The notes below the pieces were generated by a model that was not told where the DNA came from, ran no database searches, and saw only the letters and a program-made list of their open reading frames with translations. Source: Geothrix sp. (GTDB taxonomy: Bacteria; Acidobacteriota; Holophagae; Holophagales; Holophagaceae). Taken from it: a stretch of 64,000 nucleotides of DNA. The stretch lies in assembly GCF_030219325.1 (NCBI RefSeq), contig NZ_CP126625.1, positions 372,001 to 436,000 on the forward strand, given 5' to 3'. Position 1 is the stretch's first letter. Every line of letters starts with the position of its first letter. Position numbers and translations under genes: made by a program. Positions 1-64,000 of this stretch are shown one piece after another.

Positions 1-4
1 CTGG

Positions 5-292
5 TTGGCCCAACATGCCAACAAATGGGGTCCGCGATACTTTCCCTCGGTTCCATGGAATCACCCACTTTGGGGATTCCTGCTTGGGGGGTGCTTCTTC
101 GGCCTCATTGTGTTGGCCTTCTTGCCCTTCGATTTGATCGCGATCTGGTTGGGTCGCCGTTGGGGCGTAGTATGTGCCTCCTGCAAGACCCCCTTGGTCG
201 GCAATTCGGCCCAGCCTTGGCACCAATTCGAAGACCATGCTGAAACCGTCTGCAGCACCTGCGGTCGGGGAATCAAATGCGACCTCGCGTAA
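5..292 (+). CDS. Small membrane protein with two CxxC pairs, probably 5'-truncated
   Basis: The reading frame is open to the left edge, so the TTG at position 5 may not be the true start. The visible 95 residues hold one long hydrophobic stretch (about residues 24-50) and then two Cys pairs, CASC near residues 57-60 and CSTC near 83-86, which look like a zinc-ribbon or rubredoxin-like knuckle on the cytoplasmic side. The stop lies 10 bases before the riboflavin synthase start, so the two may be co-transcribed. I do not recognise a family. Confidence 0.5.
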   Translation: MAQHANKWGPRYFPSVPWNHPLWGFLLGGCFFGLIVLAFLPFDLIAIWLGRRWGVVCASCKTPLVGNSAQPWHQFEDHAETVCSTCGRGIKCDLA

Positions 293-302
293 GATGGTTG
301 CC

Positions 303-953
303 ATGTTCACCGGCCTGATCAGACATCTCGGCACCCTGGAATCCCGCTCCTCACGCCCCGGCGGGGCGCGGCTGCGCATCGCGGCCCCGGCAGACCTGCT
401 GGCCCGCGCGGAGTTGGGGGCCAGCATCGCCGTGAACGGCGCCTGCCTCACCAGCGCGGCCGTGGATGGCCGTGCCTGGGAGGCGGAGCTCAGTGAGGAG
501 ACCCTCGCCAAGACCACCCTGGGCCGCCTGGCGCTGGGTGCGACGCTGCACCTGGAACCGGCCCTGCGCGTGGGCGATCCCCTGGACGGCCACCTGGTGT
601 CGGGCCACGTGGACGGCATTGGACAGCTGGTGGCGCGGCCCCATGGCGAGCGCGGCCTGGACGAGGGCATCTGGCGCTTCAGCCTGCCCGCGGCCCAGGC
701 GCCCATGACCGCGCCCAAGGGCTCCATCGCCGTGGATGGCATCTCGCTGACGGTGGTGGACTGCGGCAATGACTGGTTCACCGTGGCCCTCATCCCCGAG
801 ACCGTGAAGCGCACCGCCCTGAGCGGCATGCGCCCGGGCGATGCCGTCAACCTCGAAGCCGACCCCATCGGCCGCTTCGTGGCCCGGGCCCTGGCCTTGC
901 GGGGCAGCGACGAGAAGCTGGCGAAGTTCGCGCAGGGGGGATGGGGCGCCTGA
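303..953 (+). CDS. ribE: Riboflavin synthase, alpha chain
   Basis: Converts two 6,7-dimethyl-8-ribityllumazine molecules to riboflavin in the cytosol. The start at 303 gives the typical N-terminus MFTGLI; an ATG at 294 in the same frame is possible but not family-like. At 216 residues it has the usual length and shows the two repeated lumazine-binding barrels: the first with NGACLT, the second with the parallel stretch DGISLTVVD, and a linker containing GHVDGIG. No other rib gene is adjacent. It is followed by the lipoprotein cluster after about 110 bases. Confidence 0.93.
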   Translation: MFTGLIRHLGTLESRSSRPGGARLRIAAPADLLARAELGASIAVNGACLTSAAVDGRAWEAELSEETLAKTTLGRLALGATLHLEPALRVGDPLDGHLVSGHVDGIGQLVARPHGERGLDEGIWRFSLPAAQAPMTAPKGSIAVDGISLTVVDCGNDWFTVALIPETVKRTALSGMRPGDAVNLEADPIGRFVARALALRGSDEKLAKFAQGGWGA

Positions 954-1065
954 TCCGCGGACGCAGTTCCAGAAAGGGAACACAGCTTCCGCCGGGATTT
1001 TGACGGAGGCGATCCCAGGGGTTACATTGACCCCGCACATTCCCCTCAGCCGCCCCGAGGCACCC

Positions 1066-1485
1066 GTGCGCTCTCGAGCCCTCCTCCTCGCCCTTCCCAT
1101 CGGTCTGGCCCTTGGGGTCGGTTGCGTCGATCCCGGCGTGGTGCAGGAGAAGGCGCGCGCCTTCGAGGCCGGGTTGCTGGAACCCATCCAGGATGGGCGG
1201 ACCACCCGCCAGGAGGTCCTGCTCCGGCTCGGCACTCCTTCCGCGGCCTTCGAGGGTGGCCGGATCCTCACCTACGACTTCGTGGTGGATCTGTCCGGCG
1301 AATGGCGCCGGGTGGGCACCAGCGTCTTGAGCGACTGGTCCTATGCCCTTCCCCGCACCACCACCCTGGTGCTGGTGTTCGGCCCGGAGGACCGTCTGGT
1401 CCGGCACAGCCTGGTGAAGGACCTGCGCAAGGTCGAGCAGCCTCCCCGGGAAGCGGCATCCACGCCGCAGGGCCAGGCTCCCTAG
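1066..1485 (+). CDS. BamE/SmpA-like lipoprotein, copy 1 of a tandem triplet
   Basis: A GTG start at 1066 gives a short basic N-terminus, a hydrophobic core and the lipobox LGVGC, so the mature protein is a 120-residue lipoprotein. The mature part contains a run DGRTTRQEVLLRLGTPS followed by a strand ending ILTY, the pattern of the SmpA/OmlA (BamE) fold, and a later strand LVLVFGPEDRLVRHSL. The two next genes repeat the same plan. Function unknown; a role in envelope assembly is only suggested by the fold. Confidence 0.75.
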   Translation: MRSRALLLALPIGLALGVGCVDPGVVQEKARAFEAGLLEPIQDGRTTRQEVLLRLGTPSAAFEGGRILTYDFVVDLSGEWRRVGTSVLSDWSYALPRTTTLVLVFGPEDRLVRHSLVKDLRKVEQPPREAASTPQGQAP

Positions 1486-1494
1486 GAGTCCGCA

Positions 1495-1905
1495 TTGGAT
1501 CACCCGCCACCCTTCCACTCTCCGAGACCGGAGAAGTCCCCGCCCCTCCGTCGGCGCGGCCTGCTCCTGAGTCTGGTGCTCCTGGCGGGTTGCACGCCGC
1601 CGCTGCTGAGGCAGGCGCAGCCCGCCGAGCTTCGGGCGGAGTGGCTGGCCTTCCTGGTGGATGGGAGGACCACTCGGGAGGAGGTGCTCCTCAGGCTCGG
1701 AACGCCCAGCGCCCACCTCGAGGGGGAGCGGATCCTCACCTACGCCTTCTCCAGACGGGCCTCTGGCGCGCGGACCCGGGAGGGACGGAGCCTGGACCGG
1801 GAACAGAAGGTGCCCGTCTTCCGGGCCCACGGCATGGAGAACCTGGTGCTGGTCTTCGCGGCCGACGGCAGCCTGATCCGCCACAGCCTGGTGGTGTCCG
1901 AATGA
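1495..1905 (+). CDS. BamE/SmpA-like lipoprotein, copy 2 of a tandem triplet
   Basis: A TTG start at 1495 precedes a signal peptide whose hydrophobic core ends in the lipobox LLAGC. The mature region has DGRTTREEVLLRLGTPS, nearly identical to copy 1, the strand RILTYAF, and LVLVFAADGSLIRHSL. The start is uncertain because the N-terminus before the hydrophobic core is long and proline-rich. It lies 9 bases after copy 1 and its stop overlaps the start of copy 3 (ATGA), so the three are translated together. Confidence 0.75.
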   Translation: MDHPPPFHSPRPEKSPPLRRRGLLLSLVLLAGCTPPLLRQAQPAELRAEWLAFLVDGRTTREEVLLRLGTPSAHLEGERILTYAFSRRASGARTREGRSLDREQKVPVFRAHGMENLVLVFAADGSLIRHSLVVSE

Positions 1906-2309
1906 GGCGCCCCGGCGCCCCGCTCATGGGCATCCTGGCCCTATCGCTCTCGCTCGGCTGCGTGATCTGGCCTTTCCCGACGGGGAGCCTGCTCGCCGGG
2001 CGGGGGCGGATCACCCGGGACTACGCCGCCCCCCTCCAGGTGGGCGTGACCACCCGCGAGGACGCGCTGCTTCGCCTGGGCGAGCCGGACGAGGTGCTGG
2101 AGGGCGGCAAAGTCCTCATCTACCGCTGGACGGAAGTGAGGGGCTTCTTCGCCGCGGGCGGTTACGGCGGCGCAGTCGTGGCGATTCCCTTCTCCGGTCA
2201 TCGGGCCGTGCGGCTCAAGTTCGGCGTCGATGGGCGCCTGGTCCACCTCGGGTTCGAACGGGGAGCCCCCGCGTCGCCGGCGGATCCAGAGTCCAGCGGG
2301 AAACCCTGA
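1902..2309 (+). CDS. BamE/SmpA-like lipoprotein, copy 3 of a tandem triplet
   Basis: The start ATG overlaps the stop of copy 2 by four bases. The signal peptide ends in LSLGC. The mature domain carries VGVTTREDALLRLGEPD, then KVLIYRW and VRLKFGVDGRLVHLGF, the same sequence of elements as its two neighbours, with a glycine-rich insertion (residues about 85-100) that the others lack. It is the most diverged of the three. The gene ends in a perfect hairpin shared with the convergent smpB. Confidence 0.72.
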   Translation: MRRPGAPLMGILALSLSLGCVIWPFPTGSLLAGRGRITRDYAAPLQVGVTTREDALLRLGEPDEVLEGGKVLIYRWTEVRGFFAAGGYGGAVVAIPFSGHRAVRLKFGVDGRLVHLGFERGAPASPADPESSGKP

Positions 2310-2327
2310 GGCGCGAAGATCGCGCCT
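2309..2327. terminator. Bidirectional hairpin between copy 3 and smpB
   Basis: A perfect 8-bp stem, AGGCGCGA at 2309-2316 and TCGCGCCT at 2320-2327, with a three-base loop. It overlaps the stop codons of both convergent genes. There is no T-tract, so termination is inferred from position and symmetry. Confidence 0.5.
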
Positions 2328-2781
2328 ACTCCCGCGCGCCCTTCCGGATGCGGTCCATCTCACGCTTCTGCTCCCGCTGCTTCAGGGCCTCGCGCTTGTC
2401 GCCCACGGCCTTGCCTTCGGCCAGCGCCACCTTCACCTTGATCATGCCCTTCTCGTTGAGGTAGATGGCCAGGGGGATGATGGTGAGGCCCTTGCGCACC
2501 ACCTTGGCGGTGATCTTGGTGATCTCGGCCTTGTGCAGCAGGAGCTTGCGGGCCCGCAGGGGATCGTGGTTGGCGTAGGTGCCGAACTCGTAGGGTGAGA
2601 TGTGGGCCTGCTTGAGCCAGAGCTCGCCGCCCACGGCGTCCACGTAGGCGTCCTGCAGCTGTCCCAGGCCCGCCCGCAGGGCCTTCACCTCGGTGCCCTG
2701 GAGCGCGACGCCGGCCTCCCAGGTCTCGAGGACGTGGTAGTTGTGCAGGGCCTTGCGGTTGCGGACGAGATCCTCGGACAT
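2326..2781 (-). CDS. smpB: SsrA-binding protein SmpB
   Basis: Binds tmRNA and delivers it to stalled ribosomes for trans-translation. The 151-residue protein has the expected length and features: N-terminal RNRKALHNYHVLETWEAG, the conserved GTEVKALRAG loop, HISPYE, and the basic C-terminal tail rich in K and R (KREALKQREQKREMDR) that enters the decoding channel. No ssrA gene is seen in the window. Confidence 0.96.
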   Translation of the reverse strand: MSEDLVRNRKALHNYHVLETWEAGVALQGTEVKALRAGLGQLQDAYVDAVGGELWLKQAHISPYEFGTYANHDPLRARKLLLHKAEITKITAKVVRKGLTIIPLAIYLNEKGMIKVKVALAEGKAVGDKREALKQREQKREMDRIRKGARE

Positions 2782-2828
2782 ACGGACAGTGTAGCCTCCC
2801 GGTAGACTCGTCCTTTTGGGATGCCTCC

Positions 2829-3485
2829 ATGCTGCAGAAGCTCCTCGCCCCCATCGTCGCCTGGATGGTGGCCCTCATGGCCGCCATGGGGCCCCTGGGC
2901 GTCATGCTGCTCATGGCCATCGAAAGCGCCTGCATTCCGCTGCCCAGCGAGGTGATCATGCCCTTCGCCGGGTACCTCGCCTACAAGGGCCAGCTCACCT
3001 TCTTCGGTCTGGGCGCGGGCAACCCCGTGGCGCAGATCTGGATCGCGGGAATCTTCGGGGCGCTGGGCTGCAACCTGGGCAGCATTCCTGCCTACGAGGT
3101 GGGCGCCTGGGGTGGACGCCGCGCCGTGGAGAAGTACGGCCGCTACATCTGGCTGCACACGGGCCACCTGGACCAGGCCCACCGCTTCTTCGAGCGCTTC
3201 GGCACCTGGGCCATCTTCATCGGTCGCCTGCTGCCCGTGGTGCGCACCTTCATCGCCCTGCCTGCGGGCATCGCCAAGATGGACCGCACCCGCTTCCACC
3301 TCTACACCTTCGCCGGCAGCCTGCCCTGGTGCCTGGCCCTGGCCTGGGTGGGCTACAAGCTGGGCGAAAAGTGGAACACCCTGGGCGCCTACTTCCACAA
3401 ACTCGATGCCGTCATCGGCGTGCTGATCCTGGCGGGTGTGGCGTGGTTCATCTATGACCACGTCAAGAGCCGGGTGAAGGGTTGA
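2829..3485 (+). CDS. DedA-family integral membrane protein
   Basis: DedA proteins are inner-membrane transporters implicated in undecaprenyl phosphate or phospholipid recycling. This 218-residue protein shows the family landmarks ESACIPLPSE near residues 35-44 and the re-entrant motif GRLLPVVRTFIALPAG near residues 134-149, with four to five hydrophobic segments. It is divergent from smpB with about 45 bases between the starts and stands alone. Confidence 0.88.
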   Translation: MLQKLLAPIVAWMVALMAAMGPLGVMLLMAIESACIPLPSEVIMPFAGYLAYKGQLTFFGLGAGNPVAQIWIAGIFGALGCNLGSIPAYEVGAWGGRRAVEKYGRYIWLHTGHLDQAHRFFERFGTWAIFIGRLLPVVRTFIALPAGIAKMDRTRFHLYTFAGSLPWCLALAWVGYKLGEKWNTLGAYFHKLDAVIGVLILAGVAWFIYDHVKSRVKG

Positions 3486-3511
3486 GGGCCCACTTCAGGG
3501 CGTGAGCGCGG

Positions 3512-5461
3512 TCAGGTCTTGAGCCGGGCCGCCACCGCGTCCAGGTGCTCCTTCAGGTCCCTCATGCTGAAGGGCTTGGGGATGAGGGTGACGCCGGGGT
3601 AGGTGCGGGCCAGCTCCAGGGCCGCCTGATCGACGCGGCCCGTGGCGAGGAACACCGGCAGGTCGGGGTGCCGGTCGCGGAGCAGGGGGAGGGTGCCCTG
3701 CCCACCCAGGCCGGGCATGTTCATGTCGAGGATGATGACCTGGGGCACCTTCCCGGCGGCCAGGCGCCCGAGCGCCTCTTCGCCGCTGAATGCCAGCGTG
3801 ACGCGATGCCCCAGGCAGCGGATCACCGGCCCCAGCGTGGCCCTGATCAGCTCGTCGTCGTCCACCAGCAGGATGTCCATGGGACGGGCTGTTTCGCCCA
3901 GCCCGCCCAGGGGCGGAGGGGTTTCTTCAACCACCGTGAAGTCGATGGTGGGGAACCGGAGGGTGACCCGGGTGCCCTTTCCGGGCTCACTGTGCAGTTC
4001 CATGGTGCCCTGGTGGGCGTTCACCGTGCTGTAGACGATGGAGAGCCCCAGGCCGGTGCCCTTGTCCGGGGGCTTGGTGGTGAAGAAGGGGTCCATGGCC
4101 CGCTCCAGCACCTCGCTGGGCATGCCGGTCCCCGTGTCCTCCACCTCGAGCTCGACCCAGCCCCGGTGTCCCGGACGGGTGCGGAGGTGGAGCTCGCCGC
4201 CCTCCGGCATCGCGTCGACGGCATTGAGGCAGAGGTTCATGACGGCATGGACGAGGGCGCTGGAGTCGCCGCGGATGAATGGCAGCTGCGGCGCCAGCTC
4301 CGTGGTGCACTGGACCCGCCCGAGGGTGGTGCGCTCCAGCAGCAGGACCTCCTCCTGGAGCAGGATGTTCAGATCGACCACCTTGGTTTCCGTGAGGTCC
4401 TGGCGGGCGAAGTCCAGCAGGCGGCGGACCAGGCCGCCGCCCCGCTGGCAGGCCCGGGCGATGATGGAGAAGGCCTGCTGGGCGGGCGAGTCCGCGGGAT
4501 GGAGCTCCTGGTGCATGGAGGCCATGCCGAGGATGGAGCCGAGCACGTTGTTCATGTCGTGGGCGACGCCGCCGGCAAGGCTCCCCAGGCTTTCCATCTT
4601 CTGCGAGCGCTGCAGCTGGCGCTCGAGCTGAAGGCGGTTCTCCTCGGCCTTCCGCAGGCTCGTGATGTCGAGGTGGGACACCACCAGCCGGGCTGGACCG
4701 AGGCCCTGGAAGGGGGTGACGAGGGCCTGGAACCAGCGCTGCTGGCCGGGGGAGTGGCAGGGGTATTCGAGGGTGAACTCCGGCAATCCCCCCAGCAGCA
4801 CGGCCTTCATCCCCTCCGCCATGGCCTGGGCCGTGTCGGCATCGGCACCCGTCGCCCGCGCGCAGACATCCAGGTAGTTGACGCCTTCCCAGGGGAAGCC
4901 GGCGGGCAGGCCGTTGGCGGAGGCGAAGTCCTGCCAGGCCCCGTTGACCTTGAGGATCCGGCCCTCCCCGTCCAGCACCGTGAGGTTGTGCCTCAGGGCA
5001 TCGAGGATCCGGTCGGCGAAGCGCTCGGAGTCGCGGAGCGCCTGCTGCGCCGCCACCCGCTCGCTGATGTCCCGGGAGTTGACCACGATGGCCTGGACGG
5101 AGGGCGTGTCCAGGAGGTTGACGGCCACCGCCTCCATCCAGATCCAGGAGCCGTCCTTGCGCGCATAGCGATACTCCACCCGCACCGGCTGCCCCGGCTG
5201 GGCGAGGCAGGCCTGGAAGGCCTCGCCGACGCGCGGCGCATCCTCCTGGTGGAAGAACTCGAAGGTGCTGCGTCCATCCATCTCCTCGGGGCTGAAACCG
5301 TGCAGACGCTGGGCGGCCGGCGAGTTGTAGATGAGGCGCCCCTCCCCGTCGAGGAGGGAGAGGATGTCCCAGGAATAGGCCAGAAGAGCCTGCATGCGGT
5401 CGTGGCTCAGGCCCGCAGACGCTGGATCGGCCATTGAACGCACGCGCTCCGGGTTCGACAT
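3512..5461 (-). CDS. Hybrid sensor histidine kinase: PAS-PAS-HisKA-HATPase-receiver
   Basis: A 649-residue soluble kinase with no membrane segment. Two PAS domains come first (about residues 15-130 and 145-265), then the H-box GSLAGGVAHDMNNVLGSI with the phospho-acceptor His, an HATPase domain with N-box NLCLNAVDAM and G-boxes DTGTGMP and GTGLGLS, and a C-terminal receiver with DDDE, the phospho-acceptor in ILDMNMPG and a conserved Lys in PKPF. The ATG at 5461 was preferred over a GTG at 5470 and an ATG at 5434. No partner regulator is adjacent, so the output may go through phosphotransfer to a distant protein. Confidence 0.9.
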   Translation of the reverse strand: MSNPERVRSMADPASAGLSHDRMQALLAYSWDILSLLDGEGRLIYNSPAAQRLHGFSPEEMDGRSTFEFFHQEDAPRVGEAFQACLAQPGQPVRVEYRYARKDGSWIWMEAVAVNLLDTPSVQAIVVNSRDISERVAAQQALRDSERFADRILDALRHNLTVLDGEGRILKVNGAWQDFASANGLPAGFPWEGVNYLDVCARATGADADTAQAMAEGMKAVLLGGLPEFTLEYPCHSPGQQRWFQALVTPFQGLGPARLVVSHLDITSLRKAEENRLQLERQLQRSQKMESLGSLAGGVAHDMNNVLGSILGMASMHQELHPADSPAQQAFSIIARACQRGGGLVRRLLDFARQDLTETKVVDLNILLQEEVLLLERTTLGRVQCTTELAPQLPFIRGDSSALVHAVMNLCLNAVDAMPEGGELHLRTRPGHRGWVELEVEDTGTGMPSEVLERAMDPFFTTKPPDKGTGLGLSIVYSTVNAHQGTMELHSEPGKGTRVTLRFPTIDFTVVEETPPPLGGLGETARPMDILLVDDDELIRATLGPVIRCLGHRVTLAFSGEEALGRLAAGKVPQVIILDMNMPGLGGQGTLPLLRDRHPDLPVFLATGRVDQAALELARTYPGVTLIPKPFSMRDLKEHLDAVAARLKT

Positions 5462-5521
5462 CGCTGGCACCTGTGGGGTGCCTGACTATATACCCGGGCC
5501 GAAGGCTACTGCATCACAGCT

Positions 5522-6484
5522 TCAGTTCGCGAACCGGTCCGTGGCGGAGACCAGCGCCCGCGAGATGCCGGCATCGTAGGCGCTGTGGCCGGCGTCCGGC
5601 ACGATGACGAGATCCGCCTCGGGCCAGGCCTTGGACAGGGCCCAGGCGCTCTCGATGGGGCAGACCATGTCGTAGCGGCCCTGGATGATGGCGCCGGGGA
5701 TGCCCTTGAGCTTCGGCGCATCGCGCAGCAGCTGGGCTTCACTCATCCAGCCCTTGTTCAGGAAGTAGTGGCATTCGATGCGGGCGAAGGCCAGGGTGGT
5801 GGCCTCGTCGCCGTAGGAGGCGATGAAGTCGGGATCGGGGATCAGCTTGCTGGTGGCGCCCTCCCAGATGCTCCACGCCTTGGCCGCGGGCAGGTTCACG
5901 GCCGGATCCTCGCTCAGCAGACGCTTGGCGTAGGCGCCCATGAAGTCGCCGCGCTCCGCTTCGGGGATGGCGTCGCGGTAGGGCTCCCAGGCATCGGGAA
6001 AGATGCGGCTGGCACCCTCCTGGTAGAGCCAGTCCACCTCGCGCTGGCGCAGCAGGAAGATGCCGCGGAGGATCAGCCCCGTCACGCGCTCCGGGTGCTC
6101 CTCCGCGTAGGCCAGGCCCAGCGTGGCGCCCCAGGAGCCACCGAAGACCATCCAGCGCTGGATGCCCAGGTGCTCGCGGATGCGCTCGACGTCGGCCACC
6201 AGGTCCCAGGTGCTGTTTTCGCGCACGTCGGCGTAGGGCGTGCTCGCGCCGCAGCCGCGCTGGTCGAAGAGGATGATGCGGTACTTCTCTGGATCAAAAT
6301 AACGGCGGTGCTTGGGGCTGGTGCCGCCGCCGGGCCCGCCGTGGAGGAAGACGACCGGCTTGCCGTTTGGATTGCCGCTCTCCTCGACATGCAGCTCGTG
6401 CAGGTCCGAGACCTTGAGCCGCTGGACCTTGTACGGCTCGATGGGCGGATAGAGCCAGCTGACGGGATCCTTGCGAAGCGGCAT
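5522..6484 (-). CDS. pip: Proline iminopeptidase (alpha/beta hydrolase)
   Basis: Removes N-terminal proline from peptides. The 320-residue protein has the oxyanion-hole motif HGGPGGG, the family signature DQRGCG, the nucleophile elbow GGSWG and a C-terminal GRYDMVCP plus DAGHS carrying the catalytic Asp and His. The ATG at 6484 has a good AGGAG five bases upstream; a longer frame to 6511 is less likely. A repeat element lies just upstream. Confidence 0.92.
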   Translation of the reverse strand: MPLRKDPVSWLYPPIEPYKVQRLKVSDLHELHVEESGNPNGKPVVFLHGGPGGGTSPKHRRYFDPEKYRIILFDQRGCGASTPYADVRENSTWDLVADVERIREHLGIQRWMVFGGSWGATLGLAYAEEHPERVTGLILRGIFLLRQREVDWLYQEGASRIFPDAWEPYRDAIPEAERGDFMGAYAKRLLSEDPAVNLPAAKAWSIWEGATSKLIPDPDFIASYGDEATTLAFARIECHYFLNKGWMSEAQLLRDAPKLKGIPGAIIQGRYDMVCPIESAWALSKAWPEADLVIVPDAGHSAYDAGISRALVSATDRFAN

Positions 6485-6530
6485 GGGAACTCCTGTTCCA
6501 GGTATGTGCAATCACGAATTGAAATAATTT

Positions 6531-6628
6531 TCACCGCCAAGGCGCCAAGGGCGCCAAGAAAAGCAAGAGATGAGGTTTTATTTCTCTTGGCGTCTTGGCG
6601 TCTTGGCGTCTTGGCGTCTTGGCGGTGA
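6531..6628. repeat. 98-bp extragenic element with five tandem TCTTGGCG units
   Basis: The element has perfect 11-bp terminal inverted repeats (TCACCGCCAAG at 6531-6541, CTTGGCGGTGA at 6618-6628). The right half holds five exact copies of the 8-mer TCTTGGCG (6585-6624); the left half has variants of the complementary unit, CGCCAAGG and CGCCAAGA, so the whole can fold as a long hairpin. It sits between the start of pip and the end of the EamA gene. Similar GCCAAGACGCCAAG strings are, to my memory, scattered in genomes of several phyla, but I cannot search here. Confidence 0.8.
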
Positions 6629-6654
6629 CTTTTTTTGGCCGCACGAATGGGTCG

Positions 6655-7542
6655 CTAGACAAAGAACAACGCCGCTGCGCCTGCCAGGGCCAGCAGTGTC
6701 CCGAGGATGGCATGGCCGCCCACCTTCTCCTTGAAGACAAAGTGGGACACGGGCAGCAGGAGGATGGGCGACAGGGACATGAGGGTGGCGGCCACGCCCA
6801 TGGGGGCCTTGGCGATGGCGATGAGGGAGAGCACCACGCCCAGCACCGGGCCGGTGACCGCGCCGAGCCCGATGAAGGCCGTGGCCCGGCCATCGCGCAG
6901 GGCGCCGAGCGTCCCCCGCAGGCGGCCCGTGGCGCCGAACCAGAGCAGGAGCGCCGCCACGCCCGCGGTGACGCGGATGAGGTTGGCGGAGATGGGCGGG
7001 AAATCCCCTGCCAGGCCGAACTTGCTGAAGACCAGGCCGATGGACTGGCCCAGGGCGCCCCCGATGCCCAGCAGGATGCCACGCCAGAGGTGGGGATGCT
7101 TCTCGTGGTCGCCCCCGCCCCACACCACCCAGGCGATGCCGCCGAGGGTGACGGTCATGGCCAGGAGCTTGGGCAGGGTCAGGGCCTGGCCCAGGAACAG
7201 CCAGGCGAGCAGCGCGCTGAAGATGGGCGAGAGCGTCATCAGCAGCATGGCGAGCCGGGCGCCGATGAGCACGAAGGCCTCGAAGAGCACCGCGTCGCCC
7301 AGGGCGAAGCCGATGAGCCCCGACACGCCCAGCCAGCCCAGGCGGGCGCCGCCGGCCTGCATCGGGAAGAGGCTGCCGTAGACCACCTGATGCACCAGCA
7401 GCAGCGTGGCCCAGGCCATGAGCAGGCGGCCCAGGTTCACCGCCGCCGAGCCCACGCGCCGGCCGGCCACCGTGAAGCAGACGGAGTTCAGGGACCAGCA
7501 GAGCGAGGTGAGGAGGGCGGCGCTTTCGCCGAGGTAGGGCAA
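6655..7542 (-). CDS. EamA/DMT-family transporter
   Basis: A 295-residue inner-membrane protein with about ten hydrophobic segments arranged as two EamA repeats (about residues 5-137 and 155-293), the usual drug/metabolite transporter layout. Substrate cannot be told. The start is a TTG at 7542, the only start that keeps the whole first helix. It is preceded by hemW-like on the same strand, with 70 bases between. Confidence 0.85.
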   Translation of the reverse strand: MPYLGESAALLTSLCWSLNSVCFTVAGRRVGSAAVNLGRLLMAWATLLLVHQVVYGSLFPMQAGGARLGWLGVSGLIGFALGDAVLFEAFVLIGARLAMLLMTLSPIFSALLAWLFLGQALTLPKLLAMTVTLGGIAWVVWGGGDHEKHPHLWRGILLGIGGALGQSIGLVFSKFGLAGDFPPISANLIRVTAGVAALLLWFGATGRLRGTLGALRDGRATAFIGLGAVTGPVLGVVLSLIAIAKAPMGVAATLMSLSPILLLPVSHFVFKEKVGGHAILGTLLALAGAAALFFV

Positions 7543-7613
7543 GGGGACTCCGCTGCGTTCCCCGGGGCGGCGGGGCCGAAGACATCATCATACGATGCCA
7601 ATGGCCTCCCGCC

Positions 7614-8792
7614 TCAGACGAACATCTGCAGGATGCCATTGCTCATGAGCATGCCCCTGGCCCCGAGGCGCACGTGGTCGCCTTCCCATATGACGAGGTC
7701 CTCCTTGGCGAGGCTGCGCAGGTGGGCCTCCCAGGCATCGCAGAGGGGGCGCAGGTTCCGGCGGTCGGCTTCGTGCCGCAGGGCCCCCCAGTCGAGGCCT
7801 CGGTGCATGCGCAGACCCAGCAGGGGGATCTCGGACAGGATCTCCGCGGCGTCCAACTCCTGAACGTCCGCTTGGCCGCGGCCTTCGGCCCAGGCGGGGA
7901 TGACGCTGGACTCGATCCATCGGAAGGGGCCCAGCTGGGAGGCGGCGCTGGGCCCCAGACCCAGGTAGGGACGGCGCTCCCAGTAGCGGGTGTTGTGGAT
8001 GGATTCGGCGCCGGGGCGGGCGTAGTTGCTGATCTCGTAGGGCAGGAGACCCTGTGCGGGCAGCTCGGCCTGGAGGGCCTCGAACACGTCGGCCACCTCG
8101 TCCTCCGAGGGCAGGACCAGCCGCCCCGCATCGATCTCGCCGCGCAGGGGGCAGGCCTTGTCCAGGTCCAGCAGGTAGATGCTGAGGTGCTCGAGGCCGG
8201 TGGCGGCCAGGACGCGGGCGTCCGCCACCACTTTTGACAGGGACTGTCCGGGGATGCCCACCATGAGATCCGCGCTGCGGCGCTGGAAGCCGGCCCGCTC
8301 TGCCAGCTCGAGGGACTCGAGGGCCTGGGCCGAGCCGTGGATGCGGCCCAGATGGGCCAGCAGGGTGTCGTCCAGGGCCTGCACGCCCAGGCTGATGCGG
8401 TCCCAGCCCAGGCCGCGCGCCTGGCTCAGCCAGGCCAGGTCCACGGTGCCGGGGTTGGCCTCCAGGGTGGCTTCCGCCAGCGGCCCCAGGTCGAAGGCCT
8501 GCCGCACGGCCGCCGTGAGCGCCTCCAGTTCATCGGCCGCCAGCAGGGAGGGCGTGCCGCCGCCCAGGTAGAGCGTATCCACCGCGGGCCGTTCCAGGGC
8601 CGCGCCCCAGGCGGTCACCTCGGCGATGAGGCGCCGGATCGTCTCCGGCTGGAGGGCCCGGTCCCGCGTGGTGGTGAAGGAGCAGTAGGTGCAGCGGTCC
8701 AGGCAGAACGGGACATGGAGGTAGAGACCCAGGGGTTCGGACCGGGCCGCCCTCCGGAGTTCGGGCAACCGGCGCCCGAGCTCAGGGTTCAA
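7614..8792 (-). CDS. hemW: HemW-like radical SAM protein
   Basis: HemW is a haem chaperone related to coproporphyrinogen dehydrogenase. The 392-residue protein has the N-terminal HVPFCLDRCTYCSF with the three Cys of the radical-SAM cluster, the GGGTPS motif, EANPGT, and a C-terminal domain with YEISNYARPG, HNTRYW and YLGLGPSA, all typical of HemW rather than of HemN. The start is a TTG at 8792. It overlaps the end of the upstream DUF4124 gene by 11 bases. Confidence 0.88.
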   Translation of the reverse strand: MNPELGRRLPELRRAARSEPLGLYLHVPFCLDRCTYCSFTTTRDRALQPETIRRLIAEVTAWGAALERPAVDTLYLGGGTPSLLAADELEALTAAVRQAFDLGPLAEATLEANPGTVDLAWLSQARGLGWDRISLGVQALDDTLLAHLGRIHGSAQALESLELAERAGFQRRSADLMVGIPGQSLSKVVADARVLAATGLEHLSIYLLDLDKACPLRGEIDAGRLVLPSEDEVADVFEALQAELPAQGLLPYEISNYARPGAESIHNTRYWERRPYLGLGPSAASQLGPFRWIESSVIPAWAEGRGQADVQELDAAEILSEIPLLGLRMHRGLDWGALRHEADRRNLRPLCDAWEAHLRSLAKEDLVIWEGDHVRLGARGMLMSNGILQMFV

Positions 8793-9519
8793 CCATCACC
8801 TGCTTCAGGGCCTGGCGAAGCGCCTTCACTTCGGCGGGGAACCGCCAGGGTGCCTGCAGGGGCTCCGCGGCCTGCTCGAGGGCGACGTAGCGCTGCTGCA
8901 GGAGGGTCCGGTGCTCCGGGCGCAGGGCCCGGTCGGTGCCCATGTGCTGCTCGAGCAGCTCCAGGTTCTGGCGCAGGCGCACCGCCTGGGGATGGTAGAG
9001 GAAGACGTTCAGGGCCAGGTGGCCGAAGGCCGCCCCCAGCAGGAGGAAGCCTGCGACCAGGGGGAGCTTGGGACCCGTCCGGAAGCCGAGGGCCAGCCAC
9101 CAGCCCAGGAGCCCCATGAGGGCCACCGAGAGGAGGGGCAGCACGGGCATCGCCCACAGCCCGTTGCCCCAGAGGCAGTCATAGATGAGGGAGTCCGTCA
9201 CCGCCTCCAGGGTCGGGCGGTCCCCCTCGGCGCGCGCCCTGGCCAGGCGCTGGTTCAGGGCCTCCCAGGCCTGCTGCTGGGCAGGGCTGAGCAGCGCCTG
9301 GCGCCGCCCGCCCCTGTTCGCGCTCTGGCGGAGCATTTCCGGCCGTCCGGCGTGACCGGGCTCGACGGCCTGGGGTGGGGGCGCCTCCAGCACCTCCGCG
9401 CCCGGAGGGGGCGGGGTGTTGGTGATCTGGACCTGGCCGTGGTCGTCCCGCCACCGATAAGTGTGCGGCTGCGGCTGGCCCAGGATGGCCAGGACCAGCA
9501 GTCCCGCGACAGCGATCAC
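8782..9519 (-). CDS. DUF4124-type membrane protein
   Basis: The N-terminus has a short hydrophobic segment, then TYRWRDDHGQVQITNTPP, the signature of DUF4124 envelope proteins. After a proline/glutamine-rich linker come two hydrophobic helices (about residues 121-142 and 151-173) and a charged C-terminal helix region. The start is a GTG at 9519. It lies 10 bases after gmhA and overlaps hemW, suggesting one transcript. Function unknown. Confidence 0.7.
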   Translation of the reverse strand: MIAVAGLLVLAILGQPQPHTYRWRDDHGQVQITNTPPPPGAEVLEAPPPQAVEPGHAGRPEMLRQSANRGGRRQALLSPAQQQAWEALNQRLARARAEGDRPTLEAVTDSLIYDCLWGNGLWAMPVLPLLSVALMGLLGWWLALGFRTGPKLPLVAGFLLLGAAFGHLALNVFLYHPQAVRLRQNLELLEQHMGTDRALRPEHRTLLQQRYVALEQAAEPLQAPWRFPAEVKALRQALKQVMVEP

Positions 9520-9528
9520 CGGGTGGCC

Positions 9529-10092
9529 TCAGAAGTGGGCATCGAGGGCCTCGCACCAGAAGTGGTAGACCATCTGGTGGACCTCCTGGATGCGCGCGGT
9601 GACCGTGGAAGGCACCACCAGCGCCTCGTCCATCAGCCCCGCCAGCTTGCCGCCGTCGCGGCCCAGCAGGCCCAGGGTGCGAATGCCCAGCTCCTTGGCT
9701 GAAGCCACGGCGCGGATCACGTTGGGGCTGTTGCCGCTGGTGCTGATGCCGACGAGCAGGTCGCCCGGGCGCCCCAGGGCCTCCACCTGGCGGGAGAAGA
9801 TCTGGTCGAAACCGTAGTCGTTGCCGATGGCGGTGAGGGCCGAGGTGTCCGTGGTGAGGGCGATGCCCGCCAGGGCCCGCCGCTCCTTGACGTAGCGCCC
9901 GCTGAGCTCGGCGGCGAGGTGCTGGGCGTCGGCGGCGCTGCCCCCGTTGCCGCAGACCAGGATCCGGCCGCCCCGGCGGAGGCGTTCGGCCATGTCCTCG
10001 GCCTGGGCGATGATGCGATCCATCTCCCGGTCGAAAAAGACCTGCTTCAGCTGGATGGCCGCCTGGACGTGCTGGAGAAGGGTCTGCTTCAT
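9529..10092 (-). CDS. gmhA: Phosphoheptose isomerase (SIS domain)
   Basis: Isomerises sedoheptulose 7-phosphate to D-glycero-D-manno-heptose 7-phosphate for the LPS inner core. The 187 residues include CGNGGSAADAQHLAAEL, the conserved LTTDTSALTAIGND, and the SIS signature GISTSGNSPNV. The conserved Glu and His of the active site appear in AAEL and in VHQMVYH near the C-terminus. The window also has kdsA, fitting an LPS-bearing cell. Confidence 0.95.
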   Translation of the reverse strand: MKQTLLQHVQAAIQLKQVFFDREMDRIIAQAEDMAERLRRGGRILVCGNGGSAADAQHLAAELSGRYVKERRALAGIALTTDTSALTAIGNDYGFDQIFSRQVEALGRPGDLLVGISTSGNSPNVIRAVASAKELGIRTLGLLGRDGGKLAGLMDEALVVPSTVTARIQEVHQMVYHFWCEALDAHF

Positions 10093-10180
10093 GGCGGCAA
10101 TTGTGACAGCAATTCCCCTCCCTAGATCCCGCGGAGGCTGGCAGACTGCGTGTGAATGCCCATCGACAGGTTAGGGTCCC

Positions 10181-11143
10181 ATGGAATGGATTGCCCTCAA
10201 GCACGCCCTGCTGTCCCACCTCCCCGTGGCCACGGGGCTGCTGCTTCCGTTGGCCCTGTTCGCCTCCCAGCGGCCAGGGCGGGGGATCCGCCCCTGGTGG
10301 ACCGTGGCCCGCTACCTGGGCTGGGCGGGTCTCCTCGGCACCCTCTGCGCCTTCGTGAGCGGCTTCGCCACGGGCCGCTTCCTGGCGCTGATTCCGCCCC
10401 ACCGCCTCCTGCCCGTGCTTCCCCACGGCTCGGAGCCTGCCGCGCTCCTGTTCCGCCATGCCCTCTGGGGTCTGGGTTCCCTCGTCGTGGGCATCGGCGC
10501 CACCTGGGCCATGAACCGCCCGCGCAAGGACCATGAAAGCCTGGGTGTGCTGGCGCTGTTCCTCGGGCTGGTCTGGTCCGCCGCGCTGCTGGTCGTGGGC
10601 GAAGGTGGGTACCGTCTGGCCCACGACCATGTCCGGACGGTGTCCGTCGTCGCCCCGGCCGCCCCGGTCGCCTCGCCCGCGCCCAAGGCCGACCTCGATC
10701 CCGAGGCCAGGCTGCCGATCCGGGCCCTGGACTACGCCTCGCTGGAGGCCATCCATCCCGAGCCCGTGAAGTCCCCGGCCCATGGCGGCCGGTGGATCCG
10801 CGTCTGGGTCAGCCCCGAGGCCGCCGCGGCCTACCGGGCGGGCCAGCCGCTGCCGCAGGGGGCCCTGGTCGTGCTCAGTTCCACCGAGGATCGCTGGGGC
10901 CGCCCCGGCGTGGAAGCCGGTCCGATCCACGCGCTGGAGATGAAGGCCTCTGGGCCCACGCTGACCTTCTACTGGGCCCGCGTCCCCATGGAGCGCCGCC
11001 CCGACTTCGGCGGGGAGTCACGGGTCTACTGGCGGGGGCAGGATGCCCACCTGGAGGCCTGCCGGACCTGCCACGCCGGGGGGATCGCGGATCCCGCGCA
11101 GCGCAGCCGCTGGCGGGCGAAGCGGGTGGTCGCGGCCGAGTAA
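10181..11143 (+). CDS. Membrane-anchored haem c protein with a cytochrome P460-like domain
   Basis: The first 145 residues hold about four transmembrane helices, resembling DUF2231-type membrane domains. A proline/alanine linker leads to a periplasmic domain of about 150 residues that ends in CRTCH, a single c-type haem site, near residue 295. The run HALEMKASGPTLTFYWARVP before the haem site resembles cytochrome P460 family proteins; this is a similarity by eye. It stands alone and converges on the rhodanese gene. It could be a redox or ligand sensor. Confidence 0.6.
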   Translation: MEWIALKHALLSHLPVATGLLLPLALFASQRPGRGIRPWWTVARYLGWAGLLGTLCAFVSGFATGRFLALIPPHRLLPVLPHGSEPAALLFRHALWGLGSLVVGIGATWAMNRPRKDHESLGVLALFLGLVWSAALLVVGEGGYRLAHDHVRTVSVVAPAAPVASPAPKADLDPEARLPIRALDYASLEAIHPEPVKSPAHGGRWIRVWVSPEAAAAYRAGQPLPQGALVVLSSTEDRWGRPGVEAGPIHALEMKASGPTLTFYWARVPMERRPDFGGESRVYWRGQDAHLEACRTCHAGGIADPAQRSRWRAKRVVAAE

Positions 11144-11148
11144 GGCAA

Positions 11149-11170
11149 AGGCCGGCCTGATGGCCGGCCT
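11149..11170. terminator. Perfect hairpin between convergent genes
   Basis: AGGCCGGCC at 11149-11157 and GGCCGGCCT at 11162-11170 with a TGAT loop, between the haem protein stop and the rhodanese stop. No T-tract follows. Confidence 0.5.
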
Positions 11171-11188
11171 CCAGGTGTTGTGCCGGGG

Positions 11189-12562
11189 CTAGTCGATGGT
11201 GAACTCGCCCGTGTCGATGATGGTGATTTCCGTGGGGAGGAATCGGACGTCGTAGCCCTTCTCCTTCAGCAGGTGGTAGGCCAGTTCCGCCCGGATGCCG
11301 GTGGAGCAGTGGCAGATGACGGGCCTGTCCCTGGGGATCTCGGAGAGCCGGGCCAGCAGCTGCGGCTCGGGGATGAGGAGGGCGCCCTTGATCACGCCGT
11401 TTTTCGTCTCGTCCGCGTTCCGCACGTCCAGGATCAGGGCGGGGCGGCTGGCGATGGACGCTTCGGCGATCCTGGTGAAGTCGGCCGGTGAGATGGAGCC
11501 CGGGCGGGGCCGGGGGACGAAGGTGGCCTTGGCGGCCAGGGCCCCGGTCTCGACGGGGAGGGCGGCGGCCTGCCAGGCCTTGAAGCCGCCGGATAGCACG
11601 TTCACCCCCGCGTAGCCGGCCTTCACCAGCGCCATGGCCACGCCCTTGGCCGTCTCGCCGCCGGTCTCATCCACGACCACCACGGGGGGCTTCAGCTTGG
11701 CAGCCGGGAAGGTCTTGAGGAGGTCGGCGAGCTGGTTGGGATCGGCGGCCACCGAGCCCTTCAGGAAGCCCTTGGCGGCCTCGGCGGCGGAACGGGCGTC
11801 GAGCACCACCATCGGCGTCTGCGTGTCGACGTAGGCGGCCTTCAGGGAGGCGGGACTCAGCACGCCAGGCTGCTTCTTGGCCCAGGCGGGCATGCCCTCG
11901 ATGAAGACCTTGGCATGGGTGTAGCCGAGCTGCCTGGCCTTGGCCAGGGAACCGGGGCTCATGTTGCAGGTCTTCCCGCTGCAGTAGAAGACCACCAGCG
12001 CGTTCTTGTCGGCGGGCAGCTTGTCCACCTGCTTGTCGAAGGCGGGGAAGGGCAGGTTCACCGCCGTGGGGATGGCCCCCTCCATGAAGCGCGGGGCGGG
12101 GCGGGAGTCGAAGAGGAAGTACTTCCCCTTCTCGGGGCCCATGGCGACGAGCTTCTGCACCTCGTCCAGGGTGATGGTCTCGTTTGCCGCCAGCTTGACC
12201 GGCGGCTTCACGGCCACTACCGTCGCGGTCTTCACGCCATCCTTTTCGGTGAACTGGACGCGCACCTCGTGGCCCTTGGCAATGCCCTTGAAGGCGGCTT
12301 CCACATCCGCGGCGGGCTCGGGGGTGATCACCTTCACCGTGGCCTTGTCGAAGCGGAGCACTTCCATGCGCTCGTCGATCTTCAGCTGGAAGGAGTTGCT
12401 CTTCGGCGCGAAGTTGTCGAAGTGGCCCCGGAGGTTGTCGGGGGCCGTGGTGTGGCAGGTGGTGCAGATCTTCGCGGAGGCCGGCTTGGGGGCTGGCGCG
12501 TCGGCGGCGCAGAGGGCCGTCGCGCAGGCGACCGGCAGGGCGCAGCGGTGCAGGATTTTCAT
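11189..12562 (-). CDS. Exported haem c protein with three rhodanese domains
   Basis: The 457-residue protein starts with a signal peptide and then CTTCH (residues 33-37), a c-type haem site. After a link region of about 80 residues come three rhodanese domains: the first (about 117-215) with active-site loop YCSGKTCN, the second (about 220-315) whose loop has no Cys (VDETGGETAK), and the third (about 330-457) with CHCSTGIRAE. The ATG at 12562 precedes the signal peptide and has GGGAG upstream; the open frame further upstream is not used. Sulfur transfer or sulfide/polysulfide handling in the periplasm is inferred. Confidence 0.8.
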   Translation of the reverse strand: MKILHRCALPVACATALCAADAPAPKPASAKICTTCHTTAPDNLRGHFDNFAPKSNSFQLKIDERMEVLRFDKATVKVITPEPAADVEAAFKGIAKGHEVRVQFTEKDGVKTATVVAVKPPVKLAANETITLDEVQKLVAMGPEKGKYFLFDSRPAPRFMEGAIPTAVNLPFPAFDKQVDKLPADKNALVVFYCSGKTCNMSPGSLAKARQLGYTHAKVFIEGMPAWAKKQPGVLSPASLKAAYVDTQTPMVVLDARSAAEAAKGFLKGSVAADPNQLADLLKTFPAAKLKPPVVVVDETGGETAKGVAMALVKAGYAGVNVLSGGFKAWQAAALPVETGALAAKATFVPRPRPGSISPADFTRIAEASIASRPALILDVRNADETKNGVIKGALLIPEPQLLARLSEIPRDRPVICHCSTGIRAELAYHLLKEKGYDVRFLPTEITIIDTGEFTID

Positions 12563-12720
12563 AGATTCTCCCTTGGTCGTGAACAGTAGGAGTCTAGGGT
12601 TGTATTCCCATGAAGCCAGAAAGTTGTGATGACGATCTACAGCCACCCCAGTGGTGACTTCACGCCACCCGAAGGGCGCCTGAAGCAGGCTCGATGCTCT
12701 CGCCCATGACGAACAACACA

Positions 12721-12793
12721 CCACCTCGGTGGTTCAACAGAGCTTCTGCTTTTCTCTGTGTCCTTCGTAAATCTCTGCGTCCTCTGCGTTCCA
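12721..12793. repeat. Extragenic CTCTGCG-rich repeat element
   Basis: Between the rhodanese gene and ftsK there are 268 bases without a gene. Part of it reads as a short hairpin CCACCTCGGTGG followed by pyrimidine-rich near-repeats, CTCTGTGTCC, CTCTGCGTCC and CTCTGCGTTCC. On the other strand this is the ACGCAGAGGACGCAGAGA type of sequence that I recall as a dispersed element in many environmental bacteria. No coding function is seen. Confidence 0.6.
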
Positions 12794-12830
12794 GCTCCCC
12801 GACGCCGAGTGGGCCCCCACGCCCGTCCGG

Positions 12831-15359
12831 CTACTCGGCCTCGACCAGGACTTCGCGGGGTTTTCCGGCGCCGCGGTCGGGGCCGACGATGCCCTCTTCT
12901 TCCATGCGGTCGATGAGGCGCGCGGCCCGGCCGTAACCCAGGTTCAGCTTGCGCTGCAGGAGGCTGGTGCTGGCCTTCCGCTCCCGGCGCACGACGGCGA
13001 GGGCGCGCTGGTAGATGTCATCCACGCCGTTCATCTCCGCCTCGTCGAAGAGGGCGGTCTCCTCCTCGGTCTCCATGGCGCTAATGAGGGCCTGGTTGTA
13101 GTCGGGGCGGCCCCGCTCGCGCAGCCAGGTGACCAGGCGCAGGGTCTCCTCCTCACTGAGGAAGGGCGCGTGGATGCGCTTGGGATGGCTGGCGCCGTTG
13201 GGCAGGTAGAGGGCGTCGCCCGCGCCCAGCAGCTGCTCGCCGCCGCTGCAGTCCAGGATGGTGCGGCTGTCGATCTTGGTGCGCACGCGGTAGCTGAGGC
13301 GGCTGGGCAGGTTGGCCTTGATGACGCCCGTGACCACGTCCACGCTGGGGCGCTGCGTGGCGAGGATGAGGTGGATGCCCACGGCGCGGGCCTTCTGGGC
13401 GATGCGCGCGATGCTGTCCTCCACCTCGCTGCGGGCCACCATCATGAGGTCCGCCAGCTCGTCGATGACCACCAGCACGTAGGGCAGGTGCTCCAGTACC
13501 GCGGGGCGGTCCGGCCAGCGCGGGTTGGGGGTCCGGTCAGTCAGGTCCATCATGCCGCCGGCCTCGGCGATCTTGGCGTTGAAGCTCTTGAGGTCGCGCA
13601 CGCTGAGCAGGGCCAGGCGCCGGTAGCGGTCCTCCATCTGGGCCACCACCCACTTGAGGACGCGGCCCGCCTCCTTCATGTCCGTGACCACGGGGGCCCA
13701 GAGGTGCGGGATGTCCTCGTAGACGCCCAGCTCCACCATCTTGGGATCCACGAGGATCAGCTTCACCTCGTCGGGCATGGCCCGCACCAGGCAGGAGCAG
13801 ATCATGGCGTTCACGCCCACGCTCTTGCCGCTGCCGGTGCTGCCGCCGATGAGCAGATGGGGCATCTTGTTCAGGTCGGCCACGACGGGCCGGCCTGCGA
13901 TGTCCTTGCCCAGGGCCAAGTGCAGCAGGCCGCCCGCATCCCGGAAGGCGGGGCTGTCGATGACCTCGCGGAAGGTAATGATCTCCCGCTTGGGGTTGGG
14001 CACCTCGATGCCCACCAGGTTCTTGCCGGGGATGCGGTCCATGCGCACGGCCTCGGCCTGCAGGGCCAGGGCGAGATCCTCCTCCATGCCTAGGATGCGC
14101 GACAGGGGAATGCCGGCGTCCGGCTGGAACTCGAAGACCGTGACCACGGGCCCGGGCTGCATGCCGGTGACCACGCCCTTGATCTTGAACTCGGACAGCT
14201 TCTGTCCAATCTTCTCCTTGATCACCTCCAGCATGGCCAGGTTGACCTTGGCGTGCTGGCCCGGGGGATCGAAGAGGCGGCGGGGCGGCAGGGTCTCGCG
14301 CTCGGTGACCGAGGGGTGGGCGGGCTCCGGCGGCAGGGGGGGCAGGGGCCGCGAGGGTGTGGGTTCGGTGAGGGGCAGGGGCGGCTGGACGATCTCGCGG
14401 CCGAAGCGGTCCTTGACCACCTGGGCCCGGGCCACGGTGGGCCTGGGCTTGGGCGGGGGGGGCGCGGCGGCCAGCAGCTTGGTGCGGAAGGCGGCGGTGG
14501 GTTCGGCGCCCGTGGCCACCGGACCGGCCACGGGGAGCGTCTGCGCCTCGAGGATGGTCGAGGCGGCATCCAGGTTCATGGACTGGATCGGCGGCAGGAG
14601 ATCCTCTGCCCGGATGAGGGGCTGCTTGCGCTTCGCTTCGGCCGTCTCCAGCTCCGCCCGCAGCAGGGACTCCCGCTGATCCTCCAGGTCCTGCTGGCGC
14701 TGGGCCAGGGCCTGCAGCGCGACGGCATCGCCCGCGTCGATGTCCGGCTGCTCCGGGTTCCGGCCCCGCAGGAAGGGCCGCTTCACCATGGTCAGGAAGC
14801 CCTGGAAACCCTTGGCGGGCATGGGCCTCACCCAAGGCCAGGCCTTCTCCCCGAACCAGCGGGTGAGGAGGAGCCCCAGCGCCCGGGTCAGCGCGGGCGC
14901 CAGCACCAGCGCACAAAGGAGCACCACGATGGCCAGCAGGAGGGGCAGACCCACGGGGCCGAGGAAACGGCGCTCCACAGGCCAGAGGGCGCTGCCCAGC
15001 CAGCCACCCCAGCGGAGCTGGAGGGTGCCGCCCTCAGGCAGGCCGGCCCAGGTGCGGTTGCCGAAAGCGCCGAGGGCGGTCCAGAACGACAGGGCCAGCC
15101 CCAGCCAGGCCAGCCGGCCGGGCCAGTGGCGGCCATCACGGGGCCAGGCCTCCCAGATCAGGTAGGGGGGCACGATCCAGGCGCCGATGCCCATGAGGGT
15201 CTGCAGGAGCCCCGCCATGGTGGCGCCGACGGTGCCGCACAGGTTCTGGACGGCGGCCACGGCCGCCCCCTGCGTGAAGGGGTGGGGGTCCAGGGGGTGG
15301 TAGCTGGCCAGGGAGAGCAGCAGCACCAGGGCCGTGAAACCCAAGCTCGCCCTCAGCAT
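12831..15359 (-). CDS. ftsK: DNA translocase FtsK/SpoIIIE
   Basis: Pumps chromosome ends through the division septum. The N-terminal 160 residues contain four transmembrane helices, followed by a proline-rich linker (to about residue 360) and the motor domain with Walker A GGSTGSGKSVGVN, Walker B LVVIDELADLMM and the sensor run LATQRPSVDVVTG. The C-terminal gamma domain is present (KASTSLLQRKLNLGYGRAAR), so it can read KOPS-like sites. The ATG at 15359 has AGGGGA upstream; a GTG at 15404 is possible. The frame is open to 15749 but that part overlaps the upstream gene and is unlike FtsK. Confidence 0.93.
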   Translation of the reverse strand: MLRASLGFTALVLLLSLASYHPLDPHPFTQGAAVAAVQNLCGTVGATMAGLLQTLMGIGAWIVPPYLIWEAWPRDGRHWPGRLAWLGLALSFWTALGAFGNRTWAGLPEGGTLQLRWGGWLGSALWPVERRFLGPVGLPLLLAIVVLLCALVLAPALTRALGLLLTRWFGEKAWPWVRPMPAKGFQGFLTMVKRPFLRGRNPEQPDIDAGDAVALQALAQRQQDLEDQRESLLRAELETAEAKRKQPLIRAEDLLPPIQSMNLDAASTILEAQTLPVAGPVATGAEPTAAFRTKLLAAAPPPPKPRPTVARAQVVKDRFGREIVQPPLPLTEPTPSRPLPPLPPEPAHPSVTERETLPPRRLFDPPGQHAKVNLAMLEVIKEKIGQKLSEFKIKGVVTGMQPGPVVTVFEFQPDAGIPLSRILGMEEDLALALQAEAVRMDRIPGKNLVGIEVPNPKREIITFREVIDSPAFRDAGGLLHLALGKDIAGRPVVADLNKMPHLLIGGSTGSGKSVGVNAMICSCLVRAMPDEVKLILVDPKMVELGVYEDIPHLWAPVVTDMKEAGRVLKWVVAQMEDRYRRLALLSVRDLKSFNAKIAEAGGMMDLTDRTPNPRWPDRPAVLEHLPYVLVVIDELADLMMVARSEVEDSIARIAQKARAVGIHLILATQRPSVDVVTGVIKANLPSRLSYRVRTKIDSRTILDCSGGEQLLGAGDALYLPNGASHPKRIHAPFLSEEETLRLVTWLRERGRPDYNQALISAMETEEETALFDEAEMNGVDDIYQRALAVVRRERKASTSLLQRKLNLGYGRAARLIDRMEEEGIVGPDRGAGKPREVLVEAE

Positions 15360-15427
15360 CCAGCGGCCGATCCCCTGCAACGCGACTCCATGGTGGTTCG
15401 GCACCAGTGTAGCCCAGCGCAGGGCCT

Positions 15428-16876
15428 TCAGCGGGCCGGAGCGCTGGTGCCGTTCAGCAGGGCGAGGCGGTGCCGGGGATCCCAGGCGGGCTTGCCGAGG
15501 TCGCGCAAGATGGTGCCCGCGGACACGAAGGTCCAGCCCTCCTTGCGGGCCCGGTCCATGAAGGCGCCGAGGCCGTCCGTGGGACGGTCCCCCTCCTCGC
15601 GGGCCGAGCCCAGGTGCATGAGGACGATGAGGCCATCGCCATCGCGGCCCAGGCGCTGCTGCAGCCGCGCCACGATGGCCTCGCCGCTGCGGTAGAGCTT
15701 GCGTTCTTTCGGCGTGGCCCAGTCGAGGGTATCGGCGCCTTCGCTCCACCCCACGTGGCGGTAGCCCAGCTCCTCAGCCCAGCGGCGGATCTCCGCCGTG
15801 TGCTCGCCGTAGGGGGCCCGCCAGTAGGGATCCATGGGACGCCCCAGCAGGCTCACCAGAGCCGCATCGGCGTCGAGCAGCTGGCGCTGGATGCGCTCGC
15901 GGGTCCACTTGGGATCGCGCTTCATGCCGGGCGCGAAGTGCGGGTGGTCCATGGTGTGGTTGCCCAGCTCGTGGCCTTCGGCGGCCATGCGCTTCACGAG
16001 GGCGGGGTAGCGCCGGATGAAGGCTCCCGTGAGGAACAGGGTGGTGCGCACGCCGCGGGCCTTGAGCAGGTCGAGCACCTCGGCGGCCACCTCGGCGCTG
16101 GAGCCGCCGTCGAAGCTGAGCAGGATGCGCTTCTGCCCTCCGGGACCCCGGGTGAGGTTCAGCGCCTCGCCCATGCCGGGCCAGGCGGAACCGGCGCCCG
16201 TGGGGATGCTGATCGGGGCGACGGTGGTGGCCGGCGGTGGCGCTGGGCTCACCGGCCGCGGCGTCGCCGGCGCCACCCGGGGTGTCGCAGGCTCCACGGT
16301 GATCGGCGTGAAGAGCGCGGCCCGGGGGCGCGGCCCGCTGGGCGCTTCCGATGCGCTGGGCAGGTCGCGGCCCCTCCGGTCCGGAATCGGCGCCACGGGC
16401 AGGGGCCGCAGCCGGGCCTCCGCGCGGGCCTTCGGGGCCGGTGCGGCGGGTGGCGCGGTGGGAGCAGGAGCAGGAACAGGCGCGGGTGGAGGCGCGGGGG
16501 GCTTCCGGGCCAGACGCGGGGCGGCGGGGGCAGGCCGGGGGCGGGGCGCCAGGGAGAAGGTGAAGCGGGCCAGCTCCCTCCCCTCGGCCGTCCGCAGGAT
16601 GGCCGTCTCACCTTCGGGGGGACGGAAGAACTCCCAGCGGACCGGACCGGCTTCGGCATAGCGTTGCTCCCGGATGGAGCGCCCCTCCAGGACCAGGTCC
16701 GTGGGTTCCGCCACCTCGCCTTCCACCACGGCCAGGCCGCCGATGGGGTGCCAGGTCCACTCGCCCACGGACGGAGATTGGGCCGTCGGCAGCGGCGGCG
16801 GGGTCTGCCCGGATCGGTCAGAGCGGCCGCAGGCCGCCAGGACCAGCAGCAGGGCCGCCCCAAGACGTGTCCTCAT
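15428..16876 (-). CDS. Polysaccharide deacetylase lipoprotein (NodB fold)
   Basis: The signal peptide ends in the lipobox LAAC. Mature residues up to about 260 are a strand-rich region and a very Pro/Ala-rich linker; the rest is a NodB deacetylase domain. Motif 2, HTMDHP, and motif 3, RAPYG, are intact, but motif 1 reads SFDGGSS in place of TFDDG, so one metal-site Asp is Gly. The ATG at 16876 overlaps the stop of the QueD-like gene by four bases. Likely acts on peptidoglycan or an exopolysaccharide; activity is uncertain given the motif change. Confidence 0.8.
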   Translation of the reverse strand: MRTRLGAALLLVLAACGRSDRSGQTPPPLPTAQSPSVGEWTWHPIGGLAVVEGEVAEPTDLVLEGRSIREQRYAEAGPVRWEFFRPPEGETAILRTAEGRELARFTFSLAPRPRPAPAAPRLARKPPAPPPAPVPAPAPTAPPAAPAPKARAEARLRPLPVAPIPDRRGRDLPSASEAPSGPRPRAALFTPITVEPATPRVAPATPRPVSPAPPPATTVAPISIPTGAGSAWPGMGEALNLTRGPGGQKRILLSFDGGSSAEVAAEVLDLLKARGVRTTLFLTGAFIRRYPALVKRMAAEGHELGNHTMDHPHFAPGMKRDPKWTRERIQRQLLDADAALVSLLGRPMDPYWRAPYGEHTAEIRRWAEELGYRHVGWSEGADTLDWATPKERKLYRSGEAIVARLQQRLGRDGDGLIVLMHLGSAREEGDRPTDGLGAFMDRARKEGWTFVSAGTILRDLGKPAWDPRHRLALLNGTSAPAR

Positions 16877-17223
16877 CGGTCCACGCCGGCGCGGCAGAGG
16901 GCCCAGTAGTTGGCCTTCTCCCGGATCTTCACCCACTGGGGCCGGAGGGCCGAGGCCTGCAGCTCCCGCAGCGCCCACTCGGCCAGGGCCTCGGCGGTGG
17001 GGTTGCGGCCGGCCAGGGCGGGCAGCTCGTTCAGCAGCCGGTAGTCCACGCCGCGCACCCAGGTCTCCAGGGCCGCGGCGAAGGCCGGCTCATCGGCCTC
17101 CCGGGCCAGCTTCACCGCCGCCTCCACCTCCCAGTTGTGCCCGTGGCGATCCTCCTGGAAGCCCGGCAGGTCGTGGAAGTGGTCGGCCACGAAGGGACGC
17201 CGGAGGGAGAGGGTGAAGGCCAT
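16873..17223 (-). CDS. 6-pyruvoyltetrahydropterin synthase/QueD-family protein
   Basis: The 116-residue protein has the T-fold signature with HFHDLPGF and HGHNWEVE, supplying the Zn-binding His residues, and a C-terminal VKIREKANYWA in the place of the family Glu strand. The Cys that normally stands four residues before HGHN (as in QueD) is a Gln here, so it may not be a queuosine-pathway enzyme. It is translationally coupled to the deacetylase lipoprotein downstream, an odd partner. No queC or queE is visible. Confidence 0.65.
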   Translation of the reverse strand: MAFTLSLRRPFVADHFHDLPGFQEDRHGHNWEVEAAVKLAREADEPAFAAALETWVRGVDYRLLNELPALAGRNPTAEALAEWALRELQASALRPQWVKIREKANYWALCRAGVDR

Positions 17224-17251
17224 GGCGAAGTATATCCCCGCGACAGGGGTT

Positions 17252-17926
17252 CTAATTCCCCCGGAACTCCAGGTCGATCTCGATGCGCAGGGCCTGCAGG
17301 AAGGCCTCCATGGTGCGCTGGCGGGGTTCCGCCATCCGGCGCCCGGTGGAGGTCTTCATGAGCCCGGGGAGCTTCATGAGCTTCTTCTCGAAGTGATCCA
17401 GGATCCAGGCCTTGTCATTCAGATCTCGGTTGCGGGCGAAGGGATCCAGGGGGTGCCAGAGGCCCGAGTTGAAGCTGCCCCCGGTGGCGAAGACCCGGGC
17501 CACGCCAATGGCCCCCAGGGCCTCCAGCCGGTCCGCGTCCTGCACCACCGCAGCCTCCAGGCTGAGGGGCTGGCCGCCGCCGCTCCAGCTGTGGCTGGCC
17601 ACCGCCGAGGCCACGGCCTCCGCCTTGTCCTCCAGGCCCGGGGTCTCGCGGCACCAGATGGGCACCAGCTCTGCGGCCATCTGGGCCGTCTTGGATGACT
17701 CCGGGTGGTTCTTGGGGCGGTAGACCAGGTCGTGGAGCAGGGCCGCCGCCAGGCAGATCTCCTGGTCGGCGCCCTCGGCCTGGGCCAGGGTCTGGGCCAG
17801 GGTGGCCGTGCGGAGGATGTGGCCCAGGTCGTGGGCCGCGTCCCGGGGGGCGGGCTCGGCGGCCAGGTGGGCCTTCAGGCGGGCGATGAGGGGGACATAC
17901 CAGGGAAAGGCGAATGGGCGTGGCAT
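17252..17926 (-). CDS. HD-domain phosphohydrolase
   Basis: The 224-residue protein has the ordered metal-binding residues of HD hydrolases: His in HDLGH, the HD pair in ALLHDLVY, and Asp in VQDADRLEALG. The run DADRLEALGAIGVARVF is typical of the YedJ-type subgroup acting on small phosphorylated metabolites. The substrate is unknown. It lies 28 bases upstream of the QueD-like gene on the same strand and is divergent from dsbD. Confidence 0.8.
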   Translation of the reverse strand: MPRPFAFPWYVPLIARLKAHLAAEPAPRDAAHDLGHILRTATLAQTLAQAEGADQEICLAAALLHDLVYRPKNHPESSKTAQMAAELVPIWCRETPGLEDKAEAVASAVASHSWSGGGQPLSLEAAVVQDADRLEALGAIGVARVFATGGSFNSGLWHPLDPFARNRDLNDKAWILDHFEKKLMKLPGLMKTSTGRRMAEPRQRTMEAFLQALRIEIDLEFRGN

Positions 17927-18004
17927 GCCCCTAGGCTACCGGGACCTGCCATCGGGGAGGAACCTCCGGGGCGCTACCATGGTGGATTCTGGTCTGGAGC
18001 CCCC

Positions 18005-19747
18005 ATGCGCCCGTTGACACCGATCTTCCTGAGCCTCTGCCTGGCACTGCCGGCCCTGGCCCAGCGGGCGGACCCCGGCTTCGACCCCGTCAAGGACGTG
18101 GGCCTGCGCTTCGAGAAGGGGGCCGTGGTGGTCTCCGCGCCCACCGGGTCCCACCTGAAGGCCTCGTTCATGGAGGTCACGAAGAAGGCCGGTCCCGGCA
18201 CGCTGAAGATGGGCAAGCTGCCCCCCACCACCGCCAAGGACGAAGTCGGCGACGGCATCTGGCACGGCACCGTGAGGGTGCCCGTGAGCGGCGAGGGGCT
18301 GTCCGGCACCGTGACCCTGCAGGTGACCTACCAGCCCTGCACCGAGGGCGAGGGCGGCGTCTGCTACCCGCCGACCACACGGCCGCTGGAGGTGAAGGCG
18401 GGGGAGGTTCCCGTGGCGGCGTCTGCGGCAAAACCTGCGGCTTTGCCGTTGGACAAAACTTTGGAGGCACCAAAACCTGAAGCTTCTGCCGCGCCCGCGG
18501 CCGCGCCGACTGCGCAGCCGGATGTCCCGGCTGCGCCAGCTCGCACGGGGCTGCTGCTGTCCCTGGCCATCGTCTTCTTCTTCGGGATGGGAGCCTCGCT
18601 GACGCCCTGCGTCTATCCGATGATTCCCATCACCATGGCCATCGTCGGGGCCAAGGGCAGCGGCAAGGCCCGGGGCTTCGTGCTGTCCCTGGCCCTGGTG
18701 CTGGGCATGGCCGTGACCTACACGACGCTCGGCGTGCTGGCCGCCAAGAGCGGGGCCGCCTTCGGGGCCTTCGCCCAGAAACCCGCCTTCCTGATTCCGG
18801 TGTCCCTCATCTTCGGCGCCTTCGCGCTGTCCCTTTTCGGCGCTTTCGAGATTTCCCTGCCACCCAGCCTGGCGATGAAGCTGCAAGGGGACGGCTCACG
18901 CAAGGGGCTTGGGGGCGCCTTCCTCATGGGCATGGTCCTCGGTCCGCTGTCGGCTCCCTGCGTGGGCCCCGTGATCGGCACTGTCCTCATCGGCATCGCG
19001 CAGCGGGGCGAGGTCTTCCTGGGCGGCCTCCAGCTGTTCGTGTTCTCGCTTGGCATGGGCGTACTGTTCATGGCCGTGGGCACCTTCTCCGCGGGGCTGC
19101 CCAAGAGCGGCGAGTGGCTCACGCGCTTCAAGCAGATCATGGGCCTGCTGGTGCTGGGTTTCGCAGCCTGGAACGTGCGGCTGATCGTCCCGGCCTGGGG
19201 CAACTTCGCCATGTGGACCTTCGTCATGCTGGCCGGCACGGCAGTCTTCGGCCTTTTCGAAACGGCGGATGACCTGGTGGGGCAGTTCCGCAAGGGGCTG
19301 GCGATCCTCATGCTGGCCCTGGGTGTGCTGCTCTCGGTGCGCGCGGTGGAGGGCTTCCTCCAGGTGGATCTGCTCCCCCGCGGCGGCGCCCCCGCCTCGG
19401 CGAAGGAGGAGCACGCCGGCTGGCTGGAGCAGGATCTCCAAGGGGCGCTGGCCCAGGCCAAGGCCGACAAGAAGCTCGTGCTGGTGGACATCTACGCGGA
19501 CTGGTGTGCCCAGTGCAAGGAACTGGATGAGAAGACCTGGCCCGATGCCGGCGTGAAGCAGTGGATCGCCCAGAACGCCGTGGCCATCCGCATCGACACC
19601 GACGCCAAGCGCAAGGACCTGGCCGCGAAGCTGCAGGTCCGGAGCTATCCGACCGTGATCCTGCTGGATGCCGAGGGCCGGGAGCTGCGCCGCCTCCTGG
19701 GTTTCGAGAAACCCGCGACGATGAAAGCCTGGCTGGAAGCCAAATAA
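18005..19747 (+). CDS. dsbD: Thiol:disulfide interchange protein DsbD
   Basis: Moves electrons from cytosolic thioredoxin to periplasmic thiol proteins. The 580-residue protein has a signal peptide, an N-terminal beta domain with the Cys pair in CTEGEGGVCYPP, an Ala/Pro linker, eight membrane helices with the two essential Cys in TPCVYPM and APCVGPV, and a C-terminal thioredoxin domain with WCAQC. All six redox Cys are present. The ATG at 18005 begins the signal peptide. It probably keeps the periplasmic haem c and thioredoxin-like proteins nearby reduced. Confidence 0.94.
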   Translation: MRPLTPIFLSLCLALPALAQRADPGFDPVKDVGLRFEKGAVVVSAPTGSHLKASFMEVTKKAGPGTLKMGKLPPTTAKDEVGDGIWHGTVRVPVSGEGLSGTVTLQVTYQPCTEGEGGVCYPPTTRPLEVKAGEVPVAASAAKPAALPLDKTLEAPKPEASAAPAAAPTAQPDVPAAPARTGLLLSLAIVFFFGMGASLTPCVYPMIPITMAIVGAKGSGKARGFVLSLALVLGMAVTYTTLGVLAAKSGAAFGAFAQKPAFLIPVSLIFGAFALSLFGAFEISLPPSLAMKLQGDGSRKGLGGAFLMGMVLGPLSAPCVGPVIGTVLIGIAQRGEVFLGGLQLFVFSLGMGVLFMAVGTFSAGLPKSGEWLTRFKQIMGLLVLGFAAWNVRLIVPAWGNFAMWTFVMLAGTAVFGLFETADDLVGQFRKGLAILMLALGVLLSVRAVEGFLQVDLLPRGGAPASAKEEHAGWLEQDLQGALAQAKADKKLVLVDIYADWCAQCKELDEKTWPDAGVKQWIAQNAVAIRIDTDAKRKDLAAKLQVRSYPTVILLDAEGRELRRLLGFEKPATMKAWLEAK

Positions 19748-19773
19748 AAGGGGCCCGCAACCGCGGGCCCTTT
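19748..19773 (+). terminator. Intrinsic terminator of dsbD
   Basis: GGGCCCGC at 19751-19758 pairs with GCGGGCCC at 19763-19770, followed by TTTCC; the upstream A-run makes it work in the reverse direction too. Confidence 0.8.
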
Positions 19774-19808
19774 CCTATCTGAATTCGCGCAGCGGGTTCA
19801 GCCGACCG

Positions 19809-20849
19809 CTACTTCCCCAGGAACTTCTCCAGCGTCTTCTCCAGGTTGGCGCCGCGGAGGTCGCCACCGCTGGCGACGATCTTGCCGTCGGGTCCGATGA
19901 GCAGGGGCTTGGGGATGCCCTTCACGCCGTAGGCGTCGCTGATCGGGTTCTGGAAGCCGTTCTCGATGTAGGTGTGCTTCCAAGGCATGGGCGTGGCGGC
20001 CTGGGCGCGGAAGGGCGCGATGTGCTCGACCTTGCGATCGAAGGAGAGGGACAGGATGTCGAAGGGCTTGGCTTTGAACTTGGCCCAGGCGGCGTGCATG
20101 GAGGGCATCTCCACCCGGCAGGGGCCGCACCAGGTGGCCCAGAAGTCCACGAGCAGGTAGCGGCCCTTGAAGCTCTCCAGGGTGTAGGTGGTCTTGGCGT
20201 CCCCGAGGGCCTTCAGGCTGAAGGCGGGCGCGGGCCGGCCGATGGCGGTCTTCTGCTCGGCTTCGAGCAGTTCCTTGGCCTGCTTGGCCTGCCGGGTGTC
20301 GCCGAACTCGGACTGCAGGATGTCGTTGGCGGACCTCCAGGCGGCTTCATCCTTCGCATCCAGGCGGTCCCAGAAATATTCGAAGAGCAGGTGGCGGCGG
20401 ATGGCCGGATCGGGGTGCTTGGCACGGGCCTCGGTCACGTAGGGCCCCCAGCCCTTCGCGTTCTCGTCGGCCAGCTCGAGGATCAGGGGGACATCCAGGC
20501 TCCAGACGGTGGCCGTGGCCGGCACCTCCTTCTGCACCTGGTCGATGAAGGCGGGGGTCCGGTCCAGCTTGGCCAGCTGCAGGTGGTAGAGCTTGCTCAC
20601 CAGCAGGGCCTGGCGCACGTCGGGCCGCTTCTCGGCGGCGAGCCGGGCGTCCAGATCCGCCAGTTCCTTCGTGCAGTCGCCGCGGAAGTCCTTGGTGTTC
20701 TTGCCGGCCTGGATGTGGGCGGTACGGGCCTCCATCACCGACTTGGCCTTGGCGCGGGCCGCGTCCAGGATGGCCTGGATCTCGTCAGCAGGGGCCGGCG
20801 CCTGCAGCGTGGGCAGAGCAAGCATGAGGCAAGTCAGGGTCAGCGGCAT
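19809..20849 (-). CDS. Exported thioredoxin-like protein (TlpA/ResA type)
   Basis: The 346-residue protein has an N-terminal signal-like segment, a helical region of about 200 residues, and a C-terminal thioredoxin domain with the redox motif WCGPC and the cis-Pro loop GIPKPLL. The ATG at 20849 has GGAGG just upstream. It is the third of three same-strand thioredoxin-fold genes and the only one with a full CxxC. Its periplasmic partner for reduction is probably DsbD next door. Confidence 0.85.
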   Translation of the reverse strand: MPLTLTCLMLALPTLQAPAPADEIQAILDAARAKAKSVMEARTAHIQAGKNTKDFRGDCTKELADLDARLAAEKRPDVRQALLVSKLYHLQLAKLDRTPAFIDQVQKEVPATATVWSLDVPLILELADENAKGWGPYVTEARAKHPDPAIRRHLLFEYFWDRLDAKDEAAWRSANDILQSEFGDTRQAKQAKELLEAEQKTAIGRPAPAFSLKALGDAKTTYTLESFKGRYLLVDFWATWCGPCRVEMPSMHAAWAKFKAKPFDILSLSFDRKVEHIAPFRAQAATPMPWKHTYIENGFQNPISDAYGVKGIPKPLLIGPDGKIVASGGDLRGANLEKTLEKFLGK

Positions 20850-20904
20850 AGGGCCTCCGGCAGGTGGTTCCGTTCCACCCGCCAGGATACCTCGATTGAT
20901 GAGG

Positions 20905-21645
20905 TCAAGGCTGAGAGGGCTTGGCGGGCTCAGAACGGGCCGGACCACCTGTGGGGGCAGGAGCCGAAGGGAGGGGTTTCTCGACGATCGCGCGACTAAG
21001 GGCTTTGCCCACGAAGCCGTCCTCGTAGCCGATGTGGACCTCGGCCAGCCTCCCCAGCCGATCCACGACGAAAAGAACCGGGACGGAATAGACCATATCC
21101 ATGAAATTGGAAGGCCCCTCCTTGCCTAGACCCGGTGTAAAGACCGGCATCTTACTGACCTCGAAGAACTGGCGGTTCTTGTTCATGAATTTATGGATGG
21201 CTCGCCATCCGCCCTCGATGGCACCGCCATCCTGCTGGTTCTCGTCAAAGTTGATGGCCAGGATGTCGAAATCGAATTGATGTCGTTTGGGGTAAAGGGC
21301 GGCGAACTCCATGAGCATCTTGGCTGAAGGGTCGCAGTTCTTGCTCCAGAGCCCCACCAGCACCACTTTGCCCCTCAGGCTGGAGAGGGAGATTCCCTTG
21401 GCTTTCTCATCATAGGCGGCGAAAAGAGACACATCCTTCCGTTCATTCTGGGGAATGAGCCAGTCGCCTTGCTGGTGGTGGAGGACTAAAGATCCTCCTC
21501 CGGTCCTTTCGAGATAAGTCTTCTCCCTCATCAATCTGGGACAGGTCGCATCACTGGGACTGTCGGCATTGGTGAACACTCCTTGGGCATTCAGAGTCAG
21601 GGCGGTGATGGCGAACAATGGCGCGAAAAGTATTCGTTGACGCAT
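20905..21645 (-). CDS. TlpA-like exported protein with one active-site Cys, paralogue 2
   Basis: A signal peptide ending near NAQG precedes a thioredoxin-fold domain. The redox position reads WSKNCDPSAKM: the first Cys of CxxC is Ser-Lys-Asn-shifted and only one Cys is left. The segment FEVSKMPVFTPGLGKEGPS and the cis-Pro strand SVPVLFVVD are shared with the next paralogue. The ATG at 21645 lies five bases after AGAGGT; a TTG at 21651 is less likely. Its 3' flank resembles the 3' flank of paralogue 1, so a unit of about 880 bases has been duplicated. Confidence 0.78.
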   Translation of the reverse strand: MRQRILFAPLFAITALTLNAQGVFTNADSPSDATCPRLMREKTYLERTGGGSLVLHHQQGDWLIPQNERKDVSLFAAYDEKAKGISLSSLRGKVVLVGLWSKNCDPSAKMLMEFAALYPKRHQFDFDILAINFDENQQDGGAIEGGWRAIHKFMNKNRQFFEVSKMPVFTPGLGKEGPSNFMDMVYSVPVLFVVDRLGRLAEVHIGYEDGFVGKALSRAIVEKPLPSAPAPTGGPARSEPAKPSQP

Positions 21646-21749
21646 TGACAACCTCTTGGTGGGGAGTTCGCCGCCAGTCTACAGGCAGACCCGTTCCACC
21701 TGTCAAGGTGCCTTGATTGAAGGGGTCAAGGTTGAGTGGGCTTGGTGGG

Positions 21750-22529
21750 TTAAGAAGGGGTAGGGCCACCTGCCGGGGCAGGCGCCACCGGAACGGGGGG
21801 TTGGGCCTTCTCGACGATCGCCCGCTTGATGGCTTCGCCCACAAAGCCCTCCTTGTAGCCGATGTGCTGCTGGGCGAGGTTCCCATCGCGGTCGATGACG
21901 AACAGCACCGGAAGCGAATGAACGATGTCCATGAAATTCGAAGGCCCCTCTTTACCCAGGCCGGGGATGTAGACCGGCATCTTGCTGACTTCGAAGAACT
22001 GCCGGTTCTTGTTCATGAAGGTGTTGATGGCTCGCCAGCCACCCTCGATGGTCGAATCGAACCGGGAATTGCCGCCCCCCTGCTGGTTCTCGTCGAAGTT
22101 CACGGCGAGGATCTCAAAGCCGAACTGGCCCTTCTTGGGGTAAAGGCTCGCGAGTTCGAGCAGCATCTTGGCCGATGGATCGCAGTGGGTACTCCAGAGC
22201 CCGACCAGGACCACCTTCCCTTTCAGGCTTTCGATGGAGGTGGGCTTGCTCTTGGCGTCATAGGCCGCGAAGGCAGCCACGGACTTGCGCTGACCCTGGG
22301 GGAAGAACTGCTGCCCCTGCTGGTAGGAGAGCTTGGTCGTACTGTCCGCGCCGAGCATTCCGCCCGTGGTGCCAGCCACATGCGTACCGTAATTCAACGC
22401 GGTCTTGTCCTTCTCGACCCGGGGGCAGATGGCGTCCGTGGGGGAATTGGCGTTCTGGTAGATGCCTTGGGCACCCAGGGTGAGCCCGGAAACGGCAAGC
22501 ATCAGACTGGTCGTCAAGCGTCGTTGCAT
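21750..22529 (-). CDS. TlpA-like exported protein with one active-site Cys, paralogue 1
   Basis: The 259-residue protein has a signal peptide ending TLGAQG and a thioredoxin-fold domain with WSTHCDPSAKM, again a single Cys in place of CxxC. It shares most of its length with the downstream paralogue, including the strands SLKGKVVLVGLWS and INTFMNKNRQFFEVSKMPVY, plus a C-terminal Pro/Ala tail. The retained C-D-P-S suggests a mono-thiol or peroxiredoxin-like role, but no function is known. It is divergent from the TonB-like gene. Confidence 0.78.
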   Translation of the reverse strand: MQRRLTTSLMLAVSGLTLGAQGIYQNANSPTDAICPRVEKDKTALNYGTHVAGTTGGMLGADSTTKLSYQQGQQFFPQGQRKSVAAFAAYDAKSKPTSIESLKGKVVLVGLWSTHCDPSAKMLLELASLYPKKGQFGFEILAVNFDENQQGGGNSRFDSTIEGGWRAINTFMNKNRQFFEVSKMPVYIPGLGKEGPSNFMDIVHSLPVLFVIDRDGNLAQQHIGYKEGFVGEAIKRAIVEKAQPPVPVAPAPAGGPTPS

Positions 22530-22690
22530 CTTGGACCTCTCGGCTGTGATTGGACCACCAGCCTATCGAGTTCCGGACCTTGGGGCCACTCTTCTCCACC
22601 CTCCAGAGTGAGAGGGCCTATCCTAATGGATACCCATCGATCTGGAATCCACCTTTGTCCCACCTTGCCTCCAATCCATCTGCTCCTCGG

Positions 22691-23554
22691 GTGGGCGGTC
22701 CCCCCGCCCTTGGCGCCCCCGTTCCGGATCTTCCCCCCACCCTCCAGCCAGCGGCCATCTTCCGGGCGGCACCTCCGCGGGATCGGCGGCTCAGCGCCCT
22801 GGTGACCCTGAATGTCTATGGGGGGCTGCTGCTGCTGGTCTGGGCCTGGAGCCGCCCCCCTGGTGCCGGGCGGCTCCGGGAGGCCCCGCGGCAGACCATG
22901 ACCCTTCATCTCGAGGAACCCCCCGCTCAGGGCGCGCCGAGCCCGAGCCCCTTGATCCAGGCCGGTGCCGCCTCCCCGGAGCACGCAGTCAGCGCGCTCA
23001 CGTTCACTCCGGATCCGATCGCTTCGGACCTGATCCTGCCGATGTCCGACGCGTTACATGACCTGCCGGAACCATCCCAGACCCATCCGGTGCCCGTGGA
23101 TCCCGGCCCTGTGACCCATGCTGGAGTGGGCCACGGGACCGGGCCGGGGGGCAGCGCTGGGAAGGGGTTTCCCAAAGAATCGGGACGGACCATGTTCCGC
23201 GCCGTCCCGGGCCTGAATCCGGGGTTGGATCTGAACGACCTGGAGGTAATCCACGAAGAGATCCCGTCCTACCCATTCCTGGCTGAATGGGGGCGGATCC
23301 AGGGAGACGTGGTGGTGCGGGTCACGATCAACGAGAAGGGTTTCCCCATTCGCACCGAACTGCAGGAGGGGCCCGAGGCCCTTCAGTCCGAGACGATGCG
23401 GGCCGTGAAGCTCTGGCGCTTCGGTCGCGGAATCTTCCGCGGCCAGAAGGTGGATGCCACCTTCGACATGACCTTCCGCTACATCCTTCGTGAGAGCTCT
23501 AGAGCGACCTCGCCAGCTCAAGGCCAGCCTCGGTCCGGCTCAGGTACCAGGTGA
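22691..23554 (+). CDS. TonB-like energy transducer
   Basis: One membrane helix near the N-terminus (LVTLNVYGGLLLLVWAW), a long Pro/Ala/Gly-rich periplasmic spacer, and a C-terminal TonB fold with GRIQGDVVVRVTINEKGFP and ETMRAVKLWRF. The start is uncertain: no ATG exists; GTG at 22691 keeps a sensible cytoplasmic tail, TTG at 22550 would add 47 residues. No exbB/exbD or TonB-dependent receptor is adjacent. Its 3' end overlaps the convergent nuclease fusion by 56 bases. Confidence 0.75.
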   Translation: MGGPPALGAPVPDLPPTLQPAAIFRAAPPRDRRLSALVTLNVYGGLLLLVWAWSRPPGAGRLREAPRQTMTLHLEEPPAQGAPSPSPLIQAGAASPEHAVSALTFTPDPIASDLILPMSDALHDLPEPSQTHPVPVDPGPVTHAGVGHGTGPGGSAGKGFPKESGRTMFRAVPGLNPGLDLNDLEVIHEEIPSYPFLAEWGRIQGDVVVRVTINEKGFPIRTELQEGPEALQSETMRAVKLWRFGRGIFRGQKVDATFDMTFRYILRESSRATSPAQGQPRSGSGTR

Positions 23555-24947
23555 GGGCACGGCCATCCACGAGGCGCACCTCGGCGGACGGGAAGCGCTT
23601 TTGCAGTTCGGTCTGGTGCCGGCGGTTGAAGCGATAGGGTTCGCTGGGCAGCAGGATGAGCCGGGGGGCGAGGTCCTGCAGATCCTCTTCAGTTAGCACT
23701 GGGTAGCGATCCGGGCCGATGGGCGTGAGGTTGCCCTGGCGCAGGAGGTCGCCAATGTAGGTGTCCGGCCCGGCGCTCATCCAGGGCTCCTTCCAGACCA
23801 GGGCCAAGGTGCGGGGGCCCTTGCGGCGGCGACCCTTCAGGGCGGTCTCCAGCGCGGTTGCGCGAAGCTCGGCGGCCTCCGGGACGCCCAGCCTCGCACC
23901 CAGCTGGCGGAGCGCCGCCGCGCAATCCTTCACGCTGCGGATCTCGAGGGCCAGCCAGGGGAGGCCCAGGGCTGTCAGGGCCTCGGCGACCTCCTTCGGG
24001 TTCTCGTCGCGCTCGAGGATCACCAGATCCGGTGCCAGGTCACGGATGCGGCGGAGGTCAGGATCCTTGGTGCCGCCCACGGTGGGTACGGAGTTGCGGA
24101 TCCACCGGGGCTCGATGCAGTAGCGGGTGCGGCCCACGAGTTGCGCGGCCAGGCCCCACTGCACCAGGAGTTCGGTGACTGAGGGCACCAGGCTCACGAT
24201 GCGCAGGGAGCCGCTGGCAGAAGACGTCGGAGGACTGATGGCGCTGGCCGGGAGGCCGGGAACCGAAGCCTGGAGTTTCACACCCAGGTGCGGGTCTTTC
24301 GCCTTGCCCAGCCCCGTGGGGCAGAGATCCAGCAGGGTGCAGGCGCCGCAGTCGGGGCGGCGGGCATCGCAGACGCGGCGGCCGTGGAAGATGAGCTGGT
24401 GGTGCAGCTCGATCCAGTCCTCCCGCGGGAAGCGGCGGCAGAGGTCGGCCTCCACCTTCTCCGGCGTGGTGGCCCTGGACAGCCCCAGGCGCCGCGCCAC
24501 GCGGAAGATGTGGGTGTCCACGGCCAGGGCGGGCACGCCGAAGGCATTGGCCAGCACCACGTTGGCGGTCTTCTGGCCCACGCCCGGCAGGGCGCCCAGG
24601 GCCGCCGGATCCGAAGGCACCACGCCGCCGTGCCGCGCCATCAAGGCCTGGCCGAGGCCGATGAGGTTCCGGGCCTTGTTGTGGTAGAAGCCCGTGGAGC
24701 GGATGAGACCTTCCAGTTCCTCCAGGCGGGCTCCTGCCAGGCTGGCGGCGTCGGGGAAGCGGGCGAAGAGGGCCGGCGTGGTGAGGTTCACCCGGGCATC
24801 TGTGCACTGGGCGCTCAGGATGGTGGCCACCACCAGCTGGAAGGGATCCGCGTGGTCCAAGGCGCAGCGGGCGTCGGGATAGGCGCTGCGCAGGCGGGCC
24901 TGGAGATCACCGGGCTTGGGCCTGGGCTTGGACTTGGGAAGGCTCAT
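23499..24947 (-). CDS. Endonuclease III fused to a BtuF-like metal/cobalamin receptor domain
   Basis: Residues 1-210 are a complete endonuclease III: helix-hairpin-helix LPGVGQKTANVV with the catalytic Lys, the catalytic Asp in AVDTHIFR, and the 4Fe-4S site C-x6-C-x2-C-x5-C (CDARRPDCGACTLLDLC). Residues about 235-482 resemble the helical-backbone metal receptor family (BtuF/FepB type): IVSLVPSVTELL, the run PTVGGTKDPDLRRIRDLAPD, and DLAPRLILLPSEPY. No signal peptide or stop separates the halves, so the receptor domain would be cytosolic. The frame is continuous over the junction; there is no sign of a frameshift. The ATG at 24947 was chosen over a GTG at 24968. Confidence 0.85.
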   Translation of the reverse strand: MSLPKSKPRPKPGDLQARLRSAYPDARCALDHADPFQLVVATILSAQCTDARVNLTTPALFARFPDAASLAGARLEELEGLIRSTGFYHNKARNLIGLGQALMARHGGVVPSDPAALGALPGVGQKTANVVLANAFGVPALAVDTHIFRVARRLGLSRATTPEKVEADLCRRFPREDWIELHHQLIFHGRRVCDARRPDCGACTLLDLCPTGLGKAKDPHLGVKLQASVPGLPASAISPPTSSASGSLRIVSLVPSVTELLVQWGLAAQLVGRTRYCIEPRWIRNSVPTVGGTKDPDLRRIRDLAPDLVILERDENPKEVAEALTALGLPWLALEIRSVKDCAAALRQLGARLGVPEAAELRATALETALKGRRRKGPRTLALVWKEPWMSAGPDTYIGDLLRQGNLTPIGPDRYPVLTEEDLQDLAPRLILLPSEPYRFNRRHQTELQKRFPSAEVRLVDGRALTWYLSRTEAGLELARSL

Positions 24948-25019
24948 GGAATCAGCATAGGAGGGCACCTAGGGCGAGAGGGCGGTAGGATTCGATAAAC
25001 TACAAGTTTGAGGTGCCGC

Positions 25020-25880
25020 ATGCCCACCACCCTGACGGGAAAGCTCGACTGCCAGGAAACCGCCCGCCACTACTTCGAGCTGGTGCGCTCCAACGTGAAG
25101 AAGCTGGGATTCTCCCCGGGACTGGGCATCGTCCTGGGCAGCCAGGACACCGGCAGCCTCACCTACCAGCGCTGGCTCATGAAGGACTGCGAGGACGCGG
25201 GCATCAACGCCTCGGACCTGCGGGTGGAGAACGGCATGCAGCTGGTGAAGCTGGTGGCCCGCCTCAACCAGGATGAGAAGACCCACGGCGTGTTCATCTT
25301 CTACCCCCTGCGCTACCAGGAGATCAAGGATGACGAGGTGATGGACCTGGTGGATCCCGGCAAGGACATCGAGGGCCTGCACGCCATCAACATCGGCTTC
25401 CTGAACAAGTACCGGAAGCGCATGGACGATGGCACCCAGCACCGCTGCATGACGCCCTGCACGGCCCGGGCCGTCGTCAAGACGCTGAAGCGGGGCTTCG
25501 GCGAGGCCTGGCTGGCGGGGAAGACCGTGCTCGTCATCAACGACAGCCTGCGCATCGGCCGCCCCCTCACGGCCATGGTGGCAAACCTGAAGGCCACGCC
25601 CATCCTCTGCCACGCGAACACCAACCCGGCGCACCTGGAGGGCTTCATCCGCATGGCCGACGTCATCGTCAGCGCCGTGCCGGCCCCGGGCTACCAGATC
25701 AACACCGACTGGATCAAGGACGGCGCCCTCTGCTTCGACCTGAGCGGCGAGGGCAACTTCGACTACGAGGCCCTGGCTCGCCGGGGCATCCCCTACACGG
25801 ACACCACCAAGAACAGCGTGGGCAAGGTGACCCGGGCCATGGCCCTCCTGAACCTCACCTACGCGGCCGGGCTGGAGTAG
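25020..25880 (+). CDS. FolD-like methylene-tetrahydrofolate dehydrogenase, catalytic Lys missing
   Basis: Family members oxidise 5,10-methylene-THF to methenyl-THF and usually hydrolyse it to formyl-THF. The 286-residue protein keeps the fold markers: VLGSQDTGSLTYQRWLMKDC for the folate site, GKDIEGLHAINIG, CMTPCTARAVV, and the nucleotide site VINDSLRIGRPLTAM. The Lys that follows the Tyr of the folate motif by four residues in bifunctional FolD (Y-x3-K) is Leu here. Changing that Lys is known to abolish cyclohydrolase but not dehydrogenase activity. The ATG at 25020 has AGGT upstream. Confidence 0.75.
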   Translation: MPTTLTGKLDCQETARHYFELVRSNVKKLGFSPGLGIVLGSQDTGSLTYQRWLMKDCEDAGINASDLRVENGMQLVKLVARLNQDEKTHGVFIFYPLRYQEIKDDEVMDLVDPGKDIEGLHAINIGFLNKYRKRMDDGTQHRCMTPCTARAVVKTLKRGFGEAWLAGKTVLVINDSLRIGRPLTAMVANLKATPILCHANTNPAHLEGFIRMADVIVSAVPAPGYQINTDWIKDGALCFDLSGEGNFDYEALARRGIPYTDTTKNSVGKVTRAMALLNLTYAAGLE

Positions 25881-25889
25881 CGGCTCTCC

Positions 25890-26339
25890 CTAGAACCGGA
25901 AGGTCGTCACCAGCCCCAGGTTGCTGCGGCGGCGTGGAGTTATGCCGCTGGAGAAGGGGCGCTCCAGGTGCTCGCCTTCGAGGCTGACGACCCAGCGGGG
26001 GTGGAAGGCCCAGCCGACCCGGAGGCGGGGGCCCAGGAAGGCACCCTCGCCCTGGGGCGCCTCGACGATGGCGCCGAGGCCCAGGAACACCTCGTTGGCG
26101 GTGGCATTGGCGTCCGCCACGAAGCGCAGGGCGTTGTCGCCATCGTCCCAGTGCCGGACGCCCAGGCCGATGCCCAGGTGGAGGTGGGCGAACTCGCCCC
26201 GATCCTTCACCTGCAGCTCGGTGATGGGCACGGTGAATTCGGCGGCCGTGGCCCGGGGCTGGCGGATCACCGAGACCAGGGTGGACTGGGCGGCGAGGGG
26301 CGGGGCCGCGAGCAGGAGGAGGGGTAGGAGTCGGCGCAT
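25890..26339 (-). CDS. Small exported beta-barrel-like protein
   Basis: A 149-residue protein with a clear signal peptide ending LAAQS. The mature part alternates polar and hydrophobic residues in short strands, with repeated GLG and RVGW turns, and ends in TTFRF, an aromatic C-terminus as in outer-membrane barrels. The size fits an eight-stranded barrel. No family recognised. It converges on the FolD-like gene with nine bases between. Confidence 0.6.
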   Translation of the reverse strand: MRRLLPLLLLAAPPLAAQSTLVSVIRQPRATAAEFTVPITELQVKDRGEFAHLHLGIGLGVRHWDDGDNALRFVADANATANEVFLGLGAIVEAPQGEGAFLGPRLRVGWAFHPRWVVSLEGEHLERPFSSGITPRRRSNLGLVTTFRF

Positions 26340-26370
26340 GGAGAGGCTACCGGTCGGGCCCCATGATGGT

Positions 26371-26919
26371 TTAGCGGCTTCGCCACTCCCCGGTCAGCAG
26401 CCCGTACACCGCATGATCCACGAAGCGGTCACCGAGGCGTTCCGCCTGGCGCAGGGTGCCCTCGTGGCGGAACCCCAGCCGGCGGGGGATGGCCCGGCTG
26501 CGGTGGTTGCGCACGCCGGCGCGGATCTCGATGCGGTTGAGCTGCAGGGCGCGGAAGCCATGCCGGAGCAGCGCCTTCACGGCGGCGGTCATCAGGCCAT
26601 GCCCCTCGGCCTCCTGGGCCAGCCAGTAGCCGATGGCGGCGCTGCGGTGGGCGGCATCGATCCACACGAAGCCGGCGATGCCGACGAGCTGTTCCTTCCA
26701 CCAGAGGCCGAAGGACTGGGCCTGTCCAGCGCGGCCCTGAGCACGCACGCGCAGGATGTAGGCCCGGGAGTCCTGCAGGCAGAGGTTGGTCGCGGGCCAG
26801 GGCAGCCAGCGGTCCAGACGGGGGCGGTTGGCCTCCACCAGGGCGAAGAGGGCCTTCGCATCGCGCAGGTTCAGCGGACGCAGCTCCAGGCCGCGGCCTG
26901 CTCTCAGGGCATCGGCCAT
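26371..26919 (-). CDS. GNAT acetyltransferase, RimJ/RimL type
   Basis: The 182-residue protein has the ordered GNAT motifs: N-terminal LELRPLNLRDA, the strand LVGIAGFVWID, the acetyl-CoA loop region YWLAQEAEGHGLMTAA, and the terminal RLGFRHEGTLRQAE typical of RimJ/RimL N-acetyltransferases. The loop reads AEGHGLM where many have xGxGxA. The ATG at 26919 lies 10 bases after the kdsA stop, so it is co-transcribed with kdsA. Substrate unknown. Confidence 0.85.
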   Translation of the reverse strand: MADALRAGRGLELRPLNLRDAKALFALVEANRPRLDRWLPWPATNLCLQDSRAYILRVRAQGRAGQAQSFGLWWKEQLVGIAGFVWIDAAHRSAAIGYWLAQEAEGHGLMTAAVKALLRHGFRALQLNRIEIRAGVRNHRSRAIPRRLGFRHEGTLRQAERLGDRFVDHAVYGLLTGEWRSR

Positions 26920-26929
26920 GGCCCCGCCC

Positions 26930-27760
26930 TCACTTCCCGGCGGGATCTTGCAGCGCCGCGGCACGGCCGGCGCGCCACAGCACCAGGAGCTGGTCCAGCA
27001 GGTCGCCGAAGCGGTCCAGGTGCATGGCGTTGGGACCATCGCTGTGGGCCTTCTCGGGGCAGTCATGCACCTCGAAGAAGAAGCCGTCCACGCAGGTGGC
27101 CGCCGCCCGCGCCAGGGTGGGGATCATCTCCCGGGCCCCGCCGGTGGCGTTCCCCAGGGCGCCGGGCTTCTGCACGCTGTGGGTGGCGTCGAAGATGACG
27201 GGGCAGCCGGTCTTGCGCAGGTGGGGGAAGCTCTGGAAGTCCACCGCCAAGTTGCCGTAGCCGAATGTGGTGCCCCGCTCGGTGACCCACACGGGGCCGT
27301 GGCCAGGGACGGACTGGAGCTTCTCCACGCCGTGCTTCAGGTCCCAGGGGGCCAGGAACTGGCCCTTCTTCAGGTTCACGGTGCGGCCCGTGCCGGCCGC
27401 GGCCACGAGCAGGTCGGTCTGGCGGCAGAGGAAGGCGGGGATCTGGAGCACGTCCACGGCCTGGGCCGCCGGGGCGCACTGGTCGCTCTCGTGCACGTCG
27501 GTCAGCACCGGCACGCCGTAACGGCTGCGCACTTCGGCGAGGATGTCCAGGCCGCCCTCCATGCCCGGGCCGCGGTGGCTGCTCGCGCTGGTGCGGTTGG
27601 CCTTGTCGAAGCTGGACTTGTAGATGAAGGGGATGCCCCGGGCCTCGGCCAGGTCCCGCAGGGCGCCGGCCATGAGGTGGGCGTGATCCCGGCTCTCGAT
27701 GACGCAGGGCCCCGCGATGAGGAAGAAGCTCTGGTCGGTGAAGGGTCGGGCGAAGTCCAT
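26930..27760 (-). CDS. kdsA: 3-deoxy-D-manno-octulosonate 8-phosphate synthase
   Basis: Condenses phosphoenolpyruvate with arabinose 5-phosphate to Kdo-8-phosphate for lipid A-core assembly. Signatures: IAGPCVIES, YKSSFDKANRTS, GVPVLTDVHES, LQIPAFLCRQTDLL, LKKGQFLAPWD, ERGTTFGYGNL and FDATHSVQ. The Cys in AGPC and the terminal FEVHDCPEKAHSDGPN point to the metal-dependent class of KdsA. The ATG at 27760 has GAGGT upstream; a GTG at 27766 is possible. Confidence 0.96.
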   Translation of the reverse strand: MDFARPFTDQSFFLIAGPCVIESRDHAHLMAGALRDLAEARGIPFIYKSSFDKANRTSASSHRGPGMEGGLDILAEVRSRYGVPVLTDVHESDQCAPAAQAVDVLQIPAFLCRQTDLLVAAAGTGRTVNLKKGQFLAPWDLKHGVEKLQSVPGHGPVWVTERGTTFGYGNLAVDFQSFPHLRKTGCPVIFDATHSVQKPGALGNATGGAREMIPTLARAAATCVDGFFFEVHDCPEKAHSDGPNAMHLDRFGDLLDQLLVLWRAGRAAALQDPAGK

Positions 27761-27877
27761 GGGCACCTCGCCCCCAGTCTAACGCCACGGGGCGCATTGA
27801 CGGGTTGTCATCCTTCCTGTTGAAACCACTGTCATAATGTCCATCAGAGTCCTGTCCCCACTTGTCCGGAGCCCCCC

Positions 27878-28381
27878 ATGGCGAAGCTGCTGATGGAAGA
27901 CGACCTGAACCGCCGCCTGGTGGCCCTGCTCCAGAAGGACGGCCGCATGAGCCACGCCGAGCTGGCCGAGCGCCTGGGCGTGAGCCGGCCCACGGTCATC
28001 GACCGGGTGAAGCGCCTGGAGGCCGATGGCGTGCTGGGGGGCTACGCGGCCCGGGTTTCGCCCGCCGCCGTGAACAAGCCCACGGTGGCCTTCGTGGCGG
28101 TGCGCTACAAGGACAACAACGAGGCCATCGAGCAGCGCTTCATCAAGGCGCTGGAGGAGGAGCCGGACATCCTCGAGGCCCACACCATCGCCGGTGAGGA
28201 CGCGCTGCTGCTGAAGGTGGTGGCCGACACGCCCGCGGGCATCGCCGAGCGGCTGCGCCGCATCCGCGTGCTGGGGCTCATGGTCACCACGCGCACCACC
28301 ATGGTGCTGGAGACGCACTGGGAGAAGGCCGGCCCAAGCCCCTTCCCCATCGAGGGGCAGACCAAGAAGGTCAAGAAGTGA
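27878..28381 (+). CDS. Lrp/AsnC-family transcriptional regulator
   Basis: The 167-residue protein has an N-terminal helix-turn-helix (SHAELAERLGVSRPTVIDRVKRLE) and a C-terminal RAM ligand-binding domain with ILEAHTIAGEDALLLKVV. Such proteins sense amino acids. Its stop overlaps the start of the monooxygenase gene (GTGA), which in turn overlaps the EamA exporter gene, so the regulator probably heads and controls an operon with an exporter. It is divergent from kdsA. Confidence 0.9.
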   Translation: MAKLLMEDDLNRRLVALLQKDGRMSHAELAERLGVSRPTVIDRVKRLEADGVLGGYAARVSPAAVNKPTVAFVAVRYKDNNEAIEQRFIKALEEEPDILEAHTIAGEDALLLKVVADTPAGIAERLRRIRVLGLMVTTRTTMVLETHWEKAGPSPFPIEGQTKKVKK

Positions 28382-28704
28382 TCGCACCCGCCCCGGAGCC
28401 ACCCTACCTCGCCGTGATCTTCAGCAGTCAGCGCACCGAAGGGGACCAGGGCTATGGGGCCATGGCCGAGCGCATGGTGGAGCTGGCCCGCGAGCAGCCG
28501 GGCTTCCTGGGCGTGGAGAGCGCCCGGGATGCGGAGGGCTTCGGCATCACCGTGTCCTACTGGCAGGACGAGGCCGCCATCGCCAACTGGAAGGCCCATG
28601 CCGAGCACGCCGTGGCCCAGCGCCTGGGCTGGGACCGTTGGTACGCGGAATTCCAGCTGCGGGTCTGCCGCGTGGAGCGGCAGTACGGCAAGGTTCCGCG
28701 CTGA
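28378..28704 (+). CDS. Antibiotic-biosynthesis-monooxygenase (ABM) domain protein
   Basis: A 108-residue cytosolic protein with the ABM ferredoxin-like fold: YLAVIFSSQRT, LAREQPGFLGVESAR, FGITVSYWQDEAAIANWKAH, ending in the basic YAEFQLRVCRVER. The GTG start overlaps the Lrp stop. Members range from haem-degrading to polyketide-oxidising enzymes or proteins with no known activity, so the substrate cannot be stated. Confidence 0.8.
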   Translation: MIAPAPEPPYLAVIFSSQRTEGDQGYGAMAERMVELAREQPGFLGVESARDAEGFGITVSYWQDEAAIANWKAHAEHAVAQRLGWDRWYAEFQLRVCRVERQYGKVPR

Positions 28705-29582
28705 TGCTTGCCTGGCTGGCCTACCTCACCGTGGCCGTGGTGTGGGGGTCCACCTACTTCGCCATCGCCCTGGGGCTCGCCTCCTTCACCCCCTACGGCA
28801 TGGTGGCCGCGCGCTTCTCCGTGGCGGCGGTGCTGGCGCTGGCGCTGGGACGGCTGCGCGGGGAAGCCTGGCCGCCCTGGCGCGAGGTGTTCCATCTCAT
28901 GGTGGTGGGCGCCCTCCTGCTGGGCGGCTCGAACGCCCTGGTGTCCTACGCCGAGCTGCACGTCTCCACGGGCCTGGTGGCCGTGCTGGCCGCCCTGGTG
29001 CCGCTGTGGCTGGCGGTGTTCTCCCTCGCGATGGAGCCGCTCGGGCCCAAGGGCTGGGCGGGCATCGCCCTGGGCATCGCGGGTGTGGCAGTGCTGGTCT
29101 GGCCCAGCGGCGGCCTGCGCATCCATCCCGGCGGTCTGGTGGCCATGGTGGCTGCGCCCCTCATCTGGGCCTGGGGCACTCTGCACGGCAAGCACTTCGT
29201 CCACGGTGGCGGGCTCATGACCAACGTGGGCCTCCAGATGCTCACTGCGGCGCTCATCGGCCTGGCCGTGGCCCCGCTCTCCGGGGGCTTCCTGCGGGGG
29301 CCCGTCACACCCAAGGCGCTCTGGGCCATCGGCTACCTGATCCTCTTCGGATCCCTGCTCGCCTTCTCCGCCTACATCTACCTGGCCAAGGCCTGGCCGC
29401 CCGCCAAGATGGGCACCTACGCCTACCTGAACCCCCTGGTCGCCGTGCTGCTCGGCAGCCTCATCCTGCACGAGGCCTTCGGCCTTCGCGAGATCCTGGG
29501 GATGACCATCATCCTGGCTGCCGTGGCCCTGGTGCAGCTGCGGCAGAAACCGGCGTCCAGGGCGGTACCCTCGGAACCGTGA
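28704..29582 (+). CDS. EamA/DMT-family exporter
   Basis: A 292-residue protein with ten hydrophobic helices in two EamA repeats; the N-terminus has VWGSTYFAIALGL and the second repeat ends with NPLVAVLLGSLILHEAFG, both typical of the RhaT/EamA group. The start overlaps the stop of the ABM gene (TGATG). With an Lrp regulator heading the operon, amino-acid or derivative export is a fair guess. Confidence 0.87.
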   Translation: MLAWLAYLTVAVVWGSTYFAIALGLASFTPYGMVAARFSVAAVLALALGRLRGEAWPPWREVFHLMVVGALLLGGSNALVSYAELHVSTGLVAVLAALVPLWLAVFSLAMEPLGPKGWAGIALGIAGVAVLVWPSGGLRIHPGGLVAMVAAPLIWAWGTLHGKHFVHGGGLMTNVGLQMLTAALIGLAVAPLSGGFLRGPVTPKALWAIGYLILFGSLLAFSAYIYLAKAWPPAKMGTYAYLNPLVAVLLGSLILHEAFGLREILGMTIILAAVALVQLRQKPASRAVPSEP

Positions 29583-29654
29583 CCACCGGGAAATCGCGGG
29601 GCCGTTGCGGACCTCCCGATCCGGGTCCCTCCCCCCGACAGCCCAGGGATGGGT

Positions 29655-29825
29655 TCAGCCGATGGCCCGCTTCGTCAACTCTCCGTAATGGGGAGGGGCG
29701 AGTCGCGGCGTCTTCCCGGACCTGGCCGCTGCCCTCCTGGAGGCAGCGTGCTTGGAGGCCAGGCGGACGACATGATCGGTTCCGACGAAGGCGAGGAACA
29801 GGAACATGACGAGCAGAACGGTCAT
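29655..29825 (-). CDS. 56-residue single-helix membrane protein of the HybAB-like operon
   Basis: An ATG at 29825 with GGGGT upstream starts a 56-residue protein: a single membrane helix (VLLVMFLFLAFVGTDHVV) and a basic C-terminal tail. It is the last gene of the operon that begins at 32013, 16 bases after the 52-residue gene. No family recognised; small single-helix subunits often accompany NrfD-type complexes. Confidence 0.6.
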   Translation of the reverse strand: MTVLLVMFLFLAFVGTDHVVRLASKHAASRRAAARSGKTPRLAPPHYGELTKRAIG

Positions 29826-29841
29826 GACGGACCCCTTTTGG

Positions 29842-30000
29842 TTACTGCTTGGCGTTCGGTTTGTGGTCGACGGCCACATGTTCGTAGATGGCCGAACCAC
29901 AAATCCAGACCACCAGCACGATGGTGGCGATGCCAAGAAGACCGTTCGTGATGTTCAGGAAGAGCGTTTCGGGGTTCCGCCAGTTGGCGAGATCGAACAT
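29842..30000 (-). CDS. 52-residue single-helix membrane protein of the HybAB-like operon
   Basis: On the minus strand an ATG at 30000 starts a 52-residue frame (first residues MFDLANWRNPETLF) with one membrane helix, LLGIATIVLVVWICG, a short polar C-terminus and a TAA at 29842-29844. A GGAGG lies six bases upstream inside the end of the NrfD/HybB-like gene, whose stop is one base away, a typical coupling. The position, ribosome site and helix support a real subunit. No family name recognised. Confidence 0.7.
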   Translation of the reverse strand: MFDLANWRNPETLFLNITNGLLGIATIVLVVWICGSAIYEHVAVDHKPNAKQ

Positions 30001-30001
30001 G

Positions 30002-31243
30002 TCAACCTCCATGGAGCTGTGCGCGGGAGATGGGGTCCGCTTGCGAAGGACGCAGGTCTTCGCATTCGGGAGACTCGGACAGCGGCTCCTGCACGCCGCT
30101 CAGGGCCTCGTGGTGGAAGGGGTCGCCCGATTCCTCAACCCGGAAGATGGGGAGGCGTTCGGCGATGAAGGAGAAGGCGCAGAAACCGCAGGCCGTGATG
30201 CCGAGCATGATGAAAATCTCGATGATGGACGGGAAATAGGTCTGGCTCGGATAGTGCTCCAGCCCCGTGATGGCCGTGTTCATCCGGTTGAAGGCGAAGC
30301 CCAGCACCACCATCAGGCTCGCGGAATAGAGGCCCGTCTGCGACACCCGGATCCGCTCGAAGAGCAGCATGGCGAAGGGGATCACGAAGCCGATCAGAAG
30401 CTCTCCCCAGAACGCCACGCTGTAGTAGCTCAGGGTGGTCATGTCCCGGAACCCGCCCCGGGACAGCAGGTCCTGGATCCGCACCACGAAGTACACCGCC
30501 AGAGCGAGCGCGATGGCCTTCGCGAGATTGGCCCGGAGCCGCGTCGGCAGGAAGGGGCGCCCATCCCTAGAGAAGATGATGGACTCCAGGACGATCATCG
30601 AAAGACCGGAGGCGATGCACGAGATGAAGAACAGGACCGGAAGGAGGGGCGTGTACCAAAGCGCATGCAGGCGGTTCGGGACGATCAGGTAGAGCGAACC
30701 GAAGGAGGACTGGTGCAGGGTCGACAGGAGGACGCCGAAGATCATGAAGGGCAGGGAGACGGCGTGGATCCACTTGATGGGCGAATGGATGTGGAACTTC
30801 TCGAGGATGATGGGGGCGAACTCCAGCGACAGCACCGTGGTGTACAGCATCAGGCACCAGCTGATCTCGCACATGACCGAGTGTGGGTTCCACATGACCA
30901 GGGGGTGCCAGAAGTGGTCCGGCCGGCCGAGGTCGATGATCAGCACCAGGACCACCAGGAGGTACCCGATGAAGGCGGTCAGGATGGCGGGCCGCACGAT
31001 GGGTTCGTACTCCTCGGCATGGAAGAGGTGCACCGCGGCGACGATCGTGAAGCCTGATGCCGCGAGGCCGATTCCGAGGAAGTCGAAGCCGATCCAGAGG
31101 CCCCAGGGGAACTCATCGCTCAGGTTGGTGGTCGCCCCGAGCCCGAGGGTGAAGCGCGCCACGGCGGCGAGGATCCCGGCCAGGATGAGGATGGTGGCGA
31201 TGGGCCGCCAGCCGGTCAGGTGGGGCAGTCTCAGGCCTTTCAT
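30002..31243 (-). CDS. NrfD/HybB-like quinone-binding membrane subunit
   Basis: A 413-residue protein with about ten membrane helices. The N-terminal LGLGATTNLSDEFPWGLWI resembles HybB, the membrane subunit that links HybA to the menaquinone pool. It also has LGRPDHFWHPLVMWNPHSVM, the NrfD-family loop. The C-terminal 50 residues are cytosolic and charged. It overlaps the ferredoxin gene by four bases (ATGA). No hydrogenase large or small subunit is present on either side. Confidence 0.88.
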   Translation of the reverse strand: MKGLRLPHLTGWRPIATILILAGILAAVARFTLGLGATTNLSDEFPWGLWIGFDFLGIGLAASGFTIVAAVHLFHAEEYEPIVRPAILTAFIGYLLVVLVLIIDLGRPDHFWHPLVMWNPHSVMCEISWCLMLYTTVLSLEFAPIILEKFHIHSPIKWIHAVSLPFMIFGVLLSTLHQSSFGSLYLIVPNRLHALWYTPLLPVLFFISCIASGLSMIVLESIIFSRDGRPFLPTRLRANLAKAIALALAVYFVVRIQDLLSRGGFRDMTTLSYYSVAFWGELLIGFVIPFAMLLFERIRVSQTGLYSASLMVVLGFAFNRMNTAITGLEHYPSQTYFPSIIEIFIMLGITACGFCAFSFIAERLPIFRVEESGDPFHHEALSGVQEPLSESPECEDLRPSQADPISRAQLHGG

Positions 31244-32013
31244 TCGTCGTCCTCCTGGGGCTGGGTCTTCCCCTGCTTCAGGGCGGACTCATGGGCCTGG
31301 ACTTCGGTGCGGCGGTTGGTGATCCACCAGATGCCCGCCAGGAGGACGCCCCCGACGGACAGCACGTTGGGAACCTTGGATAGGGCGCTCATCGTGAGCA
31401 TGGGCATGGGAATCTTCCCCAGCCGCGAATCGAACCCCAGCTCTTCGAAGGGCACCGGACTGAGGTACAGCATCGAGGTGCCGCCGACATCCTGCTCGCC
31501 GTAGATCCGGGTGACGTACTTTCCGGGTTCAGCGTTGATCCTTCGGGCCGCTTCGATCAGCAGCTCGTCCCGGTCGCCGAATTTCGTCGCCCCGGTGGGG
31601 CAGGCTTCGGCGCAGGCGGTCGGCCGTCCCTTGGCGAGCCTGTTGGGACAGAATTTGCACTTGCGGATGGAAGGCTTGGTACTGCTCCATTCGTACTTCG
31701 GAACATGGAACGGGCAGGCCTGCAGACAGTAGCGGCAGCCGATGCATTTTTCGCCATCATAGGACACCGGTCCGACGCCTGATTTGGTGAGGGCGCCCAC
31801 GGGACACACCGACACGCACGTGGGGACGTCGCAGTGCTGGCACATGCGGCGGACGTAAAGATCGTTGTACTTGCTCAGCGCGGTATAGGCGGTAAGAGAG
31901 AGGTATTTCTCTTCATTGGGAGGAAGCCCGTTCTCTTCTTTGCATCCCGCCTGGCAGGCATTGCAGCCCACGCAGAGCGAGATGTCGATCAACATGGCCT
32001 TCTTATGCGTCAT
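31240..32013 (-). CDS. HybA/DmsB-like 4Fe-4S ferredoxin subunit with C-terminal helix
   Basis: The 257-residue protein has four Cys clusters of the DmsB/HybA type: CVGCNACQAGC (residues 14-24), CQHCDVPTCVSVCP (58-71), CIGCRYCLQACP (90-101) and CKFCPNRL with later CAEACP (119-140). A hydrophobic helix near residues 215-235 anchors it. No Tat signal is visible at the N-terminus, so the iron-sulfur part may face the cytosol. It heads the operon and is divergent from the sigma-54 activator. Confidence 0.88.
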   Translation of the reverse strand: MTHKKAMLIDISLCVGCNACQAGCKEENGLPPNEEKYLSLTAYTALSKYNDLYVRRMCQHCDVPTCVSVCPVGALTKSGVGPVSYDGEKCIGCRYCLQACPFHVPKYEWSSTKPSIRKCKFCPNRLAKGRPTACAEACPTGATKFGDRDELLIEAARRINAEPGKYVTRIYGEQDVGGTSMLYLSPVPFEELGFDSRLGKIPMPMLTMSALSKVPNVLSVGGVLLAGIWWITNRRTEVQAHESALKQGKTQPQEDDE

Positions 32014-32093
32014 GGCTGGGTCCGATCAAGAAGGGAAAGGCCAAAACAAGATTTGATTTCAAGACAGGCGCAACCCACTGCGACCTGTACTTC

Positions 32094-32109
32094 TCAAGTT
32101 GTGTGCCAA
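32094..32109 (-). promoter_or_regulatory. Sigma-54-like promoter of the HybAB-like operon
   Basis: On the minus strand TTGGCACACAACTTGA has the -24 GG and a -12 element TTGA at exactly GG-N10-G spacing. The consensus -12 is GC, here GA. It lies about 80 bases before the ferredoxin gene start, with a sigma-54 activator gene on the other side of the same intergenic region. Confidence 0.6.
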
Positions 32110-32169
32110 GAAAACGGGATCGAGTGCGAGCCGGCATCTGCATGAAAGATTGGGCTTGAGGCACTCCCG

Positions 32170-32190
32170 AACGAGGCGTCGAACCTCGTT
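32170..32190. promoter_or_regulatory. 21-bp inverted repeat, candidate activator-binding site
   Basis: AACGAGG at 32170-32176 and CCTCGTT at 32184-32190 form a perfect 7-7-7 inverted repeat. It lies about 95 bases upstream of the inferred start of the HybAB-like transcript and 180 bases before the activator gene, a usual distance for an enhancer. The rest of the 358-base intergenic region shows nothing else that I can name. Confidence 0.5.
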
Positions 32191-32371
32191 GCGGCGACCC
32201 CCACCGCGTCATGGGGCGGAACCGTCAAATGCGACGGGCGCGACGACGCTCACCGTGGAAGGCAGCCGTCGCGAAAATTCGAGAAAGTTTGATCCGTGGG
32301 GTTTCCCGTGGGAGGAAAGGCCTACACTTATTGATGACCGTTGAGTAATCAACGGATCTGTTGAGGCATTG

Positions 32372-33979
32372 ATGCTTACACAGACCGTTCCCTGCGTCGT
32401 TCGTCGAGCCGTCGCCGCGGTTGGAGGCCTCTCCGAGGTGATCCAGGTGAATAAGCACAGGTCCTTTTCTACGCAGGTTTCGGCGCTGCTCCTGAAGCGC
32501 ACGGAGATGACCGCGATCCTGGACACCACGCCGAATGCGGTGTTCATCCTCACCCACGAGGGAATCACGCGCTGCAACAAGGCCGCAGTCCGGATGCTGG
32601 GTGTCGCGTCGCTCAATGAACTCCGGAGCCGATACGGAAGAAGGGGCGAGGGATTCCTGCTTCGCTGGCCGAAGAACCTGCTTCCCCTGCGCGAAGAGGA
32701 GCATCCCCTCACGCGCGCCTTCAAGGGCGAGAAGGTGACGGAGGTGGTGCTAGCCATCCATGCGGGAACCGGCGAGGAGATCACGCTCAAGGTGACGGCA
32801 GCGCCCATCGTGGTGAAGGGCAAGATCATCGGCGCGGTGGCCATCCACTCAGACATCACCTGGGGGAAGCGCGCCTGCCCATACTCACCCGCGCTCGATA
32901 CGGGCGAGGACCTCCTCACGCATGAAAAGGCCCTCCGGCGGCAGGCGGAAAACGACCTGCACAAGGCCAACGCGGAGATCCAGGCCCTGAAGGACCGCAT
33001 CCAGTCCGCGGACATCTATCCCTTCCAGGAAGTCAACCACACCTACCACTTTGGCGAAGTGATCGGGCAGAGCCGCTGCCTGGAAAACGTGTTCTTCCGG
33101 GTCGAAGCCGTGGCGCCGCAGGACTCGACGGTGCTGCTGCTCGGGGAGACGGGCACGGGCAAGGGGCTGGTGGCGCGCGCCATCCACAGCCGGAGCCTGC
33201 GGAAGAACCGGCCCCTCGTCATGGTCAACTGCACGGCGCTTCCCGCCAGCCTCATCGAAAGCGAGCTGTTCGGGCGGGAGAAGGGCGCGTTCACGGGTGC
33301 CAGCGCCCAGCAGCTGGGCCGCTTCGAAATGGCGGACAAGGGCACCATCCTGCTGGACGAGATCGGCGACCTGCCTTTCGAGCTGCAGGCGAAGCTGCTG
33401 CACGTGATCCAGGATGGCGAATTCAGCCGGCTGGGAAGTTCCAGGACCGTGAAAGTGGACGTCCGCATCATCGCCGCCACCAACCGCGACCTCTACGAGG
33501 AGATGCGCCTAGGTCGCTTCCGCGAGGACCTCTTCTACCGGCTCAACATCTTCCCCATCACCATCCCCCCCCTGCGGGACCGCAGCGAAGACATCCCCCT
33601 GCTCGTGGAATATTTCCTGGAGAAGTTCAACCGCAAGGTGGGCAAGAACCTCCGGAACGTCACGAACGAAACCATGGATCGCCTCATGGCCCATTCCTGG
33701 CCGGGCAACGTCCGGGAGCTGGAGAGCGTGATCGAGCGGGCCGCCATCGTTTCGCAGGGCGCGACCCTGCAGGTGCTGGATCGCTTCAGTGCTGCAGGGC
33801 CAGCGCATCCTCAGGACGAGACTAAGCCTCTGGTGGACCTGGAGCGCGACTACATCAGCCAGGTGCTGCGCAAGACCAACTGGAGGATCGAGGGGGCCAA
33901 CGGGGCGGCCCACATCCTCGGCATCAACCCGAGCACCCTGCGCGGCCGGATGCGCAAAGAGGGCATCCGCCGCCCCTGA
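32372..33979 (+). CDS. Sigma-54-dependent activator: PAS, AAA+ and Fis-type HTH
   Basis: The 535-residue protein has an N-terminal PAS-like domain (about residues 45-160), a coiled linker, and an AAA+ domain with Walker A GETGTGKG, the sigma-54-contact loop GAFTGA, and Walker B ILLDEIGD. The C-terminus has a Fis-type helix-turn-helix (AHILGINPSTLRGRMRKEG). The ATG at 32372 has GAGG upstream; a TTG three bases earlier is possible. The PAS domain may sense redox or a ligand. Confidence 0.92.
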   Translation: MLTQTVPCVVRRAVAAVGGLSEVIQVNKHRSFSTQVSALLLKRTEMTAILDTTPNAVFILTHEGITRCNKAAVRMLGVASLNELRSRYGRRGEGFLLRWPKNLLPLREEEHPLTRAFKGEKVTEVVLAIHAGTGEEITLKVTAAPIVVKGKIIGAVAIHSDITWGKRACPYSPALDTGEDLLTHEKALRRQAENDLHKANAEIQALKDRIQSADIYPFQEVNHTYHFGEVIGQSRCLENVFFRVEAVAPQDSTVLLLGETGTGKGLVARAIHSRSLRKNRPLVMVNCTALPASLIESELFGREKGAFTGASAQQLGRFEMADKGTILLDEIGDLPFELQAKLLHVIQDGEFSRLGSSRTVKVDVRIIAATNRDLYEEMRLGRFREDLFYRLNIFPITIPPLRDRSEDIPLLVEYFLEKFNRKVGKNLRNVTNETMDRLMAHSWPGNVRELESVIERAAIVSQGATLQVLDRFSAAGPAHPQDETKPLVDLERDYISQVLRKTNWRIEGANGAAHILGINPSTLRGRMRKEGIRRP

Positions 33980-34118
33980 GTGGAAGTCCGTCACATTTGA
34001 CGATTCTGCCTCATGGCGCGGTGGGCCGACCCGCCCGGCCGTCCTGCAGGCTGGACTGGCCCCCGTTCAAGACCAGCGTCGTTAGTGAAATACGGAAGAT
34101 CGTCGCGCGTGGTTGCAG

Positions 34119-34136
34119 TTGGCATGTGACTTGATC
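34119..34136 (+). promoter_or_regulatory. Sigma-54-like promoter upstream of the coiled-coil gene
   Basis: TTGGCATGTGACTTGATC matches the promoter of the HybAB-like operon in layout (GG-N10-GA) and in most bases. It lies about 115 bases before the start at 34252. The region 33980-34251 (272 bases) has no gene; an imperfect CGTCA-N4-TGACG inverted repeat is at its left end. Confidence 0.5.
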
Positions 34137-34251
34137 TTCACGCCAGAGATGAATTCACTCGGGCGGGGCCCTTCCAGGAATGGGAGCGGCGCAGTCCTCC
34201 GATTCACCGAACGTGCGGTGACCAACCGCCGGGCGAGGAAAGGGAACGTCC

Positions 34252-34578
34252 ATGCGCACGACTGAGCAGGTGTCTCCACCCTACATGGCAACCTTGGCGA
34301 GCCGGCGGGCCGACCTGGAGCGCTTCGAAGCCCAGGTGGCGGAATGGACCGCGCTGATTGGCCAGTACCGAGCTAGTGCCCGGCGGGTGGAGGCCCAGGC
34401 CCGGCTCGAACTTGACAGCATCACGGATGAACTCCAGCTCCAGAGAAACGAGGCCAGCGCCCAGGTCATGCGGTTGAAAAGCTCCGCCGACGCCGAGTGG
34501 GAGCACGAGAAGTCACAACTGGAGCGGGCCTGGCAAGCCGTCCGCTCCGCCTTCCAGCGAGCCAAGCTCAAGTTCTGA
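34252..34578 (+). CDS. Small coiled-coil protein
   Basis: A 108-residue hydrophilic protein, almost entirely predicted helix, with heptad-like patterns from residue 18 to 100 and no membrane segment or Cys. The ATG at 34252 is preceded by AGGAAAGGGA. It follows a sigma-54-like promoter and the sigma-54 activator gene, so it may belong to the same regulon. The family is unknown. Confidence 0.65.
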   Translation: MRTTEQVSPPYMATLASRRADLERFEAQVAEWTALIGQYRASARRVEAQARLELDSITDELQLQRNEASAQVMRLKSSADAEWEHEKSQLERAWQAVRSAFQRAKLKF

Positions 34579-34592
34579 GGAAGGGAGCCCGC

Positions 34593-35303
34593 CTACTTCA
34601 ACCCACTCGGCGGAAAGCCCGGAATGGTTTCCAGATCCTTGAAGAGCTTGCCCATGGCCTTGCGGAGCGAGGCCTGCAGCTGACGCTCACGCCGGTTCTG
34701 CTCATCCGCGGGCAGGGCCGCCAGCTCCTTGCGGGCCCACAGCACGTAATACGTCTCCTCCCACAGGGGCTTGTCTGAACCCTTGCGGGTGAGGCGCGCT
34801 TCCACCACGGCGGGGGAGGACCAGCGGCCCATGAGCATGGACCCGCCGATCCAGAAGGCGCTTTCCTCCAGCAGCTCATAGACGCCGAGCCCCACCGCGA
34901 GACGGGCGTCGTGGGCGAGCAGGCCGACTCCCGCGCCCCAGGCCACGCCGCTGAGGATGCCCCAGGCGATGTACTTGGCCCTCACCTCCCCCAGGCTGGT
35001 GATGGTCAGGTCCAAGTGAAGGTCCGCGGCTGGGTCCAGCTGGAGGCCGCGCGCCGCAGCCTCGGCCCGGAGACCGGTCTCGAAGGCCTGGCGGTGGCCT
35101 TCCAGGGCTGCCCGGCGGGAGGCGGGTGAATCCACCTGACCGAGGGGCTGCTGCAGCCGGGCCAGCTTCCGGCTATGGTCTTCGATGCCGACGTTCAGGG
35201 AGAGGGCGGGCCTTTCCTGGCGGATTTGAAGGTCGTTCAGCGGCGAGCGGCAGGCCAATCCCGCCAGAGCCAGACCCATCAAGAGACCTGCACGGAACCT
35301 CAT
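34593..35303 (-). CDS. Lipoprotein with a central hydrophobic segment
   Basis: The 236-residue protein has a signal peptide ending in the lipobox LAGLAC. The middle has a hydrophobic stretch (YIAWGILSGVAWGAGVGLLA, near residues 111-130), and the C-terminal part has EETYYVLWARKEL and a polar helix. The start at 35303 overlaps the stop of the DUF3999 gene by four bases. Family unknown; it belongs to a three-gene envelope operon. Confidence 0.7.
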   Translation of the reverse strand: MRFRAGLLMGLALAGLACRSPLNDLQIRQERPALSLNVGIEDHSRKLARLQQPLGQVDSPASRRAALEGHRQAFETGLRAEAAARGLQLDPAADLHLDLTITSLGEVRAKYIAWGILSGVAWGAGVGLLAHDARLAVGLGVYELLEESAFWIGGSMLMGRWSSPAVVEARLTRKGSDKPLWEETYYVLWARKELAALPADEQNRRERQLQASLRKAMGKLFKDLETIPGFPPSGLK

Positions 35304-36508
35304 CCGCGGGATTCCTCCGCCGGTCGGAACAACCGCCACGCGGCACCTCCCAGCACCAGCAGCGCCAGGCCCGCGATCCAGGGCATCCAGGGGCGGGCAC
35401 GCTGATCGGTGCCCTCGCGGCGGGGGAGGCCCTGGTCGTCCGGTTCCCGGGCGCCGAGGCTGAGCGGGGCACGACTGGCCAGGGTGCGGATGGAGGGCAG
35501 GGCGCCGAGGCTGCCGGGGGCCTGCCTGGCCTCGCCGCCCAGGTGCAGGGCATAGGCCTGTCCAGCCTCCGCGGGGAAGATCAGGGTCTGCCGGCGGACC
35601 AGGATGCGGACACTCTGGGGCGACGCCCCTTCGGGCAGGGTGAAGGTGAGGGTCTTCGCCTGGACAGGCGCGAGGGCGATGCGACTGGCCGTCGTATTCA
35701 GGGCCGGGAGGTTCCATACGAGATCGCTGCAGAACCAGCCCTGCTCATTCTCGCTGCCCTCGCCGAGGTGGATCTCCGGCCGCAGGGGCGCTACGGGCGG
35801 CACCAGCACCAGGTCCAGGCCCACCACGCGCTGGGTGTCAGGCAGCGTCAGCCGCCAAGTGCGGGGCCGGCCGGGTTCGGGCGTGAGCAGGCCGTCCAGG
35901 GCCAGCTCGGTCTCCAGGGCCTCGGGGCGCGCCTCGGCCCGCACGGAGATGCCCCGGATCCGCGGTGCCTCGCCCTGGGACGCGAGCAGCGTGAGCCGGT
36001 AGCGCTGACCATCCCAGGGGAGGTCGAGGCTGCGGCGGCTGCCCGAAGGCGACAGGTCGTAGAGGTGCAGCGGCGACAGCGGGTCGTAGGCGATGAAGGC
36101 GCCGCCCTCGCTCTGGCGTTCAGCCTTCACTCGAGCCACCCAGGGGGCGCGGCCGTCCAGGTCGAGCTCCAGTCTGAGCGATTCACGCTCGCCCACCCGC
36201 CAGCCCTCGGGCAGCTTCAGGGAGAACTCCGCCGTGGGGTGCCCTTCGGCGTCCCTGCCGGCGAGCAGGTTCTCCATCGGCAGGGTGCGGGATTCCCACA
36301 GGCCTTCGCGGGCTTCGATGAAGGGGATGCTATGTCCCGCGGCATCGCCGATCCAGGCGCCCTTCTTCTGGCGCTGGGCGTCGGCGTCCAGTGGCAGGCA
36401 GGCCCAGCCGTTGGCGGGCGCGGGCGAGATGGGCCGGCGGTGCAGGGAGGCGCGGTCCTCGCGGGCGCAGGCCAGGCTGAGGAACAGGAGGAGCGCGATG
36501 CGCTTCAT
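35300..36508 (-). CDS. DUF3999-family exported protein
   Basis: A 402-residue protein with a signal peptide (MKRIALLLFLSLACA), a large strand-rich periplasmic part, and one C-terminal membrane helix (PWMPWIAGLALLVLGG) followed by a short basic tail. Topology, length and its DUF2339 neighbour fit DUF3999. LSLACA may act as a lipobox. Start and stop both overlap neighbours by four bases, so the three genes are co-translated. Function unknown. Confidence 0.72.
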   Translation of the reverse strand: MKRIALLLFLSLACAREDRASLHRRPISPAPANGWACLPLDADAQRQKKGAWIGDAAGHSIPFIEAREGLWESRTLPMENLLAGRDAEGHPTAEFSLKLPEGWRVGERESLRLELDLDGRAPWVARVKAERQSEGGAFIAYDPLSPLHLYDLSPSGSRRSLDLPWDGQRYRLTLLASQGEAPRIRGISVRAEARPEALETELALDGLLTPEPGRPRTWRLTLPDTQRVVGLDLVLVPPVAPLRPEIHLGEGSENEQGWFCSDLVWNLPALNTTASRIALAPVQAKTLTFTLPEGASPQSVRILVRRQTLIFPAEAGQAYALHLGGEARQAPGSLGALPSIRTLASRAPLSLGAREPDDQGLPRREGTDQRARPWMPWIAGLALLVLGGAAWRLFRPAEESRG

Positions 36509-38262
36509 GACGCTTCCCCGGAGCGCGAGCGGTTGGCGAGGATGGCGGCGGCCATGCCGATGGCGCCGACGCCGAGGAAGGCGAGGGCCCGCAGGGGCGT
36601 GTCGGCATGGTCGAGGTCCGCCGCGATGAGCTTGAAGCTGGCGATGCCCATCCAGGCGTAGCCCGCGATCATCAGGGCCCGGCGGGCCTCGTCCCGCTGG
36701 CCGAGGCCGCGCATCCACTGCCAGGCGCCGGACAGCGCCCAGACCAAGGTCATGGCGATGGAGGCGGCACGGGAGGGACCGTAGCCGAGGCCCGGGCGGG
36801 CGGGAGCCTGAAGCCGCTGGACCAGGCGCGCGGCCTCGAAGGCCAGCGTGACGTTGGCCGTGACCTGCAGGGCCATGAAGGAGATCAGGCCCAGGGGACC
36901 ACCACGGCGCGTCAGCAACCACCAGGCGGCGGAGGCCAGGGCCCCTTCGGCAAAGGCGGGATTGAGGAGGGGTGTGTAGCCGTGGCTGCTGAAGAGCAGC
37001 CCGTCGAGGCCGTGGAAGGCCCAGCGCAGGGTGGTGGCCAGGGCCAGGGCCGCGGCGAGCCAGCGCAGCGCGGTGGCCTCCTCGGCGAAGTCGCCCTTCT
37101 CGGCCTTGAGGGAGGCCCAGGCCAGGCCCAGGGCGAAGGCGCCCCACAGCGGACCCACCCAGGCCCAGGCTAGGGCCACGGGCACCGCCAGGGCCAGGTG
37201 TCCGGCAATCAGGGCCAGCAGCCCCCAGTCGGCGCAACGGCCCCCCATGCGGTGGCGGAGGGGCTGCACCAGGGCCAGGTTCAGGGCCGCCACGAGGAGG
37301 ACGGGCAGGGCGAAGGTCTCGACGGCGAGGTCCATGCGCTTCCAGACCAGCCAGCCGTACGAGGTGGCGAGGATCGAGGCCACCAGCCAGAGCACCGTGG
37401 GCGTGCCGGGGCGTTCCTCCGTGCCCGGCAGCCAGGCCCACAGGCCCGCGAGCACCAGGTGCAGGACGAGGAGCAGGGCGAGGGTCGCGGCATCGCCCTT
37501 CATGACGTCAAGGCAGGCGGGCAGCAGCAGCAGCCACACGCCCACGAGGGCCGTCCAGCGGGCCCCGTGCCAGGAGCCCCCCGTGCGGGCGAGGTAGGGC
37601 ACCGCGAGCGCAGCGGCCATGAGCACGGCGAGGTACACCGCCAGGGCCACCTCGTGATGGCCGCCCTGGCTGAAGACCAGGGGCGCCACCAGGCCGGAGA
37701 CCAGGGCCACGGTCAGGGCCCCGCCACTTCGGCCCCGGGCGGCGAGCCCGCCGGCCAGCAGCGTGACGAGGGCCGTCGCCGCCAAGCCCAGGGGCGCGGC
37801 GTAGAAGTGGTATTCCATGGCGCCGGCGCGGAAGGTGAACTGCAGGGTGCCGAGGCCCGCCAGCAGCAGCGCCACGCCCAGGCGATGGCTGTCACCGAGG
37901 ATCAGCTTCGCGGCGAAGGCGGCGATGGCGCCGCCCACCAGCAGGCCCAGGACGAAGCGCAGCTCCGCCCCCACCCAGCCCTGCTGGATGGCCCAGCGGA
38001 AGAAGAAGATGGTGCCGAGGAGGAAGATGGAGGCCGCGATGCCGGCGATCCACACCACTGGGGAGATCTCCTTGCGGGGGACGGCGGGGCGCACGACGGG
38101 GCGGGGCAGGGGACGGGTGGCGGGTGCCGCCTGGGGCACCGGAGCCTGGGTCGGGGGTGCCTGCTGCCGCTGCAGCAGCCAGGCCACCTGGGCCTCCAGG
38201 CGGGCCACGCGCTCGGCGAGCTCGGGCTGGGCGGCGGGATCCTGTGGGGCCTGGGGTTCCAT
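36505..38262 (-). CDS. DUF2339-family polytopic membrane protein
   Basis: A 585-residue protein. The first 40 residues form a coiled coil (AERVARLEAQVAWLLQRQQ), followed by a Pro/Ala linker and about 16-18 hydrophobic helices with the DUF2339 start FRWAIQQGWVGAELRFVLGLL. The ATG is at 38262. The DUF2339-DUF3999 pairing is found in other Gram-negative genomes. Role unknown; it may be an envelope transporter. Confidence 0.83.
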   Translation of the reverse strand: MEPQAPQDPAAQPELAERVARLEAQVAWLLQRQQAPPTQAPVPQAAPATRPLPRPVVRPAVPRKEISPVVWIAGIAASIFLLGTIFFFRWAIQQGWVGAELRFVLGLLVGGAIAAFAAKLILGDSHRLGVALLLAGLGTLQFTFRAGAMEYHFYAAPLGLAATALVTLLAGGLAARGRSGGALTVALVSGLVAPLVFSQGGHHEVALAVYLAVLMAAALAVPYLARTGGSWHGARWTALVGVWLLLLPACLDVMKGDAATLALLLVLHLVLAGLWAWLPGTEERPGTPTVLWLVASILATSYGWLVWKRMDLAVETFALPVLLVAALNLALVQPLRHRMGGRCADWGLLALIAGHLALAVPVALAWAWVGPLWGAFALGLAWASLKAEKGDFAEEATALRWLAAALALATTLRWAFHGLDGLLFSSHGYTPLLNPAFAEGALASAAWWLLTRRGGPLGLISFMALQVTANVTLAFEAARLVQRLQAPARPGLGYGPSRAASIAMTLVWALSGAWQWMRGLGQRDEARRALMIAGYAWMGIASFKLIAADLDHADTPLRALAFLGVGAIGMAAAILANRSRSGEAS

Positions 38263-38331
38263 GGCGACTCCATACGGAAGCGTATGGAATCATGCGGCCG
38301 GGTCCTGGGGCCTGTCAAGACCCTGGGCGGC

Positions 38332-39789
38332 TCAGCCGACGACGCGGTTCCGTCCTTCCGCCTTGGCCCGGTAGAGGGCCTTGTCGGCCCGGGAGAGCAG
38401 GCGCTCCGGGGTGTCCTCGGGGCCCTCCCAGGTGGCCAGGCCGATGCTCAGGGTGACCCGGTCGTTGGCCGGCAGGCCGGGGATCGAGTCAATGGCCACC
38501 TGTTCGCGGAGGCGCTCGGCCAGGGCCCGGGCGCCCTCCAGATCGGTCTGGGGGCAGTAGGCCAGGAACTCCTCGCCGCCGATGCGGCCCAGCTGGTCCA
38601 CCTTGCGGAGGCCGAAGGCCATGCGCTGCGCCATGACGCCCAGCACCTGATCCCCAGCGGCGTGGCCGAAGCGGTCGTTGACGGCCTTGAAGTGGTCGAG
38701 GTCCACCAGCATGACGGACAGGCCCTGGCCGAAGCGGCCGCACTGGTCCAGCTCCATGCCGAGCATGTCGAGGATGTGCTTGCGGTTGTAGAGGCCCGTG
38801 AGGGGATCGCGGATGGCCTGGTGGTAGAGGCGCAGGCGGGAGTCCTCGAGGCTCAGCAGGCGGCCCAGCTCCTCCGCGGCGATCTCGAAGAGGCGTTCAT
38901 GGTCCTCGGCGGACCGCCGCTCGGTGATGAAGGCCAGGGCTCCGACCACGGGGTAGCCGGGCGTGCTGGCGGGGAAGACTCGGAGGATGGGATCGCGAAG
39001 GCTCCGCCGCCGCTCGTCGTCATCGGCAGCGGGATGCCAGTGGCAGTCCGGCGGCGCCTGGAAGAGCCCCTGGTCGGCCAGGGCCTGCTGTAGGGCCTGG
39101 CGGTCCTCGGCACCGGCGGAGGAGCCATGGACGCCGTGGCACCAGAGGCCGTCCTCGCCCAGGTAGGCGACGAGCAGCGCCCCGGGCAGGACGAGCTCCT
39201 GGAGAATCTCGACGAAGCCCTGGATCAGCCGCGGGGTGTCGTGCTCGGCGGTGTAGAGGCGGGCGACGGAATCCCGGAGTGCCGTTTCCACGAGGCGCTG
39301 CTCCAGGGCCTGGGCGAGGCGCCGCTGGATGGCGTCCACCCCGAAGTTCTCCTGGGCCAGCCTGGGGACGGCGTGGGCCGTGTGGGGGCGGGAGGACTGC
39401 CTGGCCAGGGCGGTGGCCACCTCCACCACGTGATCCAGGTCCCGGCCCTTGACCAGGAAGCGGTCGGCGCCGCAGGTCTTCGCCCAGAACCGGGCCAGGC
39501 CGGCCCCCTGGGCCGTGAGGAGCAGGACGGGCAGGTGGCGCGTGGCCCGATCGTCCTTCACCAGGCGGCAGAACTGGTAGCCGTCGAGGAGGGGCATCAC
39601 GCAGTCGCTCACCACCACGTCGGGGAACTCCGTGGCCAGGACGATGAGGGCCTCGGCGCCGTTGCGGGCTTCGATGGTGAGGTGCCCGTGCCGCTGGAAG
39701 AGGTGCCGGAGGAGGCTCAACTGGATGGGGTTGTCGTCTACCAGGAGGACCTGGAGCGACTGGGGACCCTTCGGCGTGGCAGATGTCAT
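38332..39789 (-). CDS. Response regulator diguanylate cyclase: receiver, GAF-like, GGDEF
   Basis: The 485-residue protein has an N-terminal receiver (LLVDDNP, phospho-Asp in VVSDCVMP, Lys in LVKGRD), a middle GAF-like region (about 170-315) and a C-terminal cyclase domain with RIGGEEF. The inhibitory site is intact: RKVD stands five residues before GGEEF. The catalytic domain begins DPLTGLYNRKHI. It should make cyclic di-GMP on phosphorylation. It is monocistronic. Confidence 0.92.
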   Translation of the reverse strand: MTSATPKGPQSLQVLLVDDNPIQLSLLRHLFQRHGHLTIEARNGAEALIVLATEFPDVVVSDCVMPLLDGYQFCRLVKDDRATRHLPVLLLTAQGAGLARFWAKTCGADRFLVKGRDLDHVVEVATALARQSSRPHTAHAVPRLAQENFGVDAIQRRLAQALEQRLVETALRDSVARLYTAEHDTPRLIQGFVEILQELVLPGALLVAYLGEDGLWCHGVHGSSAGAEDRQALQQALADQGLFQAPPDCHWHPAADDDERRRSLRDPILRVFPASTPGYPVVGALAFITERRSAEDHERLFEIAAEELGRLLSLEDSRLRLYHQAIRDPLTGLYNRKHILDMLGMELDQCGRFGQGLSVMLVDLDHFKAVNDRFGHAAGDQVLGVMAQRMAFGLRKVDQLGRIGGEEFLAYCPQTDLEGARALAERLREQVAIDSIPGLPANDRVTLSIGLATWEGPEDTPERLLSRADKALYRAKAEGRNRVVG

Positions 39790-39951
39790 AAGTACCGTTT
39801 ATCGATCAGGGTGGGCCGCAGCATGAATTGATGGGACCCGCGGGTGGAAGGCACGACCGTGGGATGCTGAAGCAAGGAGTACGCCCCATCATGACCGCGG
39901 ATCTCGAAATTCGACAAGGGATGAGGCCCTGAGCATGGGGGTCCGATAGCC

Positions 39952-41400
39952 ATGGATGCTCCGCTGCTGCTCGCCTTGACCCGCGCCTGGCTGCGGGACC
40001 GTGGCGACCTGCCCGTGGAGGCGGTATGGGCCTCCGGCCGGGCCCTGGGCCTGAAGTGGGCCGGGCGCAGGGTCGCGGAGGGGTGGGTGCTGCTGCTGCA
40101 GCCGAAGCCGGAGCTGTGGCTGCTGGGCGTGGAGCATCCAGCCTGGAAGCGCCTGCAGGCCGAGGCACCCAAGGACAGCGGGAAGCTCTGGAGCCCCTGG
40201 TTCCAGGGCGCGAAACTGCGGGCCGTGGAGGGCGATCCCCGCGAGCGCTGGGTGGGTCTCCACTTCCAGCGGCGCGCCATCACCGGGCGGCTGGAGTCGC
40301 TGCGCCTCGCCTTCCAGGCCATCCCCGGGCGCCCCGGGATCCGCGTGGATGGCGTGGACACGCAGGTGCCGAGGCTGGGCCTGGGTGTGCCCTTTCCGGC
40401 GGCGGCGCCCGAACCCGTGGAAGACCCGCCGCCCTTCCGGCGCTGGCGGGAGCGCTGGGGCGACCAGCTGGAGGCCGCCATCGCCGGGGAGCTTCCCGAG
40501 GTGCTGGAAGGCGAGGGCGAGCTGCTGGCCCGGCATCGGGTCTGGTCCGAGGGACGGGCCGACGCGCTGATCCTCGGGCCTGCGAAGGCGGCCGCCGAGC
40601 GCAAGCGGCAGGCCGAGTCCGCGCGTCTGGACCGTCTGGCCCAGGCCCTGGCCCGGGATCGCGCGAAACATGCGGCGCAGCTGCCCCTGAAGGCGCAGGC
40701 GCGGAGCCTCGCGGCCGAACTCTATCGGCTGAAGGGGGCCACCCGGGAGGCCGTCCTGCTGGATGGGAGTCGCATCGCCCTGCCGGAGGGGGCCACCGCG
40801 GAGGATGCAGCGCAGGCCTGGTTCGCGGCGGCGAAGAAGGCCGAGCGGGGTCTGGGCCGGGTGGCCGAGCTCGAAGGTGAGCTCGTGCGGGAGCGGGCCG
40901 CCTGGCTGAGGCGGGCGGAGCTGGAGGCGGAAGGCCTTGCGCCGGAGCCGCCGCCTGCGAGACAACCAAGGGGGAAGCAGCCCACGAAGGACAAGGGGAC
41001 GAAGCGGATGCAGGGTGGCGAAGGCAAGCGCAAGGATGGCAAGGGCGCGGCCTTCCGCAGCGTCATGGTGGATGGCTTCGAGGTGCTCATCGGCAAGGGC
41101 GACGCCGAGAACGACCAGCTCACGTTCAAGGTCGCCGACAACCTGGATTTCTGGTTCCACGTGGCCAGCGTGCCCGGCAGCCACGTGGTGATCCGCAATC
41201 CCGACAAGCTGAGCGACCTGCCCCGCAGCGTCATCGAGCGCGCCGCCGAGCTGGCCGCCTACCACAGCAAGGCCCGGGACGGCGGCAAGGTGGAAGTCCA
41301 CATGGCCCGCATCGCCGACATCAGCAAGCCCCGCGGCTTCGCACCCGGCAAGGTCATCCTGAAAAAGTGGGTGGGTATCCGCGTCTATCCCAAGCCCTAG
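39952..41400 (+). CDS. NFACT/RqcH-like protein
   Basis: Family members (RqcH) bind stalled 50S-peptidyl-tRNA and add alanine tails. The 482-residue protein has a diverged N-terminal domain, a coiled-coil middle (about 220-330), a basic linker, and a well-conserved C-terminal NFACT-R domain with DNLDFWFHVASVPGSHVVI, AAYHSKARDGGKVEVHMA and KPRGFAPGKVILKKWVG. It is shorter than RqcH. Its last 12 codons are repeated downstream. Confidence 0.82.
   Translation: MDAPLLLALTRAWLRDRGDLPVEAVWASGRALGLKWAGRRVAEGWVLLLQPKPELWLLGVEHPAWKRLQAEAPKDSGKLWSPWFQGAKLRAVEGDPRERWVGLHFQRRAITGRLESLRLAFQAIPGRPGIRVDGVDTQVPRLGLGVPFPAAAPEPVEDPPPFRRWRERWGDQLEAAIAGELPEVLEGEGELLARHRVWSEGRADALILGPAKAAAERKRQAESARLDRLAQALARDRAKHAAQLPLKAQARSLAAELYRLKGATREAVLLDGSRIALPEGATAEDAAQAWFAAAKKAERGLGRVAELEGELVRERAAWLRRAELEAEGLAPEPPPARQPRGKQPTKDKGTKRMQGGEGKRKDGKGAAFRSVMVDGFEVLIGKGDAENDQLTFKVADNLDFWFHVASVPGSHVVIRNPDKLSDLPRSVIERAAELAAYHSKARDGGKVEVHMARIADISKPRGFAPGKVILKKWVGIRVYPKP
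41366..41400 (+). repeat. 3' end of NFACT gene, first copy of a duplicated tail
   Basis: The codons for KWVGIRVYPKP and the TAG stop, with matching DNA repeated 105 bases downstream and in the same frame. The three sense-codon changes and the changed stop (TAG to TGA) alter no amino acid. Confidence 0.85.
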
Positions 41401-41505
41401 TCGCGATCGAAGCCGAGTCGGCGGAGTGTGAGCGGTGTCTCGCGTATCGCCGCAGGCGATACCGAGAGGAAGTGGGTGGGGATACGCGTCTACCCCAAGC
41501 CCTGA
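41401..41505 (+). repeat. GC-rich insert plus second, synonymously diverged copy of the NFACT tail
   Basis: Bases 41401-41469 are an insert with a perfect 8-bp hairpin (GTATCGCC at 41444-41451, GGCGATAC at 41455-41462). Bases 41470-41505 repeat the NFACT tail, KWVGIRVYPKP plus stop. The copy is in frame with the gene: reading through the TAG would add 23 residues and then a second tail. GGT/GGG, ATC/ATA and TAT/TAC are silent changes. Confidence 0.8.
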
Positions 41506-41514
41506 TCGGAACCG

Positions 41515-42057
41515 CTACTCCACCTTCACCGCGAAGGGCTTGAAGCCGGCCTTCTTCAGCTTCTCGGCGGTCTTGTCCGCGGCGGCGCGATCCGTGGCTT
41601 TCGTCAGGCGCACCTTCAGCTGGCCCTTCTCCTTCACGGTGGTCGTGGCGAAGCCGGCGGTCTTGGCCTTGTCGGCCACCCGCTTGGCCTCGGCGGCCTC
41701 GGCGGTGGCCACCAGCTGCAGGGTCCAGGCCTCGGGCTCGGCGGCCTTCTCCGCGGGCTTGACCTCGGCCTTCGGCTCGGGCTTGGGCTCCTCTTTGGGA
41801 GCGGCCGCGTCCACCTTCTGGGTGGGGACCAGCTTGTCGGGACCCTCGCCTTCGAAGAACTTGAGCTGGTCCACCAGGGGCTCCGGCAGGTCCTTCAGCT
41901 CCTCCTCCACACCCTTCTGCATGGGGCGGCGCAGCGCCGCGCTCTGCTTGCCCACCTGCACGCCCAGGACGAAGGCCAGGGTCAGCAGGCCCACGCCCAC
42001 GCCCGCCACCCAGAGGATGGACTGGCTTTGGATGCTGATCTGGTCGCGTGTGTTCAC
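41515..42057 (-). CDS. SPOR-domain membrane protein
   Basis: The 180-residue protein has one N-terminal membrane helix (VAGVGVGLLTLAFVLGV), a Lys/Glu/Pro/Ala linker (about residues 85-110) and a C-terminal SPOR repeat (WTLQLVATAEAAEAKRVAD, KVRLTKATDRAAADK). SPOR domains bind denuded septal peptidoglycan, so a division role is likely. The GTG start at 42057 and its Shine-Dalgarno lie inside repeat R1 copy C. Confidence 0.82.
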   Translation of the reverse strand: MNTRDQISIQSQSILWVAGVGVGLLTLAFVLGVQVGKQSAALRRPMQKGVEEELKDLPEPLVDQLKFFEGEGPDKLVPTQKVDAAAPKEEPKPEPKAEVKPAEKAAEPEAWTLQLVATAEAAEAKRVADKAKTAGFATTTVKEKGQLKVRLTKATDRAAADKTAEKLKKAGFKPFAVKVE

Positions 42058-42131
42058 GCGGCACCTCCTGTGCCGCGCCCTTCGGGCTTCGGCTGCGCCA
42101 AAGTGGCACTTCGCTCCTGCTTCATGCTCAT
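42055..42131 (-). repeat. Repeat R1, copy C (supplies the start of the SPOR gene)
   Basis: On the minus strand the 77-base element starts with ATGAGCATGAAGCAGGAGCG, overlapping the stop of the ketosynthase gene (ATGA), and ends in a hairpin with arms CGCGGCAC and GTGCCGCG and the loop AGGAG, followed by the GTG start codon. Copy A before nuoC has the same length and the same ending. Confidence 0.9.
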
Positions 42132-43210
42132 GACCGGTCCAGATTAACGCCCTCGAGCAGGGCCGCGAACTGGCTGCCGCTGCTGGCGGGGGCGGTGACG
42201 AGCGTCAGGTCCGAGGGTTCCAGCAGGGCCGCCGCCAGCAGCTGGCCGCCGGAGCCGCCGAACTCGCCCCACAGCCGCTTGGGATGGATCGCCCCGGGCC
42301 ATTCCGGGTGAGCCTCTGCCAGGCCGCCCTCAAGCGCGTCGAGGCGCGCCAGGCCGTTGGCCCCGCCGACGCGGCGTTCCGGGCTGCCACCGCCCAGCGC
42401 GGCCACGGCGCGGGCCAGGGCCTGGCTGCGACCCGGTACCGTGTCCTCGAAGGAGGAACTGGAAGCCAGGGCGCGGAGCCCCGCGCGGGGACGGACGCCG
42501 CGGGACGCTGCGTGATCCCGGGATTCGAGCAGGAAGGCCTGGGCGCCTTCGCCGGGCAGAAAACCCCGGCCGCTTCCGACCTCGGGGTCGCCGTGGCGGG
42601 CCAGCATGCGGGCCCCCCGGCAGAGGTCCAGCAGGAGGGGGAAGAGGCCATCCGTGCCGATCACCAGGGCGACCTCCGCCAGGCCCAGGCGGAGCCAGCG
42701 CGCGGCCTGCTCCAGGGCGGCGAAGGTGGCGTTTTCCCGGTCCACGATGGTGGCGCTGGGGCCCTTGAGGCCGTAGGCGAGGGCGAGGTGTCCGCTGGCG
42801 GCGTTGGCCACGCAGTTGGGGAAGACCAGCGGCGAGGCGCCTTCGGGCCCGCGCTGGAGGTAGGGCCGCATGAAGGCCTCGCTGGCCTCGCTGCCGCCCG
42901 TGAGTGAACCCACGGCCACGGCGATGCGCTCGCCCATGGCTTTCGGATCGAGCCCGGCATCGGCGAAGGCCTGGTGGGCCGCCACCCAGGCGAAGCGCGA
43001 CGGCCGGTCCAGGCGGCGCAGCTGCATGGGCGGGATGGTGCCCACGGGGTTGAAGGCCGCGCAGGCGGCGCCGCGGCCCAGCCCGAGGGCTTCGGGGAGG
43101 TCCGCGAAGCAGGGGGCGCCTGAAGCCAGGCTGGCACGAGCTGTCTCGATGCCATCTCCGCAGGGCAGCACCAGGCCCAGGCCCGTGATGACGAGGTCTG
43201 TGCCGCTCAC
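42128..43210 (-). CDS. Ketosynthase-like protein without the active-site Cys
   Basis: A 360-residue thiolase-fold protein of the beta-ketoacyl-ACP synthase family. Landmarks: VITGLGLVLPCGDG, VAVGSLTGGSEASE, LAYGLKGPSATIVDRENATF and GEFGGSGGQLLAA. In active synthases the segment after GPSATI carries the nucleophile Cys; here it reads VDRENAT with no Cys, as in chain-length factors. The GTG at 43210 overlaps the stop of the active ketosynthase gene. It probably pairs with the upstream enzyme. Confidence 0.82.
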   Translation of the reverse strand: MSGTDLVITGLGLVLPCGDGIETARASLASGAPCFADLPEALGLGRGAACAAFNPVGTIPPMQLRRLDRPSRFAWVAAHQAFADAGLDPKAMGERIAVAVGSLTGGSEASEAFMRPYLQRGPEGASPLVFPNCVANAASGHLALAYGLKGPSATIVDRENATFAALEQAARWLRLGLAEVALVIGTDGLFPLLLDLCRGARMLARHGDPEVGSGRGFLPGEGAQAFLLESRDHAASRGVRPRAGLRALASSSSFEDTVPGRSQALARAVAALGGGSPERRVGGANGLARLDALEGGLAEAHPEWPGAIHPKRLWGEFGGSGGQLLAAALLEPSDLTLVTAPASSGSQFAALLEGVNLDRS

Positions 43211-44397
43211 CGGCCCTCCCAGCGACGCACAAGAAGGCTTGTGTTGTTGCCTCCGAAGGCGAACGCATTGACCAGCGCGGCCCGCAGGAGCCGCTGCTTC
43301 GCCACCTTCGGCGTGCAGTCCAGATCGCAAATGGGATCGGCTTCCTCCAGCCGCAGGGTGGGGCTCACCACCTGGTCGCGCAGGGCCAGGATGGCGGCGG
43401 CCGCCCCGAAGGCCCCGGCGGCGCCCAGAGTGTGGCCGAACTGGCTCTTGGTGCTGGTGACGGAGATGGCGTCAGCGGCCGTTCCGAGCGCGCGGCGGAT
43501 GGCCAGGCACTCGGCGCCGTCGTTGGCCGGGGTGGCGGTACCATGGGCGGAGACCAGGTCGATGCCGGAGGCGTCCAGGCCCCCGGTGCGCAGGGCCATG
43601 GTCATGGCCCGGGCGGCACCCTCGCCCTCCGGGTGGGGGGCCGTGGGGTGGTGGGCGTCCATGCTGGCGCCATAGCCCAGCACCTCGGCGTAGATCATGG
43701 CGCCCCGGGCTCGGGCCCCGTCGAGGGTCTCCAGCACCAGCTGGACGGCGCCCTCCCCCAGGTTCAGGCCGGCCCGGTCGCGGCTGAAGGGGCGGCACTT
43801 CTTCGCGTCCACGGCCTTGAGGCAGGAGAAGCCGGCGTAGGTGGTGCGGCAGAGGTTCTCGGCGCCCCCGGCCACGGCGAAGTCGAGCTCGCCCGCCGCC
43901 AGCCGCTCCCAGGCCTGGCCCAGGGCCAGCAGGCTGGAGGAGCAGGCGTTCATGATCGTCCCCCGGGGACCCTGGGAACCCACCCGGCGGGCCAGGGCAT
44001 CCGTGACCGTGCTGGGGCTCTGGTAGGCGGGTTCCGAGGCCCGTCCCCGGCGCCCGGCCAACCGTTCCTCCAGGAAGGCCTCCGCCACAGGCAGGCCGCT
44101 GGTGCCGGCCCCCTGGAAGACGCCGATGCGGGTCGGGTCGCCCTGGGGCACCAGGCCATCCAGGGCCTCCTCCAGCGCGCCCAGGGCCATGCGCTCGCAG
44201 AGGGTCTGATGGCGGCCCGGGTCCATGGCCACCTGCCCGGCCAGCTGGGCCGGCTCCAGGGGCAGGGAGAGACGGGTGAGGGGGGCCAGGCCATCCTTCC
44301 CTTCGAGCATGGCGGACCAGGTGCCTTCCCGGCCCAGGGCCAGGGAGGACACGATGCCAAGGCCCGTCACCACCACGCGCTGAGGGGGTCGGTTCAT
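43207..44397 (-). CDS. Beta-ketoacyl-ACP synthase, active (KAS II type)
   Basis: The 396-residue protein has the full Cys-His-His set: Cys in NACSSSLLA, His in SAHGTATPAND, and His in TKSQFGHTLGAAG, plus the terminal NAFAFGGNNTSLL. It starts with VVVTGLGIVSSLA. Both ends overlap neighbours by four bases. It elongates an acyl chain on the ACP encoded at the start of the operon. Confidence 0.93.
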   Translation of the reverse strand: MNRPPQRVVVTGLGIVSSLALGREGTWSAMLEGKDGLAPLTRLSLPLEPAQLAGQVAMDPGRHQTLCERMALGALEEALDGLVPQGDPTRIGVFQGAGTSGLPVAEAFLEERLAGRRGRASEPAYQSPSTVTDALARRVGSQGPRGTIMNACSSSLLALGQAWERLAAGELDFAVAGGAENLCRTTYAGFSCLKAVDAKKCRPFSRDRAGLNLGEGAVQLVLETLDGARARGAMIYAEVLGYGASMDAHHPTAPHPEGEGAARAMTMALRTGGLDASGIDLVSAHGTATPANDGAECLAIRRALGTAADAISVTSTKSQFGHTLGAAGAFGAAAAILALRDQVVSPTLRLEEADPICDLDCTPKVAKQRLLRAALVNAFAFGGNNTSLLVRRWEGR

Positions 44398-44801
44398 AGG
44401 CGCTTGACCAGCAGGGCGGCGGTGCAGAGGTCCCGGCCCTCGCAGCTGACGGTGCCCCGGATCTTCATCATCCCCGCAAAGGCGCCATCGGACCGGACCT
44501 CCAGGCGCAGGCGGTCGCCGGGCAGGGCGGGGGCCCTGAACCGGGCATCCTGCACGCCGGCCAGGAAGATGGCCGCCCCGTGCAGGGGCTCGGCTTCCAG
44601 GAACCCCCCGGCCTGGGCCAGCATCTCCAGCAGCAGCACGCCGGGCACCAGGGGGTGTCCTTCGAAATGGCCCTGGAGGTAGGGCTCACCATTGGTGACG
44701 AGCTTTTCCGCCACCACGCGCACCCCGGGCTCGCGCTCCAGCACCCGGTCCACCAGCAGGAAGGGGTAGCGGTGCGGCAAGTGGGCCGGAATGTCAGTCA
44801 T
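44394..44801 (-). CDS. Hotdog-fold 3-hydroxyacyl-ACP dehydratase (FabZ-like)
   Basis: The 135-residue protein has the dehydratase signature LPHRYPFLLVDRV and GHFEGHPLVPGVLLLEMLAQAGG with the catalytic His (GHF) and the Glu five residues after PG (LLLEML). It is a single hotdog domain, as for FabZ. It lies 13 bases after the ACP gene, and its stop overlaps the ketosynthase start. Confidence 0.9.
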   Translation of the reverse strand: MTDIPAHLPHRYPFLLVDRVLEREPGVRVVAEKLVTNGEPYLQGHFEGHPLVPGVLLLEMLAQAGGFLEAEPLHGAAIFLAGVQDARFRAPALPGDRLRLEVRSDGAFAGMMKIRGTVSCEGRDLCTAALLVKRL

Positions 44802-44814
44802 CGGTCGCCTTCGG

Positions 44815-45069
44815 CTACTTGGCGTTCTCAGCGATGAAGTCCGTGAGGGCCTGCACGGACTTGAAGGCCTTGAGGCCCGCGGCCTCGTCCTCGATCTTCA
44901 CGCCGAAGACCTGCTCGATGCCCAGCACCAGCTCCAGGGCGTCGATGGAGTCCAGGCCCAGCCCCTCGCCGAAGAGGGGGGCCCCGTCGTCGATCTGGTC
45001 CGGCGTCATCCCCTCGAGCTTCAGGCGCTCGATGATCATCTCTTTGACGCGCAGCTTGAGGTCGCTCAT
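44815..45069 (-). CDS. Acyl carrier protein
   Basis: An 84-residue acidic helical protein with the phosphopantetheine site GLDSIDALELV. It heads a compact ACP-dehydratase-KS-KS' operon. The position ahead of accessory synthase genes suggests a dedicated ACP and not the housekeeping AcpP, but the sequence alone does not decide. The ATG at 45069 has a modest GGGAA upstream. Confidence 0.92.
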   Translation of the reverse strand: MSDLKLRVKEMIIERLKLEGMTPDQIDDGAPLFGEGLGLDSIDALELVLGIEQVFGVKIEDEAAGLKAFKSVQALTDFIAENAK

Positions 45070-45106
45070 GGGGTTCCCGGCAGAAGGGTGGAAAGGCCCC
45101 CTAGAT

Positions 45107-45132
45107 CCTAGCCAACGTCTGCGTTGGCTAGG
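45107..45132. promoter_or_regulatory. 26-bp palindrome between the ACP operon and nuoA
   Basis: Perfect 11-bp arms CCTAGCCAACG and CGTTGGCTAGG around TCTG, in the region between two divergent operons (45070-45243). It could be an operator for either side or a leader hairpin of the ACP transcript. Confidence 0.5.
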
Positions 45133-45243
45133 GGATTCTATCCCGAACCCCGGCGTCCAGGACGCTTGTGATCTTGACATCGCTCCCGGTGGTTCAAAGG
45201 GCGCTAAGCTGGACCCTCGCGGAATCCTCCGCCCGAGAGCGCC

Positions 45244-45624
45244 ATGGCCCATCCCGCATCGCCCTTCTTGTCGGTCCTGATCCTGTTGCTGGTGGCTGCC
45301 GTGACGGCCGCCGCCATCCTCGTGCTGTCGGGCTGGGTGCTCCCCATGCTGAAGCCGAACAATCCCCAGGAGGCCAAGCTGCGGGTCTACGAGTGCGGCG
45401 TGCCGCCCGTCCAGAGCGGGGCCCGGCACAAGTACTCCGTGAAGTTCTACCTGACGGCCATGCTCTTCATCCTGTTCGACGTGGAAGCCGCCTTCCTGCT
45501 GCCCTGGGCCGTGAACTTCAAGACGGCGCTCTGGACCTTCGGCGCCATGCTGAGCTTCATGGCCACCCTGCTGGTGGGCTTCATCTACGCCTGGGGCAAG
45601 GGCGCCTTCGAGTGGGAGCGCTGA
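45244..45624 (+). CDS. nuoA: NADH-quinone oxidoreductase subunit A
   Basis: A 126-residue, three-helix membrane subunit of complex I. Conserved features: YECGVPPVQ in the first loop and KFYLTAMLFILFDVEAAFLLPWA, which carries the Asp-Glu pair of helix 2. It heads the nuoABCD run, one base before nuoB. The ATG is at 45244. Confidence 0.95.
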   Translation: MAHPASPFLSVLILLLVAAVTAAAILVLSGWVLPMLKPNNPQEAKLRVYECGVPPVQSGARHKYSVKFYLTAMLFILFDVEAAFLLPWAVNFKTALWTFGAMLSFMATLLVGFIYAWGKGAFEWER

Positions 45625-45625
45625 C

Positions 45626-46234
45626 ATGGCCGAGCTGGACATCAACGATGCCGTGATGACCACCCGCCTGGACGCGGTGGTCAACTGGGGCCGCAAGAAC
45701 AGCCTGTGGCCCATGCCCTTCGGCGTGGCCTGCTGCGCCATCGAGTTCATGAGCATGATGTCGTCCAAGTACGACCTCAGCCGCTTCGGCGCCGAGGCCA
45801 TGCGCTTCAGCCCCCGGCAGAGCGACATGATGCTGGTGCTCGGCACCATCACCAACAAGATGGCCCCGGTGCTCCGCACCATCTACGCCCAGATGGCCGA
45901 GCCCAAGTGGGTGATCTCGGTGGGCGTCTGCGCGTCGTCGGGCGGCATGTACCGCACCTACGCCACCCTGCAGGGCATCGACCGGATCATCCCCGTGGAC
46001 GTCTACGTGCCGGGCTGCCCGCCCCGCCCCGAAAGCATCATCTACGGCGTCATGAAGCTGCAGGAGCAGATCGAGAAGGAATCGCTCTCCATGCGCAAGG
46101 ATCACATCGCGCGGTTCTACGAAAGCCTGGAGCGGCAGGACGCTCTGCAGGCGGCGAAGGGCCTCACCAGCCAGCAGACCATCCGCGAGATGCTGATGGA
46201 CGCCGGCGAGCGCGGCGTGGGTACCATTTTCTAG
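45626..46234 (+). CDS. nuoB: NADH-quinone oxidoreductase subunit B
   Basis: A 202-residue peripheral subunit carrying cluster N2. The adjacent pair of Cys is in ACCAIEFM, with the others in VGVCASSGGMY and VPGCPPRPE. The C-terminal extension (about residues 160-202) is longer than in many NuoB. Only the short nuoA-nuoB gap separates it from its partner; R1 copy A follows it. Confidence 0.96.
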   Translation: MAELDINDAVMTTRLDAVVNWGRKNSLWPMPFGVACCAIEFMSMMSSKYDLSRFGAEAMRFSPRQSDMMLVLGTITNKMAPVLRTIYAQMAEPKWVISVGVCASSGGMYRTYATLQGIDRIIPVDVYVPGCPPRPESIIYGVMKLQEQIEKESLSMRKDHIARFYESLERQDALQAAKGLTSQQTIREMLMDAGERGVGTIF

Positions 46235-46246
46235 GCGGGATGGACC

Positions 46247-46323
46247 ATGAGCATGAAGCAGGAGCGAAATGCCACTTTGGTGAAGCCGAAGCCCGGAGGG
46301 CGCGGCACAGGAGGTGCCGCGTG
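46247..46323 (+). repeat. Repeat R1, copy A (supplies the start of nuoC)
   Basis: Starts ATGAGCATGAAGCAGGAGCG, 12 bases after the nuoB stop, and ends in the hairpin CGCGGCAC (46301-46308), loop AGGAG, GTGCCGCG (46314-46321). The loop is the Shine-Dalgarno sequence and the last stem base is the first base of the nuoC GTG start. Length and ending are identical to copy C. The first ATG is out of frame with nuoC. Confidence 0.9.
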
Positions 46324-46815
46324 ATCATCGAGCACATCGACGCACAGCTCCCGGGGACCGTCACCGACCGGCACGACTTCCGGGGTGACCAGACCATCGT
46401 CATCGCGAAGGAGAACCTGCTGGCCGTGGTGGACCTGCTCCACCGCGAGGGCTTCCAGTTCCTGGTGGACATCACGGCGGTGGACTGGCCCGAGCGTGAG
46501 CAGAGGTTCGACGTGGTCTACCACTGGCTCAACCTGGCCAGCCAGGAGCGCCTGCGGGTGAAGGTGCCCGTGGCCGACGGCGAGTCGGTCGCCAGCCTGG
46601 CTGGCCTGTTCAAGACCGCCAACTGGTTCGAGCGCGAGGTCTTCGACCTCTTCGGCATCCGCTTCGAGGGCCACCCGGACCTGCGGCGCCTGCTGACCTG
46701 GGACGACTTCCAGGGCCACGCCCTCCGCAAGGACTTCCCCCTGGATGGCGGCGACGTCTTCTGCATGGAAGGTTGCACCGCGCCCTACAACAACGGCGAG
46801 CGAGGTGGAGAATGA
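46321..46815 (+). CDS. nuoC: NADH-quinone oxidoreductase subunit C
   Basis: A 164-residue peripheral subunit. Landmarks: FLVDITAVDWPER, RVKVPVADG, the highly conserved WFEREVFDLFGIRFEGHPDLRRLLTW (split here by position near residues 100-126) and GHALRKDFPL. GTG start at 46321 inside repeat R1, seven bases after AGGAG. NuoC and NuoD are separate, not fused. The stop overlaps the nuoD start. Confidence 0.94.
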   Translation: MIIEHIDAQLPGTVTDRHDFRGDQTIVIAKENLLAVVDLLHREGFQFLVDITAVDWPEREQRFDVVYHWLNLASQERLRVKVPVADGESVASLAGLFKTANWFEREVFDLFGIRFEGHPDLRRLLTWDDFQGHALRKDFPLDGGDVFCMEGCTAPYNNGERGGE

Positions 46816-48017
46816 CCATGGACTCCATCGCCATGACCCGGCAGCAGCTCGACGGCGACAAGATGATCGTCAACATGGGGCCGTCGCACCCCACCACCCA
46901 CGGCACGCTCCGCATCGTGCTGGAGCTCGAGGGCGAGACCATCACCAAGGCCACCCCCGAGATGGGCTACCTCCACCGCGGCGTGGAGAAGCTGGGCGAG
47001 AGCCTCAGCTACCAGCAGTTCATCCCCCTGACGGACCGGCTGAACTACTGCAGCTCCATCATGAACAACGTGGGCTACACCACGGCGGTGGAGAAGCTGC
47101 TGGGTATCGAGATCCCCAAGCGCGCCCAGCAGATCCGGGTGCTGGTCTCCGAGCTGGCCCGCATCGCCGACCACCTGGTGTGCGTGGGTGTGAACGCCGT
47201 GGACATCGGCGCCTTCACGGCCTTCCTCTACCTCTTCCGCCAGCGCGAGACCATCTACGACCTGTTCGAGATGGCCGCCGGCCAGCGCCTGCACACCAGC
47301 TTCACCCGCATCGGCGGCCTCTACCGGGACATCCCCGAGGGCTTCGTGCCCCTCACCGAGCGCTTCCTGGTGGAGTGCGAGGCGAGCATCAACGAGATGG
47401 AGAACCTGCTCACCCACAACCCCATCTGGCATGACCGCACCAAGGGCATCGGCGCCATCAGCCCGGAAGACGCGGTGAACTGGGGCTACACCGGGCCCTG
47501 CCTGCGCGCCGCCGGCGTGCCCCAGGACCTGCGCAAGGCCCAGCCCTACCTGGGCTACGAGACCTACGACTTCGACATCCCCGTGGGCACCACCGGTGAC
47601 GTGTTCGACCGCTACCTGGTGCGCACCGAGGAGATGCGCCAGAGCCTGCGCATCATCCGCCAGGTGCTGGACCGGCTCGAGCCGGGTCCCGTCATGGTGG
47701 ACGATCCCAAGGTGGCGCTGCCGCCCAAGGAGAAGGTCTATACCCGCATGGAGAGCCTCATCCACCACTTCAAGCTCATCATGCACGGCATGGAGATGCC
47801 CGTGGGCGAGGTCTACAGCGCCACCGAAGCCGCCAATGGCGAGCTGGGCTTCTACATCGTGAGCGATGGCGGCAAGAACCCCTACCGCATCCGCGTCCGT
47901 CCCCCCTGCCTCCCCATCTTCAGCAGCTTCGAGGAGCAGGTGAAGGGCGGGCTGATTGCGGATGCTGTTGCGGTGCTTGGCGCCATGAATATTATTGCCG
48001 GTGAACTGGACCGATAA
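46812..48017 (+). CDS. nuoD: NADH-quinone oxidoreductase subunit D
   Basis: A 401-residue peripheral subunit near the quinone site. Conserved runs: NMGPSHPTTHGTLRI, GYLHRGVEKLGE, RADxL-like region LTDRLNYCSS, GGLYRDIPEGF, and the C-terminal RPPCLPIFSSFEEQ. The ATG at 46812 overlaps the nuoC stop (ATGA). Its last nine codons reappear about 137 bases downstream with only silent changes. Confidence 0.95.
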   Translation: MTMDSIAMTRQQLDGDKMIVNMGPSHPTTHGTLRIVLELEGETITKATPEMGYLHRGVEKLGESLSYQQFIPLTDRLNYCSSIMNNVGYTTAVEKLLGIEIPKRAQQIRVLVSELARIADHLVCVGVNAVDIGAFTAFLYLFRQRETIYDLFEMAAGQRLHTSFTRIGGLYRDIPEGFVPLTERFLVECEASINEMENLLTHNPIWHDRTKGIGAISPEDAVNWGYTGPCLRAAGVPQDLRKAQPYLGYETYDFDIPVGTTGDVFDRYLVRTEEMRQSLRIIRQVLDRLEPGPVMVDDPKVALPPKEKVYTRMESLIHHFKLIMHGMEMPVGEVYSATEAANGELGFYIVSDGGKNPYRIRVRPPCLPIFSSFEEQVKGGLIADAVAVLGAMNIIAGELDR

Positions 48018-48047
48018 TCAAACGCAACCTGCAACGGCACAGGCGCC

Positions 48048-48122
48048 ATGAGCACGAAGCAGGAGCGGAGTGCGACTTTGCCGAAGGCGAAGCCCGAAGG
48101 GTGCCGCACAGGATGTGCGGTG
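48048..48122 (+). repeat. Repeat R1, copy B (downstream of nuoD)
   Basis: Starts ATGAGCACGAAGCAGGAGCG and follows copies A and C through to a shorter hairpin, CCGCAC (48104-48109), loop AGGAT, GTGCGG (48115-48120). The loop is a degraded Shine-Dalgarno and no gene starts here. It is two bases shorter than the others. Confidence 0.85.
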
Positions 48123-48127
48123 TCAGG

Positions 48128-48154
48128 ATCATTGCGGGTGAGCTCGACCGTTGA
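48128..48154 (+). repeat. Displaced, synonymously diverged copy of the nuoD 3' end
   Basis: Nine codons, IIAGELDR plus stop, match the nuoD tail at 47991-48017. Of 27 bases, six differ, all at the third codon position or in the stop (TAA versus TGA), and none changes an amino acid. Here the copy is not in the nuoD frame. It directly follows repeat R1 copy B. Confidence 0.8.
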
Positions 48155-48202
48155 CGCGCCAAGCACGGCATGCGGGCGAAGGCCGCTGCCGGACTGGGGG
48201 CC

Positions 48203-48280
48203 ATGAGGCCGAAGCAGGGAGGCTCCGTCTCCACGAGGCGCAGCCGAGCGGGAGCAGGCGCAGCGTACGATAGACGGAGC
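48203..48280 (+). repeat. Diverged relative of repeat R1 with a stem-loop (copy D)
   Basis: ATGAGGCCGAAGCAGG followed at the same spacing (within two bases) by GGCGCAGCCGA, both shared with copies A and C. It contains a 9-bp inverted repeat, GCTCCGTCT (48222-48230) and AGACGGAGC (48272-48280). The rest of the 358-base gap between nuoD and the next gene shows no coding frame that I trust. Confidence 0.5.
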
Positions 48281-48375
48281 AAGGTCGACCGTGCGCGAAG
48301 CAGGCCGTGCTCTAGCCTCATTGGACCTGCGGTGGGTTTTTCGGCCAAGCTGTCGCATTCCCTCCGGGAGGTCCC

Positions 48376-49506
48376 ATGGATCGCCGTTCGTTTTTGAACG
48401 CCACACTGGCTGTCAGCGCCGCGGGGGCCCTCGCGCCGCTCTCCGCCCAGGGGCGGCCCACGCCCATGCCAGGCGAGACGATGCCTACCCATGTCTGGCT
48501 CGTGGGGGACGCGGCCCCGACCGATCCGGCCGCATACGCGGCCCGCCTGGCCCGTTTGGCGTCGCGGGAGAAGGTGCGGGATACCTATCTGGCCCAGGGC
48601 GCGGTAACCGAGTTGGAGCAGGCTTTCGCCAGTCTCCTGGGCAAGGAGGACTGCGCCTTCTTCCCAACGGGAACCCTCGCCAACAACGTGGCCGTGCGGG
48701 TCCTTTGCGCCGACCATCCCCACGCGCTGGTCCAGCACGAAAGCCACTTCTACAGGGATGAGAGCGACGCGGCCCAGCGACTGGCGGGCATCAGCCTGGT
48801 GCCCCTGGCAGCCGGGCGCGCCACGCCCACCCTCCAGGAAGTCGCGACAGCCTTCGACGAGGCGGAGAAGGGGCCCTTCGCCATCAAGGTGGGCGCCATT
48901 TCCCTGGAAAGCCCCGTGCGTCGCCAGCGTGGCCAGCTGGTGCCCCCTTCAGCGGTTCAGGCTTTGACGGACCTGGGCAAGGCGCACGGGGCCGGCCTGC
49001 ACCTGGACGGCGCGCGCCTCCTCCTCGCCCCACCCTCCCTGGATCTGAAGGCCTATGTGGCACCCTTCACCACGGTCTACGTCTCCCTCTACAAGTACCT
49101 GGATGCCCCCTTCGGGGCCGTGCTGGCGGGATCCAGCGTCCACATGGCCAAGGCTCGGGAGTTCCGCCACATCTATGGCGGGCTTCTCTACCAGGGCTGG
49201 GAGGCGGCCCTCATTGCCCTCGATTCCCTGAAGACCTTCCCCCAGCGCATGGCCCGGGCCCATGGCGTCGCCCAGGACTTGATGAAGGCCCTGGAAGCCA
49301 GTGGGAAGGTCAGGCGGCGGGTGGATCCTTATGCCTCCAACATCCATTTCCTGGAAATGGACGCCACCCTGGCCCAGGCCGCCACGGAAAGGGGTCGTGC
49401 GGCTGGCGTGCGGCTGGGCCCATTCATCGATGGCGCCCTTACCCTGGGCGTCAACGACACCATCAATCGCAGGCCCGTGGAGGATTACGTGAAGCTGTTC
49501 CTCTGA
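48376..49506 (+). CDS. Tat-exported PLP enzyme of the threonine aldolase family
   Basis: The N-terminus has a twin-arginine signal (DRRSFLN) and a hydrophobic stretch ending LSAQG, so the 376-residue protein should be folded in the cytosol and exported. The rest is a beta-eliminating lyase/L-threonine aldolase fold: FFPTGTLANN, VQHESHFYRDES, GLHLDGARLL, and SLYKYLDAPFGAVLAG with the PLP Lys. Cytosolic members cleave threonine to glycine and acetaldehyde; an exported one is unusual. The ATG at 48376 was chosen for the signal peptide. Confidence 0.75.
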   Translation: MDRRSFLNATLAVSAAGALAPLSAQGRPTPMPGETMPTHVWLVGDAAPTDPAAYAARLARLASREKVRDTYLAQGAVTELEQAFASLLGKEDCAFFPTGTLANNVAVRVLCADHPHALVQHESHFYRDESDAAQRLAGISLVPLAAGRATPTLQEVATAFDEAEKGPFAIKVGAISLESPVRRQRGQLVPPSAVQALTDLGKAHGAGLHLDGARLLLAPPSLDLKAYVAPFTTVYVSLYKYLDAPFGAVLAGSSVHMAKAREFRHIYGGLLYQGWEAALIALDSLKTFPQRMARAHGVAQDLMKALEASGKVRRRVDPYASNIHFLEMDATLAQAATERGRAAGVRLGPFIDGALTLGVNDTINRRPVEDYVKLFL

Positions 49507-49525
49507 TTGGCGGGGCAGGGCATGC

Positions 49526-50017
49526 TCACCCCTTCTGCAGCTCCGCCAGCTGTGTCCGGTGGTCATTCCGCAGCCGCTCCAGAAGGCCGAGCAGCGCGTC
49601 CCGTTCCTCGGGGCTGAGACAGCGGTCCACCTGCTGGCAGAGGGCGTTGTGGCGGGCGAACATCTTGGCTTCCAGGGCCAGGCCCTTGGGCGTGATCTGG
49701 ACGCGGCTGCCGCGGCGGTCGGCGGGGTTCTCGCAGCGCTTGACGAGGCCCCGGGCTTCCAGGCGGTTCACGAGGCGGGGCACGTCCGCGAAGCGGTAGA
49801 TCATGCGGCAGCGCAGCTCCTTCACCAGGTAGCCGTCCCTGGGCCCGCCCTTGAGGATGCGCAGCACGTTGAACTGCTGGTCCGAGAGACCCTCGGGTTC
49901 GTACAGGCACTCGTCGAAGAGGCGGGCCACGTACTCCCGGGTGAGGAGCAGGGCCAGGGCCACCTCGTGGCCCGGCTCGAGGGGCTTGGTGATCTGGAGT
50001 TCCTCGCGGATGTGCAT
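49526..50017 (-). CDS. MarR-family transcriptional regulator
   Basis: A 163-residue winged-helix protein: LSDQQFNVLRILKGGP, the recognition region KELRCRMIYRFADVPRLVNRLEARGLVKR, and the wing DRRGSRVQITPKG. It is divergent from yceI with 111 bases between the starts and probably represses it. The ATG is at 50017. Confidence 0.9.
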   Translation of the reverse strand: MHIREELQITKPLEPGHEVALALLLTREYVARLFDECLYEPEGLSDQQFNVLRILKGGPRDGYLVKELRCRMIYRFADVPRLVNRLEARGLVKRCENPADRRGSRVQITPKGLALEAKMFARHNALCQQVDRCLSPEERDALLGLLERLRNDHRTQLAELQKG

Positions 50018-50061
50018 GGCCGGCTCCTGCAGCCCCAGGATGACAGATTTTCAAAAAAAGA

Positions 50062-50071
50062 AGTTGCAACT
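50062..50071. promoter_or_regulatory. Palindrome AGTTGCAACT between marR and yceI
   Basis: A perfect 10-bp palindrome 45 bases from the marR start and 57 bases from the yceI start, in AT-richer DNA than its surroundings. MarR-family proteins bind such short palindromes, so it is a candidate operator. Confidence 0.45.
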
Positions 50072-50128
50072 CTCGAATTTCGACCTAGACTTGAATGCAT
50101 GGTGAAACACCTATTCCCAGGAGGTCAC

Positions 50129-50698
50129 ATGCGCCACCCCTTCCGTGCCATTCTTGCCGTCCTCGCCCTGGCGGCGCTGCCCGCCCTGGCCCAGGACGCC
50201 TATAAGATCGACCCCGTCCACAGCGAGGTCAGCTTCAAGATCCGCCACCTCCTGGCCAAGGTCAGCGGCCGGTTCACGAAGTTCAGCGGCACCATCAAGG
50301 TCGATGCCGCCGACATCAGCAAGTCCAGCGTCGAGGTCAGCATCGATGCCACCAGCATCAACACGGACAACGAGATGCGCGACAAGCACTTGAAGACCGG
50401 CGATTTCTTCGACGTGGAGAAGTTCCCCACCATCACCTTCAAGAGCACCTCGGTGAAGGAAGTGGCCAAGGGCAAGCTGGAAGTGACGGGTGACTTCACC
50501 CTGCGCGGCGTGACCAAGCGCATCACCTTCCCCATCACCGCCGCCGGCACCCAGCCGGGGATGAAGCCGGGCACCGTGGTGGCGGGCTTCATCGATGGCG
50601 CCGTGACCATCAACCGGAACGACTATGGCATCAAGTACGGCCCCGGCGTCCTGGGCGACGAGGTGGCCATCTCCCTCAACATCGAGGCTGGCAAGTAA
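50129..50698 (+). CDS. YceI-family periplasmic lipid-binding protein
   Basis: The 189-residue protein has a signal peptide ending ALAQD and a lipocalin-like YceI domain: YKIDPVHSEVSFKIRHL, IDATSINTDNEMRDKHLK, DFFDVEKFPTITFKS and GDFTLRGVTKRITFP. YceI proteins bind isoprenoids. The ATG at 50129 has a very strong AGGAGGT. The adjacent divergent MarR gene is its likely regulator. Confidence 0.92.
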   Translation: MRHPFRAILAVLALAALPALAQDAYKIDPVHSEVSFKIRHLLAKVSGRFTKFSGTIKVDAADISKSSVEVSIDATSINTDNEMRDKHLKTGDFFDVEKFPTITFKSTSVKEVAKGKLEVTGDFTLRGVTKRITFPITAAGTQPGMKPGTVVAGFIDGAVTINRNDYGIKYGPGVLGDEVAISLNIEAGK

Positions 50699-50748
50699 AG
50701 GCCGCCAGCCCTATTTCCAGTCCGTATCCAGGTGGCGGGGGCGGCATA

Positions 50749-50801
50749 AGGGGCCGTAACGGACTCGCCATTCGGTAGGAGTGATTCCGTAACGGCCCCT
50801 A
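50749..50801 (+). promoter_or_regulatory. Paired palindromes CCGTAACGG ahead of the CDGSH gene
   Basis: CCGTAACGG occurs at 50754-50762 and 50787-50795, 33 bases apart, flanked by GGGG and CCCC so that the whole can also fold as a stem with arms AGGGGCCGTAACGGA and TCCGTAACGGCCCCT. It lies directly before the CDGSH gene start. It could be an operator pair or a leader hairpin. Confidence 0.5.
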
Positions 50802-50811
50802 AGAGGTCCTC

Positions 50812-51054
50812 ATGAGCGAAGGATTCCCGAAAGTCGCGGCCAAGATCCCGGCGGTGCTGGATCTGGAGCCTGGAACCTACTTCTGGTGCGCCTGCGGCCT
50901 CAGCGCCAAGCAGCCCTTCTGCGACGGTTCCCACAAGGTCTGCGACCTGCGCCCCCTGAAGGTGGAAATCACGGAGGCCGGCAAGAAGGCCCTCTGCCAG
51001 TGCAAGCACACCAAGACCGCCCCTTTCTGCGATGGGAGCCACTGCGCCCTTTGA
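50812..51054 (+). CDS. CDGSH iron-sulfur domain protein with two sites
   Basis: An 80-residue protein with two 2Fe-2S binding motifs: CACGLSAKQPFCDGSH (residues 26-41) and CQCKHTKTAPFCDGSH (residues 62-77). Each has the 3-Cys-1-His ligand set of mitoNEET-like proteins. No signal peptide or membrane segment is present. Likely a redox or cluster-transfer protein. The ATG at 50812 has AGAGGT upstream. Confidence 0.93.
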   Translation: MSEGFPKVAAKIPAVLDLEPGTYFWCACGLSAKQPFCDGSHKVCDLRPLKVEITEAGKKALCQCKHTKTAPFCDGSHCAL

Positions 51055-51153
51055 GGCCACTGGACCGGATTTGGTCGTGATGGGGGGCACCGGGTTTACC
51101 GGCGCCTCCCATCTTCGTTTACGGCTAAACTGAGCCCTCATGCGAGCGCGCCC

Positions 51154-51729
51154 ATGAATCATCCCCAGCCTCCCGAGACCTCGAATGAACCCCTGGCCCC
51201 GGGCCAGCGGCTGCCCGAATCCGAGCGCAGAGAGTTCAGCCCTGAAGCCATCGCCGAGATCCAGGCGATCATGGCCAAGTATCCGGACAAGCTCGCGGCC
51301 ACCCTGCCGGCTCTGCACATCGCGCAGCGCGAGTTCGGCTTCGTGAGCCTGTCGGCCATGAAGGCCGTGGCCAAGGCCATCGGCATTCCCGAGGGCCACG
51401 TCTTCGGCGTCGCCACCTTCTACACCATGTACCAGAAGGCGCCCGTCGGCAGGTACCACTTCTCGGTCTGCACCAACATCAGCTGCGCCCTGCGCGGCGC
51501 CGCCCAGCTGCTGGAGAAGGTCTGCGAGAAGACCGGCGTGAAGCCAGGCGCGGGCCCCAGCCCCGACGGCATGTGGAGCGTGGAGGAGGTGGAGTGCCTG
51601 GCCGGCTGCGGCGTGGCGCCCTGCGTCCAGGTGAACCACGACGTCTACGACGAGCTGGTGGACGAGCAGAAGCTCATTGAAGTCATGGAAGCCTGCAAGC
51701 GCGGCGAATACCGCCCCTGGGCGCAGTGA
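51154..51729 (+). CDS. nuoE: NADH-quinone oxidoreductase subunit E
   Basis: A 191-residue thioredoxin-fold subunit carrying 2Fe-2S cluster N1a. The four ligands are in CTNISC and CLAGCGVAPC. The run GVATFYTMYQKAPVGRYH is typical. The N-terminal 30 residues are Pro-rich. It is separated from nuoD by about 3.1 kb of unrelated genes, and followed by nuoF after 13 bases. Confidence 0.95.
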   Translation: MNHPQPPETSNEPLAPGQRLPESERREFSPEAIAEIQAIMAKYPDKLAATLPALHIAQREFGFVSLSAMKAVAKAIGIPEGHVFGVATFYTMYQKAPVGRYHFSVCTNISCALRGAAQLLEKVCEKTGVKPGAGPSPDGMWSVEEVECLAGCGVAPCVQVNHDVYDELVDEQKLIEVMEACKRGEYRPWAQ

Positions 51730-51742
51730 GCGGAGACGAGAC

Positions 51743-53113
51743 ATGGCAGCCATCCGCACCAAGCCTGATCACCACACCTACACCTTCCCCGGCTTCGGCT
51801 CGGAGAAGTTCCCGAACCTGCTGCTCCGGGGCGCGGGCGACCTGAACAACTGGCACCTGAAGGTCTACGAGCAGCAGCACGAAGGCTACGTGGCCATGAA
51901 GGCCGCGCTGAAGATGGAACCCGTGGCCGTGACCGAGGAGGTCAAGACCTCGGGCCTCCGGGGCCGCGGCGGCGCAGGCTTTCCCTGCGGCCTCAAGTGG
52001 TCCTTCATGCCCAAGGACACGGCGGACCGCAAGTTCACCCGCTACCTGGTCTGCAACGCCGACGAAGGCGAGCCCGGCACCTTCAAGGACCGCGTCATCC
52101 TCGAATACAACCCGCACCAGTTGATCGAAGGCATGATCATCGGCGGCTGGGCCATGCAGTGCGTGACCGGCTACGTCTACGTTCGCGGCGAGTTCCTCTG
52201 GCTCATCGAGAAGCTCGAGGCCGCCATCCAGGAAGCCCGCGATGCCGGCTACCTCGGCAAGAACATCCTCGGCACCGGCTGGGACTACGACATCCTCGTG
52301 CACCGCGGCGCGGGCGCCTACATCTGTGGCGAGGAGACGGCCCTGCTGAACTCGCTGGAGGGCCGCCGCGGCGAGCCCCGCGTGAAGCCGCCCTTCCCGG
52401 CGGCCAAGGGCGCCTTCGGCCAGCCCACCACCATCAACAACGTGGAGACCCTGGCTGCGGTACCGCCCATCATGCGCATGGGCGGCGCCGAGTACGCCAA
52501 GATCGGCTCCCCCAAGAACTCCGGCACCCGCATCTTTGGCGTCAGCGGCCACGTGAAGCGCCCGGGCATCTACGAGCTGCCCATGGGCACGCCCATGAAT
52601 TTCCTGGTGGAGGAGCTTTGCGGCGGCTCCAGCACCGGCCGGAAGATCAAGGCCATCATCCCCGGCGGCGCCAGCTGCCCCATGCTGGACGAGAAGGATT
52701 TCGACGTCCCAATGGACTTCGACAACCTGAGGGCCCGGGGCTCCATGGGCGGCTCCGGCGGTCTCATCGTCATGGACGAGGACACCTGCATCGTGCAGGC
52801 CACCCTGCGGCTCATCCGCTTCTATGCGCACGAGAGCTGCGGCCAGTGCACGCCCTGCCGCGAGGGCTGCAACTGGATGGAGATGATCCTGTACCGCATC
52901 GAGCACGGCGAAGGAAAGATGGAGGACCTGGACCTGCTGGCCAGCCTCACGCCGCGCATCGGTATGCGCACGCTCTGCCCCCTGGGCGATGCGGCCTGCG
53001 GTCCCATGGACTCGGCGCTGCAGAAGTTCCGCCACGAGTTCGAGCATCACATCACCCACAAGACCTGCTACGCCACGGGCTCGCGCCTGCTGTCGAAGGT
53101 GGGGGCACACTAG
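51743..53113 (+). CDS. nuoF: NADH-quinone oxidoreductase subunit F
   Basis: The 456-residue NADH- and FMN-binding subunit. The FMN/NADH site is GLRGRGGAGFPCGLKWSF and CNADEGEPGTFKDR; the 4Fe-4S N3 ligands are in ESCGQCTPCREGC and a Cys in RTLCPLGDAA. The ATG at 51743 follows nuoE. No nuoG is found after it in the window. Confidence 0.96.
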   Translation: MAAIRTKPDHHTYTFPGFGSEKFPNLLLRGAGDLNNWHLKVYEQQHEGYVAMKAALKMEPVAVTEEVKTSGLRGRGGAGFPCGLKWSFMPKDTADRKFTRYLVCNADEGEPGTFKDRVILEYNPHQLIEGMIIGGWAMQCVTGYVYVRGEFLWLIEKLEAAIQEARDAGYLGKNILGTGWDYDILVHRGAGAYICGEETALLNSLEGRRGEPRVKPPFPAAKGAFGQPTTINNVETLAAVPPIMRMGGAEYAKIGSPKNSGTRIFGVSGHVKRPGIYELPMGTPMNFLVEELCGGSSTGRKIKAIIPGGASCPMLDEKDFDVPMDFDNLRARGSMGGSGGLIVMDEDTCIVQATLRLIRFYAHESCGQCTPCREGCNWMEMILYRIEHGEGKMEDLDLLASLTPRIGMRTLCPLGDAACGPMDSALQKFRHEFEHHITHKTCYATGSRLLSKVGAH

Positions 53114-53132
53114 GCTTTGCCGTTCCCTATCT

Positions 53133-53165
53133 CCGAAAATGGGCGCCGATGGCGCCCATTTTCGG
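53133..53165. terminator. 15-bp perfect hairpin after nuoF
   Basis: CCGAAAATGGGCGCC (53133-53147), loop GAT, GGCGCCCATTTTCGG (53151-53165). The T-run is inside the stem, and no T-tract follows. It sits between nuoF and the phosphatase gene, so nuoEF transcription probably ends here. Confidence 0.65.
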
Positions 53166-53183
53166 AACAGGAGGAAGGACCTC

Positions 53184-54527
53184 ATGCGTTGGCTGCTGCC
53201 CCTATTCCTCGCCTTCTGCCTGCAGGCCCAGGAGGTCTTCCTGGTGCAGCCCTACCTGCAGCTGGGCGACGCGCCCAAGGTGGCGGCCCGGGAGCGGCTG
53301 GACCTGCTCTGGCACGCGGGGGACGAGGAGGCTGCCTGGTCCGTGGAGGTGCGCGGCACCAAGGGCTGGACGGTCCAGTCCCCGCCCGCCTTCCGTCGGC
53401 TGGAGGCCCCGCCCCTGGCCCCCCACCGGGTTTACCGGGTCACGCTCCGGAACCTGCCGCCGGGCTCTGCCGTCCCCTACCGCGTGAAACGCCAGGGCAA
53501 GGTGGTGTTCGAGGCCGAGGCCCAGACCCGCAAGCCGGGCGCCCACCGCATGGTCGTCTTCGGGGACGCGGCCGATGGATCAAGGGACCAGTCGGCCATC
53601 GCCAAGGCGGTGCTGGCGGCTCAGCCCGACGCGGTCTTCATCACCGGGGACCTGGTCTATGGCCGGGGCCGCGCTTCCGAGTACCGCGCCCACTTCTTCC
53701 CGGTCTACAACGGCGAGGCGGCGCCCCTGATGCGCCGCACGCCCTTCCTGGGCGTGGTGGGCAACCACGACGTGCCCTTCGCCGGCTTTCCCGACGCCTC
53801 GGCCTACTTCGCCTACTGGTCCCAGCCTCTGAACGGACCTGCCCTGCAGCCCGGTGCGAAGAACGCCGCGCCGGTGAAGGCCGGGGTGCACGATGCCATC
53901 GTGGCGGCCTCAGGTCCGGCTTTCCCCCGCATGGCCAGCTTCAGCTTCGACTACGGACAGGTCCATTGGACGGTGCTGGATTCCAACGGCTACGCGGACT
54001 GGGACAGCCCCCCACTGAGGGCCTGGCTGGAGGCCGACCTCCGGGCCGCCAAGGGGGCCGCCTGGCGCATCGTGGCCCTGCACCATCCGCTCTTCCAGAG
54101 CGCGCGGAGCCACTCCGACGACCAGTGGATGCGGCCCATCAGCCCGCTCCTCGAGAAGTACGGCGTGGACCTGGTGCTGGCGGGGCACGTGCACAACTAC
54201 CAGCGCACGGCGCCGCTGCGCTTCCAGCCCACCCAGGTCGGTTTGCGCGGCAAGCCAGTGGTGGGCGAGTTCACGGTGGACGAGGCCTTTGACGGCAGGA
54301 CGGTCACCCGGGCCAGGGGGCCCATCCACGTCGTCACCGGCGCCGGGGGCGCCGAGCTCTACGACCCCTGGCAGACCGACGCCAAGGCCAGCTGGCAACC
54401 CTGGACCCGCGCCTTCGTCTCCGACAAGCACTCCTTCACGGTGCTGGACGTGGCCGCGAAGACCCTCACGCTGCGCCAGCTCGATGCCGAGGGCCGGGAA
54501 CTGGATGCCATCACGCTGACGAAATAG
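53184..54527 (+). CDS. Secreted purple-acid-phosphatase-like metallophosphoesterase
   Basis: The 447-residue protein has a signal peptide, an N-terminal strand-rich domain and a calcineurin-like domain with metal motifs VFGDAADGS, FITGDLVYG, GNHDVPF, ALHHPLF and GHVHNYQR. The layout is of purple acid phosphatases. The ATG at 53184 has AGGAGGAAGG upstream. It probably releases phosphate outside the cytosol. Confidence 0.9.
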   Translation: MRWLLPLFLAFCLQAQEVFLVQPYLQLGDAPKVAARERLDLLWHAGDEEAAWSVEVRGTKGWTVQSPPAFRRLEAPPLAPHRVYRVTLRNLPPGSAVPYRVKRQGKVVFEAEAQTRKPGAHRMVVFGDAADGSRDQSAIAKAVLAAQPDAVFITGDLVYGRGRASEYRAHFFPVYNGEAAPLMRRTPFLGVVGNHDVPFAGFPDASAYFAYWSQPLNGPALQPGAKNAAPVKAGVHDAIVAASGPAFPRMASFSFDYGQVHWTVLDSNGYADWDSPPLRAWLEADLRAAKGAAWRIVALHHPLFQSARSHSDDQWMRPISPLLEKYGVDLVLAGHVHNYQRTAPLRFQPTQVGLRGKPVVGEFTVDEAFDGRTVTRARGPIHVVTGAGGAELYDPWQTDAKASWQPWTRAFVSDKHSFTVLDVAAKTLTLRQLDAEGRELDAITLTK

Positions 54528-54546
54528 CCGCCGCGGCCGACGGGCC

Positions 54547-54918
54547 TCAGAGCGGCCGGAGCTGCTCGGCGACGGAGCGGGTCCGCTCGGTGACCTCCGT
54601 GCCGGTGTGCAGGGTGGACTTTCGCTCGATGAGCAGGAGGTGGCATTCCTGCTCGGCCACCGGGTTGTGGCGGACACCCTTGGGGACGACGAACATCTCG
54701 CCTTCGTCCAGCTCCACGGACCTGTCCTCCAGTTCGATGCGGAGGTGGCCCTTGAGCACGAGGAACAGCTCGTCCTCCGCCTCATGGCTGTGCCACACCA
54801 GCGACCCCTGTACCTTGGCCACCTTGATGTAGGCCTCATCCACCTCACCCACCACCCGCGGCGACCAGAGCTCCGTCAGCGAAGCCGCGACCTGCCTGGG
54901 GGAGACGACGTTGGGCAT
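54547..54918 (-). CDS. Cupin-domain protein
   Basis: A 123-residue single-domain cupin: SLVWHSHEAEDELFLVLKG (metal His-His-Glu) and the second motif GEMFVVPKGVRHNPVA with the last His. All four usual metal ligands are present. The ATG at 54918 has AAGGAG upstream. Substrate unknown. The 280 bases before it (54919-55198) hold nothing that I recognise. Confidence 0.85.
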   Translation of the reverse strand: MPNVVSPRQVAASLTELWSPRVVGEVDEAYIKVAKVQGSLVWHSHEAEDELFLVLKGHLRIELEDRSVELDEGEMFVVPKGVRHNPVAEQECHLLLIERKSTLHTGTEVTERTRSVAEQLRPL

Positions 54919-55198
54919 GGGAGGCTCCTTGGGGGCTGACGAATGCACTCGGCCCGATCCATTGACAATGAAGCGTCGAGCGAACCCTCAGCGACGTTCG
55001 TACTCTACGCCCAACAAGGAGCAGAACACCTTCTTCAACCAGGCGTACGGGACAAGGATGATGCCCCAGAACCGACTCTGGCGGCGGAGGTCGGCCCATC
55101 GCTTCCGGCGATCATGAAAGCCGACGCTGAATTGTGAAACATGCTGCTTCCGGCGATTCATGGGGAGCCTGCCCGGGTCATGGAGGAAGCCACCGCCG

Positions 55199-55696
55199 CT
55201 ACTTTCCGAAGGTGATCGAATAGGTCAGGGGCTTGGGCAGCTGGGGGCTCTTCACGGTGGCAGTCATGGTGAGGGACTTGCCGTCGGGGCTCAGCTTGAA
55301 CAGGTTGGTGCGCTCGCCTTCGTCGTTCTTGAAGGTCTGGATGAGCTGGTCCTTGCTGACCTGGGCGGCCACCTGGAACTTGTCGCCGTCCTCGCGGGTC
55401 CAGGGGGCGGACTTGCCGTCGGGGGGCATGTGGATGGCATCGCGCTCGTCCAGCTTGATGAGCACTTCCCTGTCCGTGATGGTGATGACGACCTTTCGGT
55501 AGGCGGGGTTCAGCTTGGTGAGCCGGCCCCGGGCGATGGGGCGCTTGATGAAGTTCATGTCCGCCACGGTGCTGTTGATGGCCGCCGCGATGTCATCGGC
55601 CCGCACCTGGCTCCAGGTGCCGGACAGGGAGCCGTCCTGCGCGACGAGGGACAGGGCCGCGAAAGCGGGGACAAGGAACAGCCGGGCTGAACGCAT
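55199..55696 (-). CDS. Exported protein of unknown function
   Basis: A 165-residue protein with a signal peptide ending LVAQD, then GTWSQVRADDIAAAI and a strand-rich region with FKLSPDGKSLTMTATV, lipocalin-like in character. The C-terminus YSITFGK is aromatic. No family recognised. It shares strand with argF upstream. Confidence 0.6.
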   Translation of the reverse strand: MRSARLFLVPAFAALSLVAQDGSLSGTWSQVRADDIAAAINSTVADMNFIKRPIARGRLTKLNPAYRKVVITITDREVLIKLDERDAIHMPPDGKSAPWTREDGDKFQVAAQVSKDQLIQTFKNDEGERTNLFKLSPDGKSLTMTATVKSPQLPKPLTYSITFGK

Positions 55697-55740
55697 GGGA
55701 TCTCCGTGGGGTGGGTGGTCCCAACCATAGCACTTCCCAA

Positions 55741-55774
55741 CGCAGAATTGGCCCCGTCCGGGGCCAATTCTGCG
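55741..55774. terminator. 15-bp perfect hairpin after ornithine carbamoyltransferase
   Basis: Arms CGCAGAATTGGCCCC and GGGGCCAATTCTGCG around GTCC, 16 bases after the argF stop on the minus strand. No T-tract. It has the same style as the hairpin after nuoF. Confidence 0.65.
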
Positions 55775-55789
55775 CGAGTGGGAAACGAA

Positions 55790-56782
55790 TCAGCCGATGG
55801 TCGCCACCATGACCGCCTTGATGGTGTGCATGCGGTTCTCGGCCTCGTCGAAGACCACGCTGTGGCGGCTGCGGAAGACCTCGTCGGTGACTTCGCGGAT
55901 GTCGTGGCCCTGGGCCTTCATCTCCTTGGCCAGCTTGGTCTCGAAGTCGTGGAAGGCGGGCAGGCAGTGGAGGAACTTCACGTCGGCGTTGCCGGTCTTC
56001 TGGATCATCTCCATGGTGACCTTGAAGGGGGTGAGCAGCTTCACGCGGGCGGGGATCTGGTCCTCCTCGCCCATGCTGGCCCACACGTCGGTGTAGATGA
56101 CGTCGGCGCCCTTCACGGCCTCATCGACGTTGTCGGTGACCTCGATGGTGGCGCCGGTGAGCTGGGCGGCCTCGCGGGCGGCGGCGAGCACGGCCGGATC
56201 GGGGGCCAGCTCCTTGGGGCCCAGGGCCACCATGTGCATGCCGGTCTTGGCGGCACCGTACATCAGGGCGTAGCTCATGTTGTTGCGGATGTCGCCGCAG
56301 AACACCAGCTTCACCTTGTGCAGGGGCTTGGCCACGTGCTCTTCGATGGTGAGGAAGTCGGCCAGGATCTGGGTGGGGTGGTCGGTGTCCGTGAGGCCGT
56401 TCCACACGGGCACGCCGCTGTGCTTCGCCAGGGCTTCCACCACTTCCTGCTTGTAGCCGCGGTACTCGATGCCGTCATAGAAGCGGCCCAGCACCTTGGC
56501 GCTGTCCTCGATGGATTCCTTTTTGCCCACCTGGGAGCTCGCGCTGTCCAGGAAGGTCACGTGGGCGCCTTCCTCGAGGGCGCCGACTTCGAAGGCGCAG
56601 CGGGTGCGGGTGCTGGTCTTCTCGAAGAGCAGCACGATGTTCTTACCCTTGAGCAGGTAGTTGAACACGCCCATGCGCTTTTTGGCCTTCAGGTCCCGGG
56701 AGAGATCCAGGAGGTAGCGCACCTCCTCCGGGGAGAAGTCCATGAGTGTGAGAAAGCTGCGACCTTTGAGATTGACGGCCAT
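55790..56782 (-). CDS. argF: Ornithine carbamoyltransferase
   Basis: Makes citrulline from ornithine and carbamoyl phosphate. Signatures in the 330-residue protein: carbamoyl-phosphate loop [22 protein letters not shown], the ornithine-site [10 protein letters not shown], and [10 protein letters not shown] near the N-terminus. The motif set is full. The ATG at 56782 was chosen because the longer frame has no conserved residues. No other arg gene is adjacent, so biosynthetic versus catabolic use cannot be told. Confidence 0.95.
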
Positions 56783-56867
56783 GTGGTCCTCCGGAACAGG
56801 TGTAGGGCCCAGAGTAGCGCTGAGCCCTCGGCCCAGCGCTTTGAAAACACCATGTGGGGCCTGGGAT

Positions 56868-57209
56868 TTACAAAGCGTCAGGGGTCGGCTCGAACTCCAT
56901 GAGCAGCTGACCCTTGGTGACCGTCTCGCCGGGGGCCACATGGACGACTTTCACCGTGACGTCGTCGTGGGCGGTGATGTGGTTCTGCATCTTCATGGCC
57001 TCGAGGATCAGGAGGTCCTGGCCCCGGCGGATCCGGTCCCCGGGCCGCACGATGGGCTCGAGGATGAGGCCCGGGATGATGGCCGTGAGGCGGCTGGGAT
57101 CCTTGGGCTGGTAGGGCTTGCGGTGGGCGTACTTCTTGGTGAGGGTGGTTTCGTACACCGTGTCGTTCAGGCTGATCGTCTGGCGGGCGGGCTTCTGGGC
57201 GGGGGTCAT
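56868..57209 (-). CDS. Biotin carboxyl carrier protein
   Basis: A 113-residue protein with the biotin-acceptor motif LEAMKMQN in a lipoyl-like fold ([17 protein letters not shown] before it, [13 protein letters not shown] after it). A basic/polar N-terminus of about 40 residues precedes the domain. It lies 41 bases after the carboxyltransferase gene. No biotin carboxylase gene is visible in the window. Confidence 0.88.
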
Positions 57210-57250
57210 GGCATCTCGGCAGGGAGGGGCGGTCAGGGGTGGGGTGGGCC

Positions 57251-58792
57251 TCAGAAGGGCGGCACGCCGTGCTTCCGGCCCGGCCGGAGCTCCTGCTTTT
57301 CGGCGCTGATCTCCAGGGCGTGCAGCAGGAAGTCCCGGGTCTGGTGGGGCGCGATGACCGCGTCCACGTGCCCGTTGGCGGCGGCCACGTAGGGGCTGGC
57401 GAACTTCTCGGTGTATTCCTTGACCTTCTCCCGGCGGAAGGCCTCGGGATCCGCGGCGGCGGCGATCTCGCCCTTGAAAATGATGTTGGCCGCGCCCTCG
57501 GGGCCCATGACGGCGATCTCGGCGCAGGGCCAGGCGAAGACGAAGTCGGCGCCCAGGTGCCGCGAGCACATGGCGATGTAGCCGCCACCGTAGGCCTTGC
57601 GCAGGATGACGGTGATCTTGGGCACCGTGGCCTCGCTGTAGGCGTAGAGCAGCTTGGCGCCGTGGCGGATGACGCCCGCGTGCTCCTGGTCGATGCCCGG
57701 CAGGTAGCCCGGCAGGTCCACGAAGGTGACCAGGGGGATGTTGAAGGCGTCGCAGAAGCGGATGAAGCGGGCGGCCTTGTCGGAGCTGTCCACGTCCAGC
57801 ACGCCCGCCAGCACCTTGGGCTGGTTGGCGACCATGCCCACGGTGCGCCCGTCCATGCGGGCGAAGCCCACCACGATGTTGGCCGCCCAGAGGGCCTGGA
57901 CCTCCATGAAGTCGGAGCCGTCGCACACGGCGCGGATCACGTCCCGGACGTCATAGGGCTTGTTGGATTCCGCCGGGATGATGTGCTCCAGGCCGATCTC
58001 GCTGCGGGAGGGGATGACGCTGAAGGCATCGGCCTTCTTGCGGTTGTTCCAGGGGATGTAGGTGACCAGCCGCTTCACCTGCTCGAAGCACTCGGCCTCG
58101 CTCTGGGCGTAGAAGTGGGCGTTGCCCGTCAGCTCGGCCTGCACCCGGGCGCCGCCCAGGTTCTCCATGGAGATCTCCTCGCCCAGCACGGTCTTGATGA
58201 CCTCGGGTCCGGTGATGAACATCTTGGAGATCTTGTCCACGACGAACACGAAGTCCGTGAGGGCCGGGGAGTACACGGCGCCCCCGGCGCAGGGGCCCAG
58301 GATGATCGAGATCTGGGGGATGACGCCCGAGGCCAGGGTGTTGCGGTAGAAGATCTCGCCGTAGCCCGCCAGGGAGTTCACGCCCTCCTGGATGCGGGCG
58401 CCGCCCGAGTCGTTGATGCCGATGAGGGGGATGCCCAGCTTGATGGCGTGGTCCATGATCTTGGTGATCTTGCGGGCGTGGGCCAGACCCAGGGAGCCGC
58501 CGGCCACGGTGAAGTCCTGGGCGAAGATGGCCACGGGGTGGCCCAGGATGGTGCCCGTGCCGGTGATGACGCCGTCCCCGGGGAGCTGTTTCTTCTCCAT
58601 GCCGAAGTCGGAGCACTTGTGCTCCACGAAGAGGTCGTACTCGTGGAAGGAGTCCTGATCCAGGATGGCCGTGATGCGCTCCCGGGCCAGCAGCTTGCCC
58701 TGGGCCGCCTGCTTGGCAGCGGCCGCCGGGTGGGGCTCGGTGGCCTCGGCGTGCCGGACGGCGTGATCCTTCATCTTCTTGGGCAGGGACAT
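57251..58792 (-). CDS. Acyl-CoA carboxyltransferase (propionyl-/methylmalonyl-CoA type)
   Basis: A 513-residue carboxyltransferase with the N-terminal crotonase-like half (LPGDGVITGTG, GINDSGGARIQEGV, GPCAGGAVYSP) and the C-terminal half (VDLPGYLPGIDQEHAGVI, KAYGGGYIAMCSR, GPEGAANIIFK). It is closer to PccB/MmdA than to AccD because it has no zinc finger and joins both halves. With the biotin carrier it could be a propionyl-CoA carboxylase or a sodium-pumping methylmalonyl-CoA decarboxylase alpha subunit. Confidence 0.9.
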   Translation of the reverse strand: MSLPKKMKDHAVRHAEATEPHPAAAAKQAAQGKLLARERITAILDQDSFHEYDLFVEHKCSDFGMEKKQLPGDGVITGTGTILGHPVAIFAQDFTVAGGSLGLAHARKITKIMDHAIKLGIPLIGINDSGGARIQEGVNSLAGYGEIFYRNTLASGVIPQISIILGPCAGGAVYSPALTDFVFVVDKISKMFITGPEVIKTVLGEEISMENLGGARVQAELTGNAHFYAQSEAECFEQVKRLVTYIPWNNRKKADAFSVIPSRSEIGLEHIIPAESNKPYDVRDVIRAVCDGSDFMEVQALWAANIVVGFARMDGRTVGMVANQPKVLAGVLDVDSSDKAARFIRFCDAFNIPLVTFVDLPGYLPGIDQEHAGVIRHGAKLLYAYSEATVPKITVILRKAYGGGYIAMCSRHLGADFVFAWPCAEIAVMGPEGAANIIFKGEIAAAADPEAFRREKVKEYTEKFASPYVAAANGHVDAVIAPHQTRDFLLHALEISAEKQELRPGRKHGVPPF

Positions 58793-59010
58793 GGAAAATC
58801 CTCGAGGAGTTGTTTGAAGCGAGAGCCAGGACTGGCTTGAAGATAGTAAGATGACTCAAACATCTGAAATAAACTATGCCAGGGGGTGGTTGCGGCATTC
58901 ATCACGGTTCGGATGGACTTGGTCTCGGATTCACCCTGGCGTGCTCCCCGCTTCGCCTTATAGTCAGAACCACGATTCTCAATCCACCATGAAGGGCCCT
59001 GGAGGCGCAC

Positions 59011-59439
59011 ATGCGGCCACTGAAGCAGCTGATCGATGCCAAGCCGTCCACCGTCACGGTCGGGCCGGACGACACCGTGTTCTCGGCCCTGACGCTGCTC
59101 GCGCAGTTCGACATCGGCGCCCTCCTGGTGCTGGAGCAGGGCAAGCTCGTGGGGATCTTCTCGGAACGGGACTACGCCCGCAAGATCATCCTCAAGGGCA
59201 AGGCCTCCAAGGACACCCTGGTCCGGGAGATCATGAGCGAGAAGGTCAGTTGCGTGACGCTCAAGCAGTCTGTCGAGGAGTGCATGGCCCTCATGACCGA
59301 CAAGCGCGTCCGCCACCTGCCCGTGATCGGGCCGAACGAGGAGGTGCTGGGCATCCTCTCCATCGGTGACCTGGTGAAGGAGGTCATCTCCGACCAGAAG
59401 TTCACCATCGAGCAGCTGGTGTCCTACATCCAGAACTGA
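59011..59439 (+). CDS. Two-CBS-domain protein
   Basis: A 142-residue protein with two CBS repeats (VTVGPDDTVFSALTLLAQ to IFSERDYARKI, and CVTLKQSVEECMALMTDKR to GILSIGDLVKEV). CBS pairs bind adenine nucleotides and sense energy state. It has no other domain. The ATG at 59011 follows GGAGG. Target unknown. Confidence 0.92.
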   Translation: MRPLKQLIDAKPSTVTVGPDDTVFSALTLLAQFDIGALLVLEQGKLVGIFSERDYARKIILKGKASKDTLVREIMSEKVSCVTLKQSVEECMALMTDKRVRHLPVIGPNEEVLGILSIGDLVKEVISDQKFTIEQLVSYIQN

Positions 59440-59444
59440 CGCAA

Positions 59445-59470
59445 AAGGGCCCAGGCGATGCCGGGCCCTT
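59445..59470. terminator. Bidirectional terminator between the CBS and epimerase genes
   Basis: AAGGGCCC at 59445-59452 and GGGCCCTT at 59463-59470, with an inner GGC/GCC pair, between convergent genes. Confidence 0.7.
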
Positions 59471-59492
59471 GCTGCTTTCGGATGGGGGCGCC

Positions 59493-60620
59493 TCAGCCCT
59501 TGGGCTTGGAGGCCTCCCGCCAGGCCGCAATGAGCTTGGTCTCCTGCTCTGCGGTGGGCGGGGCCAGCCTGGTGCGGCCCTTCTCCACCTTCTCCTGGGT
59601 CTTGAACCAGGCCAGGGTGTCCTTCACGGTCTCGGTGGCGGGGCGGAACTTCAAGCCGGCCTTCACGGCGCGGTCGTTGCGCCAGGTGGAGAAGCCCTTG
59701 GTCTCGCCCAGGTAGGGGGCCCAGATGGGGAAGTCCAGGCCCTCCTGCTTGACGATGAACTCGGCGGGGATCCAGATGGGCTTGGCGTTGGGGTTGCCGG
59801 CCTTCTGGCAGTCCGCGATGAGGCTGCCCCAGGCCAGTCGCTTCTCGGGGCCGCAGGCGTTGAAGGCGCCGGTCGTGCCCTGCTCCACCAGGTGGACCAG
59901 CCAGGCGGCCAGATCCCGCACGTCGATGATCTGCACCGGGTCGGTGGGGGCGCCCGGCACTGCGATCTCGCCGCCCTTGTCGAAGCGCACGGGCCAGTAG
60001 GTGAAGCGGCCCGTGGGATCGTCGGGGCCCACGATGTAGCCGGGGCGGATGATGGTGGTGCGGCCCGGCATGGCCTTCGCCGCTGCCTGCTCGCAGAGGG
60101 CCTTCAGGGCGCCGTAGTACTCGTAGCTCTTGCCCATGGTCTCGAGGGTGGGGTCGGGCATGGTGGCCAGGGGCGCGTCCTCGGTGCCGTTCTCGGGGTT
60201 GGGCTCCTTGTAGGCGCTGATGCTGGAGATGTAGAGGTACTGCTTGGCGCGGGGCGCCAGCAGGGCGGCGGAAGCGCCCACCATGCGGGGGTAGTAGCCG
60301 CTGTTGTCGATGACGGCATCCCAGGTGCCGGTCTCCAACTCCTTCAGGCCATCGCCCTTCTTGGGGTCGCGGTCGCCGTGCAGCTTCGTCACGCCGGGGA
60401 AGAGGTCGGGGCGCGTCTTCCCGCGGTTGAACATGGTCACCTCGTGCCCGCGGGCCTGGGCGATCTCGATGGTGGCGGGGCCCAGGAAGCCCGTGCCGCC
60501 CAGGATGAGGATCTTCTTCGGGGCGGTCTTGGCGGGGGCCGCCGACAGGTCGAGGCCCGTGGCCGCAATGGCGGTGGCGGCGGCGGACCACTGGATGAAC
60601 TCGCGGCGGGAGACGGTCAT
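59493..60620 (-). CDS. Tat-exported NAD-dependent epimerase/dehydratase-like protein
   Basis: The 375-residue protein starts with a twin-arginine signal (SRREFIQW) and hydrophobic core ending LSAAP, then an extended SDR fold: nucleotide site GGTGFLG, the active-site-like run SSISAY and YEYYGALK with the Tyr and Lys, and a substrate-binding C-terminal half. Most sugar epimerases are cytosolic, so export is unusual. The ATG at 60620 has GGAGG upstream. Confidence 0.8.
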   Translation of the reverse strand: MTVSRREFIQWSAAATAIAATGLDLSAAPAKTAPKKILILGGTGFLGPATIEIAQARGHEVTMFNRGKTRPDLFPGVTKLHGDRDPKKGDGLKELETGTWDAVIDNSGYYPRMVGASAALLAPRAKQYLYISSISAYKEPNPENGTEDAPLATMPDPTLETMGKSYEYYGALKALCEQAAAKAMPGRTTIIRPGYIVGPDDPTGRFTYWPVRFDKGGEIAVPGAPTDPVQIIDVRDLAAWLVHLVEQGTTGAFNACGPEKRLAWGSLIADCQKAGNPNAKPIWIPAEFIVKQEGLDFPIWAPYLGETKGFSTWRNDRAVKAGLKFRPATETVKDTLAWFKTQEKVEKGRTRLAPPTAEQETKLIAAWREASKPKG

Positions 60621-60708
60621 GGAACCTCCGACTTGGGTTGGGGTTGATACCTCGTGAATCGATATATACTCCTCTGGAATAGCCCCGCAACACCTTTTTG
60701 GAGGTTCC

Positions 60709-62010
60709 ATGTCCGCGGTCCAGCCGAAGTCGCCTCGGTTCTTCCGTCGCCTCGTCCTGCTGGAGGCGGGGGAGGGTGCCGCCCTGCTCTGGTCCACGGC
60801 CTACTTCTTCCTGCTGCTCTTCGGCTTCTACCTGCTGCGCCCCGTGCGCGAGGCCATCGGCATCGCCCGGGGCGCGGACAAGCTGCCCTGGCTCATGACC
60901 GGCACCCTGCTGGCCATGGTGCTGGCCAATCCGGCCTTCGCGGCCCTGGTGTCCAGGCTGCCGCGGCGGCGCTTCATTCCCGGGGCCTACCGCTTCTTCG
61001 CGCTCAACATGCTGGCCTTCTTCCTGGCCTTCCGCTTCCTGCCCCACCGCAGCCCGGCGCTGGGCTACGCCTTCTACATCTGGCTCAGCGTCTTCAACCT
61101 CTTCGTGGTCTCCGTGTTCTGGGGCCTGATGTCGGACGTGTGGTCCGAGGGCCAGGGCAAGCGGCTCTTCGGCTTCATCGCCACGGGCGGCACCCTCGGC
61201 GCCATTGCCGGGGCGGCCCTCACGGGCGCGCTGACGAAGGGCTTCGCCATCGGAGGCCTGGCGGTGAAGGTGGACCCGCTCTCGCTGCTGCTGCTGTCCA
61301 TGGTCACACTGGAACTGGCGGTGCAGTGCGTGAAGCGCCTCGCCAGCATCTTCCAGCTGGGCGACGTGGCCCATGGCGCCCGGGAGCCGGGGCCGGGGCC
61401 GCTCGAAGGCCTGCGCCTCATCGCGACGTCGCGCTACCTGCAGCTCATCTGCGCCTACATGCTGCTCTTCACCATCACCAGCACCTTCCTCTACCTGCAG
61501 CAGGGCAGCATCGTGGAGCGGGCCTTCAGCGGCACCGCCGCCCGCACGGCGGCCTTCGCCCGCATCGACCTCTGGGTGAACGTGCTCACCCTGGCCACGC
61601 AGGTCTTCCTCACGGGCCGCATCATCACCGCCCTGGGCATCCCCTTCGTGCTGGCGATCCTGCCGGTGCTGACCATGGCGGGCTTCGGCGCGCTGTGGAT
61701 CTGGCCCACCTTCGGCGTCATGGCCCTCTTCCAGGTGCTGCGCCGCGGCCTGCACTACGCGGTGGACCGCCCGGCCCGGGAGATCCTCTACATTCCCCTG
61801 GGCCCCGAGGAGCGCTACAAGTCGAAGCCCTTCATCGACACCTTCGTCTACCGCGGCGGCGATCTCCTGGGGGTGTGGGCCCCCACCGCCCTGGCGGCCC
61901 TGGCCATCCCCGTGGGCCTCGCGGCGGTGGGCTGCTCGGGCCTGTGGATCGGGAGCAGCCTGGTCCTTGGAAACCACGTGAAGGCGAAGGTCTCCGAGGA
62001 TCCGGGTTGA
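60709..62010 (+). CDS. MFS / NTT-like membrane transporter
   Basis: A 433-residue protein with twelve hydrophobic helices. The first helix region LLFGFYLLRPVREAIGI and the loop FWGLMSDVWSEGQGKRLFGFIATGGTLGA resemble the ATP/ADP translocase (NTT/TLC) branch, as found in many bacteria that are not parasites. The C-terminal DTFVYRGGDLLGVWAP is also typical of this branch. Substrate unknown. The ATG at 60709 has GGAGGTT upstream. Confidence 0.78.
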   Translation: MSAVQPKSPRFFRRLVLLEAGEGAALLWSTAYFFLLLFGFYLLRPVREAIGIARGADKLPWLMTGTLLAMVLANPAFAALVSRLPRRRFIPGAYRFFALNMLAFFLAFRFLPHRSPALGYAFYIWLSVFNLFVVSVFWGLMSDVWSEGQGKRLFGFIATGGTLGAIAGAALTGALTKGFAIGGLAVKVDPLSLLLLSMVTLELAVQCVKRLASIFQLGDVAHGAREPGPGPLEGLRLIATSRYLQLICAYMLLFTITSTFLYLQQGSIVERAFSGTAARTAAFARIDLWVNVLTLATQVFLTGRIITALGIPFVLAILPVLTMAGFGALWIWPTFGVMALFQVLRRGLHYAVDRPAREILYIPLGPEERYKSKPFIDTFVYRGGDLLGVWAPTALAALAIPVGLAAVGCSGLWIGSSLVLGNHVKAKVSEDPG

Positions 62011-62107
62011 CTTTTCGGGGACTTCCCGGATGATTGCGGACATGCCGTTTTCGTTGAACCCCATGCCGTCCCGGTCCGCCAGCCCCGTTGGCGAGGGCAG
62101 CCTCCGC

Positions 62108-62164
62108 ATGGTCAACACCAATGGCATTACCACCACCACGCACACCGCCGTGCGGGGCACCTGA
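62108..62164 (+). CDS. thrL: Threonine-rich leader peptide of the aspartokinase gene
   Basis: An 18-residue frame, MVNTNGITTTTHTAVRGT, with seven Thr and one Ile. It starts at an ATG with GAGGG about ten bases upstream, and stops 24 bases before a terminator hairpin that precedes an aspartokinase/homoserine dehydrogenase gene. The layout matches thrL of enteric bacteria. A longer in-frame start at 62030 exists. The assignment is strong on position and composition, not on length conservation. Confidence 0.8.
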   Translation: MVNTNGITTTTHTAVRGT

Positions 62165-62216
62165 CCTGATTCCACCCTTCAGATCTCAGCCCCGCGAACC
62201 CCACGCGGGGCTTTTT
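62152..62216 (+). promoter_or_regulatory. Transcription attenuator: antiterminator and terminator of the thr leader
   Basis: GCGGGGC at 62152-62158, within the last leader codons, can pair with GCCCCGC at 62189-62195. That would stop the terminator from forming (AGCCCCGCG 62188-62196, CGCGGGGCT 62204-62212, then TTTTT). A ribosome stalled on the Thr codons (62129-62146) leaves the first segment free; one reaching the stop covers it. This is the usual attenuation logic. Confidence 0.75.
62188..62216 (+). terminator. Intrinsic terminator in the thr leader
   Basis: A 9-bp stem AGCCCCGCG / CGCGGGGCT with a seven-base loop followed by TTTTTCGTTT, 21 bases before the aspartokinase start. Confidence 0.9.
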
Positions 62217-62236
62217 CGTTTCGACCCGGAGCCCCC

Positions 62237-64000
62237 ATGCAGCCCAGCCCCATCCGCGTCATGAAGTTCGGCGGCACCAGCCTGGCCGATGCGGCCCGGT
62301 TCCGCACCGTGGCCGACCTGGTCGCAGCCGCCGGTGCGACTCACCGCGTCTGCGTGGTGGCCTCGGCCATGGCCGGCGTCACCAACCTGCTGCTGCACGG
62401 GGGACGCGTCCCCAACCGCGAGGAGGCGGATCGCCTGCTGGAGGCGTTCCGGGACCGGCACGCCCAGGTGGTGGCGGACCTGGCGGAGGATCTGGGCGCC
62501 GAGGCCGGCCCCGTGCGGGGTGAGCTGGAGGGCCTCGAGGCCGTGGGCCGCCGCCTCCTGCATGGGATGGCCCTGCTGGAGGAGGGACCGCCCTCGGTGC
62601 TGGCCCAGGTATCCAGCCTCGGTGAGCGGGCCTCCTCCCTGATCCTGACGGCCCTGTTGAAAGCCCGTGGCCTGGCGCCCCGGTACCTCGATCCCGTGGA
62701 GCACATCAAGGTCGAAGGCGATCCCCTGCAGGCCCGGCCCCGCATGGCCGACATCGAAACGGCCTTCGGCGCCGTGACGGCCGGTCCGGGCGGGCTCTGG
62801 GTGCTGCCGGGCTTCTTCGGCGGAGATGCCCAGGGCCGCATCCTGTCCCTGGGACGGGGCGGTTCGGATCACAGCGCGGCCCTGGCCGCCGCGGCCCTGA
62901 AGGCGGACCTGCTGGAGATCTGGACCGATGTGGCGGGGCTCTACAGCGCCGACCCCTCGCTGGTGCCCGAGGCCTTCCCGCTGCCCGAGGCCAGCTTCGA
63001 GGAGGCCATGGAGCTGTCCTTCTTCGGCGCCAAGGTCCTCCACCCGAAGACCATCCCACCCGTGCGGGAGCGGGGCATCCCCGTGCGCGTGTGCAGCAGC
63101 TTCGACCCCCTGCATCCCGGCACCGTGATCCGCGAGGAGGTGCCGCCACCACCCAGCGGCGTGCGCGGCCTCTCCTTCCTGCGGGACCTCACGGTGGTGA
63201 ACCTCACGGGCCCCGGCATGCCCGGCGTGCCCGGCATCGCGGGCCGCGTGTTCGGCGCCCTGGCGCGGCGGGGCATCTCCGTGGTGCTCATCACGCAGAG
63301 CTCGTCCGAACTCTCCATCTGCTTCGCCGTGCGCCGGGCCGATGGTCCGGGCGCCGTGGCGGCCATCCAGGAGGCTTTCCCGGCGGAGCTGTCGGCGGGC
63401 TTCATCGATCCGGTGCTCCTGCGCACGGGGCTCGCCGTGCTCAGCATCGTGGGCGACGGCATGCGCACGCGCCCCGGCGTGGCGGGCACCTTCTTCGACG
63501 CCTTGGCAGAGGTGGGCTGCAACGTGGTGGCCATCGCCCAGGGCGCCAGCGAGCGCATCATCTCCGCGGTGGTGGAGGAGGCGGATGGCGCCCGGGCCAT
63601 GGCCCACATCCACCGGCGCTTCTTCCAGACCCAGGTGGTGGTGGACGTGCACCTGCTGGGCGCGGGCAACGTGGGCGGCAGCCTGCTGGGCCAGATCCAG
63701 CGCCAGCATGACCAGCTGCTGGGCCTGGGCCTGGACCTCCGCGTGACCACCGTGGCCACCAGCCGGCGCATGAAGACGGACGCCAAGGGCATGGACCTCT
63801 CCCGCTGGCGGGAGGACCTGGCCCAGGGCGGCCCCATGGACCTGGACCTGCTGCTGGAATCGGTGCGCACGGGGCCGCCGGCCCTGTCCGTGCTGGTGGA
63901 CTGCAGCACCAGTGGTGAGCTGGCCGCCCGCTACCCCGACATGTTCGACGCGGGCTTCCACGTGGTGACGGCCAACAAGAAGGCCAACAGCAGCACCCAG
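62237..64000 (+). CDS. thrA: Bifunctional aspartokinase/homoserine dehydrogenase, 3'-truncated by the window
   Basis: The frame is open for 588 codons to the window edge. Residues 1-300 are an aspartokinase (MKFGGTSLADAARF, GRGGSDHSAALAAAAL, EIWTDVAGLYSADPSLVPEA, FGAKVLHPKT), then two ACT domains (about 310-460), then the start of a homoserine dehydrogenase with dinucleotide site VHLLGAGNVGGSLLGQI and VTANKKA. This is the ThrA-type fusion. The leader before it suggests regulation by threonine supply; allosteric control through the ACT domains is expected from the family. Confidence 0.94.
   Translation, partial: MQPSPIRVMKFGGTSLADAARFRTVADLVAAAGATHRVCVVASAMAGVTNLLLHGGRVPNREEADRLLEAFRDRHAQVVADLAEDLGAEAGPVRGELEGLEAVGRRLLHGMALLEEGPPSVLAQVSSLGERASSLILTALLKARGLAPRYLDPVEHIKVEGDPLQARPRMADIETAFGAVTAGPGGLWVLPGFFGGDAQGRILSLGRGGSDHSAALAAAALKADLLEIWTDVAGLYSADPSLVPEAFPLPEASFEEAMELSFFGAKVLHPKTIPPVRERGIPVRVCSSFDPLHPGTVIREEVPPPPSGVRGLSFLRDLTVVNLTGPGMPGVPGIAGRVFGALARRGISVVLITQSSSELSICFAVRRADGPGAVAAIQEAFPAELSAGFIDPVLLRTGLAVLSIVGDGMRTRPGVAGTFFDALAEVGCNVVAIAQGASERIISAVVEEADGARAMAHIHRRFFQTQVVVDVHLLGAGNVGGSLLGQIQRQHDQLLGLGLDLRVTTVATSRRMKTDAKGMDLSRWREDLAQGGPMDLDLLLESVRTGPPALSVLVDCSTSGELAARYPDMFDAGFHVVTANKKANSSTQ

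Follow-up and report, generated by a model that had tools for sequence, protein, structure and literature searches.

An endonuclease III joined in one reading frame to a leaderless class III solute-binding-protein fold in Geothrix and its family

The window, by which we mean the whole 64,000-nucleotide stretch of Geothrix sp. contig NZ_CP126625.1 that was analysed (positions 372,001 to 436,000), carries a single open reading frame at 23499-24947 on the minus strand that begins with ATG, encodes 482 amino acids plus a stop, and constitutes a whole fusion gene. The product is composed of an endonuclease III (Nth) domain (residues ~8-222), a linker (~223-246) and a domain with the class III solute-binding-protein (SBP) fold (247-482; hereafter, the receptor or C-domain). 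A gene for a TonB C-terminal-domain protein (22550-23554, plus strand) converges on the fusion gene, and the 3' ends of the two overlap by 56 bases (23499-23554). The 482-residue protein was modelled by AlphaFold2 from 59 aligned proteins of the window and the loci, with a mean pLDDT of 91.5. We saw no internal start that is both conserved and accompanied by a Shine-Dalgarno-like site, so one translation product is expected. Pairwise dN/dS is ~0.07-0.18 for the Nth half and ~0.07-0.26 for the C-domain and is relaxed in the linker; judged from these ratios, purifying selection acts on both halves. The features of the gene are as follows.

23499-24947, minus strand: complete gene for the fusion (482 aa and a stop codon; frame shared by 58 genomes of the family)
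24282-24926, minus strand: endonuclease III domain, residues 8-222 (TIGR01083, E 2e-74; 1orp, Z 28.0)
24549-24635, minus strand: helix-hairpin-helix (HhH), residues 105-133 (PF00633)
24570-24572, minus strand: catalytic lysine K126, within the HhH (invariant in fused proteins)
24516-24518, minus strand: catalytic aspartate D144 (invariant in fused proteins)
24321-24371, minus strand: 4Fe-4S cysteines C193, C200, C203 and C209 (C-X6-C-X2-C-X5-C, invariant)
24210-24281, minus strand: variable linker, residues 223-246 (pLDDT, length variation, relaxed dN/dS)
23502-24209, minus strand: leaderless TroA/BtuF-fold domain, residues 247-482 (NF038402, E 2e-43; BtuF 1n2z, Z 24.3)
24066-24119, minus strand: cleft residue C277 and GGTK, G291-K294 (alignment of 27 fused and 25 stand-alone proteins)
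24000-24014, minus strand: cleft residues E312, E315 and N316 (alignment, fused and stand-alone)
23793-23795, minus strand: cleft tryptophan W385 (invariant, fused and stand-alone)
23640-23642, minus strand: E436 of the EPY/FxF motif (alignment, fused and stand-alone)
23547-23549, minus strand: W467 (invariant, fused and stand-alone)

The Nth half matches TIGR01083 over residues 16-200 with 249.1 bits, against a cut-off of 211.7, and both the HhH-GPD and HHH Pfam domains are found in it. Residues 8-227 of the AlphaFold2 model superpose on DNA-bound EndoIII (PDB code: 1orp), and MutY is among the Foldseek and VIA-align matches to this half. K126, D144 (which corresponds to D138 of the E. coli enzyme) and the cluster motif C193-X6-C200-X2-C203-X5-C209 are invariant among 23 aligned fused proteins. 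Holophagaceae Nth proteins, with or without the receptor domain, carry a DPHxG-like motif (24282-24293 in the window) after the final cysteine of the cluster; the DPH is present in all of them, and the glycine is missing from some of the unfused ones. In all 10 of the 10 fused genomes tested the fusion is the only Nth at the level of TIGR01083, and base-excision repair must therefore run through it; the window's genome also encodes a separate MutY-size paralog of 371 aa. From its retained residues, the Nth half is probably a working glycosylase.

The C-domain matches NF038402 (TroA_like, 'helical backbone metal receptor') over residues 249-468 with 148.9 bits against a cut-off of 30, and PF01497 with an E value of 2e-12. 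Residues 246-482 of the model superpose on E. coli BtuF (PDB code: 1n2z) with a Z-score of 24.3 and rmsd of 2.4 over 231 aligned residues. Taken together, these profile matches and the two superpositions uphold the proposal of the first-pass annotation that one frame holds a complete endonuclease III and a full receptor domain. That annotation had also treated a receptor without a signal peptide as an oddity, which was overstated: the domain belongs to a family, NF038402, that is itself leaderless and occurs as stand-alone proteins in many Acidobacteriota, where the protein starts directly at the domain. The suggestion that the domain is intracellular fared better, as it lies C-terminal to a cytosolic enzyme in a single frame, has no leader and is preceded by no conserved internal start; a cytosolic location is thus probable.

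Residue equivalences between fused, stand-alone and BtuF proteins were taken from sequence alignment. C277, G291, G292 and K294 are invariant in 27 fused and 25 stand-alone proteins, and T293 is found in 27 and 23, respectively. E315 and N316 are invariant throughout; position 312 is Glu in all fused proteins and Asn, Asp or Ala in the stand-alone ones, while position 436 is Glu in 25 and Asp in two of the fused proteins and Glu in all 25 stand-alone proteins. Also common to both groups are P388, T396 (Ser in three fused proteins), P437, F440 and G462. The family's cleft signature (C/GGTK/EN/W/EPxxF/W) is accordingly present in every fused protein, save for E436D in two, and since it is near-invariant in fused and stand-alone members alike, the domain very likely still binds the ligand of its NF038402 family. 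The earlier impression that this half looks like a ligand-binding domain is consistent with the alignment. The fused proteins share changes relative to the stand-alone ones at W264, E312, I336, P409 and L469, which could mean a shifted ligand or an interface.

The C-domain was found in 63 of the 77 genomes of the window's GTDB-type family, which span Geothrix and other genera and include the named isolates G. fermentans, paludis, campi, terrae, limicola and others. A search for the same fusion in relatives, as the first-pass annotation had proposed, returned an uninterrupted frame of 460-858 aa in 58 of the 63 (frames longer than the protein merely read upstream of the start), and the other five are cut at contig ends. 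The full-length alignment comprises 27 fused proteins; the others are called fused by frame length, and for many Geothrix genomes the call is also backed by full-length matches. Long frames in G382, G155 and G132 were considered as further fusions and rejected as upstream read-through in high-GC DNA. No unfused C-domain was found among the 77 genomes. Of the 14 that lack the domain, eight carry Nth alone, which indicates that Nth does not need the C-domain, and six, mostly incomplete, showed neither. The unfused Nth mostly stops soon after the DPHxG motif, the one that stands before the linker in fused proteins as well, and no C-domain remnants were found beside the stand-alone Nth genes. Plasmid and phage collections and IMG/VR returned no fusion, with phage matches covering Nth alone.

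Relatives with two separate adjacent genes, which had been raised as an objection to a true fusion, were not found, and the genes of unfused relatives are unlinked. In the order of the nearest stand-alone relative (G362) Nth and receptor are separate genes; in G042 and G390, closed genomes of other families, they lie >1 Mb and ~0.2 Mb (across the record's ends) apart, respectively. A reading of two adjacent genes as one was rejected, as beyond the family Nth and the receptor occupy separate, non-adjacent genes. In a tree of the C-domain the fused rows group together without exception (SH-aLRT 91, from a quick method), pointing to one fusion event. In the tree built from Nth the two kinds of row are intermixed, with three label changes, and the unfused G086 falls inside a fused group with a weakly supported placement. 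These trees resolve the deep branches poorly and leave the root unfixed; one gain followed by several losses is the simplest reading of them. In genus g16 (L080, L081 and L082), with genomes of 0.9-1.2 Mb, the fusion is kept with an 8-residue linker.

Between the two halves, residues 231-244 are predicted to be disordered (AlphaFold2 pLDDT under 50), and the distance from the DPHxG motif to the receptor domain ranges from 8 residues in g16 up to 53. The pTM is 0.75 for the window protein and 0.70 for the g16 form, despite pLDDT above 91, so the domain arrangement is not confidently fixed even with the shortest linker. We read a C-domain that is dispensable in relatives, a variable linker and an unconfident arrangement together as two largely autonomous beads.

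On balance, we favour a genuine two-domain cytosolic protein in which a working glycosylase is loosely tethered to an autonomous ligand-binding domain. The Nth half would do the ordinary work of endonuclease III in base-excision repair, as a bifunctional DNA glycosylase/AP lyase. The receptor half would hold a soluble ligand in the cleft of its leaderless class III fold, as its stand-alone NF038402 relatives must, and so keep the family's ancestral ligand function. With a flexible tether between them the halves would behave largely as separate beads, and the fusion would serve to co-express and co-locate both activities, and the ligand might mildly tune repair. The protein does not belong to an uptake transporter. 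Glycosylase activity, ligand binding, cytosolic localisation and loose coupling are what we infer for the protein. Loose coupling may understate the importance of the physical link, as is suggested by its retention throughout the family, even in g16, and by the lack of any unfused C-domain in the family.

It is possible, if rather unlikely, that binding in the cleft gates repair, with a metabolite, metal or redox signal altering the activity or DNA affinity of the attached glycosylase. Such gating would fit a fusion of single origin retained across genera and in reduced genomes, and the C-domain residues that are conserved specifically in fused proteins. The two halves also change in step (their distances correlate with r 0.91, or 0.74 without the g16 pairs), although common descent alone would give that. 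However, the linker varies from 8 to 53 residues, no fixed arrangement is confidently predicted, and several relatives keep Nth without the C-domain. For the broader proposal of a ligand-responsive glycosylase, in which a solute-binding fold brought into the cytosol would let a small molecule, metal or metal complex set the activity of endonuclease III or the state of its cluster, the chances are slightly better but still well short of even; if true, base-excision repair in Holophagaceae would be coupled to metabolic, metal or redox state.

An invariant cysteine and two invariant Glu/Asp positions line the region aligned to the ligand cleft, so that metal or metal-complex sensing by the receptor half is possible from the alignment. 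More specifically, the receptor half could bind iron or another metal species and protect, load or sense the 4Fe-4S cluster of Nth, as Cys277, E315 and E436 in this region, the complete set of Nth cluster cysteines and the family name would allow. We regard this as improbable, given that stand-alone members have no Fe-S partner and that the eight unfused relatives run the same Nth without a receptor domain.

A similarly improbable alternative is that the C-domain is a cytosolic binder or sensor of corrinoid (B12), or a leaderless part of B12 uptake. BtuF is the best fold match, and 'BtuF-like', as the domain was first described, holds for the fold of the structure model. It does not hold for the B12-contact and docking residues. 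W66 and W85 of BtuF, which contact B12, correspond to T293 and E312, invariant in the fused proteins; Glu72, which docks BtuC, corresponds to R299 in the window and is variable across fused and stand-alone proteins. The numbering and the contact and docking roles are those of BtuF, matched to its sequence in the alignment; the second docking glutamate (E202) was placed by hand alignment and is left out of the comparison. Several of the residues shared by fused and stand-alone proteins lie on or beside B12-contact positions: Y276/C277 align with Y50/S51, T293/K294 with W66/Q67 and E315/N316 with G88/N89. As the tryptophans and Glu72 are replaced while the cleft is constrained, the constraint is for something other than BtuF's mode of B12 binding.

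Besides the fusion, the genome encodes a single further PF01497 protein, an SBP with a leader. This SBP is encoded ~106 kb away, in an operon that also holds genes for a TonB receptor, a BtuC-type permease and an ABC ATPase and is preceded by a cobalamin riboswitch (L189:7820-8044, G000:C1:504819-505043); the BtuF of this TonB receptor, BtuF, BtuC, BtuD operon obtains low scores from BtuF models. The unfused family members G075, G096 and G086 retain an SBP and riboswitch of this kind, as do G060 and G061 of g16. No Rfam riboswitch was found in the window. With B12-contact and docking residues lost and a separate uptake operon present, a BtuF transport role was rejected, and transport is excluded as the main role of the fusion.

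Gene context was rejected as a clue to the ligand: across the 29 loci from Acidobacteriota treated as stand-alone, only close relatives have neighbouring genes in common. A scan of 24 of the loci returned no Rfam element, which further argues against a corrinoid link. Two stand-alone-type loci that lie beside transporter genes speak for one. In L137 (G117, 4697-8125) the gene order is a secreted PF01497 SBP, a leaderless NF038402-type protein, then FecCD permease and ABC ATPase, with no cobalamin riboswitch found near this locus; a leaderless receptor inside an uptake operon is a lead to the ligand of the family. In L145 (G262, 1641-7999) two leaderless PF01497-type genes, of 275 and 313 aa, stand beside genes for a TonB-dependent receptor and an ABC ATPase, and the second of them bears a SHECDFP motif. 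L146 was rejected as an NF038402 member, being a secreted SBP.

The first-pass annotation had further raised reuse of the receptor for DNA or nucleotide binding. Here the fold would aid lesion recognition by binding DNA or else a base or nucleotide, perhaps a damaged one, as its attachment to a DNA glycosylase and the precedent of MutY, whose extra C-terminal domain reads DNA, might suggest. This is unsupported and still less probable, in that stand-alone members, which have no DNA-repair domain, carry the identical cleft signature and no fixed orientation towards the DNA-binding half is confidently predicted. An artefact of sequencing, assembly or gene calling, including an error at the junction, is refuted, as the identical single frame recurs in 58 genomes from separate assemblies, among them closed chromosomes and named isolates, and partial copies stop at contig edges.

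Endonuclease III is among the most uniform of repair enzymes, and a solute-binding fold on its sole copy across many genera is unusual. The fusion offers a way into the question of which ligand is bound by the leaderless, widespread proteins of the 'helical backbone metal receptor' type, for which nothing useful was found in the literature on the NF038402 family. The role of the domain can be tested directly, since the function of its partner is known, its cleft signature is conserved and naturally truncated forms exist in a single family. No report of an Nth-SBP fusion was found in a search that mostly excluded subscription journals. Both halves are known families, and the combination appears to be undescribed.

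In comparison to Nth proteins of known structure (E. coli 2abk; B. stearothermophilus 1orn/1orp/1p59), the identity is 42-45% over about 210 residues, and the whole fold, HhH, catalytic Lys and Asp and 4Fe-4S cysteines of the TIGR01083 type are all in the fusion, which is elaborated with a tail or linker of 25-60 residues and a C-terminal receptor domain of 236 residues. Stand-alone NF038402 proteins share the cleft signature, and the fusion differs from them by its attachment to Nth and the changes at 264, 312, 336, 409 and 469. With periplasmic, B12-binding BtuF of E. coli (1n2z, 1n4a) the C-domain has the bilobed class III SBP fold in common, but it is leaderless and 21% identical. MutY likewise is an HhH-GPD glycosylase with an extra C-terminal domain; that domain is MutT-like, reads 8-oxoG in DNA, and is unrelated to the receptor domain of the fusion. 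The EndoIII-GIY-YIG (COG1833) fusion of Methanococcales (MJ0613 and MMP0538; PMC1564403) is similarly a C-terminal addition in one small lineage whose relatives have two genes (PMC1564403). There, however, the partner is a nuclease domain with an obvious role on DNA, whereas the partner in Geothrix is a ligand-binding fold.
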